From a virus: a stretch of 64,000 bases of DNA. Under the pieces are notes generated by a model, which saw only the letters and a list, made by a program, of their open reading frames with translations, was not told where the DNA came from and made no database searches. The DNA is taken from positions 26,774-90,773 of IMG/VR virus record IMGVR_UViG_3300031576_000019. One strand, given 5' to 3'. Of the stretch, positions 1 to 64,000 are shown piece after piece (positions within the stretch are counted from its first letter, which is position 1; each line of letters opens with the position of its first letter). The translations under genes and the position numbers were made by a program.

Positions 1-3000
1 TGGACCCATGTTGTGGAACGGGCGAGGCATTAGCCACCATAGAAAGGATGCGCGGTCCCGCAGAAACGTATGGAATAGAACTGTCGGACGTTCGTGAACT
101 AGAAGCAAAAACCCGTCTCACGACTACGATTTGTTGCGGTTACGAGTATTCCCAAATTACCGACGACACTTTTTCATTGGTACTTTTGAATCCGCCGTAT
201 GATGGCGAGGGAGACACAGGTGGTGGGGCAAGGATGGAAGAGACCTTCCTGCTCAACACCACCTCCCGCATCACACCAAGGGGTATTCTCCTTTATCTCA
301 TTCCCCACATCCGCTTGCACAATGAGAAGATTGCCCGCCACCTGGCTGGCTGGTATTCTGACCTGCGCTGTTTCAAATTTGCCAAAGAAGATTACGAGGT
401 CTTTGACCAAATCATCTTGTTTGGCGTGCGGCGGGCCGAATATAAGGCCCCAACCGCCGAGGCCCAAAACGAAATCCTCAATATCTGGTCGGTTGGGAAT
501 CTGGTAGACCGCTACGATGAAGTAGTTGGCGAGAAGGGGAAGGCTCACCGTGTAGCTGTTCCAGCACCCATGCCCTTCTTTGTTGCTGGGCAGGGTGAGT
601 ATGCCGTCCCTGATGCGCCTCTGCGCGGGCGGCATGGGGCTCCCTTCAAATTCCAATACCTAATTGTGTCTGACGAGGACAAGATTCGTGAGTCCGAGCG
701 GGCCGCAGGCCGACTCATCCGGGGCAACGCTTGGCGTGACCTCACTCCGCGTCTTGAGCCACTGGTAATTGAACCAGCCATGGAGCCCAAGAAGGGCCAT
801 ATCGCTATGCAGGTCAGTGGTGGTCTGCTTGGCACCAATCTCCTCAACGACCAGGGGCGCGTCATTCTCCTGAAAGGTTCGGTTATCAAGCGGTCCGTCA
901 CGAAGAAGGTAGTACAACCTGTAGACGAGGAGGGCGCGGAACCCCAGCCAGAGGAAGATGACGACAAAGAACATATGAATAAGGTAGAGATGGAGGAGCG
1001 TTTCTACACCAGTATGGCCGTGCTGTCGGAGGCCGGTGAACTCACCATTACCGAGGATGTATCGGAGGTCAAGGAACTGTTGGTCAAGCATGTGGCTCAA
1101 CTGGCCGATGTGGTTCAGGCCCGAAACCAGCCGCGCTACAGCATGAATCCTAAACCATGGGAGTGGGCTATCTTTGACAACCTCTCGCGTAGCCGACAAC
1201 TACCGGGCCGAAACGAAACGGGCTTGACCGACTTTCAGAAGCACTTGACCGTTGCAATGGGACGTTTGTGTCTGGCTGATGGGGCCGGGTTTATCAATGC
1301 GGAAATGGGAAGCGGCAAAACCACCATTGGTATCTCTATTGCTGAATATCTCAGTGCGGCCAAGACACGCAAGAATAAAGCGCCTGTTTATCCGGTCCTG
1401 GTCGTCGGACCTGGCATTGTTACTGGTAAAGAGAACTGGCCAAAGGAAATTCCCGAGGTCATCCCTGGCGCGAAAGCCCGAGTGATTGAAGTGGGAGCGA
1501 AAGCCGCTCCCAGGCCGATGAAGATTGGACAGTATCTTTTCTCCATCTTGGGATTACATCTCAATAAGTCCGACTTTGAAGGGAAGAATGCCTACGGATG
1601 CCTTAACTTGCTCAAAAGGATAACCTCCGAGCAGAAATTGCGCGTGCCCAAGGCTATTGCTAAAGCGGTAGAGTTTTCACTGCACGAGGCCGAGAAGCGC
1701 AAGCCTATTCGCCGACGCGGAGCTACTCATCCCAATCTGCTTGATGGTCGCATAGGTGGTTTCCTGTGGCTAGGACTGGATATGCCGCGCGACCCCGCTA
1801 CTGAGGATGACCGCCGCTACTCGGTCGCCCAATTTCTGGACGAGTACGCCAGTGGCGTAATGCCTCTCAAGTCCTTCGCTATTTTGTCGCACGAGACGGC
1901 CAAGCTGGGCCCAGGACGGGTGCCAGCCATCGTTGAGCGGAGCATCCTGAGTAGTAGTGACTCTATTGTGGTCTGCGCCTGTCCCATTTGTGGCACTCCG
2001 CTTCAAGATGTAGACCCTAAGACAGAGGAGAAGTTTTATATCACGCCCTCCAACTTGGAGGAGTGGATTGGCGCTAAACGCCGGTTCTGCGTGGCGCCCA
2101 TGCGTTCTCATAATGACAAGGCCCATCGGGCTGAGATCGGCAAGCGGATTTGGGACCCGGATAAGGGCAAGCATGTCGTGATGGTAAACGACGAACACGA
2201 CCAGCCCCATGTGTGCGGGAGTCCCCTGTTTTCGTACACCTATTACCGCCGAGAAGCGGCCGCCAGTTACATTGCCAAGAAAGCCAAGAAGAAGTTTGGC
2301 CTGATGCTAATGGACGAAATCCACAAGGCGAAGGCCAAGGGCACAGGCGTCGGGCAAACACTGACTCTGCTCAGCAACGCCATTCCCTATACCGTTGGTC
2401 TGACTGGAACTCTCTTTGGCGGATACAGCACATCCATCTTCTGGCTTCTCTATCGGCTAGCCCCGGAAGTGCGCCAAGAGTTTGGCTTCAACGACGAGCA
2501 ACGGTGGGTGGAACGTTACGGGCTTATCAAAAAGGTTTTCTATAGGGACAAGGAACTTGAGGAAGATGGTTCCTTTACCGGCAAGAAACACTTTGAAACC
2601 GTGACCGAACGGCCCGGCATCTCGCCCGCCATTGTTGGAACAGGATTGAAGTTCTGCTCCTTTAGCAGTCTCACTGACATTGGCTTGCCATTGCCTAAGT
2701 ATTCGGAGGAGATTGCCCGCATTGCTCCCTCGGACGATATGAAGAAACAGTATCTTGAGGCCGACAAGGGTGTTTATGATTGGGCTATCAGCCGAATGCA
2801 CGAACCGGGCGGCAAAGGTGCAATTGGCGTCTGGTTGACCTCGGCCCTCAATCGGCCCAGTTCAATGTGGCGCTATGAGAAGGTAACCTTCAAGGCTCGC
2901 ATCAGTGGCCGCGGCAAGTGGGCCATCCGGGCCGAAGAAGACGTGGCCGAGTTTGAGTCTGTGGTTCCTCCGGGTGGGATCGTGGTGGTGGACGGGAAAG

Positions 3001-3758
3001 AGATTTACAGGCCCGATTTATCAGTCCTGCTCCCCAAAGAAGATTGGCTGGCCACAACCGCTCGTAACGAGATGGTCCAGGGCCGCAAGACGCTGGTGTA
3101 TGTGCGTCAGACTGGCACCCGCGACATTCAGCCCCGACTTCAGGCGGTACTAGAAGCGCGCGGTTTGCGGGTAGGAATTCTGCGCCCATCCCTGGCCCCA
3201 GTCAAGCGTGCGACTTGGATTAAGCAGAACGCTCCCAAATTCGACGTTCTGCTGACCAATGCGCGCCTGGTGGAGGTCGGCCTGAACCTGACAATGTTCG
3301 CCACCGCAATCTTCTATGAACTGGAATGGTCGCTCTACACGCTCTGGCAGGCCATGCGTCGTCTGTATCGACCTGGCGCCCCTCTCCCGGTCAAGCTGTA
3401 CTTCCCGGTCTACACTGGCACGATGGAGGAGAAGGTCATTGACCTGATGGGGGCCAAGATGATGGCCGCTCAGGCCTTCTATGGCGATGAGGTGGGTGGT
3501 GCATTAGTGGAAGACGGTGACACCGGTGACTTACTGGAAGATTTGGTCCGTTCAGCCATGGGCGATCTAAAAATTGGACGGGCCGAGGGTCTTTTCTCGC
3601 TGGGTAATGACCTGCTGGTAACCGAAAGTCCGATGGGTAGTCCAACCGCCGTCAGCCCACGGATGAAGACTATGAGCGAGATGTTGGCTCTGGTCCAAAC
3701 TAGCGTCAGTCACAGGAAGAAGGTTGTCGTCCCCGACACCCAATTCTCGATGTTCTAA
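1..3758 (+). CDS. Methyltransferase-helicase fusion (5' end outside window)
   Basis: Partial: the reading frame is open from base 3, so the ATG at 48 is internal. The residues just before it read DPCCGTGEAL, a class I methyltransferase motif I, and NPPY near base 188 is the amino-methyltransferase catalytic motif, as in DUF6094-type proteins. The rest is an SF2/SNF2-like helicase: Walker A MGSGKTT near 1305, a CxxC pair near 1975 (CACPICG), DEIH near 2311, TGT near 2400, and the C-terminal QAMRRLYRPG motif near 3350. Such fusions resemble phage antirestriction proteins of the P1 DarB kind, which modify or shield injected DNA, but the assignment of that role is inference. One palindromic repeat copy at 2047 is read as SNLEE. 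The helicase and methylase calls are firm; substrate and partner are unknown. Confidence 0.88.
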   Translation, partial: DPCCGTGEALATIERMRGPAETYGIELSDVRELEAKTRLTTTICCGYEYSQITDDTFSLVLLNPPYDGEGDTGGGARMEETFLLNTTSRITPRGILLYLIPHIRLHNEKIARHLAGWYSDLRCFKFAKEDYEVFDQIILFGVRRAEYKAPTAEAQNEILNIWSVGNLVDRYDEVVGEKGKAHRVAVPAPMPFFVAGQGEYAVPDAPLRGRHGAPFKFQYLIVSDEDKIRESERAAGRLIRGNAWRDLTPRLEPLVIEPAMEPKKGHIAMQVSGGLLGTNLLNDQGRVILLKGSVIKRSVTKKVVQPVDEEGAEPQPEEDDDKEHMNKVEMEERFYTSMAVLSEAGELTITEDVSEVKELLVKHVAQLADVVQARNQPRYSMNPKPWEWAIFDNLSRSRQLPGRNETGLTDFQKHLTVAMGRLCLADGAGFINAEMGSGKTTIGISIAEYLSAAKTRKNKAPVYPVLVVGPGIVTGKENWPKEIPEVIPGAKARVIEVGAKAAPRPMKIGQYLFSILGLHLNKSDFEGKNAYGCLNLLKRITSEQKLRVPKAIAKAVEFSLHEAEKRKPIRRRGATHPNLLDGRIGGFLWLGLDMPRDPATEDDRRYSVAQFLDEYASGVMPLKSFAILSHETAKLGPGRVPAIVERSILSSSDSIVVCACPICGTPLQDVDPKTEEKFYITPSNLEEWIGAKRRFCVAPMRSHNDKAHRAEIGKRIWDPDKGKHVVMVNDEHDQPHVCGSPLFSYTYYRREAAASYIAKKAKKKFGLMLMDEIHKAKAKGTGVGQTLTLLSNAIPYTVGLTGTLFGGYSTSIFWLLYRLAPEVRQEFGFNDEQRWVERYGLIKKVFYRDKELEEDGSFTGKKHFETVTERPGISPAIVGTGLKFCSFSSLTDIGLPLPKYSEEIARIAPSDDMKKQYLEADKGVYDWAISRMHEPGGKGAIGVWLTSALNRPSSMWRYEKVTFKARISGRGKWAIRAEEDVAEFESVVPPGGIVVVDGKEIYRPDLSVLLPKEDWLATTARNEMVQGRKTLVYVRQTGTRDIQPRLQAVLEARGLRVGILRPSLAPVKRATWIKQNAPKFDVLLTNARLVEVGLNLTMFATAIFYELEWSLYTLWQAMRRLYRPGAPLPVKLYFPVYTGTMEEKVIDLMGAKMMAAQAFYGDEVGGALVEDGDTGDLLEDLVRSAMGDLKIGRAEGLFSLGNDLLVTESPMGSPTAVSPRMKTMSEMLALVQTSVSHRKKVVVPDTQFSMF
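2047..2061. repeat. Dispersed palindrome, copy 1
   Basis: Exact copy in the CCTCCAACTTGGAGG orientation inside the helicase gene, read in frame as Ser-Asn-Leu-Glu-Glu. Confidence 0.9.
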
Positions 3759-3769
3759 AGGTGATATAA

Positions 3770-3883
3770 ATGGCAAGCAAGTTTGTTCGCACTGAACGCC
3801 GGGATGTCCAAGTCTTAACACTCATGTCCTACCATGTCCGACCTGGAGAGAATCAGTTCTTCTGTAAAACGCAACGGGCTTGA
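3770..3883 (+). CDS. Small protein, 37 aa, unknown
   Basis: ATG lies 11 bases after the helicase stop, with an AAAGGTGAT ribosome-binding site about 5 bases upstream. The peptide begins MASKFVRTERRDVQVL and ends FFCKTQRA; it is basic and has no recognised domain. Placement in the same transcript as the helicase and the good ribosome site support translation. An out-of-frame 39-residue ORF (3834-3953) overlaps it but has no ribosome site. Confidence 0.45.
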   Translation: MASKFVRTERRDVQVLTLMSYHVRPGENQFFCKTQRA

Positions 3884-3982
3884 GAGTTGTGGGGGCCGAT
3901 GCCAGAAAGCGAAAACGTTTGTCGTCTTAGGCGTTGGCCTATTGACCGGATAATCTTTGTCGGCACAAAATAAGGAGCCATC

Positions 3983-4327
3983 ATGCGTTTGTACATTGCA
4001 ACTCGAACAGAAGAAGACGGACCACAAGTATCCGTTCAGGATGTCGAGAAAGCCACATCCTACCCACTCAAACATATACTCCGTCACTCGCCCAATGGCT
4101 TTGAGTGGCATTATGGCGGGAGCGGACCGGCGGACCTCGCGCTTAGTATCTTGGCCGATTACTTTGGTGAACAGGATATCGACCCCGCCAGTTTTCTCTA
4201 TAAGACTCGTTCCGAGCGTCTCTACCAAGCCTTCAAGTGGCGTTTCATTGCGCCTGCACCAAGAGGAGACTGGATTCTCGCGGAAGGAGATATTACCGCC
4301 TGGCTCAAACACGAGGGTGAAATCTAG
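3983..4327 (+). CDS. DUF6166-like protein
   Basis: 114 residues behind a TAAGGAG ribosome site. The segment GFEWHYGGSGPADLALSILADYF (positions about 40-62) is the hallmark of the DUF6166 family, short proteins common in phages and plasmids with no known activity. No catalytic motif is visible. It is followed closely by a palindromic repeat and a terminator-like hairpin, so it is probably the last gene of the leading transcript. Confidence 0.75.
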   Translation: MRLYIATRTEEDGPQVSVQDVEKATSYPLKHILRHSPNGFEWHYGGSGPADLALSILADYFGEQDIDPASFLYKTRSERLYQAFKWRFIAPAPRGDWILAEGDITAWLKHEGEI

Positions 4328-4331
4328 TTTC

Positions 4332-4346
4332 CCTCCAAGTTGGAGG
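4332..4346. repeat. Dispersed palindrome, copy 2
   Basis: Exact copy, intergenic. The symmetry extends to 19 bp (4330-4348). It is followed at once by the TTGCTTCGCAGA motif. Confidence 0.9.
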
Positions 4347-4351
4347 GATTA

Positions 4352-4364
4352 GTTGCTTCGCAGA
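4352..4364 (+). repeat. TTGCTTCGCAGA motif, copy 1
   Basis: AGTTGCTTCGCAGAG also occurs near 9846 and 18249, each time between genes or just before a ribosome site. TGC-TTC-GCA can fold as a minimal hairpin. Function is unknown. Confidence 0.5.
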
Positions 4365-4366
4365 GT

Positions 4367-4394
4367 AGCCTCATAGAAATATGAGGCTCTTTTT
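4367..4394 (+). terminator. Rho-independent terminator
   Basis: AGCCTCAT and ATGAGGCT form a perfect 8-bp stem with a 6-nt loop, followed by CTTTTT. It lies just upstream of the radC ribosome site, so radC either has its own promoter or depends on read-through. Confidence 0.75.
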
Positions 4395-4408
4395 AGTTGG
4401 AGGTCTGT

Positions 4409-5059
4409 ATGCAAGAAGAAACAATCTACCCAACTGGGGACAAGCCCTATGAACGAGTCCTTCGCAATCCGCGAGGCTGTTCCCAACTCGAATTGTTGGT
4501 CACCATTGTAGGGGAAAGACCGGCCCGCAATCTACTCCAAGCAGCTGGCGATCTGTCTGGTATCTATCGCATGGGGGTACACGACCTGCTAGGCATAGAT
4601 GGCCTGGGAGAACGGCGGACCGCGATGATTATGGCCATACGTGAGGTAGCGAACCTTTCCATGGTTCCACTGGCCCGCTCGGTCACCGATTCAGCTGGTG
4701 CTGCCTATGCTCTGTTTCGCCCAAATTTCGTGGGCCGCGAACAGGAATATCTGTATGTTCTTTTGCTCGACACTCGCAATCGCGCTATTGGCCAGCCCAT
4801 TGAAATCTATCACGGGTCACTCAACACCTCGCTGATTCGGGTCAGCGAAGTTTTCTGCGTCGCGATCAAAGCCAATGCGGCCTCCATTGTGATAGCCCAC
4901 AACCATCCCAGCGGCGACCCCTCGCCCAGCCCCGAAGATGTGGCCGTGACCCGCGCCCTCATCGAAGCCGGGAAACTGTTGGATGTGGAGGTGCTGGATC
5001 ATCTGGTCGTTGGCGACAATCGCTTTGTATCAATGCAAGAACGCGGCCTGGCCTTCTAA
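4409..5059 (+). CDS. radC: RadC-family JAB/MPN metalloprotein
   Basis: 216 residues. ATG 4409 is chosen because GGAGG ends 5 bases upstream; a TTG in frame at 4397 would put that site inside the gene. The N-terminal half has the helix-hairpin-helix-like region (GIDGLGERRTAMI, about 65-77). The C-terminal JAB domain carries HNHPSGDPSPSPED, the zinc-binding HxH...D motif, and ends DHLVVGD as in RadC. RadC-type proteins are frequent on mobile elements; the biochemical role is unsettled in spite of the old DNA-repair name. A GGAGG site leads on to the next gene. Confidence 0.9.
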   Translation: MQEETIYPTGDKPYERVLRNPRGCSQLELLVTIVGERPARNLLQAAGDLSGIYRMGVHDLLGIDGLGERRTAMIMAIREVANLSMVPLARSVTDSAGAAYALFRPNFVGREQEYLYVLLLDTRNRAIGQPIEIYHGSLNTSLIRVSEVFCVAIKANAASIVIAHNHPSGDPSPSPEDVAVTRALIEAGKLLDVEVLDHLVVGDNRFVSMQERGLAF

Positions 5060-5073
5060 TTAGGAGGAATAGT

Positions 5074-5490
5074 ATGGATCCCATCACCGAAATCCAAACC
5101 GTCTTATGTGCAGCTGGCCAGGGGGAAGAACAGGCTATGGCGCTTGTTCACAAAATGTGCATAATTATTCACATGATTGACGACTCCCCTACTCTGCTTA
5201 AACGCGCCGAGACACTTCATGTTCGTTGGACCCTGCACGCCGCCCAGCTCCGCGTTCTTAGTACGTTCAAGTTTCTGCCAGATGAAAATCTCCACAACAC
5301 CGCCAAGGCTGAAGCCTATGAAGCCTGCGCGTGGCAGATGGGTGAGTTGATTTCTCTTATCAAAGGACTCAACTCATGTTCACCCCTAGCACTCTCCTCG
5401 AACGAACCATCGGAACAAACCAACTGGCTGCAGAAATCCTCATTGGCCTTGCCTACCACATCCCGATTGACCGCGCCAAGCGGTGGGTAG
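5074..5490 (+). CDS. Unknown protein, 138 aa, overlong 3' end
   Basis: Starts behind a TAGGAGGAATAGT ribosome site. The first 100 residues are helical in character (for example LLKRAETLHVRWTLHAAQLRV). From base 5376 onwards it overlaps the next gene for 115 bases in another frame, and that tail (Ser/Pro/Thr-rich) looks like an out-of-frame reading of the downstream gene. A TAG stop lies one frame away at about 5388, so a single-base indel may have extended this protein. No family recognised. Confidence 0.6.
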   Translation: MDPITEIQTVLCAAGQGEEQAMALVHKMCIIIHMIDDSPTLLKRAETLHVRWTLHAAQLRVLSTFKFLPDENLHNTAKAEAYEACAWQMGELISLIKGLNSCSPLALSSNEPSEQTNWLQKSSLALPTTSRLTAPSGG

Positions 5491-5642
5491 AGCCTAGTCC
5501 GTTCACCATTTTTGCACTCAATTTAGAAGGGATAACCGACGCCGCCATTGCGCGGGAATTTGGCGTTTCGCCGGTTGTCGTGTTTCACCGCAAGGCGGTT
5601 ATTCGCCAAGTGACTGCCGACATCTTGGCGCTGGAGGAATAG
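5376..5642 (+). CDS. Unknown protein with HTH-like segment
   Basis: 88 residues, with AAAGGA 8 bases before ATG. Residues about 50-75 (EGITDAAIAREFGVSPVVVFHRK) have the spacing of a helix-turn-helix with Gly in the turn region, so a small DNA-binding protein is plausible. Its stop is followed directly by the ATG of the next gene. Confidence 0.6.
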   Translation: MFTPSTLLERTIGTNQLAAEILIGLAYHIPIDRAKRWVEPSPFTIFALNLEGITDAAIAREFGVSPVVVFHRKAVIRQVTADILALEE

Positions 5643-5957
5643 ATGTTAGATCAGATACAGAGAATGGTCGGAGGAGCTCGCAGACAACTTTTCCCCACTC
5701 CCACCGAGACGCTCATCATGGACCTCGAGCGGTTTATTGAGCACATCGAGTCTACTCCCGGTCTAAAGCGGTGGGAAATTCGATTTCCCCGCAAAGCCGT
5801 TCGGCAGGCCAAGGCGGGTGAGATGGTTATATTGAAGCAATTTAACGCGCGCTTGGAACTCCGGGCGCGGAAGTGTAGTCTAGCGGTTTTTTACGATCTC
5901 GCTCACGATCCGCGCGGCGAGGATGGCATCATTGTTGAAAGGAAACGCAGCAGATGA
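5643..5957 (+). CDS. Unknown basic protein, 104 aa
   Basis: Starts immediately after the upstream stop, with GGAGG-like TGGAGGAAT inside the preceding gene as ribosome site. The sequence is Arg/Lys-rich with no recognised domain. Its 3' end overlaps the next start by 4 bases (ATGA), so it is translationally coupled. Confidence 0.6.
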   Translation: MLDQIQRMVGGARRQLFPTPTETLIMDLERFIEHIESTPGLKRWEIRFPRKAVRQAKAGEMVILKQFNARLELRARKCSLAVFYDLAHDPRGEDGIIVERKRSR

Positions 5958-6145
5958 AGATTATCAAACTGACACTTGTAGTGTCAGAGGAGATCGTCGA
6001 TGATCTCTTGAACAATGTTATTCCGGGGGAGGTGGTTTATTACAGCACTCAGCCCGGTATTCTCACCACCGAGCTCCGCCACCGGATTGCCACTTGGGAG
6101 AATCTCGCGCGCCAAATTCAGACCCAGAAGGACAGCCAAGCATGA
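5954..6145 (+). CDS. Unknown protein, 63 aa
   Basis: Coupled by ATGA overlap to both neighbours. Acidic N-terminal half (VVSEEIVDDLLNNVIPGE). No family recognised. Confidence 0.55.
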   Translation: MKIIKLTLVVSEEIVDDLLNNVIPGEVVYYSTQPGILTTELRHRIATWENLARQIQTQKDSQA

Positions 6146-6537
6146 AAAACCTCGTCATTAGCAAGAGTTTTTCACATCTCTGGCCCGCGCCAGAGATTTT
6201 CGTTATCCCACTCACGGCCGAAAATGTGAGTTTCCTTAACCATCTATGTGTGAATGTGAGGCTAGATCTGACTGTGCTACTAACGATCTATCCCAGAAGC
6301 GAGTTTGTTGTTGAGGCGCGGGCCCTGTTTGCCATCCACGAAGATCGCCCAGAATCGCTGGACGAAACGTGGATGATTGTTGACCAACACGCGGAATTTC
6401 CCTCTAAGTTAGAGGGCGGCAACCAATATCTTGTGTGTGACCAAGAGGGCTTCACCCTCCGAGTCTATGCCGACGAGGGCGGTGACTATGCCGACTCCGA
6501 AGATATTGAGTGGAAAGTTCTGGAGCAAATCGAATGA
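6142..6537 (+). CDS. Unknown protein, 131 aa
   Basis: ATG 6142 is preferred over the in-frame upstream 6094 because it overlaps the preceding stop as ATGA and has GAAGGA upstream. Acidic C-terminal half. It contains the only palindrome copy with paired changes in both arms (6401-6415), read as SKLEG. No family recognised. Confidence 0.6.
   Translation: MKNLVISKSFSHLWPAPEIFVIPLTAENVSFLNHLCVNVRLDLTVLLTIYPRSEFVVEARALFAIHEDRPESLDETWMIVDQHAEFPSKLEGGNQYLVCDQEGFTLRVYADEGGDYADSEDIEWKVLEQIE
6401..6415. repeat. Dispersed palindrome, compensated variant
   Basis: CCTCTAAGTTAGAGG: relative to the consensus, C to T in the left arm is matched by G to A in the right arm, so dyad symmetry is kept. Read as Ser-Lys-Leu-Glu-Gly. 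Confidence 0.8.
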
Positions 6538-6749
6538 AAACCGTCATTCTTATAAGGCAAACATCCGAGCCGTTTACAGATAACGAACGACAAGAGACAG
6601 CAAGAATTCTGCGAGCGTTGGCTGAACGTGTTGAACGGTTGCCATACTTCTCGCCAGGGGCCGATATGCCTCTTTTTGATAAGAATGGTGATGAGACAGG
6701 CTTCTGTACCGTTCTCACTGATACCGCCGTGTGGAGAATTGCAGAATGA
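6534..6749 (+). CDS. Unknown protein, 71 aa
   Basis: ATG 6534 overlaps the upstream stop as ATGA; the longer frame from 6510 would overlap more and has no ribosome site. Begins MKTVILIRQTSEPFTDNE. No family recognised. Confidence 0.55.
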   Translation: MKTVILIRQTSEPFTDNERQETARILRALAERVERLPYFSPGADMPLFDKNGDETGFCTVLTDTAVWRIAE

Positions 6750-7294
6750 CCCCCATGCAGAAGATCATCGAAACCATACTGGCTAATCACAACCTGCTTG
6801 GGGCCTTCAACGATCCCGAATGTCATGAGTTACACCTGAAACTGGAAAACAAGCCCTACATGCCACTCGTGATTGAGAAGGTCGGGGCTGACACCATATC
6901 TGTTTGTCACTTCTTTATACAAGAAGGCGATGTGATGTATGACCCAGAACTGACCTTCGGCTGGCTGGATTGGGTACCAACCTCAATTACCCAACATCCG
7001 CTGGGTCGGTACGCCGAGGTTTTCCGAGCTGTAGGTGACAACCCGCGAGCACTATGCGACTCCCAACTACTCAGAGAGTTGAAATCATTTGCAACGATGT
7101 GGGCTACAAACATCAAAGACCAAGGTTTTACCGGTGACAATGTGAAAGCCAAGAGTCTAAGCCACTCGCAGGTGACTGGAAAGCCGAATGTAGAAGACGA
7201 CTATGTTGAGCCAGCCATTCCGTTCAGTTTGCCTGACGATGCCGATATTCAGCCAGTCTATGACCAAGTAGATACAGGCTGGGGAATAGATTGA
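6746..7294 (+). CDS. DUF6908-like protein
   Basis: 182 residues, coupled to the preceding gene by ATGA overlap. Residues about 30-75 (KPYMPLVIEKVGADTISVCH... followed by GDVMYDPELTFGW) match the conserved core that I associate with DUF6908, a family of phage and mobile-element proteins without known function. The C-terminal 50 residues are acidic and probably disordered. Family assignment is from memory of the motif and is moderate. Confidence 0.6.
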   Translation: MTPMQKIIETILANHNLLGAFNDPECHELHLKLENKPYMPLVIEKVGADTISVCHFFIQEGDVMYDPELTFGWLDWVPTSITQHPLGRYAEVFRAVGDNPRALCDSQLLRELKSFATMWATNIKDQGFTGDNVKAKSLSHSQVTGKPNVEDDYVEPAIPFSLPDDADIQPVYDQVDTGWGID

Positions 7295-7307
7295 CAGGTG
7301 AAGGATT

Positions 7308-7637
7308 ATGCCAGATTACAGATTGACCTATGCTCGCATAGTTATTATGGAGACTTACATCATCGGGGCCAAAGACCAGGAGGATGCTACGGAAATAGCC
7401 TTCAAGTTAGAGACAGAGGGAAAACTTGGCCTACAAAAGTGTCAAACGCGCCGCGCGCTGGATGGTTGGGAGCCCAAACAAGCCAGTTTAATCCGCGAGA
7501 TTGTGGACGATGACACGATCTGGGAGATTGAGAAATTGTCCGGCCTTGACTTTGATGCAGAAGACGAGAGTGTATTTCGAGCCGAAGCTGTTCACCTTGA
7601 GGCCGCTTACGAAGACCGGATAGGAGAACTAGAATGA
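7308..7637 (+). CDS. Unknown acidic protein, 109 aa
   Basis: ATG 7308 lies behind GTGAAGGAT. The C-terminal half is strongly acidic and Ala/Glu-rich. Coupled to the next gene by ATGA overlap. No family recognised. Confidence 0.6.
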   Translation: MPDYRLTYARIVIMETYIIGAKDQEDATEIAFKLETEGKLGLQKCQTRRALDGWEPKQASLIREIVDDDTIWEIEKLSGLDFDAEDESVFRAEAVHLEAAYEDRIGELE

Positions 7638-8056
7638 GACTGCAACCTAGTGGTGCCTATTGCACTGGCGACCTCATTTGTGCCTATCGGTTAGAAGATA
7701 AGACGCGCAAGAACCAGTTTAGGAAAGATACGGTAGCCCTATTACGCGCAGTGGGCAAACTCATGTTGGAGCAAGGCTATGTTAAACAATCTGTCGCCTT
7801 CAATATGGGTGGCATAGCGGTTTCGGGGGATGCCCATGCCGAGTATCTCAACTTAAGCAATCTACAGGCCGTCTATTGCACCATCAATCAAACCTTTGTC
7901 GTTGGCCCGCGCGAAGACGGTATCTGCATTCGGGCCGTTATCCGTCAGTACAGTGATGCCCGCCCTAGATATGATGGCCCCAATCACTGGTTCTCCGGCG
8001 ATCTGGATGACGAGCAATTAGCGCGCGTTTTGATAAAGATAATGGAGACTCCATGA
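7634..8056 (+). CDS. Unknown protein, 140 aa
   Basis: Overlaps both neighbours by ATGA. Contains a mix of strand-like and charged segments (GRE-type surface), no catalytic motif that I can identify. Confidence 0.6.
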   Translation: MRLQPSGAYCTGDLICAYRLEDKTRKNQFRKDTVALLRAVGKLMLEQGYVKQSVAFNMGGIAVSGDAHAEYLNLSNLQAVYCTINQTFVVGPREDGICIRAVIRQYSDARPRYDGPNHWFSGDLDDEQLARVLIKIMETP

Positions 8057-8319
8057 TAAAACAACAAATTCGATTTAACGTTAGCGACAAAGATAGCTCT
8101 TCTCCCGCCCTCTGCCCTTGTCGTGTGACGGTTGACCAATACGGGAATATGGAGTTGTTCGTTGAGGGCTATGGCACCGCCGACTCAGAGGTGAGCAAAG
8201 GTCCCATTGCCCACCTAGAACTATGGCAGGGCCAACTGCGCTTATTGGTCTGGCCAGACATCAAAAACGAGGAACCCCTGATTATTGATCTGGGGCAGGC
8301 GCGGGAGTCGCTTCGATAA
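8053..8319 (+). CDS. Unknown protein, 88 aa
   Basis: Last gene of the coupled small-gene run that starts at 5.07 kb. Its 3' end overlaps by 38 bases the 3' end of the opposing terminase-like gene. No family recognised. Confidence 0.55.
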   Translation: MIKQQIRFNVSDKDSSSPALCPCRVTVDQYGNMELFVEGYGTADSEVSKGPIAHLELWQGQLRLLVWPDIKNEEPLIIDLGQARESLR

Positions 8320-8812
8320 CCGTAACCGGTTCTTCCTCCAAGTTGGAGGGATGATTAACCTGCTGACCGATGAAGGTGGGGTTGAACATGGCAATCTGCG
8401 GCTTGGCTTCTCCGCCCTCCGACTCATTATTACCGATGGCCTGGTCCAGAGTGTCCTTCAAGACGGCCCAAATGAACTTAGCGGCCGCCGTAGAATTCTC
8501 GATTGGTAGTCCTTCCCCTTGGGCAATCTTGCGTTGGTGCCGCACGATTTCGGGGAAGCCCATCACCGCCTCCAATTGAGCCGCCAAGATAATCCCCTTC
8601 TTCAACCGCCCCACCATATCCTGAACATCTGGCTTCGCCATCCAGCGATAGTAGGTGGCGCTATCCAGCCCATGCGCTTCAAGCGCCCGTGTAAGAGTAA
8701 AGCCGGGGCGCATCGCTAATGCGACCACCTGTAGCACCTCCTTGATACGTTTCAGGCGCGGCACATTTTCTAAATCAGCATTTTCAATCATTAGAGCGGG
8801 AGTGTTAGACAT
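8282..8812 (-). CDS. Terminase small subunit-like DNA-binding protein
   Basis: 176 residues, the only leftward gene in the early half. Residues about 35-60 (GFTLTRALEAHGLDSATYYRWM) form a clear helix-turn-helix of the kind found at the N-terminus of small terminases, and the central helices (KFIWAVLKDTLDQAIG) plus an acidic, Pro-rich tail suit that family. A small terminase recognises the packaging site and works with the large subunit, which is not in this window. Other HTH proteins are possible. The ATG lies only 7 bases after a TATACT -10 box, so the transcript may be leaderless. It carries palindrome copy 4, read as SNLEE. Confidence 0.55.
   Translation of the reverse strand: MSNTPALMIENADLENVPRLKRIKEVLQVVALAMRPGFTLTRALEAHGLDSATYYRWMAKPDVQDMVGRLKKGIILAAQLEAVMGFPEIVRHQRKIAQGEGLPIENSTAAAKFIWAVLKDTLDQAIGNNESEGGEAKPQIAMFNPTFIGQQVNHPSNLEEEPVTVIEATPAPAPDQ
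8335..8349. repeat. Dispersed palindrome, copy 4
   Basis: Exact copy inside the leftward terminase-like gene, read on the minus strand as Ser-Asn-Leu-Glu-Glu. Confidence 0.9.
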
Positions 8813-8819
8813 AAGGGGA

Positions 8820-8873
8820 AGTATAAAGCAATTTGGTCAATCTGTGAATAAAGGTTCACGTTTCTGGTATGAT
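8820..8873. promoter_or_regulatory. Divergent promoters sharing a GTGAA dyad
   Basis: The dyad GTGAATAAAGGTTCAC is at 8844-8859. Rightwards, TATGAT follows at 8868-8873 with an 8-bp gap. Leftwards, TTCACA within the dyad is 17 bp from TATACT (minus strand, 8825-8820). One bound protein could control both. Confidence 0.7.
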
Positions 8874-8889
8874 GCTTTCAGAGGCAAAT

Positions 8890-9042
8890 ATGCAACCCCA
8901 AGAGTTCTTCACCATGCTCTCAATAATGCCTAATGACGAGGCCACTGTTGAGGAATGGCAGAGAGTTATTCGCTCTGCCAGTTGGTGGCTAACTTTCTTC
9001 AATGCACTTGACGACCAGGAAGACATCAATGGCCAAAAATAG
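8890..9042 (+). CDS. Small protein, 50 aa, unknown
   Basis: First gene after the rightward promoter, with AGAGG before its ATG. The sequence runs MQPQEFFTMLSIMPNDEATV and contains SASWWLTFFNALDD; helical, acidic. It ends inside the start of the next gene, so the two are probably coupled. Confidence 0.55.
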   Translation: MQPQEFFTMLSIMPNDEATVEEWQRVIRSASWWLTFFNALDDQEDINGQK

Positions 9043-9847
9043 CAAGATTTCATGGTGCGATAACACCTTTAACGGCTGGATTGGTTGCACTGAGGTTGCG
9101 GAAGGTTGCGAGCATTGCTACGCGAAGTATCTCTCGGCCCGAATGAACTGGGCTGAGTGGGGCGATGACAAGCCGCGCTATCGCACCTCGGCTGCCAACT
9201 GGAAGAAGCCCTTGACTTGGGATAGAGCCGCCAAAAAGGAAGGCAAGCGCATCCGCAACTTCGCCTTCTCTCTGTCGGACGTGTTTGACGTGAGGGTGCC
9301 ATTTCAATGGCTTGTGGATTTTGGTCAACTGGTCAATGGAACAACCCACACTGACTGGTTGATTCTCACCAAGCGGTTCACTATCCCCAAGAAACATCCT
9401 AACGTATTTGACTGGTCAAAAGTCTGGCTGGGTTATTCAGTCGCCGGTCAGGAAGACCTGCACGGCTTTGACCACATCGCCGATATTCCATCCAAATACC
9501 GCTGGATTTCCTACGAGCCCGCCATTGGCCCGGTAGATTTTGAACCAGTTCTCAAAACGGGCCAACTCAACTGGATTGTAGTGGGTGGTGAAAGTAACCA
9601 ATACGACTCAGGGAAGCTTGTCCCAGCCAGGGCCTTTGATGTGAGCTGGGCCTACAGCGTTATTGCCCAGTGCCGAAAATATAAAGTCCCGGTTTTCGTC
9701 AAACAATTGGGGAGCAGGCCCTATCGCTCACCCCAACACAAAAAAGCCACCGGCTACAACATCTCGCTCAAGGATGGTCATGGGGCCGACCCATGGGAAT
9801 GGCCCGAAGATTTGTGGGTACAAGAGTTTCCTGACGAGGAATTTTAG
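9029..9847 (+). CDS. Phage Gp37/Gp68 (DUF5131) family protein
   Basis: 272 residues. ATG 9029 has CAGGAAG upstream; the frame is open further 5' but without a ribosome site. The N-terminus (ISWCDNTFNGWIGC, then EGCEHCYA) carries the cysteine pattern of DUF5131, a family distantly related in sequence pattern to radical-SAM proteins and very common in phages. Its reaction is unknown. Length is normal for the family. It sits just before the cytosine methyltransferase, so a role in modified nucleotides is possible but unproven. Confidence 0.85.
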   Translation: MAKNSKISWCDNTFNGWIGCTEVAEGCEHCYAKYLSARMNWAEWGDDKPRYRTSAANWKKPLTWDRAAKKEGKRIRNFAFSLSDVFDVRVPFQWLVDFGQLVNGTTHTDWLILTKRFTIPKKHPNVFDWSKVWLGYSVAGQEDLHGFDHIADIPSKYRWISYEPAIGPVDFEPVLKTGQLNWIVVGGESNQYDSGKLVPARAFDVSWAYSVIAQCRKYKVPVFVKQLGSRPYRSPQHKKATGYNISLKDGHGADPWEWPEDLWVQEFPDEEF

Positions 9848-9861
9848 TTGCTTCGCAGAAT
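9846..9861 (+). repeat. TTGCTTCGCAGA motif, copy 2
   Basis: AGTTGCTTCGCAGAAT directly overlaps the stop of the DUF5131 gene and precedes AAAGGA of the next gene. Confidence 0.5.
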
Positions 9862-9883
9862 CTTTTTAGAAAGGAACTTTGGT

Positions 9884-10195
9884 ATGGGCATGCACTTCAC
9901 CACCATCACCGGCGTAACCGTCAACGAATTTTATGCAAATCAGCGAGCCGAGCTTGCGCGAGTATCTTGCCTCGCTATTCGCCGTCTCACCGGCAAGAAT
10001 CCCGCTCTGCTGGTGCGCATCACCAATTTCCGGGATTATTCGGCTTGGCTTCCTCTTCCCGTTGAGCCGCGCTCCACACTCGACTTCCGAGTGGTCAGCA
10101 AATTGGCCGAACTTCGTGATTGCCAGAGCCTGGATGAAGACCCAGACTTCAATCGCACCGAGGGTTGGTATAGCGAACTGACCACCGAGGACTAA
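9884..10195 (+). CDS. Unknown protein, 103 aa
   Basis: ATG 9884 is chosen because AAAGGA lies 8 bases upstream; a TTG at 9848 would place the gene over the repeated leader motif. Central part RLTGKNPALLVRITNFRDY. No family recognised. The stop overlaps the next start (TAATG). Confidence 0.6.
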   Translation: MGMHFTTITGVTVNEFYANQRAELARVSCLAIRRLTGKNPALLVRITNFRDYSAWLPLPVEPRSTLDFRVVSKLAELRDCQSLDEDPDFNRTEGWYSELTTED

Positions 10196-10401
10196 TGCCC
10201 CCTCACAAGACACCTCAGACGGATATTCGGAAACAGAAGGGGCAGGCTACCTATACCGAACGTCTTGACAATGTTGGCTTGACCATTTGCCCTGTCTGTG
10301 AGGGTGATTCTTTTGAGTTTGTCAACAATGGGGCCAAGTGCCTGACCTGCGGCGTCGTTTTTAGTGAGGACAGAGAGCAATTCCTATGGCAAAGCCAGTA
10401 A
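10195..10401 (+). CDS. Zinc-ribbon protein, 68 aa
   Basis: Two CxxC knuckles, CPVC at about 32-35 and CLTC at about 49-52, form a typical zinc ribbon after a basic N-terminus. Start overlaps the previous stop (TAATG), and its end overlaps the methyltransferase start by 16 bases. Likely binds nucleic acid or a partner; the role is unknown. Confidence 0.65.
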   Translation: MPPHKTPQTDIRKQKGQATYTERLDNVGLTICPVCEGDSFEFVNNGAKCLTCGVVFSEDREQFLWQSQ

Positions 10402-12215
10402 AGCGCCCCTATACGGTAGTGGATTTATTCTGTGGACACGGTGGTTTTACCCACGCGGCCGTACGGGCCATCAAGAAGCTGGGTGGTGTCATTGAACACT
10501 TCATCGCCGTCAATCATTGGGACGACGCCATTGCCACACATGAGGAGAATCACAAGTTCGCCACTCACTATCTCAGCAAGGTGCAGGAAGTCAAACCACG
10601 AGAGGCGGTCCCCTCGGGGCGGGTAGACATTCTATTGGCGGGGCCAGAGTGTACCTTCCACAGTAACGCTGCAGGTGAGCGCCCGATCAACGACCAAAGC
10701 CGTATCATGGCTTGGGCGATCCTGGATTGGCTAGAGAAGCTCTATATCAATTGCTTCATCATTGAAAACGTGCCAGAGTTTATGAAGTGGGGACCGCTGA
10801 ATGCTGACCAGAGCCGCAACAAAAAGATGCAGGGGGCAACCTTCCTGTCCTACATCACGGCGCTAGAAGCTTTGGGCTACAACGTCACCTACAAAGTCGC
10901 CAACTCGGCTGATTATGGGGGTGTCACCACCCGCCAGCGCCTATTCATCATGGGCCGCAAGAAGCATCTGCCTTTCCCGCTTTTCCCCGAACCAACTCAT
11001 ATCTCGCGCAAGAAACTAACCAAAAACAAATCGCAGTTCTCCATGGTTAGCATCAATCGGAAGCCCTGGCGGGCCGCGCGGGAAATCATTGACTGGGATG
11101 TGCCATCTTACTCTATCTTCATGTCCTCTGAAGATGCCCGAAAAGTTGGTGTGCGTCGGCCGCTGGCTCCGAATACCGTGCGTCGGGCCCTAACGGGTCT
11201 GTTTAAGTTTGGCCTGCCCGGAATCCAGATTGACGATATATCGGGCACGGTACAAAACCTCATGCCGTTCTTGGTGGGCGTAGGTGGGCCAACTGCTCAG
11301 CGCATCCCAAGCGATATTGACCTGCCCGTTCATACCTTACACGGCACTAACAATCTTGGCGGTTCTGAACCCTATCTGATAAAAATGTGCGGGTCGAACA
11401 ATGCGGCCGACGCTAATCTCCCCTCTCCAACTATTACAGCCGATGGTAACCACATTGGCCTGGCCCAGCCCTTTCTCTTGGGCCAGCAAAGCGCCGCACG
11501 GCCTCGGCCCACTAGCCAGCCCATCCCGACGATTGCAACGGCTGGCGCCATCAGCCTGAGCCAGTCTGTGGTCATGTTTGACCGAGGCGGAGATGATAAA
11601 TACTTTCGGGGAGCGCCCGATGATAGGCCATTAGGAACGCTGACCACTCAGATGGTTCCCAGCCTCATCACGCCCGAGGCCTGGATAGCGCAGGTGACTC
11701 ATGCATGCGGCGACCGCATCTTCCCACTCAATATCCCGCTTCTGACTTTTGCGGGTCATGGCGACATAGGGTTGTGTAATCCGTATGTCATGGCGACCGA
11801 CCAAACACATAGCCGAAGTGTGTCGGTTTACTCGTTAGATGGACCTGTCCTGACCATCACAACCAAGAACCGTTTGGTGCTGGCGACACCCTTTATTGCC
11901 CAGTTCAATGGCACGTCCATTGGTGGGTCAATTGACCGGCCCGTTGGTTCGTTCACTACCCGTGACCGGTTTGGCCTGTGCTTCCCGGTTTTCAGCGGAG
12001 GCTATCTGCTGGTAGACATTCTTTTTCGTATGTTCCAACCACATGAAATGGCCATGGCAATGGGCCTGCCACGAAGCTACAAGTTTATGAGTGTTGGCAT
12101 GGTCAAGGGCAAGCGGGTCGTGAAGAAAGCCAGCAAAAAGGATGCGACCAAAATGATTGGCAATGCGGTAGAAGGCCACGTTGGGTATCACCTGGTCCAT
12201 AGCCTGCTCTCCTAA
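10386..12215 (+). CDS. C5 cytosine-specific DNA methyltransferase
   Basis: 609 residues. Motif I is VDLFCGHGGFTHA (about 12-24). Motif IV is GPECTFHS, with the catalytic Cys kept although the usual PPC reads PEC. Motif VI is IENV, motif VIII RQRLFIMG, and motifs IX-X at the C-terminus (MFQPHEMAMAMGLP, MIGNAV). Between them lies a long region of about 260 residues with repeated P-x-P-T-I-T/A-type blocks, the variable target-recognition part, longer than in typical bacterial enzymes. It transfers methyl from S-adenosylmethionine to cytosine C5, most likely to protect phage DNA from host restriction. Target sequence cannot be read from here. Confidence 0.92.
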   Translation: MAKPVKRPYTVVDLFCGHGGFTHAAVRAIKKLGGVIEHFIAVNHWDDAIATHEENHKFATHYLSKVQEVKPREAVPSGRVDILLAGPECTFHSNAAGERPINDQSRIMAWAILDWLEKLYINCFIIENVPEFMKWGPLNADQSRNKKMQGATFLSYITALEALGYNVTYKVANSADYGGVTTRQRLFIMGRKKHLPFPLFPEPTHISRKKLTKNKSQFSMVSINRKPWRAAREIIDWDVPSYSIFMSSEDARKVGVRRPLAPNTVRRALTGLFKFGLPGIQIDDISGTVQNLMPFLVGVGGPTAQRIPSDIDLPVHTLHGTNNLGGSEPYLIKMCGSNNAADANLPSPTITADGNHIGLAQPFLLGQQSAARPRPTSQPIPTIATAGAISLSQSVVMFDRGGDDKYFRGAPDDRPLGTLTTQMVPSLITPEAWIAQVTHACGDRIFPLNIPLLTFAGHGDIGLCNPYVMATDQTHSRSVSVYSLDGPVLTITTKNRLVLATPFIAQFNGTSIGGSIDRPVGSFTTRDRFGLCFPVFSGGYLLVDILFRMFQPHEMAMAMGLPRSYKFMSVGMVKGKRVVKKASKKDATKMIGNAVEGHVGYHLVHSLLS

Positions 12216-12224
12216 AGAAACATC

Positions 12225-12566
12225 ATGGCACAAGCTGGACTATTCGACACCTAATTCCAACAGCAGGATGCGATTGACCAAGACAAGGCTGACCGCTCCA
12301 TTCGGGAGGCGCACAAGAAGTCTTGGAAGTCGTCTTGGGAATGGAACGGACCAAGTGCGGACGACTGGATTCAGTTTGACTGTGTTCGGGCCATCTCGAT
12401 GGACGATGGCGAAAGCCACTTTGTCTATATGGCTCTGGCTTTCGTTATTGAGTATGACCCCGAGAGCGAAATATCCATTGTGGAATACTGGGGCGCGCCC
12501 CTCATCCTCTTAATGGACACAGGTTTATGCTTCTCCCAGAAGACATTTGGCCCCACGTCAAACTGA
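12225..12566 (+). pseudogene. Small acidic protein gene with in-frame TAA at codon 10
   Basis: From ATG 12225 the frame reads MAQAGLFDT, then TAA at 12252-12254, then stays open for over 100 codons (FQQQDAIDQDKADRSIRE..., ...FVYMALAFVIEYDPESE) to TGA 12566. CAA to TAA is a single transition and would restore a Gln-rich stretch. There is no credible start just after the stop. Either a nonsense mutation, an assembly error, or read-through. Confidence 0.55.
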
Positions 12567-12619
12567 TGCGTGGGGAAATCACGATTGAACAACTTGAAAA
12601 GATGAAGGTGAAACCATGA
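12527..12619 (+). CDS. Small protein, 30 aa
   Basis: MLLPEDIWPHVKLMRGEITI and a Lys-rich end, overlapping the tail of the broken gene in another frame and overlapping the next start as ATGA. The coding-like composition and coupling suggest either a real mini-gene or a frameshifted C-terminus of the preceding gene. Confidence 0.35.
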   Translation: MLLPEDIWPHVKLMRGEITIEQLEKMKVKP

Positions 12620-12921
12620 GCGATACCATGAACTGGCCCCTAAAAGAAGGTTGGGTTTGTGAAGTCTGCGGGGAATTCCATGGGCTGACCTGCATGTCTA
12701 CCCACGCTTACTGTTATTGTAATCACTGTCATGTTCAATACTGGATGCGTGACTATGAAAATCTCCAATCTGTCGTGGACACACCTCTCCTGGACGTGGA
12801 GACGGGCTGGATCAATGCAGTTAAGGAGGGCTGGAAAGCGTGGCATCGCGCCATAGACGATTGGACCGAGGCCGATTGGGACAAGGCAAAAAGGTTGGCG
12901 AGTGTTGAGGAGCATCTATGA
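12616..12921 (+). CDS. Zinc-ribbon-like protein, 101 aa
   Basis: ATGA overlap at both ends and GATGAAGGTG upstream. Residues about 14-40 hold CEVC and CYCNHC, enough for a zinc ribbon; the C-terminal half is Trp-rich and acidic. No named family. Confidence 0.6.
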   Translation: MSDTMNWPLKEGWVCEVCGEFHGLTCMSTHAYCYCNHCHVQYWMRDYENLQSVVDTPLLDVETGWINAVKEGWKAWHRAIDDWTEADWDKAKRLASVEEHL

Positions 12922-13253
12922 ACACTACCGCTTATCTTATCAACCGTGATGTGGCCATTGAACTCTACGATATTGGTCATCCCGCCATCCCTGGTGAGCG
13001 CGAATACCCACTTGAATTCTACCGGGTTATCTTTGAATTCGTCTCGGTTGACAACTGGGAAGATGTTGCTGGTTGCCTGAATGACTGGCGTGACCGCACT
13101 ACGGATGCTATTGCTGAACACACCCATCTGCAAGACTGGGAATATCACGACTTCTCTGGTGCAAACTTAGTCTTCTTCGGCCCTGACCAAAAGCACACCA
13201 TGATCGGTGGCTTTTCCATCGATGTCGAAATTCAAGGAACGAGCCCACTATGA
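12918..13253 (+). CDS. Unknown protein, 111 aa
   Basis: Coupled on both sides by ATGA. Begins MNTTAYLINRDVAIELYDIG. Mixed alpha/beta composition, no family recognised. Confidence 0.6.
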   Translation: MNTTAYLINRDVAIELYDIGHPAIPGEREYPLEFYRVIFEFVSVDNWEDVAGCLNDWRDRTTDAIAEHTHLQDWEYHDFSGANLVFFGPDQKHTMIGGFSIDVEIQGTSPL

Positions 13254-13639
13254 ACAACATCGAACTCAATCAACCGACCCAAAAGTTTATAAATTGGACA
13301 GACGAAATGCCCTTTTTTGTTATCTCCGACATCCTAAACGCGCGCCGCCGAGATGACCATCCATGGATGCGCTGTGGTCTGTGTGGCCACACTTTTGAAG
13401 CAGGTGATTGGGCACGGTAGCGTTTTGGAAATCCCAATATTTTTGTGTGTGCGGCCTGTGACTGTCCCAAAGATGAGATGCTGGCGAAGCAGGAGATACT
13501 CCGTGACCTTGTGCACCGTCTCTTTTGGGATTATTTGGCCAATAATGATAGTGGGTATCCGTCTCTTGATTTGAATTATCACTGGAACAAAGGCCAGATC
13601 GTCCGACCCTATTATCGCAATCCGAGAATAGGAAAATGA
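13250..13639 (+). pseudogene. Zinc-ribbon gene interrupted by in-frame TAG
   Basis: The frame runs from ATG 13250 (ATGA overlap with the preceding stop) to TGA 13639 (overlapping the next ATG), 130 codons, with one internal TAG at 13418-13420. Before it lies CGLCGHTF, after it VCAACDC, so the two halves of one zinc ribbon flank the stop. Because both ends are coupled to neighbours, one ancestral gene is clear. TAG could come from CAG or TGG by one change. Confidence 0.7.
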
Positions 13640-14406
13640 GCAACCGCTTCTATCTCCATCCCAACGGACACTATGTCCCATCCGTCACGACCATCACCTC
13701 CATCTTGGCCAAGCCAAGCCTGGAACGTTGGAAACAAGAACAAGTCATCGAGGCCGCTTTTGCCCTTGGTCCCGTCAGCGCCGACATGATTCTGGATACC
13801 GCCGCCCAGAAGAGTCGGGAAGCCACCGAATTTGGGACCCAGATACATGAGGCCTTGGCCCTCCTGCATCAGAATCTGCCTTGGTGGAATCACCCTGTTT
13901 GTGACGACCCGCGTGCTATTCCGATGCTGTTAACCTATAGAGATACTTTTCTCGTTCCATCCACCGTAGTGGATGGGCACAGACAAGTCGAACAACCTGT
14001 CTTCGGTATGACACCCAATGGTTTGGGCTACGCTGGCACGCCCGACCTGGTGTGTTACCTTCTTCCCGGCGCCATTATCAAGCGCACCCCTAAGGGCAGG
14101 AACATCCAAACCCATTGTCCTCCGCTCCTGGCCTATGCCATCATTGATGTCAAAACCTCCGATGCCATCTGGCCCGACTATGGCCTCCAACTTGGAGGCT
14201 ATGGAAGCATGTGCTCTATGCCTCCCACTTATCTTCTGTCTGTGCGGATGGACAAAAGCAGCTCTACTGATCTGGAGATAATATCTTGGCCAGTGAACGA
14301 AGCGATCCAGGCCTTTCTCAACTTGGTGCAACTCTGGTATTGGCTCAATCCTAAGGCCTGCGAGAGACAGACCAGGAGAATAGCAGACAGTACCATCAGA
14401 GCATGA
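13636..14406 (+). CDS. PD-(D/E)XK nuclease, RecB/Cas4-like
   Basis: 256 residues. The core motifs are all present: GTQIHEAL (about 76-83), GYAGTPDLVC (about 134-143), IIDVKTSD (about 176-183) and the QLGGY helix (about 193-197). This is the RecB-type nuclease fold seen in phage exonucleases and Cas4-like proteins; with the Sak4-like ATPase at 23 kb it may serve recombination or end processing. No iron-sulphur cysteine set is visible. Palindrome copy at 14184 lies over the QLGGY motif, in a different reading frame from other copies. Confidence 0.8.
   Translation: MSNRFYLHPNGHYVPSVTTITSILAKPSLERWKQEQVIEAAFALGPVSADMILDTAAQKSREATEFGTQIHEALALLHQNLPWWNHPVCDDPRAIPMLLTYRDTFLVPSTVVDGHRQVEQPVFGMTPNGLGYAGTPDLVCYLLPGAIIKRTPKGRNIQTHCPPLLAYAIIDVKTSDAIWPDYGLQLGGYGSMCSMPPTYLLSVRMDKSSSTDLEIISWPVNEAIQAFLNLVQLWYWLNPKACERQTRRIADSTIRA
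14184..14198. repeat. Dispersed palindrome, copy 5
   Basis: Exact copy inside the nuclease gene, read as Gly-Leu-Gln-Leu-Gly-Gly, the one coding copy not read as Ser-Asn/Lys-Leu-Glu. Confidence 0.85.
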
Positions 14407-14424
14407 GATTAGAACGCTTGTTTC

Positions 14425-14453
14425 ATAGACAATTATTCACATTCCCCTATAAT
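14425..14453 (+). promoter_or_regulatory. Promoter with degenerate GTGAA dyad
   Basis: TATAAT at 14448-14453; the half site ATTATTCAC ends 7 bp upstream, with a weakened left arm (ATAGACAATTATTCAC, 14425-14440). A TAGACA -35 lies 16 bp away. Drives the gene at 14495. Confidence 0.7.
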
Positions 14454-14494
14454 GATTGGAAACCCGTAAGAAAGAATCATCATAGGAGATATAA

Positions 14495-14782
14495 ATGCTT
14501 GACACACTGGAAGATGTCAAACCTCGCAACCGCCGCGCCCTGATGATTATTGTAGACTACTGGGAAAAGAACCGGATGGGCATGACTAACCCAGAGCTCA
14601 AAGACGCACTCAATACCGTCTACGCAGAAGGCTTGGTCAGCACCCAACAAACCCATCGGATTGTGGTAGACTTGCGAAATAATCAGCTTCTGGGCGACAA
14701 CCCCAGTGTTCATCGAAGCATCATCCCCACCGAACAAGCTGTCCGCCTGACCAAACGCTGGAAACGCAAAGCCTCCGTGTGA
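14495..14782 (+). CDS. Putative winged-helix protein, 95 aa
   Basis: Own promoter and terminator, ATAGGAGATATAA ribosome site. Residues about 10-60 (RALMIIVDYWEKNRMGMTNPELKD..) have the look of a winged helix with a basic C-terminus (RLTKRWKRK). A single-gene transcription unit is compatible with a regulator, which is inference only. Confidence 0.6.
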   Translation: MLDTLEDVKPRNRRALMIIVDYWEKNRMGMTNPELKDALNTVYAEGLVSTQQTHRIVVDLRNNQLLGDNPSVHRSIIPTEQAVRLTKRWKRKASV

Positions 14783-14796
14783 GGGGGCTTTTTTTA
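14768..14796 (+). terminator. Rho-independent terminator
   Basis: AAGCCTCC and GGGGGCTT form a stem with one G-U pair, then seven T. The stop codon of the gene lies in the loop region. Confidence 0.75.
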
Positions 14797-14807
14797 TCCT
14801 CTCCTAT

Positions 14808-14823
14808 GTGAAAGATTATTCAC
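14808..14823. promoter_or_regulatory. GTGAA dyad before nuclease start
   Basis: GTGAAAGATTATTCAC ends one base before ATG 14825. A TATCCT -10-like box precedes it at about 14795. No normal ribosome site intervenes. Confidence 0.55.
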
Positions 14824-14824
14824 G

Positions 14825-15469
14825 ATGGCAACCGAGCGTGACCTCCAACACCAAATCAAACGCACCTTCGAGGCCCTGGGCGGGCGGGCCCGGAAACGGA
14901 ATGACCTGGGCCATATGTTGCGCGCCCTGGGAAAAGCCAAGGCCGGCGCGGCACCCTCCGGCGAGCCCGACTACACGGCCACTCTGGACGGTCTGGCCTT
15001 TTATATCGAGGCCAAGGACTCCGACAGCGGAAGCGCCGGCCTCCGCTACTCGTTCAAGGAGCTCACGCCCGAACAGCGTGTCTTCCTACACCACTACGAA
15101 ACATATTCATATCTCTGGCTGTGGATGGGCCAGCGCATCAATAGCGCCGAATATCCTCTTAGGGCTTGGCTAATTCCTTGGCCAAAATACTATGCGGTTG
15201 AGGTAGAGTTCCGGGAGGCCGGTCTGTTAAGCATGGCCTATCTACACCCCAAAGAACTCAAACATCGGGAGCAAGGATTATCGGCGGTAAATAAACTTGG
15301 TTCCTATGAGCTTATCTGGTTCGGTGACGGCATCTGGCGCATTCCACCTCTACATGAACTTTGGCGCCGTTCCGCCGCGCTCCACTATCGTGAGCCCGAA
15401 CGGGGCCTGGAAAGCGAAGTTCATATTCGCCGTGTTCCCTCCAAGTTGGAGGAAGTCCATGTCGGATGA
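14825..15469 (+). CDS. PD-(D/E)XK nuclease, Holliday-resolvase/VRR-NUC-like
   Basis: 214 residues. GEPDYTATLDGLAFYIEAKD (about 42-61) gives the PD...ExK catalytic signature, followed by a Q/E helix (ELTPEQRVFL). N-terminal TERDLQHQIKRTFEALGG matches the opening helix of VRR-NUC and resolvase-type nucleases. The C-terminal third is unassigned. It may cut branched DNA during replication or packaging; this is by family analogy. It ends in the palindrome copy that also supplies the next gene's ribosome site. Confidence 0.72.
   Translation: MATERDLQHQIKRTFEALGGRARKRNDLGHMLRALGKAKAGAAPSGEPDYTATLDGLAFYIEAKDSDSGSAGLRYSFKELTPEQRVFLHHYETYSYLWLWMGQRINSAEYPLRAWLIPWPKYYAVEVEFREAGLLSMAYLHPKELKHREQGLSAVNKLGSYELIWFGDGIWRIPPLHELWRRSAALHYREPERGLESEVHIRRVPSKLEEVHVG
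15438..15452. repeat. Dispersed palindrome used as ribosome site
   Basis: Exact copy, read as SKLEE at the end of the nuclease gene. Its right arm GGAGG lies 6 bases before ATG 15459, so the palindrome supplies the Shine-Dalgarno of the next gene. Confidence 0.9.
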
Positions 15470-16193
15470 AGCCGTCGGTCTCTATGAACAAATCCGTCAG
15501 GCCGCCAAGGCCGAGGTCTACGCCCGCTACCCCAGCGCCACCGAAACCGAGTGCGACGAGAGTATCCATCGCCAGGCCGAAGTGCTATTCGAGACTTTCA
15601 AGCGCACTGCCAGCCTCCGCACACTCGCCGACCGCTCCCTGCGCTGGCAGGCCGTTCACATCGCCGCCTCCGGTCTATGGGCCTACACCCCAGGCGAATA
15701 TGCTTCCCCCGAGGAGTTCATCTCCGAGGCCCTCGCCGCTGTCTGGGGCGATGAGCCCCAAGAGAGTTCTACCTATCACGACCTGATGAGCACAGTTAAG
15801 ATTGTTCAATACGCTAAAGCCGAAGGCATTGAGGGCGTAGACGCCCTGTGGACCGACAACCGAGTAGGCAACACCCGCGTCGCCATCCCATATCTCAATG
15901 CCTTGATGCAACAGTCCGAAGCCCACGCTCAGTTCCAACAGACTGTTCGAGATGTCCTCGCGCTCAATCACGCCGACTTTCGAGAAAAGTACCCCACCTC
16001 GCCTCGCTCCGGTCTGCCCGTCATGCCCGGTTGGAAATATGTTTTGCCCGACGGCCGCTGGTACCTTGTCGTAGAGGGCCAGTCCGAAGTACAGTATCAG
16101 TTTGCGCTCCGGGCCCTGGGCAACAAGCTCTCTGAGCATCATGGTACAGGTCAGGAAGAGTTTCTTTTCGCGCTTCAACGGAGGAAGATATGA
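15459..16193 (+). CDS. Unknown protein, 244 aa
   Basis: ATG 15459 is set by GGAGG 6 bases upstream; the frame is open to 15297 but over the previous gene. Helical N-terminus (EQIRQAAKAEVYARYPSATE), later SGLPVMPGWKYVLPDGRWYL. No domain recognised. Its stop overlaps the next start. Confidence 0.65.
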   Translation: MSDEAVGLYEQIRQAAKAEVYARYPSATETECDESIHRQAEVLFETFKRTASLRTLADRSLRWQAVHIAASGLWAYTPGEYASPEEFISEALAAVWGDEPQESSTYHDLMSTVKIVQYAKAEGIEGVDALWTDNRVGNTRVAIPYLNALMQQSEAHAQFQQTVRDVLALNHADFREKYPTSPRSGLPVMPGWKYVLPDGRWYLVVEGQSEVQYQFALRALGNKLSEHHGTGQEEFLFALQRRKI

Positions 16194-16417
16194 ATCAGAC
16201 CCACGCCTTTGCACTTGCAGATGACGCTCAGAACCTTGTCATTCAATCACTTCGGCTGGGAGTCATTGCCAGTTTGCCCCAGGCCATAGATATATTTCGG
16301 GAGGCCATACAGTCTTACCCCCCTGACTGTCCACCGCCTGACCATGACTGGCCTGCAATTTGGGAGGGCCAAGCGTTACTCGTTGACCTGATTTATCAAG
16401 GCTTCACAAGCGCATAA
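16190..16417 (+). CDS. Small helical protein, 75 aa, paralogue at 44.4 kb
   Basis: Coupled to the upstream gene by ATGA, with GGAGGAAGAT before it. The C-terminal DHDWPAIWEGQALLVDLI resembles DRDFPKLWEGMALLCAIL in the leftward gene at 44400-44651, and both have a preceding helical pair of similar length, so the two are likely distant paralogues. Function unknown. Confidence 0.55.
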   Translation: MNQTHAFALADDAQNLVIQSLRLGVIASLPQAIDIFREAIQSYPPDCPPPDHDWPAIWEGQALLVDLIYQGFTSA

Positions 16418-16435
16418 ACTGCGCGAGCTCTGTCT

Positions 16436-16450
16436 CCTCCAGGTTGGAGG
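16436..16450. repeat. Dispersed palindrome, one-mismatch copy
   Basis: CCTCCAGGTTGGAGG, intergenic, 20 bases upstream of the GTGAA dyad promoter. Confidence 0.75.
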
Positions 16451-16469
16451 AAAGACCGAGCCGCCCGGT

Positions 16470-16500
16470 GTGAATAATCTTTCACAACCTGTGGTATAAT
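16470..16500 (+). promoter_or_regulatory. Promoter with GTGAA dyad
   Basis: GTGAATAATCTTTCAC at 16470-16485, then 9 bp, then consensus TATAAT at 16495-16500. Transcription should begin near 16507, just before the structured leader. Confidence 0.8.
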
Positions 16501-16512
16501 CCTTTTACAAAC

Positions 16513-16653
16513 GCCGTTTGGCAGCGGCCATGAGTGACACAGGACCCCCAAAGACCTCTCGCATGGTCTGTTGGTTTGTTAGGCCACCCCACTTGTCCTG
16601 TGTGGGGCTGCCAAATAGGCCGACAGCTAATAGACCAGCCGAGAGGTCTTTGG
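16513..16653 (+). ncRNA. Structured, probably pseudoknotted leader RNA
   Basis: Complementary segments: GCCG/CGGC (16513-16516 with 16525-16528) enclosing loop TTTGGCAG (16517-16524), which matches CTGCCAAA (16608-16615); ACACAGGAC (16537-16545) with GTCCTGTGT (16595-16603); CCAAAGACCTCTCG (16548-16561) with CGAGAGGTCTTTGG (16640-16653), nested inside which TGGTCT (16564-16569) pairs AGACCA (16632-16637); and a competing hairpin CCCCAC/GTGGGG (16587-16592, 16602-16607). The first two long-range pairings interleave with the 14-bp helix, so a pseudoknot or a two-state switch is implied. It lies between a strong promoter and the ribosome site of the MUG113-domain gene. No known RNA family recognised. 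A 42-codon ORF (16530-16658) spans it without a ribosome site. Confidence 0.75.
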
Positions 16654-16669
16654 TTTAGAAGGAGAGAAT

Positions 16670-17293
16670 ATGTTTTCTTTTAGAGTAGAAGCCAGAGGGG
16701 TTCCGTTCTCAATTTGGTACCCCGAGGGGATTATGGTTGACCCAGACCAGATTGATCCAAGTAATTCTAAGCATATACAGGCTCTCGCCGAGATAATTGT
16801 CTACTACAAGAAAAACAAGGCGGGTTTCAACCTAGAATCTATGATGGGGTGTGGGGACGAGTTCTACTATTTTGGTAGCCCAGAACAAATGAAGGATGTG
16901 ACAGAACTTTATGAAACCGTTGTGCGCGAAGGATGCGATATAAGCACAGATGCTCTAGCGCAGGCAAAGAAGATAAGGGATGTTTACTATGGCTTCACTC
17001 CCAAACCCGTAAGGCCCCCCAAGGCTAGGCCAGAAAAGTCGAGACACGGTTTTGTGTACTTGCTTAGGTCGGACACTGGATATTGGAAGATTGGCCGAAC
17101 GGTCAACCCCGCCAGTCGCGAAAAAACATTTGGTGTGAAACTCCCCTTCGTTGTTCGGTTTGAGCATCTAATTGAAACCAATGACATGATCGCTCTTGAG
17201 CTTCGCTTACACAACCACTTCTCCAAAAAGCGTGTAGATGGCGAGTGGTTTGATCTATCCTCCGAAGACACAGCCTACATCAAGAGCCTATAA
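16670..17293 (+). CDS. GIY-YIG-like (T5orf172/MUG113) protein
   Basis: 207 residues, GAAGGAGAG ribosome site. The C-terminal domain (about 125-207) begins GFVYLLRSDTGYWKIGRTVN and continues through ALELRLHNHFSKKRVDGEWF, the MUG113/T5orf172 variant of the GIY-YIG fold, with the Tyr, Arg and Glu positions expected for a nuclease. The N-terminal 120 residues are unassigned. Family members are usually thought to cut DNA, though few have been tested. It is the first gene behind the structured leader and heads the replication transcript. Confidence 0.8.
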   Translation: MFSFRVEARGVPFSIWYPEGIMVDPDQIDPSNSKHIQALAEIIVYYKKNKAGFNLESMMGCGDEFYYFGSPEQMKDVTELYETVVREGCDISTDALAQAKKIRDVYYGFTPKPVRPPKARPEKSRHGFVYLLRSDTGYWKIGRTVNPASREKTFGVKLPFVVRFEHLIETNDMIALELRLHNHFSKKRVDGEWFDLSSEDTAYIKSL

Positions 17294-17297
17294 GCCC

Positions 17298-18299
17298 ATG
17301 AGCATTTCACTCCTCGCAAAAGTTTTCTACATTGATCCAAAGACCTGCGATCAACCAGAGAAGTGTGTTCTCTCGGCCCTGGCTGACCATGCCAACGATG
17401 AGGGTTACTCTGTCTGGCCTAGCAATGCGCGGCTGGCCTGGAAATCCTCAATGAGCGTGCGTGGTATTCAAAAGGTGATTGACCGACTGATCGAGAAGAA
17501 GTTTGTAGAGATTGTCAGAGAGGCAAATAATGGGCGAACAACTAACGAATATCGTCTTGTGGTTGAAGAAATTGAGGCGGTTTCGGCCAATCATAAGGAT
17601 AGGTTTTTTGATGGGCCAGATGGTCTTACCCACGAACCCCGTTCAGGGGCACCCCTGAACCCCGTTCATCCCACCCCTGAACCCCGTTCACCCGAACCAT
17701 CATATAAGCCATCAAAAGAAACACCAGAAACGGAGAATGACAAAACCGGTCATTCTCCGGCTTCACATAATCTTTCACATCTGAGGCCACAGATAATGGA
17801 GGTTCCAAGCCATCTCAAGGTAAAAGAAAAGATGACCTATACAGGTCGATGCGATCAGTGTGAACAAATAATCACACAGTCTGATTTGGCCTGCCCGGGG
17901 CAAGGCTGTGGGCGTCCAGTTCAATGGATTGGGGGTCGGACGAAGAAAGAGACGGGTAGGGTCACAAAACCCGCCTACGGCCCGCTCAGCGCGTTTACGC
18001 TCAAAGTGCTCAAGTTTGCCCAGGGGACCGTAGACTACAAGTTTGACTGGCCGTCTCCGATGAAGGGCCAAACTTCCTCCAACTTGGAGGGACGCTTCCT
18101 ATCCTTTGAACAAAGCCTGGGTGAGGCGAAAGTTATGTCAATTATCGAAAAGTGTGGGCAGGTCGGAGATAAGGGACTGGGACTCCTCAAGCACGCTATC
18201 AACTGCCTGGCGACCAATTCCGACCCGACCGCCAGGGGCCAACGGCCAGTTGCTTCGCAGAGTCTTGAAACGAAAGGAGAAATAGATTGGGACGCTTAG
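17298..18299 (+). CDS. HTH replication initiator-like protein
   Basis: 333 residues from ATG 17298; upstream extension to 17238 would overlap the preceding gene. Residues 1-70 form a winged HTH of the phage replication type (ALADHANDEGYSVWPSNARL, then SVRGIQKVIDRLIEKKFVEI). A Pro-rich linker follows, then a four-Cys zinc ribbon (CDQCEQ..., CPGQGCG, about 200-225) and a C-terminal helical part. Directly followed by DnaB-like and primase genes, so it likely binds the origin and loads the helicase. Palindrome copy 18076 is read as SSNLEG. Confidence 0.72.
   Translation: MSISLLAKVFYIDPKTCDQPEKCVLSALADHANDEGYSVWPSNARLAWKSSMSVRGIQKVIDRLIEKKFVEIVREANNGRTTNEYRLVVEEIEAVSANHKDRFFDGPDGLTHEPRSGAPLNPVHPTPEPRSPEPSYKPSKETPETENDKTGHSPASHNLSHLRPQIMEVPSHLKVKEKMTYTGRCDQCEQIITQSDLACPGQGCGRPVQWIGGRTKKETGRVTKPAYGPLSAFTLKVLKFAQGTVDYKFDWPSPMKGQTSSNLEGRFLSFEQSLGEAKVMSIIEKCGQVGDKGLGLLKHAINCLATNSDPTARGQRPVASQSLETKGEIDWDA
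18076..18090. repeat. Dispersed palindrome, copy 8
   Basis: Exact copy inside the initiator-like gene, read as Ser-Asn-Leu-Glu-Gly. Confidence 0.9.
18249..18264 (+). repeat. TTGCTTCGCAGA motif, copy 3
   Basis: AGTTGCTTCGCAGAGT within the 3' end of the initiator-like gene, a few bases upstream of the AAAGGAG ribosome site of the helicase. Confidence 0.5.
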
Positions 18300-19276
18300 T
18301 GCAATCCGCCGATTTGACGTATCTCACTCCTGACACCCTTACGGCCGGGCTGGATTACATTGATTATATCCAGAAGAACCAAGGCCGCGCCATCGAGTTA
18401 CCTATTGCCTCTCCGCTCGTTCAGGATTACTGCCCACCCGTCATTCCTGGCCATATCATGCTGGTTGTGGCCCAAAGTCATAATGGCAAGACGGAGTTTC
18501 TGGAAGCTCTGGCAAAGCATAATGCCCTGCGCGCCGCCAAGCATAACCCCAAGGCCGTAGTAGCCTTTGTACATCTTGAGGAAAACATTCAGGATGCCAG
18601 CCTCAAGCAAATCTCACGGCTGTCTGGCGTGCCCATGGGAAAGTTGGCCCGCGGCGAAGTCAATCTTGCCGACCTGCGCCTCAATCCAGAACTCAACAAA
18701 ATCAACGATGCTCCTATCGCTCGGATTGCCGTCAGCATGAGAACGGGCGACAGCCAGTACACCGCCAAGCGATTATATCGCCCTGAAATCCATCGCCAGT
18801 TGAAGGCACTCGAAAGCGAGGGTTGGGAGATCGTCCTGCTTATTGTGGACTATCTCACCGCTCTGCCGACCGACGCCAAGGATGACGAGGAGCGGCGCCT
18901 GAAGGTGCGTGAGGATTTATACGAGTTCCGAGACTGGGGGAATGCCATGCGCTTTCCAGTAGCCTCTGGTAGCCAAGCCAAGCAGAAGCTAGAAGGCGCT
19001 CCTGCACCAGGCATTATGCTTCCCGGTCTTTATGACATTACTGAGAGTAAAGATGTGGCCGAACGATCCGATAGAGTCTATACCTTCTGGATGCCCAAGA
19101 CCACAAACTTGCTTGGCAAGACTTTTGACTTTGGTAAACACACTTTGCGTGTGACCAACGACCTCATTCTCATGCGCGTGTGCAAGCAAAAGGGTGGCTT
19201 GCAATCTGGACGTATCTTTATTTGTCGGTGGAATTATGCTACTGGCACCATTGAGCTTCATCCCGAATACAACTAG
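18287..19276 (+). CDS. DnaB-like RecA-fold helicase ATPase
   Basis: 329 residues. Start TTG 18287 is set by AAAGGAG 7 bases upstream; it overlaps the previous stop, and a GTG at 18299 is the only alternative. The P-loop reads AQSHNGKTE (about 64-72), lacking the first Gly of the consensus GxxxxGKT. Walker B is VLLIVDYLTALP (about 183-194), and SGSQAKQ resembles the DnaB H3 region. It lacks the N-terminal primase-binding domain, which is common in phages. Probably the replicative helicase, fed by the neighbouring primase. Confidence 0.78.
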   Translation: MGRLVQSADLTYLTPDTLTAGLDYIDYIQKNQGRAIELPIASPLVQDYCPPVIPGHIMLVVAQSHNGKTEFLEALAKHNALRAAKHNPKAVVAFVHLEENIQDASLKQISRLSGVPMGKLARGEVNLADLRLNPELNKINDAPIARIAVSMRTGDSQYTAKRLYRPEIHRQLKALESEGWEIVLLIVDYLTALPTDAKDDEERRLKVREDLYEFRDWGNAMRFPVASGSQAKQKLEGAPAPGIMLPGLYDITESKDVAERSDRVYTFWMPKTTNLLGKTFDFGKHTLRVTNDLILMRVCKQKGGLQSGRIFICRWNYATGTIELHPEYN

Positions 19277-19279
19277 CCT

Positions 19280-20305
19280 ATGGACAAACTCTCGCAAGCC
19301 CACATAGGCCAGGCCAAGAGCGCCGACGTTTTGTCATTGGCCAGTCAAATGACCAAGCTCAAGAAGAAGTCCAACTCGCCTCATTTTGGTGAGGAATGGA
19401 AGGGGCCTTGCCCTCGCTGTGGTGGCGAGGACCGGTTTGCGGTTCGGACAGGTATCAACCGTTGGGCTTGTCGCCAGTGTACTGGCATCAACAAGGATTG
19501 CTGGTTTGACGCTATTGCCTTGATTTGGTTCATTGAGACTTGGCAAACACGGCCACAGGGTAAAGACTTTATCTGGTGTGTCAACTCTATCCTCGACAAG
19601 AAACTGCCTACCGCTCCAACACCTGAACCTGAAGACTCGGCTGGCCGACAAGAAGCCTTGGCCCGCTTTACCAACACTGAGCTCTGGCAGGAACTTCACC
19701 GGCGCATGACCCAAGAGAACAGGGATTGGTGGACGGCGCGCGGCGTGCCGCCCGTCTGGCAGGATAAGTTCACCCTTGGCTTCACGCCCGACTGGACCGT
19801 GCAATATCACGAGAAACCGTATCATACACCCGCTTACTCAATCCCATATCGAAGCCTCGAAAACAAAGTTCACAATCTACAATTCCGACTCACCAACCCA
19901 CCCGCGCCTGGTGACAGGTATCGTTGGATAGGAAAACTTGGCGCCTCGTTTTTTGTTGGCCAGCCCGAGATGGGCCTGACCGAAGAAGTCTTTATCGCCG
20001 AGGGCGCTATCAAGGCGATGGTCTTCATCAGCGAGTTTGTACAGGGCCAGCAGGTGCTCGCTACGCCTACCAATGGTTCCTGGGCTGGCATGCCCGACGC
20101 CATCAAGGGCAGGGTCAAGCGGGCTTGGATTATCCTTGACCCCGACAGCAACCATCGCGCCCACGGCTTAGGTAATGAGATTGGTCGGGATGTAGCCCGC
20201 ATCATCACTCTGCCTGCCAAGCTGGACGATCTGATCTTGCACGGCATGGAATATAGGGACTTTGACCGGATGCGCTATTTTGCCCGCCCGCCCCGTTTGA
20301 TATGA
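19280..20305 (+). CDS. DNA primase (zinc finger plus Toprim)
   Basis: 341 residues, starting 4 bases after the helicase stop. Zinc finger: CPRCGGEDRF (about 44-53) and CRQC (about 64-67), as in CHC2-type primases. Toprim: VFIAEGAIKAMVF (about 239-251, acidic Glu) and WIILDPDSN (about 277-285, DxD). It lays RNA primers for phage DNA replication. The helicase and primase are separate genes here, unlike in T7. Confidence 0.85.
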   Translation: MDKLSQAHIGQAKSADVLSLASQMTKLKKKSNSPHFGEEWKGPCPRCGGEDRFAVRTGINRWACRQCTGINKDCWFDAIALIWFIETWQTRPQGKDFIWCVNSILDKKLPTAPTPEPEDSAGRQEALARFTNTELWQELHRRMTQENRDWWTARGVPPVWQDKFTLGFTPDWTVQYHEKPYHTPAYSIPYRSLENKVHNLQFRLTNPPAPGDRYRWIGKLGASFFVGQPEMGLTEEVFIAEGAIKAMVFISEFVQGQQVLATPTNGSWAGMPDAIKGRVKRAWIILDPDSNHRAHGLGNEIGRDVARIITLPAKLDDLILHGMEYRDFDRMRYFARPPRLI

Positions 20306-20331
20306 ATAATGGTTCACTTTTGAGGTACAAT
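20302..20331 (+). promoter_or_regulatory. Promoter with GTGAA-type dyad
   Basis: ATGAATAATGGTTCAC at 20302-20317, 8 bp, TACAAT at 20326-20331. TGAATA is 17 bp from the -10. The start point would fall inside palindrome copy 20333. Confidence 0.75.
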
Positions 20332-20332
20332 C

Positions 20333-20347
20333 CCTCCAAGTTGGAGG
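20333..20347. repeat. Dispersed palindrome in a leader
   Basis: Exact copy overlapping the expected transcription start; its GGAGG continues as GGAGGAGAG and is the only ribosome-site sequence before ATG 20360. Confidence 0.9.
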
Positions 20348-20359
20348 AGAGACCAAGAC

Positions 20360-20737
20360 ATGAACATCACCATCCACTGCCCCTACTGCCGTAAAGATAA
20401 GCACATCACCGATCATCGCGGCTCGTGGCCCAAGCGCTGTCGGGATGAGGCCTGTCGGCAAGCTCATAATCGCGCATACATTAAGGCACGGCGGGCCAAT
20501 CCCCAACCCATCAAAGCTCATCGTAAGCGCAAGTCAGGTGAACGCCTGACGACCTTCTATATCGTTAGTGACCCTGACACGGAAATAGGTTTCCTGTCGG
20601 GCGCGCGTATTAATGCGGTCGAGGCGACACTTGAACTTGGATGCTTCTCTCCTAACACTATCCTCAAACAAGCTGGACACCATTTCCGAGTAACTGGTGA
20701 GATTGGTAGTAATCAGACTCTACAGGAGATACCATGA
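20360..20737 (+). CDS. Zinc-finger protein, 125 aa
   Basis: N-terminal CPYC (7-10) and CRDEAC (about 27-32) suggest a zinc knuckle similar to those in HNH or HTH phage proteins, followed by a very basic stretch (IKARRANPQPIKAHRKRKSG). The C-terminal half (FLSGARINAVEATLELGC...) is unassigned. Likely DNA-binding. First gene behind its own dyad promoter. Confidence 0.6.
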   Translation: MNITIHCPYCRKDKHITDHRGSWPKRCRDEACRQAHNRAYIKARRANPQPIKAHRKRKSGERLTTFYIVSDPDTEIGFLSGARINAVEATLELGCFSPNTILKQAGHHFRVTGEIGSNQTLQEIP

Positions 20738-21225
20738 ATATTGATATTGAAATCCAATTGCTTCGGGCATTGGTGGAAAATCTACCCACCTATCGCCAAC
20801 AACGGCAATGTTCATCCAAAGGAGGCAAGGGCGGGCAGGCAGTATTGATCGTGATGCCCTTTCAGAAAATCCTCACCGACAAATCCCGCGAGATGCGCCT
20901 GGACTGTCTCAAACTCATATTTCCCTTTGGCCCGTCTGGGCCTGTCACTAGCACCAACAGTCTCAGTGACGCTGAGACGCATGTGCTTATCAACTACTTC
21001 TATGATGTCGATAATGGCGAAGGCGTTACAGCCTCCACCCAACTCTCGGCAGAGGCTTGGAGCCTCATTCCTCTTCTTGAACAACAGGTGTTGGAGAATG
21101 GCCGTCAAGCGCTGATTGCACAGGGCCAACTTGAACTGCCAGTGGTTAACCCTGACCCCTTCTCCCAATTCTACGCTTTATCTCTGACCGAAAAGCGGGC
21201 CCTGATGTACGGAGAACCTGAATGA
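20734..21225 (+). CDS. Unknown protein, 163 aa
   Basis: Coupled at both ends by ATGA. Contains LIVMPFQKILTDKSREMRLD and a long amphipathic helix near 115-140. No family recognised. Confidence 0.6.
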   Translation: MNIDIEIQLLRALVENLPTYRQQRQCSSKGGKGGQAVLIVMPFQKILTDKSREMRLDCLKLIFPFGPSGPVTSTNSLSDAETHVLINYFYDVDNGEGVTASTQLSAEAWSLIPLLEQQVLENGRQALIAQGQLELPVVNPDPFSQFYALSLTEKRALMYGEPE

Positions 21226-21407
21226 ATAACCAGTGGGAATATCGCTACGCCAGCACAACCTCATTCTCGGTTAGCCCGGAAAAGTTTTTGACGCTTCTTA
21301 ACAAACTTGGCCAGGAAGGCTGGGAAGTCGTCTGCAATCTGCCATTTGAGCGTTTGCTTCTCAAACGCCAACTTGATACCGAAATTCCGATAGAGGAGGA
21401 AAGATGA
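21222..21407 (+). CDS. DUF4177-like small protein
   Basis: 61 residues, WEYRYAS..., LLNKLGQEGWEVVCNL: the strand-helix-strand with G-x-E-G-W-E-V-V is the signature of DUF4177-like proteins. A second one lies at 22336. Function unknown. Confidence 0.6.
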   Translation: MNNQWEYRYASTTSFSVSPEKFLTLLNKLGQEGWEVVCNLPFERLLLKRQLDTEIPIEEER

Positions 21408-22327
21408 TTATCGCTATTGACGTTGACGACACCGTAGCCGAACTGGTCCCGGCCTGGTTGAATGCTTACAATGACAAATACTCTGGTGATGGCCCAGACT
21501 TGAAGTATGACGAGATCGCTTACTGGACCGCCATTCCTGATAAAGCCAGATGCGGGGCAAAAGTCTATAACCTACTAACCAGTGATCTCTATAACAACGT
21601 GAAGCCAATCAATGGCGCGTGTCAGGCTGTAGACAAGCTTGTTTCCGCTGGTCACGAAATCTGGTTTGCCACAACCGCCATGAGAGAACACGCTGGAGCA
21701 AAAGCGACCTGGCTTCGACGGCACAGTTTTATCAACGACATCTATTCGCCTGAAACTATCGCTCCCATCTACATTGAGACACCCGACAAGACTCGTCTCA
21801 GAGCCGACATCATTGTGGACGACAAACCAGAGACGGTTGAGAGGTTTCCCGGCTACGCCATTTTGTACGATAGGCCCTGGAATCAGGAGTGTCGGACAAT
21901 CCGACGCGCGCACAATTGGGAAGAGGTGTTGAAATTCATTGGTGACATTGAGCCACTCAACAAGGCTCAACAAGGCTCAACTGGTCAGAGAGAGCGTTTC
22001 CGACATACTACCGAGGACCGGTGCCCGGAACAGACTCAAGCGTTCCGAGAACTCATCGAGGCTATGTATCAGACCCATCTCGACAAAAATGCTGATTATT
22101 CACCAGCTAACATTTTGGCGACTGGCCAGGTTGGATTAGTCACGCGGTTGTGGGACAAGACGGCTCGTCTCCTTAACCTGCAAGGGTTTCGGTTCTCCAT
22201 TGAAGAGGCGGGCACCTATGAGCCACCACGCCAACCCAAGAACGAGTCCATCGAAGATACCTATATGGACCTGGCTGTGTATGCCCTTATTGGCCTGATT
22301 GTGCGCCAAGGCAAATGGGGCAAGTGA
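21404..22327 (+). CDS. 5'(3')-nucleotidase fused to Nmad1 (DUF1599) domain
   Basis: 307 residues. N-terminal HAD domain: DVDDT (6-10, nucleophile and acid Asp), FATTAM (about 88-93) and DIIVDDKPE (about 144-152), the pattern of 5'(3')-deoxyribonucleotidases. From about 205 a nucleotide-modification-associated domain 1: LIEAMYQTHLDKNADYSPAN, VGLVTRLWDKTARLLNL, then DTYMDLAVYALIGL. Such domains travel with phage base-modification pathways. The linker is encoded by a 10-bp tandem repeat (21956-21981). Likely trims or supplies nucleotides; the fusion may be recent. Confidence 0.8.
   Translation: MIIAIDVDDTVAELVPAWLNAYNDKYSGDGPDLKYDEIAYWTAIPDKARCGAKVYNLLTSDLYNNVKPINGACQAVDKLVSAGHEIWFATTAMREHAGAKATWLRRHSFINDIYSPETIAPIYIETPDKTRLRADIIVDDKPETVERFPGYAILYDRPWNQECRTIRRAHNWEEVLKFIGDIEPLNKAQQGSTGQRERFRHTTEDRCPEQTQAFRELIEAMYQTHLDKNADYSPANILATGQVGLVTRLWDKTARLLNLQGFRFSIEEAGTYEPPRQPKNESIEDTYMDLAVYALIGLIVRQGKWGK
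21956..21981 (+). repeat. 10-bp tandem repeat at fusion junction
   Basis: CTCAACAAGG twice, then CTCAAC. The unit is not a multiple of 3, so a change in copy number shifts frame between the two domains. Confidence 0.8.
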
Positions 22328-22335
22328 AGCCAACC

Positions 22336-22527
22336 ATGAAATACCACTACCTATATGTGTTGAGTGAAAATCCCATTAATCCCTTGTATCCACCGCGCGT
22401 GCTTGTAGATATTGAGGCGAGTGGTCAATTAACCCTGACGCCGCTCAACGAACTAAGCGATCTGGGCTGGAATGTGCTTTGTCAAATCTCTGGCACTGGC
22501 CCTGACCTGGTTTACTTGCTCAAATGA
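22336..22527 (+). CDS. DUF4177-like small protein, second copy
   Basis: 63 residues from ATG 22336. LNELSDLGWNVLCQI parallels the G-W-E-V-V segment of the gene at 21222. Upstream in-frame starts lie within the previous gene. Coupled to the HNH gene by ATGA. Confidence 0.55.
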   Translation: MKYHYLYVLSENPINPLYPPRVLVDIEASGQLTLTPLNELSDLGWNVLCQISGTGPDLVYLLK

Positions 22528-22979
22528 CTCCTCAACGCGCCACCCTCAAGGCCCTGAAACTGGAAACAAACCGTCGCTTCATCGCCCCCAACCCACACCC
22601 ACCCTCAGACCGAGGGTGGGTTAGTCTCGGCGCTATCCCTAAACGCGCGGGTTACTACAACCAATGTGAGCTCTGTGGGGCTTTCGGTTTCAACCTGCGT
22701 TTTGATCTGCATGAAGTAATCGTTACGCGGGCTGATGTGCGTGGAAATAAGGCCCTTGGCGAAATGATAACAGAGGCCGAGGAGAACACGCTCCTCGTCT
22801 GTCAGCATTGCAACTCCGGCGTGGCAAATCGAGCCGAGGGTCACCGCGACTTTCTCGTGGGAAAACTGGTTGAACAGTACGGCTTCGCCAAAGTCTATAA
22901 CTGGGTAGCGGGCTTGCCCATGAAGAACAAGCAGGAATATCTGGAAAGGGTCCAGGCCCACAATTGCTCCAAAACGTGA
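22524..22979 (+). CDS. HNH-type protein
   Basis: 151 residues. CELCG (about 48-52), DLHEVI (about 61-66) and NTLLVCQHCN (about 88-97) give the zinc-stabilised HNH pattern with H in the first strand and Asn plus CxxC in the second. A helix GHRDFLVGKLVEQYG follows. It could be a structure-specific or homing-type nuclease; there is no AP2 or other binding domain. Confidence 0.7.
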   Translation: MTPQRATLKALKLETNRRFIAPNPHPPSDRGWVSLGAIPKRAGYYNQCELCGAFGFNLRFDLHEVIVTRADVRGNKALGEMITEAEENTLLVCQHCNSGVANRAEGHRDFLVGKLVEQYGFAKVYNWVAGLPMKNKQEYLERVQAHNCSKT

Positions 22980-23005
22980 ACTATTGTTCACGTTTCTGGT
23001 ATAGT
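22976..23005 (+). promoter_or_regulatory. Promoter with GTGAA dyad
   Basis: GTGAACTATTGTTCAC at 22976-22991 overlaps the stop of the HNH gene; 8 bp further is TATAGT (23000-23005). The spacer CGTTTCTGG is identical to that at 8860. Confidence 0.8.
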
Positions 23006-23043
23006 ACGGCTATCTGTTACTCACTTATCTTTCAGGAGAAAGT

Positions 23044-24054
23044 ATGTCATACACCGTAACTTCAAGCAGAAACGTGAACATGCGGAACAAAAAGATTATT
23101 CTGTGGGGCGGCCCCGGTTCGCGCAAGACGGAAACAGTCCTTCGGAACTTCCCGAATGTCTTGCTCATTGATAGCGAGGGGAACTCAGACCAGTGTGTAG
23201 ATGTTCCAGAAATCCCGGAATTTCTACAAGTCAAGACCAAGGATGTTGAGGTGGCCCGCCAGATATTAGTGGATGTGGGCACAAGCAAAGCCAAAATGCC
23301 AGATGGTCAACTGATTGAGACGGTCTGCATTGACTCCGAAACTCTTTTGTGGTGGGTGCGCCAAGAGTTTGGCGCTAATGTCGCCGAAAGCCGGGCCGTG
23401 CGCTACAACCGTAGCAAAGACGAGGCTAATATGACACAGGCCGATTGGAATATCTCCAAGCGGCCACTCAAAGAATTCCACACTTCATTGGCCAATTGCC
23501 CGGTGCGCTACATTGTGTTGATTGGACGTGAGAAGGACCAATATGTCCAACGTCCAGGCTCCTCAAAGCCTGACGATAAAATCAAAGTTGGTGTAGAAGC
23601 CGACTTGATGAAGGGAACTGACTATGAAGCTAATCTCAGTTTCCGGTTTGGTTACGAGGATATTTTGGCCGAGAACCAAGCCCCAAAACCGGGGCCGTGG
23701 TTTTGTGAAGTCACCAAGGTGCAGGGTTCGCTCGGAAAAGAACTTGCCAAAGGCAAGCGTTTCAAGGAGTTTCCTTGGAGCATTATCCAGAAACACAGTC
23801 AGGTCTTGAAGCCATCTGTTGGCGCCGAGACGAGCGATGCGGGCACGGGTAGGGCGGGCGCAGAGGCGCTAGAGTCGGCCAGCAAGACCGAGGAGTGGAC
23901 GAAGGCGGAAGCGGGTGTCAAGCGCAAACGGTTTGAGTTGGAGGCCCAATCCATCACTCCCAGCTGGAAGAAAGTCTTCACCGACGCCAAGTTAGGGTAT
24001 GACCCCGACAAAGAAGCCGAGTTGCTGGAGTTGCTTCGTAAGAGTGTTGCCTAA
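23044..24054 (+). CDS. Sak4-like recombination ATPase
   Basis: 336 residues behind CAGGAGAAAG. The opening ILWGGPGSRKTETV is a P-loop in which the usual GSGKT reads GSRKT. VLLIDSEGN (about 40-48) and TVCIDSETL (about 94-102) supply the Walker B region, as in phage Sak4/AAA_24 single-strand annealing-type proteins. The C-terminal part is a charged linker plus a short helical end. With the RecB-like nuclease it could form the phage recombination pair. ATPase competence is uncertain because of the Arg. Confidence 0.7.
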   Translation: MSYTVTSSRNVNMRNKKIILWGGPGSRKTETVLRNFPNVLLIDSEGNSDQCVDVPEIPEFLQVKTKDVEVARQILVDVGTSKAKMPDGQLIETVCIDSETLLWWVRQEFGANVAESRAVRYNRSKDEANMTQADWNISKRPLKEFHTSLANCPVRYIVLIGREKDQYVQRPGSSKPDDKIKVGVEADLMKGTDYEANLSFRFGYEDILAENQAPKPGPWFCEVTKVQGSLGKELAKGKRFKEFPWSIIQKHSQVLKPSVGAETSDAGTGRAGAEALESASKTEEWTKAEAGVKRKRFELEAQSITPSWKKVFTDAKLGYDPDKEAELLELLRKSVA

Positions 24055-24069
24055 GATGGAAGAAGGAGC

Positions 24070-24342
24070 ATGAGTGACCCTGCGGAGGAATTCCAAGCAC
24101 TCTTTCAAAGGCAGGCTTTAGCAGATCGACTACTCAATCGGGCGCGACTTGTGATAGAGGCGTTTCTCAGAATACACATCCAAGAAGCCATCTACCCCAC
24201 CGAGAACGAGCTAGCCGCGGGGTGCGCCACTTGGATTAGCAATCATGAGTCGCCCCGATTGGGCTGTCCTCAGGAGGAACTCGCGCAAGTGTTGTACCTA
24301 ACTTATCTGCTTGGTTATTTCCGTGGAGTAAAAGAGATATGA
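24070..24342 (+). CDS. Unknown helical protein, 90 aa
   Basis: AGAAGGAGC ribosome site, all-helical composition (QALADRLLNRARLVIEAFLR). Overlaps the next start by ATGA. No family recognised. Confidence 0.55.
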   Translation: MSDPAEEFQALFQRQALADRLLNRARLVIEAFLRIHIQEAIYPTENELAAGCATWISNHESPRLGCPQEELAQVLYLTYLLGYFRGVKEI

Positions 24343-25085
24343 GCACATTCACCTCTAACTTGGAGGGAAAACTACTCGACATAATCAGCGCGACTACACC
24401 CTGGCTGGCGCCACTCATGCCAGCCTACATGGCCTGGTACAACATGATCCACGTCTTGGAGTGGCCTCCTTTGTTGGCCTTTTTTGGGGCGACTACTATT
24501 GAATTCTTGGGCCTAAGCACCGTCCATACCACATTCCAGTTCTGGACGTACAACGAGGCCCGTCAGTATCGCTTCCAGACGGCCTTGGACAGCCTTACAA
24601 AGAACAAGCGTGCTAAGAAGGCCGTCCGGGGGGCATCCGGCCTTGCCAAGACGCGCCTGACGGCCTTAGCGGGGGGCTTTTACCTGACTCTCGTAATTGT
24701 GGTGAACGTAATCCTGGACTTGAAGTCACCCCCAGAGCAGATTATAGCCAAAGTCCTGCTCTCGCTGATTTCCATTGTGGCCGCTATTACGCTAGCTCTG
24801 CGCGCTCAACACAAGCGTCAGTTGGCCGAAGTGGAACAGTTGCGAGAGAACCGTAGAGTTGCAAGGGTGGTTTCACGGAAACCAAATGAACCAGTAATAG
24901 TTGCACCCCAACGGGCCAAAGACAAAGTGCGGGATTACTTGGCGGGGAACCCCAACATGGCCCATAGACCCACCGAATTGGCTCGTCTTCTGGGCCTCAG
25001 TGAGGGTACGGTTAAGTCGGCTATTCATAGAATGGAAAAAGTAAACAACAATGATGCGCTAATCCCTTCTGTAATCGTGAGTTGA
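24339..25085 (+). CDS. Membrane protein with C-terminal HTH
   Basis: 248 residues. About four membrane segments are visible: near 20-40, 46-72, 105-122 and 132-150. A basic coiled region follows and then a winged-helix-like HTH (PTELARLLGLSEGTVKSAIHRM, about 208-229). The layout recalls DUF2637-type membrane proteins with DNA-binding tails. It could tether phage DNA or sense the membrane; that is inference. Palindrome variant 24352 is read as TSNLEG. Confidence 0.65.
   Translation: MSTFTSNLEGKLLDIISATTPWLAPLMPAYMAWYNMIHVLEWPPLLAFFGATTIEFLGLSTVHTTFQFWTYNEARQYRFQTALDSLTKNKRAKKAVRGASGLAKTRLTALAGGFYLTLVIVVNVILDLKSPPEQIIAKVLLSLISIVAAITLALRAQHKRQLAEVEQLRENRRVARVVSRKPNEPVIVAPQRAKDKVRDYLAGNPNMAHRPTELARLLGLSEGTVKSAIHRMEKVNNNDALIPSVIVS
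24352..24366. repeat. Dispersed palindrome, one-arm variant
   Basis: CCTCTAACTTGGAGG, one mismatch, read as Ser-Asn-Leu-Glu-Gly at the start of the membrane protein. Confidence 0.75.
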
Positions 25086-25222
25086 ATGGCGGAGTAAAAG
25101 AGGCACCGCTCTCAAAGAAGGCCCAGGCATGTGCCCGCGACCATGCCTATTACGAATGCACTGCCATTGAGTGCATCCAAAACGCTATCACAAAAAGCCA
25201 CAAACGCCCATTGCACAAATGA
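25082..25222 (+). CDS. Possible small protein, 46 aa, TTG start
   Basis: A TTG overlaps the preceding stop (TTGA) and opens 46 codons with three Cys and an His-rich end. There is no clear ribosome site, so this rests on coupling only. The remaining bases to 25338 show nothing else. Confidence 0.25.
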   Translation: MNGGVKEAPLSKKAQACARDHAYYECTAIECIQNAITKSHKRPLHK

Positions 25223-25338
25223 GGCACAAGAATCGCTCAGGATCACCAGAAGTTTCGCCAGGGTGACACACTTGGGTCCGTCGCGAATAGTCTAGAAACA
25301 GAAAACGTCTGCTTGAGAACAGAGTAGGAAGTGGTGAA

Positions 25339-25794
25339 ATGACATTTGATGAGTTTTTCGACGGTGAAAAGGGTAGTCTGGTTGACATTGCCTATACAAA
25401 GGCCGAGTGCAGAGAAATTGAAGATGCGTTTAGAATCGTCTTTCAGTTCGCCCGGGCCACTACGCTGGAAGAGTGCGTGAAAATAATCCGCCAATGTGCG
25501 AAAGATTGGGCCATGTTGTCGAACGTTGAACTAGATGAAAAATATGGCGAGCTGGACTCAGCCACCGTAGCGGAGCTCGCTATCGCCGTCATTGAATCTA
25601 CCGCAAAACCGATTGAATTTGTAGTAGAGGAGGTAGAAGAATGTATGTGTGAACACTCTTTCAGTGTCCACTCCTCTGGTGGGTGCTCCAAATGTGGCTG
25701 TCTTTGGGCGGAGACATGGGAAGACTATATGTCTCGTAGAGAGAATGAGGCCTCCCCCACCCTGCCGAAAAGCCCTTCCGGGGCCCAAGAGTAG
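25339..25794 (+). CDS. Unknown protein with C-terminal zinc knuckle
   Basis: 151 residues, TAGGAAG ribosome site. Helical, acidic first two thirds; then CMCEHSFSVHSSGGCSKCGC (about 101-120), a probable zinc site. No named family. Confidence 0.6.
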   Translation: MTFDEFFDGEKGSLVDIAYTKAECREIEDAFRIVFQFARATTLEECVKIIRQCAKDWAMLSNVELDEKYGELDSATVAELAIAVIESTAKPIEFVVEEVEECMCEHSFSVHSSGGCSKCGCLWAETWEDYMSRRENEASPTLPKSPSGAQE

Positions 25795-25812
25795 GGGGTT
25801 TTGGACAACCAA

Positions 25813-25953
25813 ATGGCCAAGAAAACCAAAACAACTAAAACAACCACTCCAAGAGCGCGTCTAAAACTTCTACATAACGAGCTCAGGTTTCTCCAGATGC
25901 GCGAGTGTCAACGCAGTATGCTGGCAAAAAGGAAGACAACATGGACATCTTGA
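25813..25953 (+). CDS. Small basic protein, 46 aa
   Basis: MAKKTKTTKTTTPRARLKLL, then a short helix. Lys/Thr-rich N-terminus suggests nucleic-acid contact. It overlaps the next gene by 13 bases. No strong ribosome site. Confidence 0.4.
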   Translation: MAKKTKTTKTTTPRARLKLLHNELRFLQMRECQRSMLAKRKTTWTS

Positions 25954-26084
25954 TGAGCACTGTCTTTTGCGCGACCTGTAGCATCCCCTTTACCGCCGCC
26001 AGTGATTTTATTGAGCGCCGCCAACAAGATCACGCTACGTTTTGGTGTCCGGCTGGACACGCAAACTGCTTCAATTCCCCGTAA
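25941..26084 (+). CDS. Small zinc-ribbon protein, probably truncated
   Basis: 47 residues behind AAAGGAAG. FCATCSIPFTAASDF and HATFWCPAGH match the N-terminal ribbon of a common phage protein family that usually continues with a coiled coil of 60 or more residues. Here a TAA ends it just after the ribbon. Last rightward gene before the convergence region. Confidence 0.5.
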   Translation: MDILMSTVFCATCSIPFTAASDFIERRQQDHATFWCPAGHANCFNSP

Positions 26085-26559
26085 CGCAATAGCACCCGAG
26101 CCGGGGAGAAGTGAGACGAAATGAAATTTAGATTTCAATTAGGTCGACGGGCAAATCGAGAATAGGAATTTATCTTTGCTATTACTGTGCCAAATTCCAT
26201 CTAATCAAGCGCCAGAACCTTCTTGGCATTATTCTGACAATGTAGTTGCTCGTCAACAATTGGTCCGGGCCGCGATGTTACTTGTTCGCCGTAAACGCGC
26301 CAGTCTTAAAAAGAGGAAAACTGCCATTTGAAATAATGTAGTTGCAAGTGAAATTAATGTGCCGAACCTCATATTATGATATTCAGTACAGCACGCCAGA
26401 CTCCTACCTCACCTAAAGCGAGACCTCGAGAAGGGCTAGGGCGCGCACGCGCCGGAAAGAAAACGAAGACGCCCTGAAAGAATAATCTAGTGCCCCACCT
26501 ACACATTACTGGTGAAATTTTGCGCTGGAATAACATGCCCGAATAAATGGGCGGTCTTA
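26085..26559. other. Gene-free convergence region, candidate attP
   Basis: 475 bases without a credible gene between the rightward early genes and the leftward integrase. It is more A+T-rich than its surroundings. It holds a direct repeat AATGTAGTTGC (26239-26249 and 26335-26345) and the palindrome GGCGCGCACGCGCC (26439-26452). Serine-integrase attachment sites often lie next to the gene, so attP may be here; no specific core can be picked out. Confidence 0.4.
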
Positions 26560-28032
26560 TCAAGCCAAATTATCAAGAGTAAGTCTAAGCTCACCTTGCA
26601 TGACATAAACAGCCGGTAGAGCCGTTCTTATAATATCAATCGCCTCTCCCAGATCCCCATCAAAAAGACCGGGCGCGCGCAGAATCTCCAGCGCCTCATC
26701 AATATCCATACTCTCAAGGGCCTCGTTGGTAATCAGATTCAAGCCCGCAATTTCAGCCCTGAGCGCCTCGGCTTTGCGCGACTTCTCTTTCACTTGGTCT
26801 TCTAAGACGACGCGCGCACCCTGGAATACCAGCGATTCAATAGACCTGGAAAACCCCGCAATCTCGTTATCCAGCATGGCAAGTTCTCCTTGCAGACGGG
26901 TCAGACCCTTGGCGGTTTCCGGTCCGACGCTAAAAGAGTCGTCGGCATAGTACGCCTCCAATTCTTCGCGCGTTACACTCCTAAACATATCTTCCAGGGC
27001 CTCCACAATTTTGTGCTCATACATTGAATTGGAGACATGAGGAATCTCCATCCCCGAATTCCGGGAGGCTACCCGGTTGAGGTAATGGGCGCACCCATAA
27101 TTAGGAATACTCCGACCCCTAATCCAGCTGACTCCCCCTCGCCGCATCGGGCCACCACATAAGCCACAAAACAAAAAGTCCCGGAAAGGAGAACTCTGCC
27201 ACCGGCCACGCGGGTGTTCACGCCGACGCCGAGCAATCTCCAATTCCACCCTTAGACAAGTCTCGGCATCCCACATCTTGGGATGCCGGCCAGGAGACAG
27301 GACTCCGTTATAGACCGAGAAACCCCTATACCAAGGGCTATTGATAATCCTCGTCACATGGCCGTATTTGAGTTGACGGCTACTTCCAGGCGGGAGCGGC
27401 AAGCGCCGCCATATTTCAATGTAGGACATGCCAGACAATAGATACTCGGCCAGCGTAGTAAACCACATTCGCCAGCCCTCATCAATGACATACCCCACCG
27501 TCTTTCCAGAATCATCCCGGACACTGTTGTAGCCAATCGCGCCGTTCCCGCCATGGTGCATCCCGCGTTTAGCTCGCCCCTCATGGCCCATTCGTATCCT
27601 GTCCCGGATTCGATCCAGTTCCATCTTGTTGACTGCCGCTAAAAGGTAAAATGTCCGCAGGTCAAAATTACCGGAAACCAGGATAACCTGTATGCGTGTC
27701 TGTTCAAGCATATCCCCAAATGGAACGGCGGGCCGCACTCCCCGACACAGCCGATCATCCGTCCTGGCATAGATCAACTCATACTTCTGAGCGTAGCCGT
27801 CTGCAATCAGACGCAGAAACTCCGGTCGATCAGCCCGCTCACCCCCTGGTTCTACCCAGCGCCTCCCCACTCGATAGCGCTTGTTGTCCACATACTGGTC
27901 AATAATTTCTACCCCATCCCTGATCGCACGCTTGCGCGAGTCCTCCAGCTGAACCGGGATGGAGACTTTATCCTCCCCGCCCTGTCCCTCGCTGTCACTT
28001 ATCCTGGCGTAGACAACGCCTCTCTTGCTCAT
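26560..28032 (-). CDS. Large serine recombinase (integrase)
   Basis: 490 residues. Catalytic domain: VVYARISDSEG with the nucleophile Ser at about 12, and YARTDDRLCRG (about 88-98), equivalent to the DRLSR motif. Then the recombinase domain (IINSPWYRGFSVYNG), a zinc ribbon with CGLCGGPM and a later YGCAHY, and a coiled coil (about 375-440) needed for directionality in this class. The gene starts behind GGAGG supplied by palindrome copy 28042. It should integrate the phage into the host chromosome, the main sign of a temperate life style. Confidence 0.92.
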   Translation of the reverse strand: MSKRGVVYARISDSEGQGGEDKVSIPVQLEDSRKRAIRDGVEIIDQYVDNKRYRVGRRWVEPGGERADRPEFLRLIADGYAQKYELIYARTDDRLCRGVRPAVPFGDMLEQTRIQVILVSGNFDLRTFYLLAAVNKMELDRIRDRIRMGHEGRAKRGMHHGGNGAIGYNSVRDDSGKTVGYVIDEGWRMWFTTLAEYLLSGMSYIEIWRRLPLPPGSSRQLKYGHVTRIINSPWYRGFSVYNGVLSPGRHPKMWDAETCLRVELEIARRRREHPRGRWQSSPFRDFLFCGLCGGPMRRGGVSWIRGRSIPNYGCAHYLNRVASRNSGMEIPHVSNSMYEHKIVEALEDMFRSVTREELEAYYADDSFSVGPETAKGLTRLQGELAMLDNEIAGFSRSIESLVFQGARVVLEDQVKEKSRKAEALRAEIAGLNLITNEALESMDIDEALEILRAPGLFDGDLGEAIDIIRTALPAVYVMQGELRLTLDNLA

Positions 28033-28041
28033 CTCGAATCT

Positions 28042-28056
28042 CCTCCAACTTGGAGG
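28042..28056. repeat. Dispersed palindrome before integrase
   Basis: Exact copy; on the minus strand its GGAGG (continuing GGAGGAG) is the integrase ribosome-binding site about 7 bases before ATG. Confidence 0.9.
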
Positions 28057-28092
28057 GAATCTAGCACAAGAGTCCTAAAACGCAAAACCGGC

Positions 28093-28413
28093 CTATTCAG
28101 CCGGTTGATAGACTTGCATATTCGGTCGAACTGTCCAGTCAGGGGACGCAAGTTGGGATACCCAAATCCTATTGCCCACATAGACATGGCGGGAGATGTA
28201 GGCCAGGTCAGCCAACGGCGAGCCAAATGTTTCTAGTTTCCTGACAAACTCGTTCTGGCGCAGACCGATCTGCAGGAGTAGATCGCTAGCCACCTTCCAC
28301 TCGCCTTGCGAACACAATCCCTCGCCCTCCATCTCCTTGCGTGAAATAGGCAACCGGGCGTGCGAACGAAACACCATTGCCTCCAATACCCGATCCAACC
28401 GATTAGCATCCAT
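28093..28413 (-). CDS. Unknown protein, 106 aa
   Basis: Sits between integrase and lysis genes behind an operator-like promoter. GAAGGAGATTGAG ribosome site. N-terminal helix LDRVLEAMVFRSHARLPISRKE, later ISRHVYVGNRIWVSQL. A regulator of integration would fit the position, but no DNA-binding motif is clear. Confidence 0.55.
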   Translation of the reverse strand: MDANRLDRVLEAMVFRSHARLPISRKEMEGEGLCSQGEWKVASDLLLQIGLRQNEFVRKLETFGSPLADLAYISRHVYVGNRIWVSQLASPDWTVRPNMQVYQPAE

Positions 28414-28437
28414 CTCAATCTCCTTCTACTTGTCATA

Positions 28438-28477
28438 ATTATATCCCAAGTATATCCCAAATCGAGACTTGGGATAT
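28438..28477 (-). promoter_or_regulatory. Promoter with triple ATATCCCAA operator
   Basis: ATATCCCAAGT (28441-28451), ATATCCCAAAT (28452-28462) and, inverted, ACTTGGGATAT (28467-28477). TATAAT on the minus strand (28443-28438) overlaps the first copy. The spacing of 11 bp between direct copies is about one helical turn. Confidence 0.65.
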
Positions 28478-28482
28478 CTGCT

Positions 28483-28851
28483 CTACTCAGGCTTGGCCTC
28501 GGTCACCATAACCGGACCGAAGATGTTCAGGTCACGCACAGCGTCTTCAAGATAGGCAGTCAGAACAAGGCTGTCAATCCTGGGGAAACCCAAACGTTCC
28601 AATTCGGCCTCAATAAAGGTCAGCGCCGCGCGCTTTTTGATTAGTCCTTCCTCGGACGCGAAATACTGTTCGGCATAACCAACCCCGGTACGGATAACCG
28701 AAGACAGCAATTGACGTTGAGTTTCCGTGGCGTTGGCTTTCAGCCAATCACCCACGCCCAACTTGATGGTTGCAATCCAAGTCGCGCCCGCGCCTACGAG
28801 CAGGACCAGAATTGAGACAATGACACCGTTGATGAGAGATGCGAATTCCAT
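28483..28851 (-). CDS. Holin, LLH (superfamily 6) type
   Basis: 122 residues, AAAGGAGAAC ribosome site. One membrane segment (about 8-30, VIVSILVLLVGAGATWIATI), then a helical region with the pattern RTGVGYAEQYF... KKRAALTFIEAELERLGF, as in Phage_holin_6_1. It would form the membrane lesion that releases the GH25 lysin encoded at 34-35 kb. Confidence 0.8.
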   Translation of the reverse strand: MEFASLINGVIVSILVLLVGAGATWIATIKLGVGDWLKANATETQRQLLSSVIRTGVGYAEQYFASEEGLIKKRAALTFIEAELERLGFPRIDSLVLTAYLEDAVRDLNIFGPVMVTEAKPE

Positions 28852-28863
28852 GAGAGTTCTCCT

Positions 28864-29124
28864 TTATTTGTTGCGTAGACGTTCAACTTGGTTGGCAGCC
28901 TGGCGCAGGGCTTTGGCAAACTCGCGCGCCTGTGCTGGTGAATAGCCCGCTGTTAGGATAGGCTTGGGGAACCTCACCACCACCCGATCTTTATACTCAA
29001 AGCACTCAAATCGAATCGGCCCCTCATCACCAGGCAGAGACAGGATATCCTCTACGGTCTCTTTCATCTGCGAATCCATCGCGGCCTGCACAGCGTGGTC
29101 AACTAAAAAATTAGAACTTTCCAT
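28864..29124 (-). CDS. Unknown protein, 86 aa
   Basis: ATG 29124 is set by CCGGAGAATAGAC upstream; the frame extends to 29238 only by overlapping the phosphoesterase. Acidic, C-terminal helix (SPAQAREFAKALRQAANQVE). Lies between holin and phosphoesterase. Confidence 0.55.
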   Translation of the reverse strand: MESSNFLVDHAVQAAMDSQMKETVEDILSLPGDEGPIRFECFEYKDRVVVRFPKPILTAGYSPAQAREFAKALRQAANQVERLRNK

Positions 29125-29126
29125 GT

Positions 29127-30140
29127 CTATTCTCCGGTATAACCTTTGCCAATCTGAACGGCCAACTCCTGGCCCTCCAACCGGCATACTAATCGTCCGC
29201 CCATCTTCAAGAAACGGGCCGGGATAATCTCGCTCCAATCCAGTGAGTAGCGCGCAAAGCCAAGGCCATGCACCCAGTTGGTCCAGGAACGTTTCATTTT
29301 CTTATAGTGTGGATGCAGATCGCACAGACACCCACACTCCAAACCCTCAATCCCGTTGTCCATCACCACATGAGCAAAGCGGTGGTTATGGCCCACCATC
29401 ACCGAGCGTACCACCCGTCCCCGCCGATTGCCCGAGTCCGCAATCTCTGCCCGCACCGACTCGCCCGGCAGACTCTTTATTTTTGAGCCGTGGATGACCC
29501 GCAAGGTGTCGCCAGCCAAGAAGGCTTCAATTAACCGGCTTTCATCAATCGCAACCAGATTGTGGAATTTCAATTCATCAATCTCGGCTAGCTCAGGGGC
29601 CTTCCTGTAAATAAATCGCTGGTAGCGGGTATAAGTGTGATTGTCCATCACCCACCAGACCTCCGCATCCGGGGCCGCACTTTGCAGAGCTCGCCGCTTC
29701 AACTTTTCGTCCTTCAGCTCATCGGCTACCGAATAACGCGGTCCGTCCGGTGCAAACTCGCCCAGCGTCTCAAAATCCATTGCGTCATTACCCCAAGTAA
29801 TATGATTGGGAGCCATCAACTCAATGCACTTGAGCGCCAGTTCCCACGCATACGGGTCAGCGTATAGGCCATGGGCATCGGTCGGGTTAGCCAACATCAA
29901 CACCTCTTTCCCCACCGGGGGCTGATATTCTGCTATTCGATGATTGGAAACAGCAGAAGCAGTATTGAGGGCTACGGGAGTAAAGGTGGTTGGAAGGTGA
30001 TACTGACGATATTCCCTTAGTCGGCGAGAGAGCGTCTCGGGCCGCATTCCCAAACTTGCGGCAGTGGCAGAAACATCAAGACTACTATTACTGACCAGCT
30101 TAGTCTTTTGTTCATCTGTCAAATCAGTCCATGTCGCCAT
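29127..30140 (-). CDS. HTH-metallophosphoesterase fusion
   Basis: 337 residues. Residues 1-45 are an HTH (VSATAASLGMRPETLSRRLR). Then a calcineurin-like fold: NPTDAHG (about 85-91), WGNDAMDF (about 116-123), MDNHTY (about 164-169, where GNHE/D is usual), VIHGSK (about 215-220) and VGHNHRF (about 249-255). Proteins of this two-part kind are common near phage lysis or packaging genes; the substrate is unknown. The altered third motif keeps the Asn and His that bind metal. Confidence 0.75.
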   Translation of the reverse strand: MATWTDLTDEQKTKLVSNSSLDVSATAASLGMRPETLSRRLREYRQYHLPTTFTPVALNTASAVSNHRIAEYQPPVGKEVLMLANPTDAHGLYADPYAWELALKCIELMAPNHITWGNDAMDFETLGEFAPDGPRYSVADELKDEKLKRRALQSAAPDAEVWWVMDNHTYTRYQRFIYRKAPELAEIDELKFHNLVAIDESRLIEAFLAGDTLRVIHGSKIKSLPGESVRAEIADSGNRRGRVVRSVMVGHNHRFAHVVMDNGIEGLECGCLCDLHPHYKKMKRSWTNWVHGLGFARYSLDWSEIIPARFLKMGGRLVCRLEGQELAVQIGKGYTGE

Positions 30141-30553
30141 TAAGGTCCTTTCAATAGAACATGCAAGCGTTGCAAGATGCCAGTTTCATAAAACAGGAAG
30201 ACTACCAAAACCATGCTTGCAATATCCTGAATTGCCCTGCGCGGATTAGCCTGAAACGCCGCCATCCATGACTTGTGTTGCGGGTTATCCGGCTTCAAGT
30301 GGGTCGCCATTAAAGTCTTCAACTCCTGCACCGACTCCGCCGTGTTCTGAGTCGCCTTGAGAATCGTCACCAGTTCCTTCTGGTGTTGCTCCGTTTCCTC
30401 CCGAAGCACCGTCACCGTCTCCAACAGGCCCGGCCGGCCGTTCCCCTCCAATAGGCGAGCGATCCGCTCCGTCGAGGCTGTCAGCGTTTCCAGATGCGCC
30501 TCCATCCGGCCCAGTCGCGGACTGGGCCGGGGTTTGATTTGTGGCATGAGCAA
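30140..30553 (-). CDS. Coiled-coil protein with C-terminal membrane helix
   Basis: 137 residues. Coiled coil about 17-80 (LETLTASTERIARLLEGNG...), one membrane segment about 110-128 (IASMVLVVFLFYETGI). The first 90 codons overlap the 3' half of the next gene upstream in another frame. The stop overlaps the next ATG (TAATG). Could be a spanin- or holin-like accessory; unproven. Confidence 0.6.
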   Translation of the reverse strand: MLMPQIKPRPSPRLGRMEAHLETLTASTERIARLLEGNGRPGLLETVTVLREETEQHQKELVTILKATQNTAESVQELKTLMATHLKPDNPQHKSWMAAFQANPRRAIQDIASMVLVVFLFYETGILQRLHVLLKGP

Positions 30554-30848
30554 TGTCCTGTTCTTTCTTTAGCCCCGCCTTGAACTTCTCAGCCCGTAGT
30601 CCATCCCGGATGATTTGCAAAATGTCAATCACCTCATCAAACGAGATGTTCTGCGACCCAACAATGCGGAACTCCTTGGTCAGCGGTTTGAAGAAAAATC
30701 CAAAGAATTTCTCGGTGGACACAATCTCAAACGCCATCTGCTCAATCGCGGCCAATTGCGTCTCTGGATTATCACTGCCCGTCATCTCGGCCATCCGTTG
30801 CGCGAACTGTTGCTTCTGGTTTCCCCGGTTGCGTGCGCCTTTGCTCAT
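30285..30848 (-). CDS. Structural-type protein with Gly-rich tail
   Basis: 187 residues, CAGGAGACACT ribosome site behind a GTGAA dyad. Residues 1-95 (MAEMTGSDNPETQLAAIEQM..., FFGFFFKPLTKEFRIVGSQNI) look like a globular helical domain. Residues about 98-187 are Gly/Asp/Ser-rich and are encoded on the same 269 bases that, in another frame, encode the coiled-coil gene. Either true overlapping genes or an extended 3' end after loss of a stop. Confidence 0.5.
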   Translation of the reverse strand: MSKGARNRGNQKQQFAQRMAEMTGSDNPETQLAAIEQMAFEIVSTEKFFGFFFKPLTKEFRIVGSQNISFDEVIDILQIIRDGLRAEKFKAGLKKEQDIAHATNQTPAQSATGPDGGASGNADSLDGADRSPIGGERPAGPVGDGDGASGGNGATPEGTGDDSQGDSEHGGVGAGVEDFNGDPLEAG

Positions 30849-30858
30849 AGTGTCTCCT

Positions 30859-30874
30859 GTGAATAATATTTCAC
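30859..30874. promoter_or_regulatory. GTGAA dyad before late gene
   Basis: GTGAATAATATTTCAC. On the minus strand it lies between a TAGAAT -10-like box and the AGGAG ribosome site, so it would span the transcript start. Confidence 0.6.
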
Positions 30875-30900
30875 AATTCTACTTTTTTGGGGGGAATTTG

Positions 30901-32325
30901 TCAACTCAATTTCCGTCGCCGTATATGTTTCTCCAGCGCCCCCAGGGTGGGGTAGAGCACATGGCGCGCGCGCTTGGAATAGTCCAATTCCAATCCAGCG
31001 ATAAGAACACCGGTCGCCAGTAGTGAGTCTACGTCGGGCCGGAAGCCCTCGGTCGGCCCACCAGACAGCGGATTCACAAATTGTGGATCAAGGGCCTTGC
31101 TGTTTGCATGCGCGTCAAGGGCTGGGATACCATTCGGCCAATTGTTTGGGCCAATGGTTGTCCAAAAGGCTTGATCGCCACCTAAGTCTAGTGAGTTCCC
31201 ATCCGCTCCTTTGGCAATGGTGTTGTAGCGCAGGATACCACCTGAGGGGTCAGGTCGTCCCACTGCAACCAGGTCAAAGTCAATGGAATACAGGAAGGGT
31301 TCAGTAATAGTGTTGTACTCAATGGTCACGTTGGCCCAGGTATTACCGTTGTTGACGTTAGCCGCGCTATGCCAATAGTGAATCCCACGCCCACACTTGG
31401 CCAGAATGTTGTTTGAGACAGAAATCTTATAAAGTGTCCCATCCCCATTGGCCTCATTGGCCATCATCACACCATGCGCGGGTCGAGCATCCCGATAGTA
31501 GGTCGTATTGGTAGAGTAGCAATAGTTGTCCTTGATGGTGACGTAATCCGTCGTCACGCCCTCCTCGCACGGCGCATCAAGATAGAAGCAGGTGCTCCAC
31601 ACATCATGGATGATGTTTCCAAACGCCGAGCCAGTGCCGTGATAGAAGTTGATGCCCTCACCCCACGACAGGGAAACGTTGTTACCCGTAATTAGCCAGC
31701 GCCGCGAAACATGCCCATCTGGCCAGTTGAAGCATGAGATGACGCTGGCCCAGCCACTTCCACCGAGGGCATTGTTCTCGTTCTCCATTACACAGTTGTA
31801 AAGGCGGTTCGAGATAACGGCAATATCGTCGCCGCTCCCGCCAATAGCCCGCCGTTCGATTTCAAACAGCGTATTATTTGATATGATAATGCAGGCGCAG
31901 GATGTAACCGAAATGCCCCGCTCGGTTGAGTTCTTGAATGTCATTCCGTCCAGGATGCAATAGCTGGCTGACGAGAACCGCACCAGTGAATCGTTGGCCG
32001 CCAGCGTTGCCGAAACTCCGTCAATAATCACTGGCCCGTCTCCGGCCGCCTTGAAGATAACCCAGGCCGTCACTGTTCCTACCGAGGTAATCGTCTGCAT
32101 TCCCGAAGGCGTATAAGTCCCGCCATGCACCAGTATCACCGTCCCCGCCCCCGCCACCTGACTCGCCTTCTGCAAAGTTGCGTATGGCGCGGCCAAGCTG
32201 CCGATACCTGTCGTGTCGTTCCCTGTCCCCACCCCGGGCGGCGGGGATGAAGTTGGAGCGACGTGCAACTCAACGGGTATCGGCAGGCCACCCCCTTCGC
32301 CAAACAAAATTAATTGAACTAACAT
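30901..32325 (-). CDS. Right-handed beta-helix tail spike-like protein
   Basis: 474 residues. After a short strand-rich N-terminus, GTVILVHGGTYTPSG is the first coil of a pectate-lyase-like parallel beta-helix, with repeated turns such as SVTSCACIIISNNTLFEI, SVSNNILAKCGRGIHYW and VTIEYNTITEP. Such proteins bind or degrade surface polysaccharide. No lyase or hydrolase residues can be fixed by eye. Confidence 0.75.
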   Translation of the reverse strand: MLVQLILFGEGGGLPIPVELHVAPTSSPPPGVGTGNDTTGIGSLAAPYATLQKASQVAGAGTVILVHGGTYTPSGMQTITSVGTVTAWVIFKAAGDGPVIIDGVSATLAANDSLVRFSSASYCILDGMTFKNSTERGISVTSCACIIISNNTLFEIERRAIGGSGDDIAVISNRLYNCVMENENNALGGSGWASVISCFNWPDGHVSRRWLITGNNVSLSWGEGINFYHGTGSAFGNIIHDVWSTCFYLDAPCEEGVTTDYVTIKDNYCYSTNTTYYRDARPAHGVMMANEANGDGTLYKISVSNNILAKCGRGIHYWHSAANVNNGNTWANVTIEYNTITEPFLYSIDFDLVAVGRPDPSGGILRYNTIAKGADGNSLDLGGDQAFWTTIGPNNWPNGIPALDAHANSKALDPQFVNPLSGGPTEGFRPDVDSLLATGVLIAGLELDYSKRARHVLYPTLGALEKHIRRRKLS

Positions 32326-32340
32326 GGATGAATTTCTGGC

Positions 32341-33057
32341 CTATCGCCAGATCGGCCACAACGTTCCCATGTCGGACAACGAAATCGGAATGTCCCACAC
32401 AGCCACCTGCCCAATAAAGCCATCCCAGACGCTGTTACTGGCTTGACGACAGCCAAGATTACAGCGCAAGGTGCTCAGACTACCGGTATACGCCGCCGTA
32501 ATAGCTGCTGTTCCCTCTACTCGACCATTGAAAATGGCCTGCATCAGCAAGCGCGAGAAGGACCAAATCATCCCCATCATAAAGGGCGTATCCCAAGAAC
32601 CCATATTCCCCCGCACCACTTGCGCCGAACCCGCGCCTCCAACATAGTTCCAATTCACTTGGGCCAAGGCGTCGTCACCTGTCATAAATACACCGTTGTT
32701 ACTGTCTACTTCAATCCGTAGAAGATTCTTGGACAGACCACTGCTCCAGACCGCAGTGCTGGAGGGTTTGGCAAAAACAACCGCTGCGCCCTCCTGGCCA
32801 TTGAATATCGTGTTGAGGGCTGAGGAATAGACATTGATCTGACTCGCTGAACCGCCCCCGGCAAACGATGCACAGCGCCGTCCGTCCCCGAGAGTAGGTT
32901 GGTCAAGGGTGACAGATGTGGCAACAGCATCGGCTAGGTGACCGGTGCAATCCTTGATAGCCGTTCCTGCCCGCTCCTCACATACCCAATGTGCAATGCG
33001 ATGGCCAGGAGCAATAGTCGCAATCCGGTCATAGAGTTCGTAATTTCTATTGGGCAT
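32341..33057 (-). CDS. LamG/concanavalin-like lectin-fold protein
   Basis: 238 residues, sandwich-like strands ending in GFIGQVAVWDIPISLSDMGTL, the closing motif of LamG-type domains. Probably a carbohydrate-binding tail component. Its start immediately follows the stop of the gene at 33058. Confidence 0.65.
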   Translation of the reverse strand: MPNRNYELYDRIATIAPGHRIAHWVCEERAGTAIKDCTGHLADAVATSVTLDQPTLGDGRRCASFAGGGSASQINVYSSALNTIFNGQEGAAVVFAKPSSTAVWSSGLSKNLLRIEVDSNNGVFMTGDDALAQVNWNYVGGAGSAQVVRGNMGSWDTPFMMGMIWSFSRLLMQAIFNGRVEGTAAITAAYTGSLSTLRCNLGCRQASNSVWDGFIGQVAVWDIPISLSDMGTLWPIWR

Positions 33058-34065
33058 TTAGGCTTTGGGTCGCTTGAAGATTAGACGGAACTCAAACACC
33101 TCTGCCGAGACGGGCACATAGGCATTTCGCACCACGAGCAGTCCGTATATGTCTTGCAGACTTCCAGTACACTTGAGGGGAAGACTGAGACCCTGAACGG
33201 GGAAGATCACGTTTCCGTCCGCGCCCGCCGTAGCATCCCCCACATAGTAAGCGTTGAGTGGGATCACCCCAATCAGAGTGGCCAGCTCGGCATCCGTGGG
33301 TGTAAACAAGGCGTTGTCATTGTCGGGTGTCACCGAGGCGTCAAACAGCCAAAGCTCAAATTGGCCCTTGAGTGTTTGGTTTGCGCCGTCAATCAAGATG
33401 GCCCCAACAACTTCATTAGATCCGGCCGGAAGCGGCGTCACACCCGTAAAGGTAATTTTTACTGGCGCACTGGTGCTGTTGGTGACAGCATCTCCCGCCG
33501 CATAGGTGGTTGTATTGGCTGGCCGAGTAAAGCTAGCGTTTACCGAGGGTGTATCACCCTCGTAGATGTAGAGCCGATTGAGAGCATCAAAGATGGGCAG
33601 AGTATATTCACCATCAGCCGATGGCAACGATGCTGGCACGTCTTTACGGACACCCATAACCGCCACCCCTTTATCAGTTGACGCATGGGCGGAATCCTCC
33701 GTGTGCATGATGTCTTCATCACTGGCGAGTGTGACAGCTAGTGCATTCGCTTTGGTTTTCTGCCCCAGACTGACAGGAAGAAGCGCAATCAGACTGGTAA
33801 TACGTTGAGCGATGCGTTGCAGGCGCCCATTAAGGCCGCTGGAAGCTGTGTCGGAAGCTGGAGCCGTTTCAGTCAGTGCGCCCGTGATGGCGCCAATGGC
33901 AACATCGGTTACAGTCTTAGCATCATCCGTGCCCGAAAATTCAACCAGGCCCACTGGCGCAATATGAACACTCGCATCACCCGAATAAGTTACTTGCCGG
34001 GTAGCGATCTTGCTCCCGGAGGGTACGGTTGAGACAGTCGTTTGGGTCGTAAGATTATCAGCCAC
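33058..34065 (-). CDS. Virion structural protein, 335 aa
   Basis: Residues about 85-115 (RIAQRITSLIALLPVSLGQK.., LAVTLASDEDI) form a segment often seen in phage structural proteins near tail fibres. C-terminal half is strand-rich and ends VFEFRLIFKRPKA. AAGGAAGTG ribosome site. Exact role unknown. Confidence 0.6.
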   Translation of the reverse strand: MADNLTTQTTVSTVPSGSKIATRQVTYSGDASVHIAPVGLVEFSGTDDAKTVTDVAIGAITGALTETAPASDTASSGLNGRLQRIAQRITSLIALLPVSLGQKTKANALAVTLASDEDIMHTEDSAHASTDKGVAVMGVRKDVPASLPSADGEYTLPIFDALNRLYIYEGDTPSVNASFTRPANTTTYAAGDAVTNSTSAPVKITFTGVTPLPAGSNEVVGAILIDGANQTLKGQFELWLFDASVTPDNDNALFTPTDAELATLIGVIPLNAYYVGDATAGADGNVIFPVQGLSLPLKCTGSLQDIYGLLVVRNAYVPVSAEVFEFRLIFKRPKA

Positions 34066-34077
34066 AGAACACTTCCT

Positions 34078-35010
34078 TTACACAAATACGGATGCGGACA
34101 CCCAATAGTCAGGGGTCGCACTAATTTGAATCCAGCCATCCAGCGTGATACGCGAGATCAGACATTCCCAAGTGACGTTTCGTAGGACATTGATTTCTTT
34201 TCCATGCGGCTTGTCACAAACCGGGAAATTTTGAAGAATAGGCTTTCGGCGCTTGCCAGACAGGAAGGCCCACTTGGGTGGTAGACCTCCACGCGCATTC
34301 ATATCAACATTGCCCGCAATCCCAAGCACACGCCCGCCAGCTGAATACTGCCAGGTATGCCACTTATTCCATTGGCCAAAGAGACTGGGCCCGATTTCAT
34401 TGTAGCCCGCTACCCACAGTGGGAAGGCCGAGAAGTCCTCACCTCCAGTACAGTAGTTCCAAGCCCAGCCATTCGTGTACAAGATAGGTTGAGTGCGCCC
34501 GTCCAGCCATTCCTCTAGGTGAAATAGCGCCAGACCAAGTTCTTTAGTGTATGCGCGTTGGTCAATCGTCTCATAACCCTCACCAACCTTGCGAGGCTCC
34601 ACATCCCATACCGGAGGCAACTCACCCCTATCCCCCTCCAAGTTGGAGGAAAACCAGTCGGCTTGGGTGACGCCTTTTGTGCCGGCAATATGATAGTGAT
34701 ACGCCTGTCGGGGGATACCTACTCGTTTAGCCTCAGCCCAGTTGCGCTTAAATTGGGTGTCCAGGCCCGTAATGCCCAGCGTGGCCCGGATAGCGACAAA
34801 CGCTGGATTAGCTTGGGCCAGTTTGTCCCAATCAATCACACCCTGATGCCTTGATACATCCAGGCCAAGTCCTATTCTGGGTGGCAGAACAATCGGGGCA
34901 GGCGGCGAAATAATCGGAGGCACCGGAACCAGCCTCAGAATGGCATAGCCCTCTTGAAAAGCATCGTAGGGAACATCAATGACGGGAATATCAGGGGGAA
35001 AGTCAGGCAT
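34078..35010 (-). CDS. GH25 muramidase (endolysin)
   Basis: 310 residues from ATG 35010, set by AAGGAGATAAACT; the frame is open 14 codons further but through the dyad. GH25 motifs: GLDVSRHQGVIDW (about 48-60), FVAIRATLGI, QAYHYHIAGT and the catalytic DxE in VWDVEPR (about 135-141), then YTNGWAWNY and LWVAGYN. A C-terminal SH3-like domain (INVLRNVTWECLI...) probably binds the wall. It cleaves peptidoglycan at lysis. Palindrome 34635 is read as SSNLEG. Confidence 0.88.
   Translation of the reverse strand: MPDFPPDIPVIDVPYDAFQEGYAILRLVPVPPIISPPAPIVLPPRIGLGLDVSRHQGVIDWDKLAQANPAFVAIRATLGITGLDTQFKRNWAEAKRVGIPRQAYHYHIAGTKGVTQADWFSSNLEGDRGELPPVWDVEPRKVGEGYETIDQRAYTKELGLALFHLEEWLDGRTQPILYTNGWAWNYCTGGEDFSAFPLWVAGYNEIGPSLFGQWNKWHTWQYSAGGRVLGIAGNVDMNARGGLPPKWAFLSGKRRKPILQNFPVCDKPHGKEINVLRNVTWECLISRITLDGWIQISATPDYWVSASVFV
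34635..34649. repeat. Dispersed palindrome in lysin gene
   Basis: Exact copy, read on the minus strand as Ser-Asn-Leu-Glu-Gly. Confidence 0.9.
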
Positions 35011-35024
35011 CAGTTTATCTCCTT

Positions 35025-35040
35025 GTGAACAATTATTCAT
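35025..35040. promoter_or_regulatory. GTGAA dyad before lysin
   Basis: GTGAACAATTATTCAT. On the minus strand it follows TATTAT directly and precedes AAGGAG of the lysin, so it may cover the transcript start. Confidence 0.6.
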
Positions 35041-35063
35041 ATAATAGGGCAAAAAGAAAGGGT

Positions 35064-38000
35064 CTACCCCACCACGCTCAACTCAACCGCACTAACCTGC
35101 GCCGTGCCAGCAAAGGTGTCCCCCGCCACATTACCATCCCGAAAGAGACGGAATCCAACCGCATCACCTTCGGAGAAACTTGAAAGTGACATCGTGCCAC
35201 TATTAGTTCCTACCCGGTTGACCACACCCGGGCCAGAGACAAATAGATTTACAGAAGCAGTCGCCGAGCCTGGCAAGTCTGTTCCGCTCACGAGCCGCCG
35301 CACCTCGCCCACAAAGTTGCACTGTCCAGTATCGGTGGTAGATGGCGACCACCATATCTTAACTGTCAGCGTGCGACCTGACCAACCACGCGGTAGAGAA
35401 ATGTTCCAGTCTGTGATTGAATCCAACCCATTGTCTAAATATTGGATGAAACCATTGTTTGAGAATGAACCAAGAGTAACGCCTACTCCCAGATGCGCCG
35501 CCGAGTGGATCAGCCCAACACGCGGCTGTCCGAGCGGCACCGTCCTGGACGCATCGTTAATGAAATAAGGCCAGGACTGAGTTGAATCAGCAAACAGGCG
35601 AACGTAGTTGGCTGGTGGGCTTGCTGGAGCTGCGATTTCCCGAAAGTCTATGACTCCTTCGGGAACGGTTGTTGTAGGCGCAGTGCCTACGACTAGGCCA
35701 GCGCCTGTAAGAGTCAGGTAGTTAACATCCGCTCCAGCACCCGCCGAATCGCAATGGAGCACAAGCGAGACAGGGGTTGCGCCGCCACTATAGGAAGCGA
35801 GTAGCTCAAGCAGGCCTTTTCCACTGTTAGCCGATGTTTCGCCAGCAGACTGAATCTGTAGAGACGAAACGGGCCGACCTGACGACATAGGGCCGTGTAG
35901 AAGTTGACCGGCATAAGTGGCGACGCCCGCCGAAGAACTGTGGGTCTGTAGGAAGGTCTTGGTCACCCCACCTAGAGTGTCGACAAACCTAAGCGCCTTA
36001 GCGTCTTCGTAAGCTAAATTGCCAACCAGGATTTCCAAACCTGTGTTGCCAATTCGAATACTATCCCCACCAGCGATAATGTAACCAGAAGTATCAATAT
36101 AAGCCTGTGTAGTCGTCCCACCCCGGAAGTTGAACCTCCCCAAACTCTGGTCCCAGAATAGATTGGCTTTGCTGGCCGAGTTATCCCCAATCAAAATATC
36201 GCCCGCCGCAAAGACCGAGGCTTCTCCATTGTAGGTTTGTGCGTTGTTGAAGATCACTAGAGCGGTAGAGGACGGGGTGGCAATATCTCGGCCAATGAAC
36301 ACATCGCCATCCGCTTGAAGGTCAATTGCGACGGTCGTTCCCGTCCTAAGTCTAAGTCCCAAAGGGGTAATCTTTAGATTTGGCTTGGCGGATGTGTTAT
36401 CTCCAATCAGAACATCTCCAGAACTCATGCTCTCGGAATTGTAGGTCTGGGCTATATTGAAAATGGCCAGATTGGTAGTCGCCGGTGCGCTTACATCCCT
36501 GCCTACCAGAATATCACCATTAGCCCTCCACTGCCCAATGCGTGTACCAGCACCATTAAGGATACGTAGGCCATTGATTACATCTACTGTCAGGCTGGTC
36601 TTTCCTGTGCCATATTCACCCAGACCAATGCCATAAGTATCAGAAACGTAATCGTATGAACCATTTAGATTTCCCAGCCGCGCGCGCAAGGCCTGAATTG
36701 CCCAGGGCGCTCCTAAGTGTGTCACCATACTTAGATTAGGGGCCGCTCCAATTGCGCCATCCGCTGACTGCGATATCACCCCCGCACCCGACTGACCATA
36801 GTTCACTATGGCGACACCCTTGCGGAAGGTATAGTTCGTGCCAATAGCGGGTGACCGCTTAGCTATGCCGAGCCTCCAGTAAGTCGTTTGGTCTACCTTG
36901 CCGACCACTAATCCCCAAAATGCGCCCGTTGCCGGGTCCTTGATGTACACCACATCCCCCACTGTCCACAACGCTCCGGCTGTCGCATGGGTGATCCCAT
37001 CTGGGTCAGTCACGTCTACATTGACAGCCGACAGGTCCCACGGCCAAGCCTTGCCACTCCCAGAGTTATAAAGAACGGTGTACTCTGCGTCACCTAAAGC
37101 CCGTCGCCAGACCGACACTTCATCAATCCGCCCATTCATATAGGCCGACCCATTGGTACGCCCAATCTCAAATGCCTTAGTGCTGTCCTGAGCCCCTACC
37201 GTATGCGCGGTGGCGTCTGCGAGGCCATTTACCTTAATGGCAATCTGGTCTATCCCAGCATAGTGCTGACCGAAGATGTAATACCAAGTAGACATAGCAG
37301 GTGAACCAAACACATTCGCCACAACGATTGTTTGGGTGGTGCCATTGGAAACCCGGAACTGGAAGCGGTCACCCGCGCTATCATATTCAAGCGAATACTC
37401 GGTCGCCGAGGCCCCACTCCCATTACACTTTGACACCAGCCCGCGCGATGATGCCTTCGACGACAAGTATACCCAGCACCCAATGGTAAAATCCACATCT
37501 CCAAACGAAAGCGGCGCATTGTCAACAATGGATAGATATTCGCTGCTACCCGAGTCGAAACTCGCCGCCGTCCCCTGTTTGCCAGTCGCGCTGGTCGCCG
37601 TGTTATTGTCAGTCAAATCCAGCGCGTTGACGGCGTTAACATCCACGCGCGCTCCGCTTGTCTCCTCCAATTTCCAGTGACCCTCTAGGCCGTTCCAATA
37701 AGTATCATCAACGGTTGTGAAGTCAGCCCGCGCTACTCCCACCGCTTTGGCCACAATGCTGGTGCCGCCCGTCGCTTGGATAGAGTTGGTTGTAAAGGTT
37801 GAAACCGTGAATGCGCCGCGCGCCTTGATATTGTTGAACTCAGCGTCGCCCGTCACTCCATCCAAATTGAAGCCCTGTAAGCCCGCCAAGAAGGTGCTGG
37901 TGCGAATGCGCTTGTTGGCCCCATCAATGTCAATCGCCGGATTCCCGGCCCCGACCTTGAGTGTGCCCAGAAAGAAACCGGTCGTCGCATACAGATCTCC

Positions 38001-38816
38001 AGTCGGGGTAACTCTGAACGGAGCTGTCGCCCGGTTAGCGTAAGTAGCGCCCCCGTAAAAGGGATAATCCAAAGGCGCCAATCCGGCGCTGGTCGCATTT
38101 ATGCCAGTGTCCTTTACCAATCGATCCGATGCAATCGTCCACCCACCAATCGTCCCGCCCGTCGCCGTGATATTGCCATTGGTGTCCAACGTAAAGTTGG
38201 TGGCCTTGATGAGCAACTTGTCGCCATCCCATTGCAGATAGCTGTTGACACTAGAGAATAGGGAGAGTTTGGCCTTGTCGGTAATTGGGTCCCAACCCAG
38301 CCAGACACCCGCCAGATTGCCGTACTGGTCAGGTGGCGCTTCACCAAAGCCAATCCAACCATCACTGTTCAGTTCCGAGTTGCGCTGGAAAATCCGGTCC
38401 GAGTCAATCTCCCACCCGCCAATTGAACCCGTCTCGGCCTCCAAATGGGTTGTGTCATGTTGATGGGTCTGGTCAGCCTTGAGCGCCAACTGTGAGGTTA
38501 TTTCGGTCTCGGTATAGTAAAGATTGTCATGCGCGTGGGTAGCGACTATGGACGCACTGGCCTGAGTGAGTGCGGCCGCCGAACTGCGCCCCGACACTCC
38601 CACCATCGAACCATCCCGGAAGCGGAGCAGGTAGACTTTATCCCCCGCCGCTACCGTTTGGGCCCCACCAATCACCGGCACATTGTCGAGAATGTTCCCG
38701 GTAGATTGAAGTCGGATACGGATAGTGTTCAGCCCCACCGCCTCCACCTTGCCTATGTCGTAGCGGCGGTCAAGTTCGGCATGAATAATACGGCGCAGTT
38801 CTTCAATTTGTATCAC
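35064..38816 (-). CDS. Large tail fibre/receptor-binding protein
   Basis: 1,250 residues. N-terminal 70 residues are an OB-like strand region (VEAVGLNTIRIRLQSTGNI), followed by fibre-type repeats (GSIGGWEIDSDRIF, GTIGGWTIASDRLV). Residues about 375-585 form a LamG domain (GHWKLEETSG... through GRIDEVSVWRRALG). Further repeats of the DVLIGDNTSAKPN type and a C-terminal jelly-roll-like end follow. Probably a trimeric adsorption fibre. Overlaps the next upstream gene by 4 bases. A half copy of the palindrome (KLEE) is near 37662. Confidence 0.75.
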   Translation of the reverse strand: MIQIEELRRIIHAELDRRYDIGKVEAVGLNTIRIRLQSTGNILDNVPVIGGAQTVAAGDKVYLLRFRDGSMVGVSGRSSAAALTQASASIVATHAHDNLYYTETEITSQLALKADQTHQHDTTHLEAETGSIGGWEIDSDRIFQRNSELNSDGWIGFGEAPPDQYGNLAGVWLGWDPITDKAKLSLFSSVNSYLQWDGDKLLIKATNFTLDTNGNITATGGTIGGWTIASDRLVKDTGINATSAGLAPLDYPFYGGATYANRATAPFRVTPTGDLYATTGFFLGTLKVGAGNPAIDIDGANKRIRTSTFLAGLQGFNLDGVTGDAEFNNIKARGAFTVSTFTTNSIQATGGTSIVAKAVGVARADFTTVDDTYWNGLEGHWKLEETSGARVDVNAVNALDLTDNNTATSATGKQGTAASFDSGSSEYLSIVDNAPLSFGDVDFTIGCWVYLSSKASSRGLVSKCNGSGASATEYSLEYDSAGDRFQFRVSNGTTQTIVVANVFGSPAMSTWYYIFGQHYAGIDQIAIKVNGLADATAHTVGAQDSTKAFEIGRTNGSAYMNGRIDEVSVWRRALGDAEYTVLYNSGSGKAWPWDLSAVNVDVTDPDGITHATAGALWTVGDVVYIKDPATGAFWGLVVGKVDQTTYWRLGIAKRSPAIGTNYTFRKGVAIVNYGQSGAGVISQSADGAIGAAPNLSMVTHLGAPWAIQALRARLGNLNGSYDYVSDTYGIGLGEYGTGKTSLTVDVINGLRILNGAGTRIGQWRANGDILVGRDVSAPATTNLAIFNIAQTYNSESMSSGDVLIGDNTSAKPNLKITPLGLRLRTGTTVAIDLQADGDVFIGRDIATPSSTALVIFNNAQTYNGEASVFAAGDILIGDNSASKANLFWDQSLGRFNFRGGTTTQAYIDTSGYIIAGGDSIRIGNTGLEILVGNLAYEDAKALRFVDTLGGVTKTFLQTHSSSAGVATYAGQLLHGPMSSGRPVSSLQIQSAGETSANSGKGLLELLASYSGGATPVSLVLHCDSAGAGADVNYLTLTGAGLVVGTAPTTTVPEGVIDFREIAAPASPPANYVRLFADSTQSWPYFINDASRTVPLGQPRVGLIHSAAHLGVGVTLGSFSNNGFIQYLDNGLDSITDWNISLPRGWSGRTLTVKIWWSPSTTDTGQCNFVGEVRRLVSGTDLPGSATASVNLFVSGPGVVNRVGTNSGTMSLSSFSEGDAVGFRLFRDGNVAGDTFAGTAQVSAVELSVVG

Positions 38817-41800
38817 GAGATAAACTTCCTTGAGCCAATGGTCAGGCTTAGATTTCCGGGTGAAAACGTGAAATCGTAGCCATTGACGATGACGGTCTTT
38901 AATACCGCTCGACTGGTGGCTACCAGAGTGTACGAGATGACAACCTTATCCTCATTCTCAATGTTGAGGATTGCCCCAACCTCCATGCCATGCGTCTCAA
39001 TGCTCTCCTTGATCTCTCTAAACATACGGGTAGCCATATCCGCCGCCTGAGCGGCCGTTGACCGCGACATCTGCCGGATACCCATCACAAAGCCGTAGTC
39101 CGCCATCAGTCCTGGGTCCATCACCTCTACAATCTCATCCGCATAAATCCGCAGGAACGATACCGCCTCGGTAATGTTCTCCGAATCGGAGTCGCGCAGG
39201 GTCGTAGTAGTGAGCGTGTTCAGCACATCACGCGTGTCAAATACCGAAAAGTACAGGCTTCCTCCTGATTTAGAGAAATACTTGATAGGTCGATCCTGAA
39301 TCGCATTGCCAATCAGTTGTAGACCGGCCACATCATTGTCAATGCTAAAACCATCCCGGCGCATATCTAGTTCGGGCACCCGCAGATTGTAGAGCGTGCC
39401 AGTCGCCTGTTGAAAATAGATGTAGTTGAGTGCGCTGGCATTAAAGAGAGTCGTGTAAAAGGTTGCCGCATGAGCATTGTTGACATAGACCGTGATGAAG
39501 TTTCCCGTGGCCACAACCCGGATCAGCACAAAACTTGATGCGCCAATGATATCCGTGGGAAGTGTGTGCGACTCCACATAATTGGTAAAATCGGTGTTCT
39601 GATAGAGCCGGCAATAATATGTGCCGGAGGTGTTTTCAATCCGCATTACCAACCCTGTTGAATTGGAGTTGGCCCGGAAGCGGAGCGACACCCAATTTCC
39701 CGTTGCAATAGGGGCCGAAGTAAAATGAGCGGTAAAGTCTTTGCGGGTAAGGCTGGCGGCCTGAATGGCGCTTGTGGATGTGCTGGAAGTCAAAGAATAG
39801 GCAGAGCCAAAGGTCGGTAAACGCGCACCAGCCATATAGGTCGTCCGTGTCAGGACGCTCTCAATGTTCTCGTCTGGCACATAGTCCAACGCCATGAAAG
39901 ATTCAAGTTGGACAAACTCATCACAAAACGTAAAGGCGAGAGCCTGATCGGGATGAGCGACCGGAGAGGTGTCACCCCATCCCCGCACACAATTATAGAG
40001 ACAGGGCGCGATATTAGCCGTCATAGTTTCGGGGTCCCCAAAGATACGTCGGCTTGGGCTCTCGGCAACGTCTGGAATGTTAGAGGCACAGTGAACACGC
40101 AGGGTCGCTCCGGCTGGATATTCAATATTTTGGCCCGGCAGGGCGTAAGTCGTCAGGTCAATCCGATAGGTGATGCCCGGAATGGCGCACTCAGGAAAGG
40201 TGACTGCATAGTTCTTGTAGCCGAAAACCTCGTCATTTGGATTGGTGGGTGTGGTGACCTTTAGGTCTACACGATGGTCATAGCCCTCAATCGCTTGTGG
40301 AAACCAGACTTCACCCGGAAGTCGCTCGGCGGCCCAGGCAAAACCGGTGTCGTTCATGTCGGGCACGTTACTGTAAGTCGTCTTAGCCCCGTAGTATATT
40401 TCCTCGTCTTCAATCTGAACATAACCGGATGACGGAACCTCGCTCCAGCGCGAATCCCCATATACACGCAGAGCAATAGTGTTGGACATTTTGTCCAAGC
40501 CGTAAGAATAAAAATTGAGCGGCGCAATCCGGGCAAATACGCCTACCTTCCCTTTGCCATTGTCACTCGGACAAATCAATTGTAGCGACTGTCCACCCGG
40601 AAGAGTGGAGTCTACCCAATCCTGAGTAATCTTGGGCAACCCCCAATTCATTAGTGTCGTGGCGTCGGTGGTCAAGTAACACCGGAATTTTCCGCCTGTA
40701 TGCACAAAACGCATACGGTAATTCACGTTGACACTGACTGTTGCTGAGGCAATAGCGATGGAGGTGTAAATCCCATCCCGGCATCTCTGAAACAGGAGAT
40801 TGTTGGTCGTGCCCTTCGTGATGCGAAAGACCAGGAAATTCTTGTTGTCTACTCCTAAACCAATCAGCCCAACACTGGAAGATTCGGCCGTCACTGTGCC
40901 CCGAAACGAAACCTTGGCGCTAATGTCGAAGTCCTCGGTCTCATTCGGGGAGGTTGAGAACGCAATCCCATCTACCGTCTGAGAACTATAGTTAAGCGTG
41001 CCACTCACATTGGGGATCAGGCTAAGGTCATCAATATAGCAAGTGCCGGTTGAGGCGTCGTCAAAGAAAATCCGCACATAGTTACCAGTGGCCGAGTCTA
41101 CACTCGGCGTAAATCCTGTCGAAAGCGTGGCCCATTCAGTAGTCACATCCGTCTGATCTACCACTACGCTGGCCGCCGCACCCGCCACACCCCAGTTACC
41201 ACCTGCCTCTAATCTTATCGTCTTGGCTCCGCCTGCAATCGCCGTGATGTGTATCTTGACCTCAATGGTATAGGCGGTGTCTTTTAGGACAGCCGGAAGT
41301 GACCGCGACACCCCAAAATTGGCAGTAGTAGCCCCACCTGTCTTGGAAATCCGCATGGAGTAACTGCCGCTGTAGTATTGGTCTGGATTGAAACCGTAAG
41401 TGCCGGTTGCCCCCGTATCGTACTGTGACCACTCGGCGTTGTACAACGGAGCCTCAAAACCCGTATTCCCACCCGCCATATTCGCGGCCATTGCAATCCA
41501 CGAGTCTCCGTGGACGACGTATAGACTGTCCATCAAATCGCAAGGGTCAAAGTGTTTGAGTTGGCTGTTGAGCGCGCGATAGACTGGCGACTTATAATCC
41601 TTAAGGCGTGTGAACAAACGGTCACGCAGGTCAAGTCTCAGCGTCTCTTGGCCAGCACTGGTCGCGCGTTCCACACCACCAATGACACCCTGTAAAACAG
41701 TGACATATTCGTCACCCGCTGTAGTTTTATAGCCCAGTTCAATCTGGACTTCCGAACCCTTCTTCACGATAGCATGATTGAGATAAGTGCCATCGCCGTT

Positions 41801-43024
41801 GGCCAGCGCCAAGGTGCCCGAAGGCGAAGTACCTGTCCCTGGTGAATTGTGGGTGATTTCCAGAACATCTGCGCTTGGCACCACCAGTTTGCGTGTTGCA
41901 TTGTCACCAGTCTCGTCCAGAATAGTTGTGGTGTCCGTCCGATAGACGCGCACCATCCCCACACAGTAGAGATAATTTCCAACTTGGTGTATCTTGCCCT
42001 TGATTTCTGTGGCTGTGATGGGCAGGCCAAACTCAATAAAACTATCCCGATCCAGGGCGGTCCAATCAACACCGTTGGGGGAGTGTAACAAAACTTCCAT
42101 TTCGGGTGAGTACCCATTCTGGTTGTCCCGCTTAATACGAGCCGTCAAAACAATTTTGCCATTGATAATTGAGGCCCGACAAGGGTAAAACTTGGTATAT
42201 TCGTCGGGGAAGATGGGACGCGGATCGCCCCAGTTGCCCTGATAGCACGACACCGCATAATGACGATTCGTGTTGCCCTGACTGTAAATGATCAATGCGC
42301 CGCCTTTTGCCAATCCGTCTGTGTCAGGCAACGGCACAGCATCAAAGAAGGTGGTGCTATAGAAGCCTGCTCCCGTCGCCAATGGAGGAAAGGTCGTAGT
42401 GCCATAAATGCGGCGCGGCATCTCCGAAGTGCTCCATACCCCGCCCGCCAATACCACCCGTTCAACACGTACCGCCCATCCATAGATTGAGCAGACATAC
42501 AGCTCGGCGGTGGTGGCCGAGACGGCCACAGGCGCAATCGTGTAGGACGAACTTCCAAAAGCAAGATTCAAGAGCACGGCAACAGTCGGTGCGCTCCATG
42601 TGACCCCATCATCCACCGAAGTCTTGAAGTTAAGGAACTGTCCACTCGCATAATAGAGATAGATCGTTCCATTGGTCGCCTGAATGAGTCCTGGATTACA
42701 GTAGTTTTGAGTGGTAGTGGCCAAGTTGGTCCAAGCCACTGTCCAGTTGGAGGCAGTGCTGGGCGTGACCACGCGCTGGACGTGCAGACCCACCGTTCCG
42801 GTATAGGCGCGTAGAATCGTGCCCGCCTGAGTAGCCAAACTGTCTCCATAGCAAAAACGCTCTCCCAGTGTGGTCACCTCGTCGCCTGGAAGACCAAAAG
42901 GATTACTGGGAGTAATGGCAAAGAAATCCCAATCCATTAGCGTGTTCCGCACAGTTACGCGCGCTAATGGATAGCGATGATTGGCCAGTCCTGCATCTTT
43001 GAGAGTAGTGCTTATAGTTCTCAT
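38813..43024 (-). CDS. Tail tip/baseplate protein with propeller-like region
   Basis: 1,403 residues. Repeated strand blocks in the first 370 residues (for example WSAPTVAV, GVTWSAP-like Asp-box turns) resemble sialidase-type beta-propellers. A carbohydrate-binding-like sandwich lies near 540-690, and a second near 1130-1230. The C-terminus (about 1250-1400) looks like a tail hub with VMGIRQMSRSTAAQAADMAT. Located between tape measure and fibre genes, so it probably caps the tail and holds fibres. Enzymatic activity is not established. Confidence 0.65.
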   Translation of the reverse strand: MRTISTTLKDAGLANHRYPLARVTVRNTLMDWDFFAITPSNPFGLPGDEVTTLGERFCYGDSLATQAGTILRAYTGTVGLHVQRVVTPSTASNWTVAWTNLATTTQNYCNPGLIQATNGTIYLYYASGQFLNFKTSVDDGVTWSAPTVAVLLNLAFGSSSYTIAPVAVSATTAELYVCSIYGWAVRVERVVLAGGVWSTSEMPRRIYGTTTFPPLATGAGFYSTTFFDAVPLPDTDGLAKGGALIIYSQGNTNRHYAVSCYQGNWGDPRPIFPDEYTKFYPCRASIINGKIVLTARIKRDNQNGYSPEMEVLLHSPNGVDWTALDRDSFIEFGLPITATEIKGKIHQVGNYLYCVGMVRVYRTDTTTILDETGDNATRKLVVPSADVLEITHNSPGTGTSPSGTLALANGDGTYLNHAIVKKGSEVQIELGYKTTAGDEYVTVLQGVIGGVERATSAGQETLRLDLRDRLFTRLKDYKSPVYRALNSQLKHFDPCDLMDSLYVVHGDSWIAMAANMAGGNTGFEAPLYNAEWSQYDTGATGTYGFNPDQYYSGSYSMRISKTGGATTANFGVSRSLPAVLKDTAYTIEVKIHITAIAGGAKTIRLEAGGNWGVAGAAASVVVDQTDVTTEWATLSTGFTPSVDSATGNYVRIFFDDASTGTCYIDDLSLIPNVSGTLNYSSQTVDGIAFSTSPNETEDFDISAKVSFRGTVTAESSSVGLIGLGVDNKNFLVFRITKGTTNNLLFQRCRDGIYTSIAIASATVSVNVNYRMRFVHTGGKFRCYLTTDATTLMNWGLPKITQDWVDSTLPGGQSLQLICPSDNGKGKVGVFARIAPLNFYSYGLDKMSNTIALRVYGDSRWSEVPSSGYVQIEDEEIYYGAKTTYSNVPDMNDTGFAWAAERLPGEVWFPQAIEGYDHRVDLKVTTPTNPNDEVFGYKNYAVTFPECAIPGITYRIDLTTYALPGQNIEYPAGATLRVHCASNIPDVAESPSRRIFGDPETMTANIAPCLYNCVRGWGDTSPVAHPDQALAFTFCDEFVQLESFMALDYVPDENIESVLTRTTYMAGARLPTFGSAYSLTSSTSTSAIQAASLTRKDFTAHFTSAPIATGNWVSLRFRANSNSTGLVMRIENTSGTYYCRLYQNTDFTNYVESHTLPTDIIGASSFVLIRVVATGNFITVYVNNAHAATFYTTLFNASALNYIYFQQATGTLYNLRVPELDMRRDGFSIDNDVAGLQLIGNAIQDRPIKYFSKSGGSLYFSVFDTRDVLNTLTTTTLRDSDSENITEAVSFLRIYADEIVEVMDPGLMADYGFVMGIRQMSRSTAAQAADMATRMFREIKESIETHGMEVGAILNIENEDKVVISYTLVATSRAVLKTVIVNGYDFTFSPGNLSLTIGSRKFIS

Positions 43025-43461
43025 ACGGTCTGCTCAAAGGTAATAGTGATGTAGTACCAAGCGAGTGTGCCCGTTAAGTTATAGGTCACGTTTTCTACTG
43101 AAAGGTCGCCGGTGAGGAAAATACTTACACTATCTCCGATCCCGTCACCGTCTGTGTCCACGTTGGAGAAAAAGGTGATGATGGTTGAAGGTGAACCGTT
43201 GGGATTGCTATAAGCGAAGAAGCTCTCTAAGTCGGCCCGCGTGCCATAGTTTGAGTCCAGCTCCGTGTGGCGCAACTTGACGGTCATTTGCCACCGCTTC
43301 ACAATCGGCCCGTACTGCACATCAGCATCCCCAGTTAGAGCGCGGGTGACCGTCTGTATCTTGGACTGAATCGGCAAAGGGCCCGCCAAGACCCTCAGGC
43401 GTTTATCCAAAGTGCTGGTTGAATTGCGAAACCGACAATACGCGAGTGTGGACGCGGCCAC
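43021..43461 (-). CDS. Tail protein, 146 aa (distal tail-like)
   Basis: GTG start behind AGGAAAGGACTG. Strand-rich throughout, ends LAWYYITITFEQTV. Lies between tape measure and tail tip, where distal tail proteins are coded. Overlaps the tail-tip start by 4 bases. Confidence 0.55.
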   Translation of the reverse strand: MAASTLAYCRFRNSTSTLDKRLRVLAGPLPIQSKIQTVTRALTGDADVQYGPIVKRWQMTVKLRHTELDSNYGTRADLESFFAYSNPNGSPSTIITFFSNVDTDGDGIGDSVSIFLTGDLSVENVTYNLTGTLAWYYITITFEQTV

Positions 43462-43530
43462 AGAAACAGTCCTTTCCTATAGAAAGTTTAGCGATTGCTA
43501 TTCATCTGTAGTCTGTATCTTGGGGCAAAG

Positions 43531-44262
43531 CTAATCTTTGGGGAAGTTCAATTTTGCTTTTGAGCCACGTAATTCTTTGGCCATGGCGTCGTAGGCGTGG
43601 GCGGCCTTAACGGGGTCGGTGAAATGGCCCAAGAAGATGTTCTTTCCGTTTTTCTCAATGCCACATCTCCAAGCATTGTTTCTTCCACCCGCCCAAGAGA
43701 CACCTCTGTAGCCACTGGTGTTGTTGGAAGGAATTGTGGAGTTCCTCTTCTGAGGAGCCTCGGAAACTTGGTCGGGGAAATTGAGGACGGCCCATTGACC
43801 ATGTAGTTCGCGGGCGGCTATATCATAAGCACGAGCGGCTTCTTCGGGCGTATTAAACACACCGAGATGATGGTACTTGTGGTTGGCGGTAATGCTTGCC
43901 TGCCACGCCTTGTTATTCAGATATACGCCTTTGTAACCGCTAATCGTATGCTGTCGTCCTCGTCTGTTTTGCATATTCTGGCATTGGGTTGCTAGACGGA
44001 GATTGTCACGGCGGGTATCAAGGGTATTTCTGTTTTTGTGGTCAACCTTCTCAGAACTCAGAAGCCCTCGATCCAACATACGTTCCATAACAAGACGGTG
44101 CAAAGATTTCTTTCTCCTCTTGCCCATCTCGTATCTTTGTGTAATCGCGTAAATGTGCAGTCCATTTGATGTGTATGGACACCATACAAGTTCGCATAAA
44201 TCCGCATCCTCATCATCTATCAAGAAGGTAAACGGAGTATTTTGAGTGAGTATCTCAACCAT
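43531..44262 (-). CDS. HNH homing endonuclease with two AP2 domains
   Basis: 243 residues. HNH core: LHRLVMERML and VDHKNRNTLDTRRDNLRLAT (about 54-92). Then two AP2-type DNA-binding domains, each beginning SGYKGV or SGYRGV and ending AxLNFP (about 108-165 and 180-240). A mobile intron-less homing gene inserted between tail genes. It is a selfish element, not a virion part. It ends NFPKD; a matching remnant lies at 53671. Confidence 0.88.
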   Translation of the reverse strand: MVEILTQNTPFTFLIDDEDADLCELVWCPYTSNGLHIYAITQRYEMGKRRKKSLHRLVMERMLDRGLLSSEKVDHKNRNTLDTRRDNLRLATQCQNMQNRRGRQHTISGYKGVYLNNKAWQASITANHKYHHLGVFNTPEEAARAYDIAARELHGQWAVLNFPDQVSEAPQKRNSTIPSNNTSGYRGVSWAGGRNNAWRCGIEKNGKNIFLGHFTDPVKAAHAYDAMAKELRGSKAKLNFPKD

Positions 44263-44268
44263 CTCAGC

Positions 44269-44316
44269 CTCTGTTTGCTATCTGTTTCATTAGGAGTAAA
44301 ATATGAACATGGAAAC
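44269..44316 (+). repeat. 48-bp repeated leader, copy A
   Basis: Identical to 53417-53464. It includes GCTATCTGTT, AGGAG and the first codons MNMET of a mini membrane protein. Confidence 0.9.
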
Positions 44317-44413
44317 AATCATGCCATACCTATGTATGGGCTTTGTTCTTCTAATTTCGCTCGTCGCTATTGTGGGCGCAATGGCCTTGCTTGGAAAAAT
44401 TATGCACGGCTAG
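44303..44413 (+). CDS. Mini membrane protein A, 36 aa
   Basis: ATTAGGAG ribosome site 7 bases upstream. MNMETIMPYLCMGFVLLISL then a continuing hydrophobic helix to GKIMHG: one membrane span with a short charged end. Paralogue at 53451. Too short to assign; a small holin, antiholin or superinfection protein is possible. Confidence 0.7.
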   Translation: MNMETIMPYLCMGFVLLISLVAIVGAMALLGKIMHG

Positions 44414-44651
44414 AACACTCATCATTCTCACCCAGGATGGCGCATAACAGCGCCATCCCCTCCCATAACTTCGGGAAGTCTCGGTCAGCAAGAGGTACGC
44501 CCTTCTTCGGAAACGTCTGGCGGGCCAAGTCGAAATGGCGGCGAGCCGTCTGCAACTCGCTTATCTCCCGCGATGAGTTCCACTCTCTGAAGTGCTGGAG
44601 TCCTGTGTCGCCCAGGGCAAAAGAAGCCTCGGCAGTAAAAGTAGTCTTCAT
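44400..44651 (-). CDS. Small helical protein, paralogue of 16190 gene
   Basis: 83 residues, CAGGAGACAAAC ribosome site. DRDFPKLWEGMALLCAIL resembles the end of the protein at 16190-16417. Transcribed from a TTGACA/TACTAT promoter divergent from the RHH gene. Its last codons overlap the mini membrane gene on the other strand. Confidence 0.6.
   Translation of the reverse strand: MKTTFTAEASFALGDTGLQHFREWNSSREISELQTARRHFDLARQTFPKKGVPLADRDFPKLWEGMALLCAILGENDECSSRA
44435..44458. other. Hairpin after mini membrane gene A
   Basis: GGATGGCGC and GCGCCATCC, 9-bp perfect stem, 6-nt loop, inside the leftward 83-aa gene and 21 bases after the stop of the rightward gene. No T-run. A decayed version follows the second mini gene near 53612. 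Confidence 0.5.
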
Positions 44652-44687
44652 GTTTGTCTCCTGTATGGGTTGGCCGATAATCTGCCC

Positions 44688-44763
44688 ATAGTATCACACA
44701 CATCATTGTGTGTCAAGACACACAATGAGTTTCATTGACAAAACCTGTATGTTAGTGCATAAT
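44688..44763. promoter_or_regulatory. Divergent promoters with 11-bp dyad operator
   Basis: Rightward TTGACA (44735-44740), 17 bp, CATAAT (44758-44763). Leftward TTGACA (44716-44711), 17 bp, TACTAT (44693-44688). Between and over them, TCATTGTGTGT and ACACACAATGA (44703-44728, 4-bp centre). A natural operator for the adjacent RHH protein. Confidence 0.85.
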
Positions 44764-44770
44764 GACACAT

Positions 44771-44965
44771 ATGCCTACCCGAGTGAGAATTCCATTTTCG
44801 ACAACCCTTGACCCCGACATCTTGGATGCGGCACGAGCAAAGTCAGAGGAAACTGGCCTGCCACTATCTACGGTGGTTGAGAGATTTCTGGCTCACTGGG
44901 TCAATGGGGGTTCTGTCCCCCCCAAGCAGGCGGTAGAGAGAGGACATCCACCAAGATCAAAATAA
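44771..44965 (+). CDS. Ribbon-helix-helix regulator, possibly leaderless
   Basis: 64 residues from ATG 44771. RVRIPFSTTLDPDILDAARA, then LPLSTVVERFLAHWV, is a ribbon-helix-helix DNA-binding domain. The -10 box ends 7 bases before this ATG and no ribosome site exists, so the mRNA probably starts at the codon. The ATG at 44762 lies inside the -10 and is unlikely. Probably represses its own and the divergent gene through the dyad. Confidence 0.75.
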   Translation: MPTRVRIPFSTTLDPDILDAARAKSEETGLPLSTVVERFLAHWVNGGSVPPKQAVERGHPPRSK

Positions 44966-44975
44966 CTCTACCCAA

Positions 44976-44999
44976 TCCCTCCAAGTTGGAGGGATTTTT
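44976..44999. terminator. Palindrome-based terminator
   Basis: The dispersed palindrome (core 44978-44992, symmetry 44976-44994) followed by TTTTTG ends the RHH transcript. It abuts the tape-measure stop from the other side. Confidence 0.75.
44978..44992. repeat. Dispersed palindrome in terminator
   Basis: Exact copy, intergenic, serving as terminator stem. Confidence 0.9.
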
Positions 45000-45000
45000 G

Positions 45001-48000
45001 TTAGAGCGCGCTCTGACGACGAAGCGTCTTAGCTTGCCGCCGCTCAATCCTGGCCGCAATCTGATCACCGTCCAGAATAACATAAACATCGCCATATCCG
45101 CCATTTCCCTCCAACTTGGAGGAACCAGGGCGGGGAAGGTCAGGGGGTTGACTATTCAGGGGGTAAATCGAAACATATTCATCCTCATACTCGCCTACTC
45201 GAAGCAGTTGGTTTTTGGTTGCCAAGAACTGACGGCCCGAAGCAACTGGAATAGCCTCTTCGCCGCCACTATTTGAACTACCACCCGTAGCGGGCGGGAC
45301 ATAGTTCGGTGGGTGAGCCACATTCGCGGCATCTTCCAGACTGGCATTACCCAGCCACTGGAACATATTCCACAGCCAGTCACCGACGCCATTGTAGAAC
45401 TTGGCCGAGGTGTCCATCATATAGCGCAGGCCAGCTTCGTTCTCGCCCTGTTTTCGGCCAAGTTCTGTGGCGGCCGCTTGGGCATCTTTCATTAGTTTGG
45501 CATAGTGTAGACCGGAACCAATACCCGCCAGCTGGTTCTCCTGCTGGAGCTTCCAATGCGTGCGCTCCAGGTTTCGCTGTTCATCCTCAATCGCTTCGCT
45601 CTCCGCCAGCCAGCCCCGCTGTGCCGCAATCCGGTCAGACTCTAACGCCTGATTTTCATAGAAGTTTCCCTTTTCCATGTCCATGCGTTGCATCGAGAGC
45701 TTGAACATTTCCTCTGACCGGTTCTGTTCAACCGCTAGACGCTCCACCTGGGTCTTGAATTGTTCCGCCGCCCGGACGGTTTCAGTCTTGTAGCGGTCAT
45801 CCTCATCCTTCCACAACTTGCGCTGTCGTGACTCAACTTTGTTTTGCTGTGTCTCCTCGGCGTTGTGGTCAAGGGTGGTGCGCTTCTTTTGCCTTTCAAG
45901 TTGACGCCGATCCCGGCCCGTCGAGAAACGGATGTCCTCATCAATATCCTCCATCGCCCAACCAAAGTGCTGTTGGTTTTGACCGCGCTGGAAGGCAAAG
46001 TCTTGTGATTGCCAGTTGCGTGATTGGGCGCTTTGCATCCGACCAAAGGAGAAATCCTCTAACTGATAGCCCCGTTGAAGGTTGACCTGCTGGCCCCGGA
46101 AGGAGAAATCTTCTTGTTGCCAACCCTGTTGTGTCACAGCCTGGGCACGGTTGAAGTCCCAGCCAGCCTGGAATTGTCGGCCACGCATCTCTAGTCCGCG
46201 CTGAGAGAAGGCTAGATTACCTTGCGCCTGAGTCCGTTGGAGTTGGGTTGACTCATCCTGTAAGGCCCACATTCCACGGCCTTCCTGAATGGCCGAGGCG
46301 GTGCCGCCATTGATGGACCAGGGTAAAGCCTCGCCAGGTTTATAAACTGCACTCCCAGCATAAGCACCCAGTCCCTGTCCTGTCGTAAAGGCCATCCCAA
46401 TCTTTACGCCTCGAGCCGAGATACCAGACGAGGCCGCTTGTGACTGGTATGACAAGTCACTCATATAATCCTGCAGCCCCCACATACCACCATAGGTTTG
46501 GCCAACCGCATTTGGCTTGCCCTGACCCACTAGGGCCGCCTGAACCGGAGCAGAGAAATTCTTGAATGACCCCGCGATCAGCGGACTGACCTGCCCACCA
46601 GCACTCAAAATGCTATTGGTGAATAGGCTCATACCTGCCGAGCCGGTCCGCCCACCCGTCTGGTTGGTCACCCATGAGCCTGGCCCACCCATTTGAGCGC
46701 CCGCCATACTCATCGCATTGGCATTGCCTGACAATACACCCTGGGCGATGAGAGCTTCTTGGGGAGTGGCATTCCTCATCGCAACGGCTAGGTCGGCGGC
46801 CCCCTGCTCACCCATAAACTGTCCTAAGCGACCCCGAACATTCTCGCCCAGACTGCGCTGATAACTCGAAGCACCAGACATGGCTAGAGCGTAGGACTTG
46901 GCTCCCGCACCACCCAGGTCAAGCGCCGAAGCCTGAAATAGCTGGCCAAAGCGGCCGGCCCGCTGGGGGTCCTCGGCTAAGAGATTGGAAAAGTTATCTA
47001 CATTCGCAAGCCCCTGTCCTTCCAGCATTGAACGGATAGATTCAAAGCGGCCTCGTTGCACCATTCCTTGGCGACCCAAACCATAGGCGGTCGCATCACC
47101 CTCTGCTGTTCCAAGATCGGCCTGCTTGGTAAATTCAGTTATTCCGCTCCACTTGAATCCGCCTGCTAGTCCCTCCTCTAATTGCCCAAATATACTTTCT
47201 ACCAAACCATGAATAAACTTATCTCGACCAGCCAATTCGCCGGACCGAATTGCTCGGTCAAAGTTCACCTCCTGACCCTCCATCGCCAATAAATTCTCCA
47301 TCCCCAAGCCGCGCGAAGCCGCCCTCATTTGTTCGGGTGTGTATTTTTCAAGAGCGGCATAGGATTTCTGATAGGCCGTATCCATGCTGCCGCCAAGTCC
47401 GGCCTGAAGTTGTTCTGCGAACTGTTCGGGGTCGACGCCTGCCTGCATAGCCCGGAGAATTTTTTCCTCAGTCCCCTTCCAAAACTCTACTGGGGATTCT
47501 TCGCCTCCCTTGCCAGGGCCACGCCAAGCATCTGGGCCCTGCATATAATTCTGGGCTCGTGCCAGACGGGTAGAGATGCCCACGGCTACATCTTCGTCCA
47601 CACCCAAGCGAGCCATCGTGGATTCGTATCCACCAACGCCCGTTACCGCCCGTTGACGCATATAACGCGCACGATCCTCATACGACATTCCCGCCAAATC
47701 GAATTGCGACATCCCCGCCGCCACCTGCGTCTCCTCACCCACCATTTGTTGCGCGCCCGCCGATTGGCTAAACAACCACTGCCCAACTACTCCGCCCCCC
47801 AGTGCATCTCCCAAGCTCAACTGTCCAATACCCTTGTCGCCACCGTAGGTGTTATAGAGCATCTCGTTGAAGTCTTTGGGACTCTTTACATAGTGCGAGG
47901 CAGCACTCATTGCGCCAATACTGCTCGTAACTCCTCCCGCGATAACTCCAGCTGGAATAGCAAGTGGGCCCAGTATTGGCGCGGTCAACATGCCCGTCGC

Positions 48001-51000
48001 AATACCCATCCCAACGCCAGGGCCAAGAACTCCACCAATAACCGAGGCCATATTGTTTCCGCCCATCCCAGATACACCACTGACTACATCGCCCCATGTG
48101 TTGGCCATTGCGTACTGAACCCCCGCTTGCGCTTGTGCAAACTGACCAGCATAGCGTGATGTGGCCAGTCCCGTTCCCCCAAAACCAAGACCGGCCAGTG
48201 CCTGTCCAATGCGTGTGTTAGATTGAGACTGGCCAGACAATGCCTCTAGTGCGGGAGCTGTGACCTGCTGCATGGTCCACGGGAGGTACTGCGCCGACAT
48301 TAGCGCCTGACTCGTGCGATTAAGTTGGGCTAGTGGAGAACGGTCGGACATCGCTTCCGCTTGTGACACCGCCTCACCACTCAAAATACCCGCATCGCTC
48401 AGGCGCTTGGCAAATCTCTCGAGACTAGAGGCATCCGAGCGAGTGCCAGTGGTGGCACCCAAAAACAATTGACGACGCTCCATTTCCATCTCACGGTACT
48501 TCTCAGCCACTTGGGGTGAGACAGCCCCCAGTCGCATCTCAATTGCTTTAGCCGCAGAAGGATAGGCGTCTTTGCTAAAATCCAAATTCCCCCCTGCGAC
48601 ATCGGCCATGACCCCGACCCCGACACCATGCTTTTCGAGAAATTTTCCTTGCTTCTCTGTTAAATCCACAAGCCGGTCCTGATATTTGAGCTGTCGGGCC
48701 TGCACATAATTTAGCCGTTCTCCGGTTTCGCGCATGTTTCTAAAAGTAGCCGTCAGTTCTGTGGATTCCTTTATCATCCCGCCCATGTCTGCCTTCGCAA
48801 AGGCTTCTCCCGCTTGAGCCAGAGTCATCTTGGCTGTCTTGGCCCCACCCGGTCCGCCGCCTGCTTTGCCAGCCCGATAATCGGCAAAGCTCTTTTTGAC
48901 GCTCTCTTCCGTATCGCCCAGCGCCTCCGGTCCGTGTTCCAAGAACCACGCCTTTTCCCCACTATCGTCGGATAATTTCCACGGATCGATGGAAGAAACG
49001 ATATTTTTTAGCGAGCCCATTACACTCGGCTCGGACAGACGACCCGGTGCCTGGAGGGCTCCCCGAATTTTATCGAATGCCTTAAGGGGAACGCTATCGC
49101 GGGCAAACGACCCCTCGGCCCCCCTCATGCCCATCAAGTCCATCGTTGAGAAGTCACCTGTTTCGGTCAGACTCTTAAGGGCCTGAATCATCCGGGTCGT
49201 TTGTTGTGGACCCAGATTCATTTCGTTTAGAGCGTTTTGTTCGGCCTGCTCCTTCATAGCGTATTTAGAATACGATGCCGTTGCCTGAGCCACCTTTGGA
49301 ATAAAATTAGGGTCAGTCGGGTCGTAGAGAGCCGGATTAATAAACGACTGGCCCTGACGGAAACGCTCTGCCCCACCACCCACCTTCTTCTCGGCCTCCG
49401 ACACCATTCGTCTAGCCTCATCCGGTGACATCTTCTCCAGGTTGCGAAGATGCTTGGCCTCGGTCGGCATAATTTTGGCTAAGAGTAAATTGTCTGGATT
49501 TCCCAGTGAGGCATTGGATAATTTGGGAATGGCAAAGTTCAACTTCTTGGCCCAAGTTGCCAGCGTATTGTGGCCGAACATTGTCTCGCCCTTGACGGGA
49601 TAATCTCCAGTCGCGCGAGGATTGATCGCCATTCCGGTCAACCTCCCAAATCGTTGAAGGAAGTCCTCCGCCTGTGGCGCTACAATCATATTGGCCAAGG
49701 TGTTGGGCAGGTCAATCCTGTTCTCGCCCGGTTCAGGCTTGCCGCTATAAAAGCGCACCGTTTCATGGAGGCGCATCCCAAACTCGGCCCAATCAGCGTC
49801 CTTGTCTCCTAAGGGCGCTTTCTCGATCTTCCAGCGCGCGGCCGCCATGGCTTTGATAGCCGTTGGTAAAGTTCCCAACTGTCCCGCCTCGCCCCATGGA
49901 TCACGGCCCAGGACTATTCCCATTGAATTGGCAATCCAACCCGCCTTCTTCGAGGCATCCATCCCCTGCGCCTTGGCGAGTTGTGTCCGTAAGAACGCTT
50001 GTTTCTGTGGGTCATTAATAACCAGTGGAACAAGAGCTGAGGCGTCAGAAAACTCGGGAGCCGTCATCAGCGCTGTCAGCGCATCGGTCATACCCGCATT
50101 TCGGCCACCACCAGCAGCCTTGGTCATAATGCCCGAAACCTTCTCGCCCGGCTTGGGCGCTACGCCCGCTGTAGCCGGTTGCATCCGGTCACGCACAGCC
50201 ACGAGTTTCTCAAAGGCCCCCGAAAAGGCTTCGCTATCCAGCATCTTTTGATAAGCCGGAAGTACAACCTGATTGAACTGGTCTTGTCCGCCCGATAGAA
50301 CAGACAGCACGCGCCCAAAGTTGAACTCTTTGCCCATACCCGCCTTGTACTCCAGCGTCTCGGCCAAAGCCTTCTGAACCGCCTCGGGAGTTGTATGTCC
50401 AAAGGTTCCCAGTTTGTCAACCATCCCCAGCATAGAGGTCTTCAATCTCTCAAAGTCATATTTGCCGGTACTTTTATCAAATCCCCACTCCCGCGCATCT
50501 TTGGCCCACTTGTTGATTTCTTGGGTGCCGAGACCAGAGAACTTCTCGTCCATGAGTTTCTGGCGATTTACAACCTCGTCCGAACTCATCCCTGGCCGAA
50601 TGCCGTTGGCCCGGACCACAAATGCGCGGCCAGTCCGCTGAACACTCAATGCGCCAATACCCGAAATGCCAGACGCATCCGGGTCAAAGTCGCCGATGTT
50701 GATAGACTGAACCTCTTTGTTCAACAAAATCCCGTCGGGGAGATTTGAGGGTGTCACTCGCAAATTGAGCAGGTTGGCATCCGAAATGTTGGGGTTGCGC
50801 CAGGTGTAAGCCCCCACGTTGTTTTCGCGCAGGTAACTCTTAAGCGCCAGAAGTTCCGGGGGTGTCCGAACTTTGAACATTCGCATGAGTTGGGCATCTC
50901 CCAACCGCATCTCGTTAATTGGAACATCCTGAACGCCCGGAAGCGCAGATACCGGACCACCGGTGGCGTTCCTGGGATAGAAGGATGTCAGCGCCTTGTG

Positions 51001-53364
51001 TGTACCCTTTGAGCCATACATTTCTGCCACAGAAGCGCGATGCTTCTGTACCAGTTCAATGGGCACTTCCTGACCCGTCGCCTTGAGCATCAACATCTCC
51101 AAGGCGCTGGTAGCATAAGTGGAACTGTCATTTTCCAGGCCAACAAAACCATCGTCATTGGCCAAGTCTTTTCCCATCCCGCCTCCCAAGGCATAGCGCA
51201 GGTTGCGAACAGATGGCAAGGGGAGAGATTGTTTCACACCGTTCTCAGTATAGGTCATCATAAGTGGCGACCGCGCCTGATGGCGCATGTCAGCCTTGCT
51301 TGCCCCGTTCATCTCTCCCAGAAAGCCCATGGCCGATTCAAGACCATCCAGGAATTCATGTGGCGTAGGAGTTCCCGATCCAGCGTGTCCCTGTAAGGCA
51401 CTGGACAGAGCGGCCTCTGGTAGTTGGGAGGCGTCTAAATCAATCCCGCGCCGAGGCGTGATATTGGGAGCACCGGACATGACTGCCCCAGCGTTGATGA
51501 TCTCGCCGTAAATATCCTGCTTGCCTATACTCTGGCGACTCAGTTGAGAAAATGAACGCGGGTCAGTCTTTGCCATACGCATGGCAACTTCCATTGACAC
51601 CTTTCCGGTTGACCATGGCCAAGCACCAGAACGTGAAAGGGTCTTGGCAAATGGCATTGACATGACCTGTTGACCAGCCGCATTAGTCTTAGCTGAGTTA
51701 CTAATGATGTAGCGTGCCGCCTGTTGAATAGCGGGCAAGTTGGATTCCGTCCATTGGGGAGCTCCGGTCGAGGGATCAATGAGCGCGGCTAGGGCCGGAT
51801 GGTCCCACCCCTCGCGTGCGCCAAAGCCCTCAATCATTGACTGAACACCTGCCAGTGGATTCTTGAAAAAGTCATTGGGTGAAACAGCAAAACCTTGGAA
51901 GCCCCGAGGAGCAAATCCATAGTTTTGTTCGTGGTGTGCCACAAAGACCTTGCTCCCCTCGTGGAACAAGCCATAGTTCCCCTCACCCACTCGTTGTCGG
52001 ACAGCGGTTTCGAGGAAGTCGCGCATCCCACCTTCAATCCGCCGAGTGGCGCCCACCTGTGTCTCATCCCAACTACCCGTACTTCGCCCAAAATGTGGAA
52101 CAGGTGTATCTCGGCCCCCGACTGTGCCCCGCCAGAAACGCTCATTCTTGAATTGGCCCGCCATCCCGTGTGTGCGCCACGCCGTCTGCCGTTCAAGCGA
52201 AACCTGCTGGCCAACCGAAACACCCATACCCGCGGGCATGGATGGATCAAACAGAATGTTGAAGACCTGCGCTTGTCGACCAGTAACGGGTGAACCATCC
52301 GGCGCATATTCCACAATTCGCGTATTGATTTCAGGAACGCTCAGCCTCCCGCCCGTCATACCTCGACCCACATCCCGGTAGCCCGAGACTTGCATGTGTT
52401 TCATCATCTTCATCTCATCACCGGGCTTCTTGTAATTCAGATAACTCACTCGCCCCCTTGAATCCCGCGATGACATCATCCCCTGATAAGTCATTTGCCC
52501 GGTATCAAATCCGTAGACATCATTTGGGTTCCGTGTCCCAAGTGGCGAGCCATCGGAAGATGCGAACTGACCACTCAGATCAGGATTGACCAAGTTTCGC
52601 TTATTGAAGATGCGGTCATTAGGATTTTGGGTTTCGGGGAAGAATTGGGTTGAAGCGATACGCCCCAGTCGGTAGTTACTTTGTGGGGTAAAGGGGTCAA
52701 CATATTGGCCCTCACGCTGTCCAGCCACAAATCGTGGGCCACTCTCTGTCTGACCTGGAGTAGACATCGCCTTGTAGTGTGCGCCCACATCTCTTAATAC
52801 CAGCCGACGCAGAGTATCGTACTGTGTCTCGCCAGGCTCGGATACGATTGATCTTCCGCCTAAATGTAGCCCGCCCGTCGAATCGCGCCAGAGACGCATA
52901 TCCATTCGGTTCTGGCCAGCGATGTTGACCGTTGCATACGCATCCCCGCCCATGGATTTTTGAGGTGGCAAACGCAGGGAAACATCTGCGCTTGGAAACT
53001 TTGCGCGTAAGTCGGCTTCAAGTTTTCGCACCAAGTCGTTGGTGCTGGTCGGCTTGTAACGGTCACTTGTAGACGGGAAAGCATCAAAGCCTGTATCAGC
53101 ATCATCAGGCTCAAGCATCCCCTCATCTTGAATGGGCTGGAAACGAAAAGGGACTTGTGGAATGCGAGATTGCTGAACTCGTGGTGATTGCTCGTACCCC
53201 CCATAATGCGCGTCCGTAGACAACCGCGAGTTAAGGCTTTGGTAGACGGCATCGTAGAGAGTTGGCGGTACCTCACCACGCTCAAAAAGTTCGGCCAGCT
53301 CAGAAAATGCGGTTGTAGGGTTTTGGGCGAGATGCGCTGTCAGACGCTCGGTTGTCCAAGACAT
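45001..53364 (-). CDS. Tail tape measure protein, about 2,787 aa
   Basis: ATG 53364 has GAGAGG upstream; a TTG at 53382 is the only longer start. The length, Gln/Ala/Gly-rich helical sequence, a central hydrophobic stretch (about 1,900-1,960, GVLGPGVGMGIATGMLTAPI and following) and a long Arg/Gln/Glu coiled region (about 2,420-2,690) are typical. Position downstream of paired chaperones confirms it. At about 0.15 nm per residue a tail near 0.4 micrometres is expected. Palindrome 45108 lies near the C-terminus, read as SKLEG. No peptidase or transglycosylase motif is evident. Confidence 0.85.
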   Translation of the reverse strand: MSWTTERLTAHLAQNPTTAFSELAELFERGEVPPTLYDAVYQSLNSRLSTDAHYGGYEQSPRVQQSRIPQVPFRFQPIQDEGMLEPDDADTGFDAFPSTSDRYKPTSTNDLVRKLEADLRAKFPSADVSLRLPPQKSMGGDAYATVNIAGQNRMDMRLWRDSTGGLHLGGRSIVSEPGETQYDTLRRLVLRDVGAHYKAMSTPGQTESGPRFVAGQREGQYVDPFTPQSNYRLGRIASTQFFPETQNPNDRIFNKRNLVNPDLSGQFASSDGSPLGTRNPNDVYGFDTGQMTYQGMMSSRDSRGRVSYLNYKKPGDEMKMMKHMQVSGYRDVGRGMTGGRLSVPEINTRIVEYAPDGSPVTGRQAQVFNILFDPSMPAGMGVSVGQQVSLERQTAWRTHGMAGQFKNERFWRGTVGGRDTPVPHFGRSTGSWDETQVGATRRIEGGMRDFLETAVRQRVGEGNYGLFHEGSKVFVAHHEQNYGFAPRGFQGFAVSPNDFFKNPLAGVQSMIEGFGAREGWDHPALAALIDPSTGAPQWTESNLPAIQQAARYIISNSAKTNAAGQQVMSMPFAKTLSRSGAWPWSTGKVSMEVAMRMAKTDPRSFSQLSRQSIGKQDIYGEIINAGAVMSGAPNITPRRGIDLDASQLPEAALSSALQGHAGSGTPTPHEFLDGLESAMGFLGEMNGASKADMRHQARSPLMMTYTENGVKQSLPLPSVRNLRYALGGGMGKDLANDDGFVGLENDSSTYATSALEMLMLKATGQEVPIELVQKHRASVAEMYGSKGTHKALTSFYPRNATGGPVSALPGVQDVPINEMRLGDAQLMRMFKVRTPPELLALKSYLRENNVGAYTWRNPNISDANLLNLRVTPSNLPDGILLNKEVQSINIGDFDPDASGISGIGALSVQRTGRAFVVRANGIRPGMSSDEVVNRQKLMDEKFSGLGTQEINKWAKDAREWGFDKSTGKYDFERLKTSMLGMVDKLGTFGHTTPEAVQKALAETLEYKAGMGKEFNFGRVLSVLSGGQDQFNQVVLPAYQKMLDSEAFSGAFEKLVAVRDRMQPATAGVAPKPGEKVSGIMTKAAGGGRNAGMTDALTALMTAPEFSDASALVPLVINDPQKQAFLRTQLAKAQGMDASKKAGWIANSMGIVLGRDPWGEAGQLGTLPTAIKAMAAARWKIEKAPLGDKDADWAEFGMRLHETVRFYSGKPEPGENRIDLPNTLANMIVAPQAEDFLQRFGRLTGMAINPRATGDYPVKGETMFGHNTLATWAKKLNFAIPKLSNASLGNPDNLLLAKIMPTEAKHLRNLEKMSPDEARRMVSEAEKKVGGGAERFRQGQSFINPALYDPTDPNFIPKVAQATASYSKYAMKEQAEQNALNEMNLGPQQTTRMIQALKSLTETGDFSTMDLMGMRGAEGSFARDSVPLKAFDKIRGALQAPGRLSEPSVMGSLKNIVSSIDPWKLSDDSGEKAWFLEHGPEALGDTEESVKKSFADYRAGKAGGGPGGAKTAKMTLAQAGEAFAKADMGGMIKESTELTATFRNMRETGERLNYVQARQLKYQDRLVDLTEKQGKFLEKHGVGVGVMADVAGGNLDFSKDAYPSAAKAIEMRLGAVSPQVAEKYREMEMERRQLFLGATTGTRSDASSLERFAKRLSDAGILSGEAVSQAEAMSDRSPLAQLNRTSQALMSAQYLPWTMQQVTAPALEALSGQSQSNTRIGQALAGLGFGGTGLATSRYAGQFAQAQAGVQYAMANTWGDVVSGVSGMGGNNMASVIGGVLGPGVGMGIATGMLTAPILGPLAIPAGVIAGGVTSSIGAMSAASHYVKSPKDFNEMLYNTYGGDKGIGQLSLGDALGGGVVGQWLFSQSAGAQQMVGEETQVAAGMSQFDLAGMSYEDRARYMRQRAVTGVGGYESTMARLGVDEDVAVGISTRLARAQNYMQGPDAWRGPGKGGEESPVEFWKGTEEKILRAMQAGVDPEQFAEQLQAGLGGSMDTAYQKSYAALEKYTPEQMRAASRGLGMENLLAMEGQEVNFDRAIRSGELAGRDKFIHGLVESIFGQLEEGLAGGFKWSGITEFTKQADLGTAEGDATAYGLGRQGMVQRGRFESIRSMLEGQGLANVDNFSNLLAEDPQRAGRFGQLFQASALDLGGAGAKSYALAMSGASSYQRSLGENVRGRLGQFMGEQGAADLAVAMRNATPQEALIAQGVLSGNANAMSMAGAQMGGPGSWVTNQTGGRTGSAGMSLFTNSILSAGGQVSPLIAGSFKNFSAPVQAALVGQGKPNAVGQTYGGMWGLQDYMSDLSYQSQAASSGISARGVKIGMAFTTGQGLGAYAGSAVYKPGEALPWSINGGTASAIQEGRGMWALQDESTQLQRTQAQGNLAFSQRGLEMRGRQFQAGWDFNRAQAVTQQGWQQEDFSFRGQQVNLQRGYQLEDFSFGRMQSAQSRNWQSQDFAFQRGQNQQHFGWAMEDIDEDIRFSTGRDRRQLERQKKRTTLDHNAEETQQNKVESRQRKLWKDEDDRYKTETVRAAEQFKTQVERLAVEQNRSEEMFKLSMQRMDMEKGNFYENQALESDRIAAQRGWLAESEAIEDEQRNLERTHWKLQQENQLAGIGSGLHYAKLMKDAQAAATELGRKQGENEAGLRYMMDTSAKFYNGVGDWLWNMFQWLGNASLEDAANVAHPPNYVPPATGGSSNSGGEEAIPVASGRQFLATKNQLLRVGEYEDEYVSIYPLNSQPPDLPRPGSSKLEGNGGYGDVYVILDGDQIAARIERRQAKTLRRQSAL
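45108..45122. repeat. Dispersed palindrome in tape measure gene
   Basis: Exact copy, read on the minus strand as Ser-Lys-Leu-Glu-Gly, only 116 bases from the previous copy. Confidence 0.9.
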
Positions 53365-53416
53365 ACAGATACAACCTCTCAAAAGAGGGGGATGGGGTGA
53401 ACATATCCTTTGTAAT

Positions 53417-53464
53417 CTCTGTTTGCTATCTGTTTCATTAGGAGTAAAATATGAACATGGAAAC
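53417..53464 (+). repeat. 48-bp repeated leader, copy B
   Basis: Identical to 44269-44316. Similarity continues weakly past the gene to the hairpin region (CAGCGCCAT). Confidence 0.9.
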
Positions 53465-53576
53465 TACGTTGCCCGAAATGATTGCCATCGCAATATGTTT
53501 CGGGTTTGTGTGGGTGATCGTGATGGGAATCCTGGCTATCCTGATGGCCCTTGTCGGAAAGGTCATCAATGGCTAG
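53451..53576 (+). CDS. Mini membrane protein B, 41 aa
   Basis: Same AGGAG leader as copy A. MNMETTLPEMIAIAICFGFV, then WVIVMGILAILMALVGKVING: one membrane helix. Opposite in direction to the tape measure and chaperone genes around it. Shared start MNMET and G-K-I/V-M/I-x-G end show common descent with copy A. Confidence 0.7.
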   Translation: MNMETTLPEMIAIAICFGFVWVIVMGILAILMALVGKVING

Positions 53577-53622
53577 AACTCTCGTTACGCTTACCAAAGA
53601 TTTGGCACAACAGCGCCATTCT

Positions 53623-53637
53623 CCTCCAACTTGGAGG
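53623..53637. repeat. Dispersed palindrome, intergenic
   Basis: Exact copy; symmetry extends to 21 bp (53620-53640, TCTCC and GGAGA flanks). Confidence 0.9.
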
Positions 53638-53670
53638 AGATGAGAGGTTGCTATTCTTTTGAGGGCCAAT

Positions 53671-53720
53671 CTAATCTTCGGGGAAATTCGCCAAAATGCT
53701 TCTTGGCACGCTTGGAAACA
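53671..53720 (-). pseudogene. Remnant of AP2/HNH homing endonuclease 3' end
   Basis: On the minus strand AKKHFGEF is followed, one frame off, by NFPED and TAG. AP2-type homing enzymes typically end in GEFAxLNFPxD, and the last 18 bases differ at two positions from the end of the gene at 43531. Very short, so tentative. Confidence 0.35.
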
Positions 53721-53738
53721 ATCTCAAACAGGGGTTAT

Positions 53739-54026
53739 TCACCCCTGTTTATTCAATTGGCGTTGTGCTTTGGAAAACTCCATTACATTCATAAATGCAA
53801 TCAAGCATACCATTTGCATATAGAACTGGTCATTTAGCCCGCCACTCTCGGGTAGCGTGTGAAATTTCTCAACCTGTTCAGCGAGCGCCCACAGGGACGG
53901 GAAGGGGATTTTAGGGAGAGGGCCAACATTCTCTTGGAAGCGGCCAAGTTCAGCGGTGTATCGAAGCACCTCGTCCTGAATATGCTCGGTAATCTCCCCG
54001 ATTATTTTCCACCGTCTGGCCCCCAC
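53739..54026 (-). CDS. Tail assembly chaperone, frameshift-extended part
   Basis: 95 residues in the -1 frame relative to the gene at 54002. The only start is a GTG at 54026 with no ribosome site, so it is better explained as the T-part of a G-GT pair made by ribosomal frameshift near 54005-54010 (GGA AAA before TAA). Helical, located just upstream of the tape measure. Ends just before the endonuclease remnant. Confidence 0.6.
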   Translation of the reverse strand: MGARRWKIIGEITEHIQDEVLRYTAELGRFQENVGPLPKIPFPSLWALAEQVEKFHTLPESGGLNDQFYMQMVCLIAFMNVMEFSKAQRQLNKQG

Positions 54027-54430
54027 TGAAGGTTGACTTCCACCACCTTCTCGTGGATTTCGTTGGCAACTTCAGGAGGAAGCAGGCCCCAAGCTTTGGC
54101 AAACGCCAATGAGTTCATCGCCAGACGCTTGGTGTTGTTGGAGTTGGTGGCAAACTTGAACAGCGGTTCACCATCTGGGCCTTCAATGTTGCAATCCGCA
54201 ATGGTCAGCTCGACTTCGGTGCGCCGAACCTCCTCCATTGAGACTTTCTGTTTCAATTCAAACTGGTCATTGCCCTCCGTCCACACCCGTGAGGCTTCGG
54301 CGAAGAGTTCACCGCGCTTTTCGTGTTGTGCTTGGCGGGCCTGACGAATAGTGACAAAGGCTTCACCAGTGGGGTCAGCCTTTATTAGTTTGAGGACTTT
54401 CTCGGTGGGAAGGTCAATCTTGAGTGCCAT
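54002..54430 (-). CDS. Tail assembly chaperone, first protein
   Basis: 142 residues, behind ATAGGAGACGCTACA. Helical, with KVLKLIKADPTGEAFVTIRQ near the start. Follows the tail tube gene and precedes the tape measure, the canonical place of the chaperone pair. Ends VNLQWGPDGGK at a GGA AAA TAA sequence suitable for slippage. Confidence 0.68.
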   Translation of the reverse strand: MALKIDLPTEKVLKLIKADPTGEAFVTIRQARQAQHEKRGELFAEASRVWTEGNDQFELKQKVSMEEVRRTEVELTIADCNIEGPDGEPLFKFATNSNNTKRLAMNSLAFAKAWGLLPPEVANEIHEKVVEVNLQWGPDGGK

Positions 54431-54503
54431 TGTAGCGTCTCCTATGAAATATGGACATAGTAACGTGGGGGAGTCTAGACTCCCCCACGTTCTTTAGAAC
54501 AAG

Positions 54504-55847
54504 CTAGTAAGCAGCGTACTCATTCACCCAGGTCAGGCTGGCATAGTCACCAGTGGCAGGCAGAACCGCTTGACCCTGCAGTTGGAGCGATAAGAAACCA
54601 CCGCCTTCTAGTTGAGGTGAGCTTTGCGGAGTCCAAGTGACGGCCGAGGCCAGCATCTGGAGTGAATACGGAATGGTGCCCGCAGTCGTCGGGACATTCT
54701 TGGGAGCCAGAAGTTTTACGTCCAGGTCCGTCTCAAACGGCGCAGGGTCCCAGACCGTGCCAGAACCCATCATCAACTTCTTGTACAGGGCCTTGTCATT
54801 CCACTTAAGCGTGGCTTGTAGTGTCAGTGAGCGTGACAACACCGCAAAATCATCGGGAAAGGGTGACCCGATAATCATTTCTTGTTGCGGGCTAGTGGTG
54901 TTATTGGCGAATGTCCAAGTCAGGTTGAGAATGGGCAAAGCACTAGCTGAGTAGTTCGGCAGTTTAATGTAACCATTGGCGACACACGAGAGCGGCACGC
55001 TCTTGTAGTCTTCGAGTCCCCCCAGCCACGTCCAGGAAGTAAGCGTGGCACCTTCCTCCCAAACAGGTTCACGGCCCGTCACATCTACACGGGCCGAGAT
55101 AATGCCGTTCTGAGGAGCGTTGATCCGCAGGCCGTTCAACCGACAGTCTTTCCCAATCTCACCAAGGCCATTTGTGGCATCATTGGGTGGCAACAGCTTG
55201 CGAACAGAAATCCAAGGGATGTCGTCGGTCAGGGTGTTGAACTTGGCGACATGACTGTTGCTTTGGTAGAAACCAGTCGTAAAACTGCCTGAGCCAGTTG
55301 CGGCGGAGGTCACGTTGATACCGGTGACGGTCTTGTACTCTTTGACGGAGAGTTTCACGCCACCGGCCACCGTCAGCGTAAAACCCGCCTCGGTGATAAC
55401 CGCATCCGAATCGTCGGTGCCCGAGATGGTAAATGTCACCGTTCCGGTGAAGCCAGTAGGGGTAAACAGAATACGTCGCGCGCTGGGCGGTACAGTGAAG
55501 CCAGTCGTTGTATTCGCCACCACGACCGCATCAATGGCGGCATGGATTCCCGCCGCGCTGATAGCGCCCGGTGTAGTCACCACCTGACCCATAGTGGCTT
55601 TGAACAACCAGCCAAGATCGCCCTGCAGGCGCGGTTGGATAGTGGCTCCGCCTGCGACAAACGCGCCACCCTTATATTGGCCGGTCGGAATAATTGCTCC
55701 GCCAACCTCCAAGGGAAAATTCTTCATATCCTGCACTGGGCCAAAGTCGATTTGGGATGCCATGTGCCGATACCAGGAAGTGGCGAGGGTGCCTTTGGCG
55801 GATTGCATTCCAAAGCCCCACATGCCAGATTGAGCTGTTTGAGTCAT
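54504..55847 (-). CDS. Major tail (tube) protein
   Basis: 447 residues, AAGGAGTTTTCTCA ribosome site below a long hairpin. Residues about 105-170 form an inserted strand-rich domain (GFTGTVTFTISGTDDSDAVI) seen in phage tube and decoration proteins. MQSAKGTLATSWY and LGWLFKATMGQV are typical of tube proteins of this size. Next to chaperones and tape measure. Confidence 0.75.
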   Translation of the reverse strand: MTQTAQSGMWGFGMQSAKGTLATSWYRHMASQIDFGPVQDMKNFPLEVGGAIIPTGQYKGGAFVAGGATIQPRLQGDLGWLFKATMGQVVTTPGAISAAGIHAAIDAVVVANTTTGFTVPPSARRILFTPTGFTGTVTFTISGTDDSDAVITEAGFTLTVAGGVKLSVKEYKTVTGINVTSAATGSGSFTTGFYQSNSHVAKFNTLTDDIPWISVRKLLPPNDATNGLGEIGKDCRLNGLRINAPQNGIISARVDVTGREPVWEEGATLTSWTWLGGLEDYKSVPLSCVANGYIKLPNYSASALPILNLTWTFANNTTSPQQEMIIGSPFPDDFAVLSRSLTLQATLKWNDKALYKKLMMGSGTVWDPAPFETDLDVKLLAPKNVPTTAGTIPYSLQMLASAVTWTPQSSPQLEGGGFLSLQLQGQAVLPATGDYASLTWVNEYAAY

Positions 55848-55861
55848 TGAGAAAACTCCTT

Positions 55862-55899
55862 GCTAAGAGTGAACATGCGAAGCGGTTCACATTCTTAGC
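55862..55899 (-). promoter_or_regulatory. Leader hairpin before tail tube gene
   Basis: GCTAAGA and TCTTAGC, then GTGAAC and GTTCAC inside, with a 10-base loop containing TTCG: a 13-bp stem with a small bulge, directly before AAGGAG. The inner arms echo the GTGAA dyad with wider spacing. Confidence 0.6.
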
Positions 55900-55908
55900 C
55901 GTAAAAAA

Positions 55909-56460
55909 CTAGGGATTTTGATGGGTCTGAACCTGATAACGCATGTGTCCACGCCAGATATGGGCGCTTGGCCCGCCACCCTCAATCATACGACTGGTGA
56001 CATTGACGACCTGAATGGCTGTCTCACCAAAGGAATCGGTTAGGGCCAGGACACGCGGTGACTTTCGCATGGCATGTTGAATCCGGGAGGCTGTGACCAT
56101 TGCAATCTCGCGCGCACGCACCTGGTCCTCTTTGGTCTTGATACCAAAGTAGGCCCAATCTACGGTCCCGCGCCGCCACCACGACTCGCCCCCACCAATT
56201 TCGTAGGGTTGAGTGCGAATGGCCCAGACAGCGATGGCGGGACGGATGTTGACCGCAACGTTAGCGTCTTCCCAGTCCTCGGGTGCTTGTGGATCGCCAA
56301 TGTTCACGGTGACCGAGATGCGAAGTTTCACAGGGTTATCGAGCAGTTTCCCGCCCTTCACCACCGAGATTTCTTCATCATCCGCCAAGGCGGCGACCGC
56401 TTCCTGGATGTCCAGCACGAAAGCCTCAACAATAAGCGAGGGCAGGGCCTGTTCGTCCAT
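55909..56460 (-). CDS. Tail terminator/head-tail joining protein
   Basis: 183 residues, between connector and tail tube genes, where tail-completion proteins are coded. Central strands (NPVKLRISVTVNIGD, VNIRPAIAVWAIRT) and C-terminal strand RGHMRYQVQTHQ suit that fold. Assigned mainly by context. Confidence 0.55.
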   Translation of the reverse strand: MDEQALPSLIVEAFVLDIQEAVAALADDEEISVVKGGKLLDNPVKLRISVTVNIGDPQAPEDWEDANVAVNIRPAIAVWAIRTQPYEIGGGESWWRRGTVDWAYFGIKTKEDQVRAREIAMVTASRIQHAMRKSPRVLALTDSFGETAIQVVNVTSRMIEGGGPSAHIWRGHMRYQVQTHQNP

Positions 56461-56465
56461 CTAGC

Positions 56466-57134
56466 CTAGCCCTCCCAACCCGAGCGGTCCTGAGGAGAAT
56501 ACTCGCTCATCTTGCTGTCATAGCGTTTGAAGCAGTAGCCGGAAAACTCCAACAGCGGGTTGTCGGTAGGCTTACCAAGGTCAGACCTGATCTTGTATTG
56601 GCCCAGCACCGAGGCTTGATAGGCCGGCTTGGCCGCGAGCAAATGGAGCATGTACCACTTGAGCGGCTCCTCCATCCAGCGATCCACCGCCAGCACATCC
56701 TCCTCCCGCTCAACGCGACTCCAGTAACCCCAATAGCGGATGTCCACTGTGTAGGTTGCCGGAATCTTGGACGGGAAGTTGAGTTGGGAAGTTGGCCAGC
56801 GATAGTATGGGTACTGACCGGACACGGTAGTGGTCGGCAGACTTTCGCCAGGCCCCAAGACCACCTTTACGGCTCCAACGATACTGATTGTATCGTTGAT
56901 GGTGATTGGGCCAAGGTCCACCACATCATCGGGAAGTTGAAGTATGGTGGCCTCGGTCGTTAGGGTCGTTGAAAAGACCTTTTCTTGGGCAGTGTGGGCC
57001 GTAATGTTAATCAGAGCGTCATTGATGGCATCCAGCAAATCGTCATCACTAAAGGAAACCTTAGTGAGATCGGTCCGGATGTTGTCATCCAACACCCGGA
57101 GCACGCGATTACGCAGGTTCAGCCAGCTAATCAT
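56466..57134 (-). CDS. Head-tail connector/adaptor protein
   Basis: 222 residues. N-terminal helices WLNLRNRVLRVLDDN and SDDDLLDAINDALINITAHT are typical of phage connector proteins (gp6-like helical bundle). Then a strand-rich insertion (IRYWGYWSRVEREEDVL). Follows the capsid gene. Confidence 0.65.
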   Translation of the reverse strand: MISWLNLRNRVLRVLDDNIRTDLTKVSFSDDDLLDAINDALINITAHTAQEKVFSTTLTTEATILQLPDDVVDLGPITINDTISIVGAVKVVLGPGESLPTTTVSGQYPYYRWPTSQLNFPSKIPATYTVDIRYWGYWSRVEREEDVLAVDRWMEEPLKWYMLHLLAAKPAYQASVLGQYKIRSDLGKPTDNPLLEFSGYCFKRYDSKMSEYSPQDRSGWEG

Positions 57135-57137
57135 TGG

Positions 57138-58541
57138 CTAGGGGGCAATCACGCCACCCGGTTTGGGCAGGCTCACGGCGAAGAAATACAGCATGAACAT
57201 GTTTGGTTCCGCCATATTCACGCCAATCAGTTCGTCGTAAGTGAAGCGCCAGACGGACTCGAAGTCGTCCACTGGCTTTGGCTCGTAGAGTTTCAGCGGC
57301 TCCAGGACCTTGCCCTTCACCCCACCACGCGAACCCAACACCAGGGCGAACCCAATGTGCTTGCCGCGTGTGACGTAGGCATACAGGGTCTTGTCCACGT
57401 TGCCGGTCACCGACTTGCCATTGAACGCGGCAGTATAGGGAATGCTCACCGGTCGGTCAAAGGAAATGGTGTTGTTGGTGGCGTCCACCGCCACAATGCG
57501 CCGGACGATGGTACGGCCATCAAAGGGATCAACACCACCGGTCACACCATAAGCCGCCGAAGTCTTGGTATGAATGGTCACAAAATCATTGATGTTGTAA
57601 TCATTCGTCGCAAAATCTTCCAGTTTCAGGTAGTGGGTGACGGCTTTCTGACCGACTTTCCACACACCGTCCACCAGAGTCGTGACCGGATCGGGCGCAC
57701 CGTCACCCACATTGATGGGCTCAATGACACCGAACTGCTTGGTAATCGCTCCACAGTTGTAGAGCACATTTGGGTTGATGCCGAACTTGTCCGAGGGAGC
57801 CGCGACAAAGCGGATACCCTTGAAGGTACCAATTTCATTGCGAATGGCTTGCCCGGCATAAATCTGCGCGTCGCGCCACATCGAGGCCTCGTTCTGTGAG
57901 GCGGTGGCAATGGTTGCAAACAGATCATAGGCCGCGCCCGGCGGGATGATGGCCACCTTGGCGCTCGCCTGGTCACCTGGAATCACCGGTGAACCCGTAT
58001 TGCCCAACACAAAGTTGAACAAGTTCACTTTGTCCAGCTCAAACTTGGCGGTAACGGTCGCAAAGTCGGTAGCCACCCCGGAGTAAATCCAGTAGTTCTT
58101 GGGGCCTTTGAACCACACATTTCTCGACAAGGCTTCGTGTAAGCGCACAATATGGTCACCCAGAACTTCGCGCATCATGGGCTTCCAGTCGTTCCCGCCA
58201 CTCAGCTTCCATTGCTGAAAGTAGCTGGACGACTTGTGGACTTGCACTTTCCCGCCGTAGCGGTCCACCGCAAACTGACGCGACCGGCTATCGGGCACAT
58301 AAGCCGCGTCAATGTAGTTGGCCGTCAACGGGATCGGATTGTGATCCACATCACCCTCAAACAGCTCAAACTCGGTGATGTCCTGAGTGCGGAACTGCGA
58401 GATGTCGGCATCCCAATCCACCAGGGGCGTATAGAGCGAGATGCGCCGGAAGGCAAGCGCCACCTCGGGGTGGTATACCGCCCACTTGTTTTGGTCAATC
58501 ACCCCAATGGGGTTGAGGTCGTAAAATTGTTCGAGAGACAT
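57138..58541 (-). CDS. Major capsid protein
   Basis: 467 residues, CAAGGAGCACTTTCA ribosome site after a perfect 20-bp dyad. Begins with helix and strand (SLEQFYDLNPIGVI) then DITEFELFEGD. An inserted strand domain lies near 300-380 (NINDFVTIHTK..., RRIVAVDATNNTISF). Ends with MFMLYFFAVSLPKPGGVIAP, typical of large capsid proteins. Located between scaffold-like and connector genes. Confidence 0.75.
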   Translation of the reverse strand: MSLEQFYDLNPIGVIDQNKWAVYHPEVALAFRRISLYTPLVDWDADISQFRTQDITEFELFEGDVDHNPIPLTANYIDAAYVPDSRSRQFAVDRYGGKVQVHKSSSYFQQWKLSGGNDWKPMMREVLGDHIVRLHEALSRNVWFKGPKNYWIYSGVATDFATVTAKFELDKVNLFNFVLGNTGSPVIPGDQASAKVAIIPPGAAYDLFATIATASQNEASMWRDAQIYAGQAIRNEIGTFKGIRFVAAPSDKFGINPNVLYNCGAITKQFGVIEPINVGDGAPDPVTTLVDGVWKVGQKAVTHYLKLEDFATNDYNINDFVTIHTKTSAAYGVTGGVDPFDGRTIVRRIVAVDATNNTISFDRPVSIPYTAAFNGKSVTGNVDKTLYAYVTRGKHIGFALVLGSRGGVKGKVLEPLKLYEPKPVDDFESVWRFTYDELIGVNMAEPNMFMLYFFAVSLPKPGGVIAP

Positions 58542-58557
58542 TGAAAGTGCTCCTTGT

Positions 58558-58573
58558 GTGAATAATTATTCAC
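58558..58573. promoter_or_regulatory. Perfect GTGAA dyad before capsid gene
   Basis: GTGAATAATTATTCAC, extended to 20 bp by GT/AC flanks (58556-58575). Precedes AAGGAG of the capsid gene on the minus strand; may act as operator or as a stabilising mRNA hairpin. Confidence 0.7.
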
Positions 58574-58577
58574 ACGC

Positions 58578-59060
58578 CTATTTCACCATGCCCTTGCGCA
58601 CCGTTGGGCCGTTGTAACCACCTAAGATCACATGCAGTTCCAACTTGCCCGAAGTGGCGCCGGTGGCAAAGGTACAAATGAGCTGGTCGGCGACCGCGTA
58701 AAAACGCCCGCCCTTGGCATAGCCGTTCAGGGTGTGTGTGCCAGCGATGTCGCGTCCAAGTTGGCGGCTGTCACAAACAGCATCGAGGGTGGTTGTGCTG
58801 AGATCAACGGTCTGGAGAAATCCGTCATCGTCCGCCGCATCACCAATCTTGACGGTCGGCGTGCCGCCCGCAAAGACCGTCGCTACACGCGCGCAGACGC
58901 CCTTGATCCACTGACCACCCTCCACTGGAACACGGTAAACGTTGGCCACTAAATCTGTGGTGAGAATGTTGAAAACTTTCTCATAATCCTGATAGGCCAG
59001 AGACGCATTGTCGCTGGACCCGGGACGCGGAGAGAGCTTTACTTGAGAATCGTGAGGCAT
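58578..59060 (-). CDS. Capsid decoration-type protein
   Basis: 160 residues, strand-rich with central Ala/Gly turns (VCARVATVFAGGTPTVKIGD) and ending LELHVILGGYNGPTVRKG. Lies between scaffold-like and capsid genes. TAAGGAG ribosome site. The role is from context. Confidence 0.55.
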   Translation of the reverse strand: MPHDSQVKLSPRPGSSDNASLAYQDYEKVFNILTTDLVANVYRVPVEGGQWIKGVCARVATVFAGGTPTVKIGDAADDDGFLQTVDLSTTTLDAVCDSRQLGRDIAGTHTLNGYAKGGRFYAVADQLICTFATGATSGKLELHVILGGYNGPTVRKGMVK

Positions 59061-59072
59061 CGTAAAAACTCC

Positions 59073-59684
59073 TTATTGTTTCAGTAGGGCTTGGTGCTCG
59101 GCATACAGTCCGTCATACTTCACCATTTCGCCCAATCTTAGAGCGGCGGTCATTTCTCGAAACACCAACTCTTTGGTACGAGCGGCTGTGGAAGCAGGGG
59201 CGGCCGGGGTGGCGCCAACGCCCTGAGTGTTGATCACTCCTTGCGCCCGCAGGCGGTCGGAGAAGACCTTAAGCAAGCCTTTTAGTTCATCGCCTTTGCC
59301 AACCGGGAGCAACTTGTCCTTCTCAAAAGGCAGAAGTTCGGGAAACTCAGTAGCGATAATGTGTAAGCGGTCGCGCGCAGAAGTCGCTCCCTCCAAGTTG
59401 GAGGAGAGTTCGGCAACCCGCTTTTCAAGGGCCATCTGAGTAACCGTTAGAGCCTCCCGTTCACCGGTGAGTTTCTTGTTCGCTTCTTCCTGGTCATGGA
59501 GTTTGACCTGTTGCGCTTGAAGCTCAGCCTGCGTCTGCTGGAATTTGCCTTGCAATCCTGTGAACCGACGCAGATTTTCTTCGGATTGCTTCTGCCAATC
59601 TGGTTGGCCTCCGGTAGATGAAGCGGTTGAGCCGTGTTCACCTGCAGCGGGCACAATAGTTTCTGGCGTAGTCGGCTGAGTCAT
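59073..59684 (-). CDS. Scaffolding-like coiled-coil protein
   Basis: 203 residues, ATAGGAGATTTTCGAT ribosome site. Gln/Glu/Lys-rich coiled coil about 25-100 (QAELQAQQVKLHDQEEANKK), then an acidic linker, then a C-terminal helix (KELVFREMTAALRLGEMVKY) of the kind that binds capsid. Between portal and capsid genes, as expected. Palindrome 59390 is read as SSNLEG within the coiled part. Confidence 0.72.
   Translation of the reverse strand: MTQPTTPETIVPAAGEHGSTASSTGGQPDWQKQSEENLRRFTGLQGKFQQTQAELQAQQVKLHDQEEANKKLTGEREALTVTQMALEKRVAELSSNLEGATSARDRLHIIATEFPELLPFEKDKLLPVGKGDELKGLLKVFSDRLRAQGVINTQGVGATPAAPASTAARTKELVFREMTAALRLGEMVKYDGLYAEHQALLKQ
59390..59404. repeat. Dispersed palindrome in scaffold gene
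   Basis: Exact copy, read on the minus strand as Ser-Asn-Leu-Glu-Gly. Confidence 0.9.
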
Positions 59685-59764
59685 ATCGAAAATCTCCTAT
59701 GTGATGGCAATTCGGCCCCAGCGGGCTTCCCGTTGCTGTTGGCCGTCAATCAACGTTTTTATCT

Positions 59765-60121
59765 TTACGTTCCAGCCAGTATCACGCGCACATTCGCTTG
59801 TGTGCCACTGGCGTTGCTGACCTTGATGCTCGTCACGGTCAATCCTGTCAACAGAAGTTGCTTGGTCAGGATAGCAGGTGTAAAGTCGTTGAGCTTGATC
59901 GAGATAGCCTGATCCGAAATGATAAGTAGAGCCTGAACGGTGCTTAGTCCACCCAGGCCAATGATCTGATCCGTGACACCGGTAGCTACTTCAACAAACT
60001 GCTGGTCCGACTCATCGTAAGCTTGAGCGGTCAACGCTAACGACTCGTAGCCAAAGATAGTAGTTTGACCTGTCCGCCTAAGTGTCATTGAGAAGGCGAT
60101 GTCTACAGCAAGAGCGGCCAT
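59765..60121 (-). CDS. Unknown virion-type protein, 118 aa
   Basis: Strand-rich, ends NASGTQANVRVILAGT. Starts 4 bases after the portal stop. A short strand-only protein next to the portal could be structural. The 80 bases to the scaffold gene hold nothing visible. Confidence 0.5.
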   Translation of the reverse strand: MAALAVDIAFSMTLRRTGQTTIFGYESLALTAQAYDESDQQFVEVATGVTDQIIGLGGLSTVQALLIISDQAISIKLNDFTPAILTKQLLLTGLTVTSIKVSNASGTQANVRVILAGT

Positions 60122-60124
60122 TGA

Positions 60125-61711
60125 TTATTCTCGTGCCTCAGCGTTGGGTGGATGACCACCCTTAAGCTTTATCTCATCGGGAGTGGCCATAATAGGCTGG
60201 GGTTTACTGGCCGCCTCCAAGTTGGAGGCGGCCTCGGCCTGTTCCTTGATGCGCTTTAGTTCGGCTTGAATATCTGGCACAGTTCCTAATCGCTCCAGCA
60301 TCATCTCGAGTGAGATGCCTTTTTCTTGTAGCAATCTCACCAGTTCATCCACTAATTGTTGGCGGTCCACCGGCACCATGGGCGACCAGATCTGACGCTT
60401 ACGGAGGCCCAGATGGGCTTGAGTGATGCCTGCTCGACCGCGCAAGGCCAGGATTTTCAGCGCCATCTCTGCCCGTGCGCTGCGCGCCTCAGACCAGTTG
60501 ACGCGCTCACTCTGAACATGCGCCAGAAGCGGCCACATACGCGAGTAAAGGGTCTGCCCGCTCCGCTGTGAGCCTTCTTCCAAGCCATAAGCAATCTCCG
60601 GCGTCATCAGCGTAATGCGGATGGATTGCAAAAGATGATTGGTAAAGACCTGTGAACCTTCTGGTAATTTGGGCGAATCCAGCCGCTTGATATCCGGTTC
60701 GGGGTCACTGCTAGTTGTGGCTCGGCCAGCATCAATGTAGGGCTGACCATTCTCAAAGGTCTTCATCCGAGGCGTGTTCTTGATGTTTTTGGCCCAGATG
60801 AGGCTATGCACGCCAAATGAAATGGCATCTCCTACATCTGCCTCGCGCGCGTTCAGTTCTTTGATTTGCCCAATCGCTGATGGAACCAGTGAGTTGCCCC
60901 AGAAGTTCGCCGTGCGCTCATGCGGGTTATAGAGCATTGGACAGAAGCCCCAGTCATGGGTGCCCTTGATGGGCTTGCCCTCGGCATCTTTAGCGTCCTG
61001 CCCATCCACCCTTACCCAATACTCATCACGCGACCACCATTCCTCATAGTTCACAGTGTCATCGGTCACCTGAACACCGTAGCCATCGGCTTGCGCCTTG
61101 GTAATCGGCATCTTGATCCAGGCTTCGGTCAGGTCCCAGTAATTCTTCCCCTGCCAGCGTGCATGAAAGTAGCGCGGGTCAAAATACTCGTAGCGGATGC
61201 CAGTCGGGAGAAGTGGATTGCTGGGTTCCCAGCCCACCTTTAGCACGACTCCACCTAATGCTTGAATAGACACGCCCATGTCAATGTCAGCTGCACGGGT
61301 GTGATTCTCGTACTCAATCTGCTCCAGAACGAGCTCGGCTTGACGGGCCAGTTTCCGACCCGCATCATCAGCCTCACCCGCCTCGTTGAACCTGGGCTCA
61401 ACGATGGTCCTAACCAGCGGGCCACTCGTGTCCGGTACCTCACCCCACAAGGCGTAGGCGTGTAAGCGTGCCGCCAGAGCGGTCGGATTCATCTGGAGCG
61501 GGTATTTGAGTGGAAAAGTCCCATCTTTCAATGGGCGAGTCTTGTCTTCTTCTTTCAAGGCCTCGCCCGTAAACCAGCGCCACCACTCATTTATCTCGGT
61601 CTGGCGTGCTTGCCATTCTTGTAATTCGGCGTCACTAAGTCCCCCTGGTCCATCATCACGGCCCAGAAGTTTGCTCAGGAAAATTTTTAGATTGGCTTCA
61701 GCAGGATTCAT
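60125..61711 (-). CDS. Portal protein
   Basis: 528 residues. Features expected of a portal: N-terminal helices with INEWWRWFTGEALKEEDK, a strand region with WVRVDG..., KELNAREADVGDAISFGVHS, a long stem helix (SGQTLYSRMWPLLAHVQSER..) and a C-terminal helical tail. It would form the dodecameric ring through which DNA is packaged. Palindrome 60214, the copy with the longest symmetry, lies in the C-terminal tail. Confidence 0.75.
   Translation of the reverse strand: MNPAEANLKIFLSKLLGRDDGPGGLSDAELQEWQARQTEINEWWRWFTGEALKEEDKTRPLKDGTFPLKYPLQMNPTALAARLHAYALWGEVPDTSGPLVRTIVEPRFNEAGEADDAGRKLARQAELVLEQIEYENHTRAADIDMGVSIQALGGVVLKVGWEPSNPLLPTGIRYEYFDPRYFHARWQGKNYWDLTEAWIKMPITKAQADGYGVQVTDDTVNYEEWWSRDEYWVRVDGQDAKDAEGKPIKGTHDWGFCPMLYNPHERTANFWGNSLVPSAIGQIKELNAREADVGDAISFGVHSLIWAKNIKNTPRMKTFENGQPYIDAGRATTSSDPEPDIKRLDSPKLPEGSQVFTNHLLQSIRITLMTPEIAYGLEEGSQRSGQTLYSRMWPLLAHVQSERVNWSEARSARAEMALKILALRGRAGITQAHLGLRKRQIWSPMVPVDRQQLVDELVRLLQEKGISLEMMLERLGTVPDIQAELKRIKEQAEAASNLEAASKPQPIMATPDEIKLKGGHPPNAEARE
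60214..60228. repeat. Dispersed palindrome, longest symmetry
   Basis: Exact core; dyad symmetry runs over 25 bp (60209-60233) with GGCCG/CGGCC flanks. Read on the minus strand as Ser-Asn-Leu-Glu-Ala. Confidence 0.9.
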
Positions 61712-61863
61712 CGAGCAATCGGACGCTCATAGCGACTTGTTACCGGTCGAGCATAGCGTGATGGCTCACCGTCAGCGTGGATTTGATCCGACAGCAAGTA
61801 GCTTCGGACACCCGAAATCAGGTTTATAAGCCAATCACACAGTCCGACAAGGAACAGTCGCAT
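61708..61863 (-). CDS. Small protein, 51 aa, coupled to portal
   Basis: MRLFLVGLCDWLINLISGVR followed by a basic tail (RYARPVTSRYERPIAR). Its stop overlaps the portal ATG. Hydrophobic first 20 residues could contact a membrane. No good ribosome site; it lies just after a strong terminator hairpin. Confidence 0.5.
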   Translation of the reverse strand: MRLFLVGLCDWLINLISGVRSYLLSDQIHADGEPSRYARPVTSRYERPIAR

Positions 61864-61868
61864 AGGAA

Positions 61869-61920
61869 ATAAAAAGACAGATTCTCATCAACGGCTTGCG
61901 CCGAGACGTAAATCTGTCTC
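61869..61920 (-). terminator. Leftward two-tier terminator
   Basis: Outer stem AGACAGATT/AATCTGTCT (61875-61883, 61911-61919), inner stem CGGC-TTGC-GCCG (61892-61903), then on the minus strand TTTTTATTT. It would end the transcript coming from the right before the portal operon. Confidence 0.75.
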
Positions 61921-61965
61921 TTATGTCTGGCATTATGAAGGGTTATCTATGGCCTGTCAAGGGCC

Positions 61966-62268
61966 TTATAAGTTGGCCTCCACCTTTAAGCTGGCCACGG
62001 CGCTGTGCCATTTCCCGGCCGGTGTCTCCACATAACCCTGCACCTTCCAATTGCCAGAGGTCGACAGGTCATTTGCAATAGTATCGTAGTAAATCTTGCC
62101 ATCGGTGCCTGTGGTTAGGAAGATAGCGGATTTCTCAAGCGTTGTGCCGGTCGGTGGCTTAAGGAAGATTTTCCTCACCGTTGCCGCAGAAATGTTGACT
62201 GGAATCTTATCCTCATCAATCAGCTTGAGAATAATTCGAGTACCAATATCACCAACCTGTATACTCAT
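61966..62268 (-). CDS. BppU-like N-terminal baseplate/adhesin protein
   Basis: 100 residues, all strand: MSIQVGDIGTRIILKLIDED, VRKIFLKPPTG, GKIYYDTI, NWKVQGYVETPAGKW. The pattern matches the N-terminal sandwich of phage BppU and similar attachment domains. Standalone here. Coupled to the upstream gene by ATGA. Confidence 0.65.
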   Translation of the reverse strand: MSIQVGDIGTRIILKLIDEDKIPVNISAATVRKIFLKPPTGTTLEKSAIFLTTGTDGKIYYDTIANDLSTSGNWKVQGYVETPAGKWHSAVASLKVEANL

Positions 62269-62393
62269 ATCAGCATCTCCAACTCTATCAAGGCACAGTA
62301 AGACAGGATAAAATTCCAGCGCACAGCCAAATATCTCTCAATTTCGATAAATTGAGTCATGTAAACTTCAATTTCAACAACTTCATCGCTCAT
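62265..62393 (-). CDS. Small protein, 42 aa
   Basis: MSDEVVEIEVYMTQFIEIER and a hydrophobic helix (WNFILSYCALIELEMLI). ATGA overlap with both neighbours makes it very likely translated. Role unknown. Confidence 0.65.
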   Translation of the reverse strand: MSDEVVEIEVYMTQFIEIERYLAVRWNFILSYCALIELEMLI

Positions 62394-63826
62394 CGTTCAA
62401 CCTGCCTTTCCGTTTGGACGCCCAGGAATAAAGTAAACTCAAGTTCCTTGCGCCAGACCGTTCCAGCATTAAGTGATCCGCTCTCAAACAGATTGTTCTG
62501 ATCTGCCCCGACCAGCACAACCAACAGACTTGTCGTTTCGGAAAGCACATAATTGTCGCTGACCACCCGGCTAACAATCAGCCCAGCCGTCTCGGACAAG
62601 CCGATGGTGTCAGTGGCGACATTCAGTATCTCCCGTCCAGCCTGTTCACCAAGAACAAAAGCGTCCGTCCCAGAAAATATCGCCAGCAAGCCAGATGTAT
62701 CTGAGATTACAAAGGTGTCCACCCCCGACACACTTACCGACAGAGCTGCCGCTTCGGATAGAGTGCCAGCGTCAACGCTCAAAAGCGTCAACTCAATCAG
62801 GGCTTGCTCAGTAAGCGTAACTGTATCGGCCCCGAAAAATATCGCCAACAGACCCGCGACTTCCGAGAAACCAAAGGCTTCAACACCTGCAAGAGTTACA
62901 GTCGACGAAGCCGTTGCGCTTGCCAGAAACTGGTCTGAACCAGTCAAACCAATCTGGCCCACATCCGTCAGGGCCCCGCTATCCGTCGCAGAAAGAATCC
63001 CTAACAGGCCAGAGGTATCCGAGGTCGCAAACGTCTCGGCCCCTGACACGCTTACTATAAGAATTGCAGTTTCAAGGAGAGCCGAAGTGTCTGAACCCGA
63101 AACCGCTAATTCAATGAGTGCTTGTTCGGTCAACGTGCTCGTCTCGACCCCAGAGAGACTCGCAAATGAACCAGCGACCTCTAAGACACCAAAGGTCTCG
63201 ACACCTGTTAGAGTGGTAGTTAGAGAAGTCGCTTCACTGAGTGAGAGCAGGTCTAAGCCAACCAGACTGATTTGGCCTGTGTCTGCCAAGGCCCCGCTAT
63301 CTGTACCAGATAAACTGACCGACAGCCCCACCAGCTCGTTTGCCGAGAATTGCTCGGTCCCCGTCAGGCTTGCCTCCAAGTTGGAGGAATCGGAAAGGGT
63401 TACCCCATCAGTCCCCGTCAGTTGCGCCAGAAGTGCCGCAATGTCGCTCAAGGCTAAGGTGTCACTCCCAGCAGACACCACAACCAGACCACCCGCCTCA
63501 GATAGACCAAAAGTCTCAGCGCCCGAAATATCAATCTGAGCGACCTCCCCAACAGCCAGAACATCGCTCCCCGTTAATGCTACGACCAGACTTATGGCCT
63601 CAGATAGGGTGTAAGTCTCATTCCCCGCAATATCGACCCGACCACTCTCAGTTAGACTTAAGGAATCGGTTGCCGAAAGTGTTACGGTCAGACTAGACGA
63701 CTCGGCCAGCGCGAAACTATCTACCCCCGCAACGTCTATCCGAGCGGCTTCGCCTAAACTGCTAGAATCGGAGCCAGCCAGGTTAGTTGTATCCGAGACA
63801 GAGTAGCCAAAGAAAACACGAAGCAT
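62390..63826 (-). CDS. Beta-solenoid repeat protein, 478 aa
   Basis: Nearly the whole protein is built of repeats of 18 (sometimes 16) residues, each of the form G-x-D/E-x-x-x-L-x-E-x-A-x-L-x-V-x-L-S, for example GSDTLALSDIAALLAQLT and GVETSTLTEQALIELAVS; about 23 can be counted. The regular length and alternation of hydrophobic residues suggest a beta-solenoid or fibre. Upstream of the portal, an unusual place for an adhesin. Start is set by TAAATG next to the gene at the right edge. Palindrome 63373 lies within one repeat. Confidence 0.7.
   Translation of the reverse strand: MLRVFFGYSVSDTTNLAGSDSSSLGEAARIDVAGVDSFALAESSSLTVTLSATDSLSLTESGRVDIAGNETYTLSEAISLVVALTGSDVLAVGEVAQIDISGAETFGLSEAGGLVVVSAGSDTLALSDIAALLAQLTGTDGVTLSDSSNLEASLTGTEQFSANELVGLSVSLSGTDSGALADTGQISLVGLDLLSLSEATSLTTTLTGVETFGVLEVAGSFASLSGVETSTLTEQALIELAVSGSDTSALLETAILIVSVSGAETFATSDTSGLLGILSATDSGALTDVGQIGLTGSDQFLASATASSTVTLAGVEAFGFSEVAGLLAIFFGADTVTLTEQALIELTLLSVDAGTLSEAAALSVSVSGVDTFVISDTSGLLAIFSGTDAFVLGEQAGREILNVATDTIGLSETAGLIVSRVVSDNYVLSETTSLLVVLVGADQNNLFESGSLNAGTVWRKELEFTLFLGVQTERQVER
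63373..63387. repeat. Dispersed palindrome inside an 18-residue repeat
   Basis: Exact copy, read on the minus strand as Ser-Asn-Leu-Glu-Ala in the unit GTDGVTLSDSSNLEASLT, whose length is still 18. Confidence 0.9.
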
Positions 63827-64000
63827 TTAGGCGGTGGTCGGAATTGAGAATGCGTAGTCCGCCCACTCCTTTGGAACGGTCTGATCAATAAACTGCACAA
63901 AGACAACATCATTGTTCATCTCGGTCGCCGAGAGCGTCACCAGCACGCCCGCTTTCCCAGAACCATCCGCCACCGGCAAGGTGCCCAAATCGGTGTAGAC
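63827..64000 (-). CDS. Structural-type protein, partial (right edge)
   Basis: Frame open on the minus strand from the window edge to TAA at 63827-63829, next to the ATG of the solenoid gene. The 57 visible residues (VYTDLGTLPVADGSGKAGVL..., ending DYAFSIPTTA) are strand-rich. Start and size unknown. Confidence 0.6.
   Translation of the reverse strand, partial: VYTDLGTLPVADGSGKAGVLVTLSATEMNNDVVFVQFIDQTVPKEWADYAFSIPTTA

Follow-up and report, generated by a model that had tools for sequence, protein, structure and literature searches.

Crossing sets of helices in a structured leader RNA ahead of a phage replication operon: pseudoknot or switch?

Is the leader RNA that precedes the replication genes of a phage in virus record IMGVR_UViG_3300031576_000019 a pseudoknot, or does it switch between two folds? 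This question, already put in a preliminary description of the locus, is the right one to ask about it. The DNA that was analysed, referred to here as the window, comprises bases 26774-90773 of the 90,773-base record (64,000 nucleotides), and coordinates are those of the window unless another locus is named. The phage carries genes for an integrase of the serine-recombinase kind, a portal protein, a helicase and a primase-like protein, and is therefore probably a temperate tailed phage. It appears to have few relatives: the nearest that were found are terminases at 34-50% identity, and the records of these terminase relatives, many of them fragments, do not contain its DnaB-like helicase; a search of viral contigs with its initiator and helicase genes yielded no relative, and tblastn against phages, with the helicase as query, gave zero matches. 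A Thr-Pro-rich phage protein presumably hints, weakly, at a Chloroflexota host.

The description had read, within the 141 nucleotides that follow a dyad promoter, perfectly complementary segments in the order a b c d b' a' d' c'. A search for perfect helices in 16513-16653 returns exactly this order (Table 1), with segments of 14, 9, 9, 6 and 6 bp within 16517-16653. The lengths originally given were 14, 9, 8 and 6 bp; only the 8 requires amendment, helix a being 9 bp long. The assignment of a to the loop of a GCCG/CGGC hairpin stands (8 of its 9 nucleotides constitute that loop), as does the pairing of b with b', most of which is carried in the loop of hairpin f.

Table 1. Coordinates of the leader, its promoter and the genes that it precedes
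Feature	Position	Strand	Basis or remark
Operator-like dyad of the promoter, TGTGAATAATCTTTCACA	16469..16486	+	recurring in the genome
Extended -10, TGGTATAAT	16492..16500	+	sequence; recurring spacing from the dyad
5' hairpin GCCG-UUUGGCAG-CGGC, loop = segment a	16513..16528	+	fold
Segment a, UUUGGCAGC	16517..16525	+	9 bp with a'
Segment b, ACACAGGAC	16537..16545	+	9 bp with b'
Segment c, CCAAAGACCUCUCG	16548..16561	+	14 bp with c'
Imperfect tandem repeat AGACC-N8-GGTCT-(G)TTGGTTT-n-AGG, copy 1	16552..16583	+	own hairpin in the alternative fold
Segment d, UGGUCU	16564..16569	+	6 bp with d'
Segment e	16570..16580	+	11 bp with 16614-16624, four G-U
Hairpin f (CCCCAC/GUGGGG), loop holds most of b'	16587..16607	+	6 bp, 16587-16592/16602-16607
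Segment b', GUCCUGUGU	16595..16603	+	partner of b
Segment a', GCUGCCAAA	16607..16615	+	internal loop separating e and f, 3' strand
Same tandem repeat, AGACC-N8-GGTCT-(G)TTGGTTT-n-AGG, copy 2	16632..16662	+	sequence, fold
Segment d', AGACCA	16632..16637	+	partner of d
Segment c', CGAGAGGUCUUUGG	16640..16653	+	partner of c
Hairpin hiding AGGAG (16660-16664), AUG of 16670 in loop	16654..16684	+	-8.2 kcal/mol
First operon gene, 207 aa	16670..17293	+	C-terminal T5orf172/MUG113 (GIY-YIG) domain; N-terminal part unmatched
Replication genes: DnaD/O-like initiator, DnaB-like helicase, primase-like protein	17298..20305	+	

That helices a and b cross c•c' also holds: the crossing pairs sum to 23 bp, a value absent from 5000 dinucleotide shuffles and found, among 3858 segments of 141 nt on both strands of the genome, at the leader site alone. 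The 14-bp helix by itself is reached in none of 5000 dinucleotide shuffles, and the same is true of three helices of at least 9 bp. The 141 nucleotides fold with -71.5 kcal/mol (z -6.16; equalled in 0 of 200 shuffles), and by composition-corrected energy the leader ranks first among 6474 segments of 140 nt on both strands of the 90.8-kb record. A second null model permutes base pairs inside the main fold and shuffles the unpaired bases among themselves. With the main fold thus preserved, an alternative helix of at least 9 bp arises in 2.2% of 5000 shuffles, two arise in 0.02%, and a nested second pair of 9+9 bp in 0 of 5000; the second set of pairings is thus more than a by-product of the main fold. 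Pairing in the leader has, then, two layers, and chance is an improbable source of the second. These helix and fold statistics refer to a single sequence and say nothing about conservation; on their strength the leader is a real, statistically strong and unfamiliar structured RNA of the + strand, known from one sequence, whose main fold and interleaved helices both exceed chance.

Nearly the whole of the leader is predicted to be structured. The predicted fold of the finished RNA (fold 1, -72.5) combines the 5' hairpin at 16513-16528 with a long hairpin of c, d, e and f that ends at 16653. Fold 2, in which a•a' and b•b' are forced (-56.0), pairs the 5' end with the middle of the RNA, extends helix a to about 13 bp and closes the AGACC-N8-GGTCT hairpins at 16552 and 16632 separately. 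Modelled as nested structures, the two folds are mutually exclusive; modelled as a pseudoknot, most of a•a' and b•b' could be compatible with c, d, f and most of e.

The order of folding was derived from partition functions on growing transcripts. Helix b•b' has a probability of 0.9-0.98 when the 3' end lies at 16603-16612 (with a dip to 0.47 at 16609) and a•a' one of 0.87-0.98 for 3' ends at 16615-16624; in this nested model b•b' drops to 0.12 after a•a' has formed. Helices e and f follow from 16627, then d, and c exceeds 0.4 from about 16645. Because RNA polymerase covers the last stretch of its transcript, the real switch positions would lie further downstream. The stability of the intermediate fold is ordinary for its composition (z -1.99), which makes the handover from one set of pairings to the other only plausible.

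The leader had also been placed ahead of a GIY-YIG-type nuclease gene and the replication operon, and the gene order bears this out: a gene with a T5orf172/MUG113 domain is followed by the DnaD/O-like, DnaB-like and primase-like genes. Homologue searches with the first gene matched its C-terminal domain alone elsewhere; a PDB sequence search with its protein gave no useful match, and AlphaFold2, run without an alignment, no usable model (pLDDT 35). The hairpin at its start site (12 bp, z -2.7) exceeds in stability those of all the other start regions in a comparison of 17; it directly adjoins the end of c', on which it could stack. It is predicted with either leader fold, and the predictions therefore provide no link from fold to output. 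This hairpin is AU/GU-rich and, with the ribosome-binding site inside and the AUG in its loop, somewhat resembles an RNA thermometer.

There is no U-run of the intrinsic-terminator type 3' of the leader, the tail being UUUGGUUUAG. The two terminator-like sites at the leader are weak, 5-bp structures, unlike the phage's clear TTTT terminators, and a hairpin-plus-TTTT scan of the + strand from 14771 to 44976 turned up no strong intrinsic terminators. The leader does offer competing folds of the kind that an attenuator has; even so, both intrinsic-terminator attenuation and antitermination of the put type are weakened as explanations. One frame of 42 codons is open from ATG 16530 to TAG 16658, stopping a little short of the ribosome-binding site, and a second is open at 16534-16683. 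A leader peptide read from 16530-16658 was considered and is unsupported, with no evident Shine-Dalgarno sequence.

The dyad of the promoter is genuine as a recurring element: 16 sites with at most two mismatches are found in the genome, as against 0-1 in simulated sequence. Within the window the dyad TGTGAAYAATNNTTCACA lies at 5156, 8843, 14807, 16469, 17859, 20301, 22975, 30858, 35024 and 58557; the remaining six sites lie to the left. The leader's spacing between dyad and extended -10 recurs at window positions -6743, -4084, 8843, 20301 and 22975, and transcription would start near 16507. At + strand early genes the dyad lies immediately upstream of the extended -10, and at several - strand genes directly 5' of the ribosome-binding site; it has the look of an operator on which a single, phage-wide regulator acts. 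Since it is common to 16 sites, one of them before a tmRNA gene, the leader would belong to a phage-wide regulon. A scan of IMG/VR for the DNA pattern of the dyad promoter returned no matches. The tmRNA gene itself (L006:6083-6397, outside the window) scores 77.6 bits, above the Rfam cut-off, was missed by ARAGORN, and is preceded by the same dyad promoter as the leader; a tRNA-Ala gene lies at L006:7037-7110, also outside the window.

The description recognised no riboswitch, ribozyme or attenuator family in the leader, and the Rfam and C4-model searches likewise point to no known family. In Rfam 15 no family reaches its gathering threshold in the window; at E <= 5 one miRNA-hairpin model appears, far under its threshold, and no known Rfam ribozyme or riboswitch family matches the leader. 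The C4 antisense RNA model (RF01695), run over the whole record, returns nothing at E <= 1. Comparison by blastn with phages at E <= 5 gave only a 25-nt coliphage match, taken as chance, and with plasmids nothing. In IMG/VR the a...a' pattern occurs at 29 places and the b...b' pattern at 90, of which 80 were obtained as loci; none of those screened comes near the leader's combination of crossing and outer helices. A single-sequence covariance model found no other convincing match in this phage or in its terminase relatives. Applied to 297 genomes from the phylum of a terminase-bearing MAG, it returned one match, L147 (34 bits, E 5e-5 per genome), which has 10 nt (GTTTGGCAGC) and a short terminator-like hairpin in common with the leader; its 5' stem is interrupted by a U-C mismatch, and both the a' and the b' partner are missing. 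Considered as a homologue, L147 was judged to be chance on these structural grounds, on rough calibration and on the number of genomes searched. By these searches the leader is, then, apparently without a convincing homologue.

The reading that we favour over the others, tentatively and with its probability put somewhat short of even, is of a cis-acting and probably non-coding leader of ~160 nt whose fold changes in the course of transcription and which gates the early replication operon. While the polymerase is still inside the leader, b•b' would form first and a•a' next, anchoring the 5' end to the middle of the leader; after the 3' half has emerged, the long f-e-d-c hairpin would displace the a and b pairings and free the 5' hairpin. 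The long hairpin would end just before the small hairpin that masks the first gene's ribosome-binding site, and the two sets of pairings would constitute a timer or a switch whose setting depends on kinetics or on a partner such as a protein or another RNA. What the sequence shows is the segments, their excess over chance expectation, the repeated dyad promoter and the order of the genes; how the RNA refolds in the cell, what it controls and what its partner may be are inferences. What speaks for this reading is a main fold far beyond chance, a second set of helices beyond chance with that fold kept, the sequence b•b', a•a', e/f, c on growing transcripts, a forced fold that is complete in itself, better folding of the + strand than of nearly the same bases of the - strand (-71.2 vs -56.7), the location between a recurring phage promoter and replication genes, and a ribosome-binding site held, right after c', in the most stable start hairpin of the 17. 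Against it count the want of a homologue and hence of covariation, the ordinary stability of the intermediate and the loss of b•b' after a•a', a start-site hairpin that is the same under both folds, and a downstream region free of terminator-type U-runs.

The notion that both sets of pairings are held at once in a static, compact pseudoknot is the nearest competitor, unlikely but to be taken seriously. The long hairpin would bend at the one-sided d/e bulge, and b' in its apical loop, together with a', would dock on b and the loop of the 5' hairpin; the product would serve as a protein- or ligand-binding domain, as a shield for the mRNA 5' end or, conceivably, as a ribozyme. Since a' and most of b' lie in loops of the main fold, c, d, f and most of e would stay formed; the intact core is predicted at -62.8, to which, loop penalties not counted, one extra duplex would add about -10 and the other between -10 and -12. 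The length of c+d is close to that of e+f, so that a bend would return the apical loop to b. The geometry is nevertheless demanding, with b only 2 nt before c and separated from b' by a hairpin that, unbent, would be ~40 bp long. If the 5' hairpin opens, moreover, the a helix can grow to about 13 bp, a feature that speaks for competition rather than kissing, and no known ribozyme or riboswitch matches. Less likely is an RNA immunity module, in which the 5' part (a and b) would be cut off and, in trans, target b' and a' in newly made leaders, shutting the replication operon in the lysogen. The P4 CI RNA, which is processed from an untranslated transcript and pairs with two complementary sites to halt replication-gene expression (PMC4825925), is the most instructive parallel, and it is possible by analogy that the leader works likewise. 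Like P4 CI and P1-P7 c4 (RF01695), it is a phage RNA from an untranslated stretch before genes that are to be kept off, with two complementary segments in reverse order downstream, as befits an antisense RNA and its target; the phage looks temperate from its integrase, the leader stands ahead of replication genes, and neither a' nor b' has another plausible target site in sense orientation. However, the C4 model is unmatched, a 14-bp helix crosses the complementary segments and is left unexplained, neither processing nor termination (by a U-run) is evident, and the operator dyads suggest that a repressor already governs the promoter.

Three further readings are progressively harder to credit. 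Quite improbably, the element may act as DNA, either through two copies of AGACC-N8-GGTCT, 80 bp from each other, as palindromic sites for a protein, or as an origin structure used by the phage initiator. The palindrome AGACC-N6-10-GGTCT occurs only twice in the whole genome, both times in the leader and thus beside the replication genes; however, four G-U pairs in helix e on the + strand, together with the far weaker fold of the - strand, indicate an RNA in the sense direction, which is also that of promoter and genes, and at the leader no iterons were found and GC skew takes no clear turn. It is very improbable that the leader binds RNA polymerase after the early promoter and so brings about terminator read-through, as HK022 putL does. 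Like putL and putR it is a compact structured RNA right behind an early phage promoter, but put RNAs are about 70 nt long with two stem-loops (PMC9378689), whereas the leader is about twice that length and of other architecture, and the absence of strong intrinsic terminators from the downstream scan leaves little to read through. Least credible of all is an accident of folding in an old duplicated hairpin or in the short frame at 16530-16658. Since the c/d half recurs, imperfectly and in tandem, as d'/c', c•c' may indeed stem from a duplicated hairpin, the frame ends just before the ribosome-binding site, and the case is one of a single sequence without homologues; yet two different null models gave 0 of 5000 and the leader ranks first in its genome, c•c' extends past the palindrome into spacer and flanking bases, no Shine-Dalgarno sequence is evident for the frame, and a second frame is open too.

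Two other systems bear comparison with the leader. The ColIb-P9 repZ leader, a pseudoknot switch of an IncI-alpha plasmid with a 5'-rUUGGCG motif (PMC10724649), shares with it a 5' hairpin with a UUGGC loop, a complement downstream and a place before a replication gene. In contrast to ColIb-P9, the phage leader has its complement about 45 nt upstream of the ribosome-binding site, a first gene that is not the initiator, no supported leader peptide and no visible antisense promoter: a scan of the - strand at 16500-16760 for -10 elements of the TANAAT and TG-N-TA-N3-T types found none, and weak TANNNT sequences on that strand lie only outside the leader helices. The metastable mRNAs of type I toxin-antitoxin systems (e.g., Helicobacter pylori, PMC6733600) resemble the leader's predicted path in passing from transient pairings to a stable fold, but they encode a small toxin, whereas the leader is not evidently coding and precedes replication genes.

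A bolder formulation, which we regard as doubtful, is that the leader stands for a new class of regulatory RNAs in phages, whose two crossing nested pairs of helices form a large pseudoknot or a refolding timer that gates the replication operon and is possibly sensed or bound by the adjacent GIY-YIG protein. Should the leader's proposed role hold, it would add an RNA layer to early replication control in a phage with few known relatives and provide a compact natural case of co-transcriptional refolding versus pseudoknot formation in one molecule. At present the leader is a strong single-sequence candidate whose function is a proposal.

The same phage carries, besides the tmRNA gene, a twister ribozyme and a hammerhead-like core, both to the left of the window. 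The former, of type P5 (L005:10702-10758), scores 49.5 bits, above the cut-off; the latter, CUGAGGAG...GGACGAAAC at L005:9542-9598, falls short of the Rfam cut-off with 26.8 bits (E 6e-4 when 211 nt are searched). The region L005:8000-14000 contains small ORFs, several strongly folded stretches, and intergenic hairpins followed by TTTTGATTCC. A hairpin with CCTCCAANTTGGAGG recurs near ribosome-binding sites or terminators, in the region of 20337-20348 and at 16433-16451 in the window, at L002:850-870, and at L005:8474, 11355 and 13371.

Follow-up and report, generated by a model that had tools for sequence, protein, structure and literature searches.

The locus lies between two minus-strand genes of a temperate phage, one encoding a 146-aa tail protein and the other a tape-measure-like protein, and comprises a homing-endonuclease-like gene, a 36-aa ORF, P0002 and a gene for a ribbon-helix-helix (RHH) protein, together with a divergent pair of predicted promoters, a candidate operator and a predicted terminator (Table 1). 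The window analyzed here covers the final 64,000 bases of an IMG/VR phage record 90,773 bases long. The same 127 bases stand at the start and the end of the record (direct repeat; window 63874–64000), which gives it the appearance of a complete genome, probably circular or circularly permuted. The structural genes are located on the minus strand, and 26560–28032 encodes a large serine recombinase that matches phage integrases. The GC content of the record is 0.529, with local values of 0.42–0.50 in places.

Table 1. Coordinates of the islet and its features (window numbering; promoters, operators and terminator are predictions).
Feature	Position	Strand	Remarks
Moron islet, 1,539 bp	43462–45000		Between tail gene 43021–43461 (-) and tape-measure-like gene 45001–53382 (-)
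HNH-AP2 homing-endonuclease-like gene	43531–44262	-	PHROG 99, E 3.4e-55; Pfam AP2 and HNH_3
36-aa membrane-protein-like ORF	44303–44413	+	Paralogue of 53451–53576
P0002, 83 aa; Shine-Dalgarno AGGAG; downstream of leftward promoter	44400–44651	-	No family match
Leftward promoter, TTGACA-17-TACTAT, TG (extended -10) before the -10	44716–44688	-	10/12, 17-bp spacer
Operator candidate, dyad TCATTGTGTGTC-AA-GACACACAATGA	44703–44728		Two perfect 12-bp arms, 2-nt centre
Rightward promoter, TTGACA-17-CATAAT	44735–44763	+	11/12, 17-bp spacer
Possible weak second operator	44755–44769		Over rightward -10; 11/15 match to dyad core
RHH (Arc-like) repressor gene, 64 aa; no Shine-Dalgarno, probably leaderless	44771–44965	+	PHROG 3180 and sequence
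Intrinsic terminator of RHH gene, hairpin and U-run	44974–44996	+	Copy of dispersed palindrome CCTCCAASTTGGAGG

To place the locus among related phages, we collected relatives through the terminase: the single-sequence query returned one viral record, and a search with a two-sequence terminase alignment added 15 new viral loci among the 16 it returned, as well as one short genome contig. Tail and portal queries gave no viral relatives, and capsid and terminase queries gave none in phages. Synteny was compared in ten stretches, five of which (G002, G010, G008, G006 and G016) contain an orthologue of the 146-aa tail gene as judged by BLASTP. In all five, the start of the tail gene overlaps the tape-measure stop codon by 1–4 nt, whereas 1,539 bp separate the two genes in the window phage; the four intervening genes therefore form an islet that, by this comparison, is absent from those relatives, and the simpler reading is that it was gained in the lineage of the window phage. 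The tail-gene orthology is supported pairwise (34–36% identity, E 2e-24 and 4e-27), and pairwise comparison also supports orthology of the distal tail protein and, over part of its length, of the tape measure. Three further stretches (G001, G013 and G011) carry a 141–145-aa ORF 3–26 nt on, with no detectable similarity to the 146-aa gene; in G003, 145 nt lie between the tape-measure gene and the next ORF of at least 90 aa, and the G014 stretch ends short of the tape-measure gene.

The RHH protein matches the Arc-like repressors of PHROG 3180 (E 4.9e-6), and its gene is the only match to this family in the record. The Pfam RHH_3 match scores 16.7 bits, under the cut-off of 21.6, no RHH_1 match is found anywhere in the record, and the RelB/ParD-type matches are weak (E 0.038 and 0.13, falling far short of the cut-offs). 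A single-sequence structure model of low confidence (pLDDT 63) places helices at residues 15–28 and 32–44, where they would be expected, and the N-terminal strand is absent from this monomer model; a structure search with the model returned weak matches, among them CopG, Arc and VapBC. Judged by the features of the family, a strand with two helices and a profile match, the protein is predicted to belong to the RHH (Arc/CopG/MetJ) superfamily. The codon score of the gene is -0.06 per codon (z 1.7), not clearly like that of the large genes of the phage. No relatives of the gene were found in viral_contigs or genome_contigs, searches with the RHH protein and P0002 in phages gave three weak partial matches (E 0.07–0.3), and P0001 gave one weak match among the 17 relative records (E 0.08, within a 401-aa frame of a 7-Mb genome). 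A PDB sequence search yielded one irrelevant match (E 1.4).

P0002, the divergently oriented neighbour, has a codon score of +0.11 (z 3.1), like the large genes of the phage. It has no family match in Pfam, PHROGs or NCBIfam, and no relatives in viral_contigs. We also compared P0002 with the tail-chaperone-like ORF at 53739–54026, to which it aligns with a pairwise E of 0.001 (7 of 3000 shuffles were equally good); a paralogous relationship was rejected, as the profile comparison gave a probability of only 0.2%.

The original prediction described consensus-type -35/-10 pairs in both directions with 17-bp spacers, and these we found, scoring 11 (rightward) and 10 (leftward) out of 12 against a sigma-70-like consensus. 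Sites of at least 10/12 number 12 in the window, compared with a mean of 5.45 in 40 order-1 Markov sequences of 64 kb each, and none of these 40 controls contained a divergent pair as good as this one whose -35 elements start within 60 bp of each other. The further statement, that the window has no other fully consensus host-type promoters, does not hold: no site, these two included, reaches 12/12, and three others reach 11/12 (14426 +, 30904 - and 61960 -). That both are working promoters is a prediction from their sequence. The start codon of the RHH gene falls where the same prediction had placed the start point of transcription: the ATG at 44771 sits 7 nt past the rightward -10. An alternative in-frame ATG, at 44762, overlaps the -10 and would not be included in a transcript starting from this promoter, which leaves 44771 as the only start codon that fits. 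No Shine-Dalgarno sequence precedes either ATG, compared with an SD-like motif of at least four bases in 75 of the 110 listed genes of the record (a rough, codon-based list whose choice of starts favours such motifs), and it is therefore plausible that the RHH mRNA is leaderless.

The dyad does cover the leftward -35 (44711–44716), as had been claimed, with arms of 12 bp, one longer than the 11 bp first given. It ends 6 bp short of the rightward -35. Perfect arms reached at most 10 bp in six order-1 Markov controls of the 90.8-kb record. The operator core has five matches at up to three mismatches in the window against 5.5 expected, two of the five being the dyad itself; since the window holds no additional copies beyond those expected by chance, the putative switch looks local. 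The exact operator does not occur in viral_contigs. The possible second operator is not significant, since 358 of 5000 controls match equally well.

The RHH unit ends just ahead of the tape-measure stop codon, at a hairpin and U-run that agree with the predicted terminator built from a palindrome. This palindrome, CCTCCAASTTGGAGG, is dispersed over the record in 25 exact copies, with four more at one mismatch and two at two, and the reversed pattern, used as control, gives one. At up to three mismatches the window holds 21 matches against 1.9 expected; the exact copies are at 2047, 4332, 8335, 14184, 15438, 18076, 20333, 28042, 34635, 44978, 45108, 53623, 59390, 60214 and 63373, and 10 more precede the window, in the record's first 26.8 kb. 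They occur inside genes, after stop codons and in ribosome-binding regions, for example the one preceding the integrase start at 28032. Within listed genes, 11 of 13 copies lie in the frame that reads S-K/N-L-E (matched by hand), a sequence easily borne by protein, and this suggests that the site is maintained at the DNA or RNA level. CCTCCAASTTGGAGG is a candidate for an operator or RNA element acting genome-wide. No exact copy occurs in the 17 relative records, two of which share one match with one mismatch. Rfam reported nothing above gathering scores; a Phe_leader match over the terminator hairpin (E 0.35), below the gathering score, was taken as chance. A second palindrome family, TGTGAATAATTATTCACA, is found at 14 sites when up to four mismatches are allowed, against none in each of three controls. 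Nine are in the window (5156, 8843, 14807, 16469, 17859, 20301, 30858, 35024 and 58557) and five upstream of it; six of the 14 lie 0–15 nt upstream of a listed gene start, and one directly follows the 11/12 promoter at 30904 -, an operator-like position. Binding of the RHH protein to these dispersed palindromes is unsupported, their sequence and half-site spacing being, by eye, unlike those of the dyad.

The arrangement resembles several known systems. In the PRM/cI unit of lambda, the repressor ATG lies at or near the start point without a Shine-Dalgarno sequence, and the operator is placed between divergent promoters. The RHH unit shares these features but differs from PRM/cI in that its protein is not of the helix-turn-helix type, in its single strong operator, and in its appearance as a local rather than a master switch. 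P22 Mnt also acts between divergent promoters, shutting off ant while its own promoter stays on, and by analogy the RHH protein may shut the leftward promoter while keeping its own transcript on. An account of P22 (PMC2629481) describes mnt and arc as part of a moron located next to the tailspike gene, an islet missing from some relatives. The present locus is like this immI region (the ‘ant moron’: mnt, arc, ant and sieA) in having an RHH repressor in a late-operon islet beside a tail gene that some relatives lack, and unlike it in having one RHH gene instead of two (Mnt and Arc) and P0002 as partner in place of an ant-like antirepressor. We do not class it with immI, because no antirepressor was recognized and only a single Arc-like gene is present; nor did the analysis detect any sequence kinship to P22. 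Moron loci are characterized, according to another source (PMC7067206), by a gene that has its own promoter and runs antisense to lytic genes. Like the morons of temperate phages outlined there, the islet consists of genes added between late genes that adjoin in relatives, antisense to lytic genes and with what look like their own promoter and terminator; unlike them, its cargo is a regulator, presumed to be expressed in the lysogen, with a divergent target. The RHH cassette closely resembles the classic moron cassettes known from other phages.

Based on the operator/promoter anatomy, the PHROG 3180 match and the insertion between late genes, the autonomous RHH switch proposed for this tail cluster is well supported, and we consider it probable that the locus is a moron islet that carries a local RHH switch. 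The P22 precedent, the integrase encoded in this genome and the Shine-Dalgarno sequence and codon use of P0002 also speak for this reading. A leaderless or near-leaderless RHH mRNA would start at the rightward promoter and stop at its own terminator before the tape-measure stop codon. RHH dimers would then bind the 26-bp dyad and occlude the leftward -35, so that the leftward promoter would be shut and P0002, perhaps with the HNH gene, would be off in the prophage. Because the dyad is upstream of the rightward promoter and not on it, RHH synthesis could continue from a promoter left free, or even helped, by the bound protein. At high protein levels, the possible weak operator over the rightward -10 may lower synthesis by autorepression; in lytic growth, late transcription reading through from the tape-measure gene would run antisense across the RHH gene and could reset the unit. 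The codon use of the RHH gene, the low-confidence structure, the weak fold matches, the non-significant second operator and the failure of the searches to find relatives of the RHH gene or P0002 count against this scheme.

Codon use is also one of the points that would fit a decaying moron remnant next to a homing endonuclease, with no working switch, the other being the presence of the HNH-AP2 gene within the islet. Decay would not be expected to preserve a perfect dyad, intact promoters and terminator and an open reading frame, and we regard this explanation as unlikely. The small size of the RHH protein and its weak RelB/ParD-type matches, together with the small neighbouring P0002, could instead suggest the antitoxin and toxin of a type II toxin-antitoxin pair; but the two genes are divergent and do not share an operon, the terminator follows the RHH gene, and P0002 matches no family in Pfam, PHROGs or NCBIfam, which makes such a pair quite improbable.

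A wider role for the RHH protein, as the master lysogeny repressor of the phage and not a local switch, would suit a record with no HTH_3 (CI-like) match in which the RHH gene is the only Arc-like match. However, the operator core is not found above chance elsewhere in the window, and the two dispersed palindromes look like better candidates for genome-wide operators, so that we hold a master repressor to be very doubtful. The bolder proposal of a new, immI-like bistable switch made up of the RHH protein and P0002 is also an unlikely one; here the unrelated 83-aa protein would serve as antirepressor or exclusion factor, and, with no CI-like repressor recognizable, the main immunity would act through one of the dispersed palindromes.

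If the local RHH switch is real, it would represent the Mnt-in-late-operon solution in a phage group with no detected sequence kinship to P22, in the form of a compact, leaderless unit open to testing. The locus would also be a clear example of a moron inserted at a tail-gene junction that is otherwise fixed. If the dispersed palindromes define an immunity system acting across the genome, as they could, that system would outweigh the switch in importance. No published description of this locus appeared among titles and abstract openings (moron with ribbon-helix-helix and tail; the Mnt/immI/P22/Arc literature), a result that does not prove its absence from print.

The tape-measure gene is preceded by a second, smaller insert at 53383–53738, which holds a 41-aa membrane-protein-like ORF (53451–53576); the matching gap in four relatives ranges from a short overlap to 34 bp. 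This ORF and the 36-aa ORF of the islet are 41% identical (E 1e-8). The paralogous plus-strand ORFs flank the tape-measure gene, at 44269–44413 and 53417–53576 with a 48-bp identical leader. Separately, a perfect 30-bp palindrome, AACGTGGGGGAGTCTAGACTCCCCCACGTT, is located between the tail-tube gene and the next gene (window 54462–54491).
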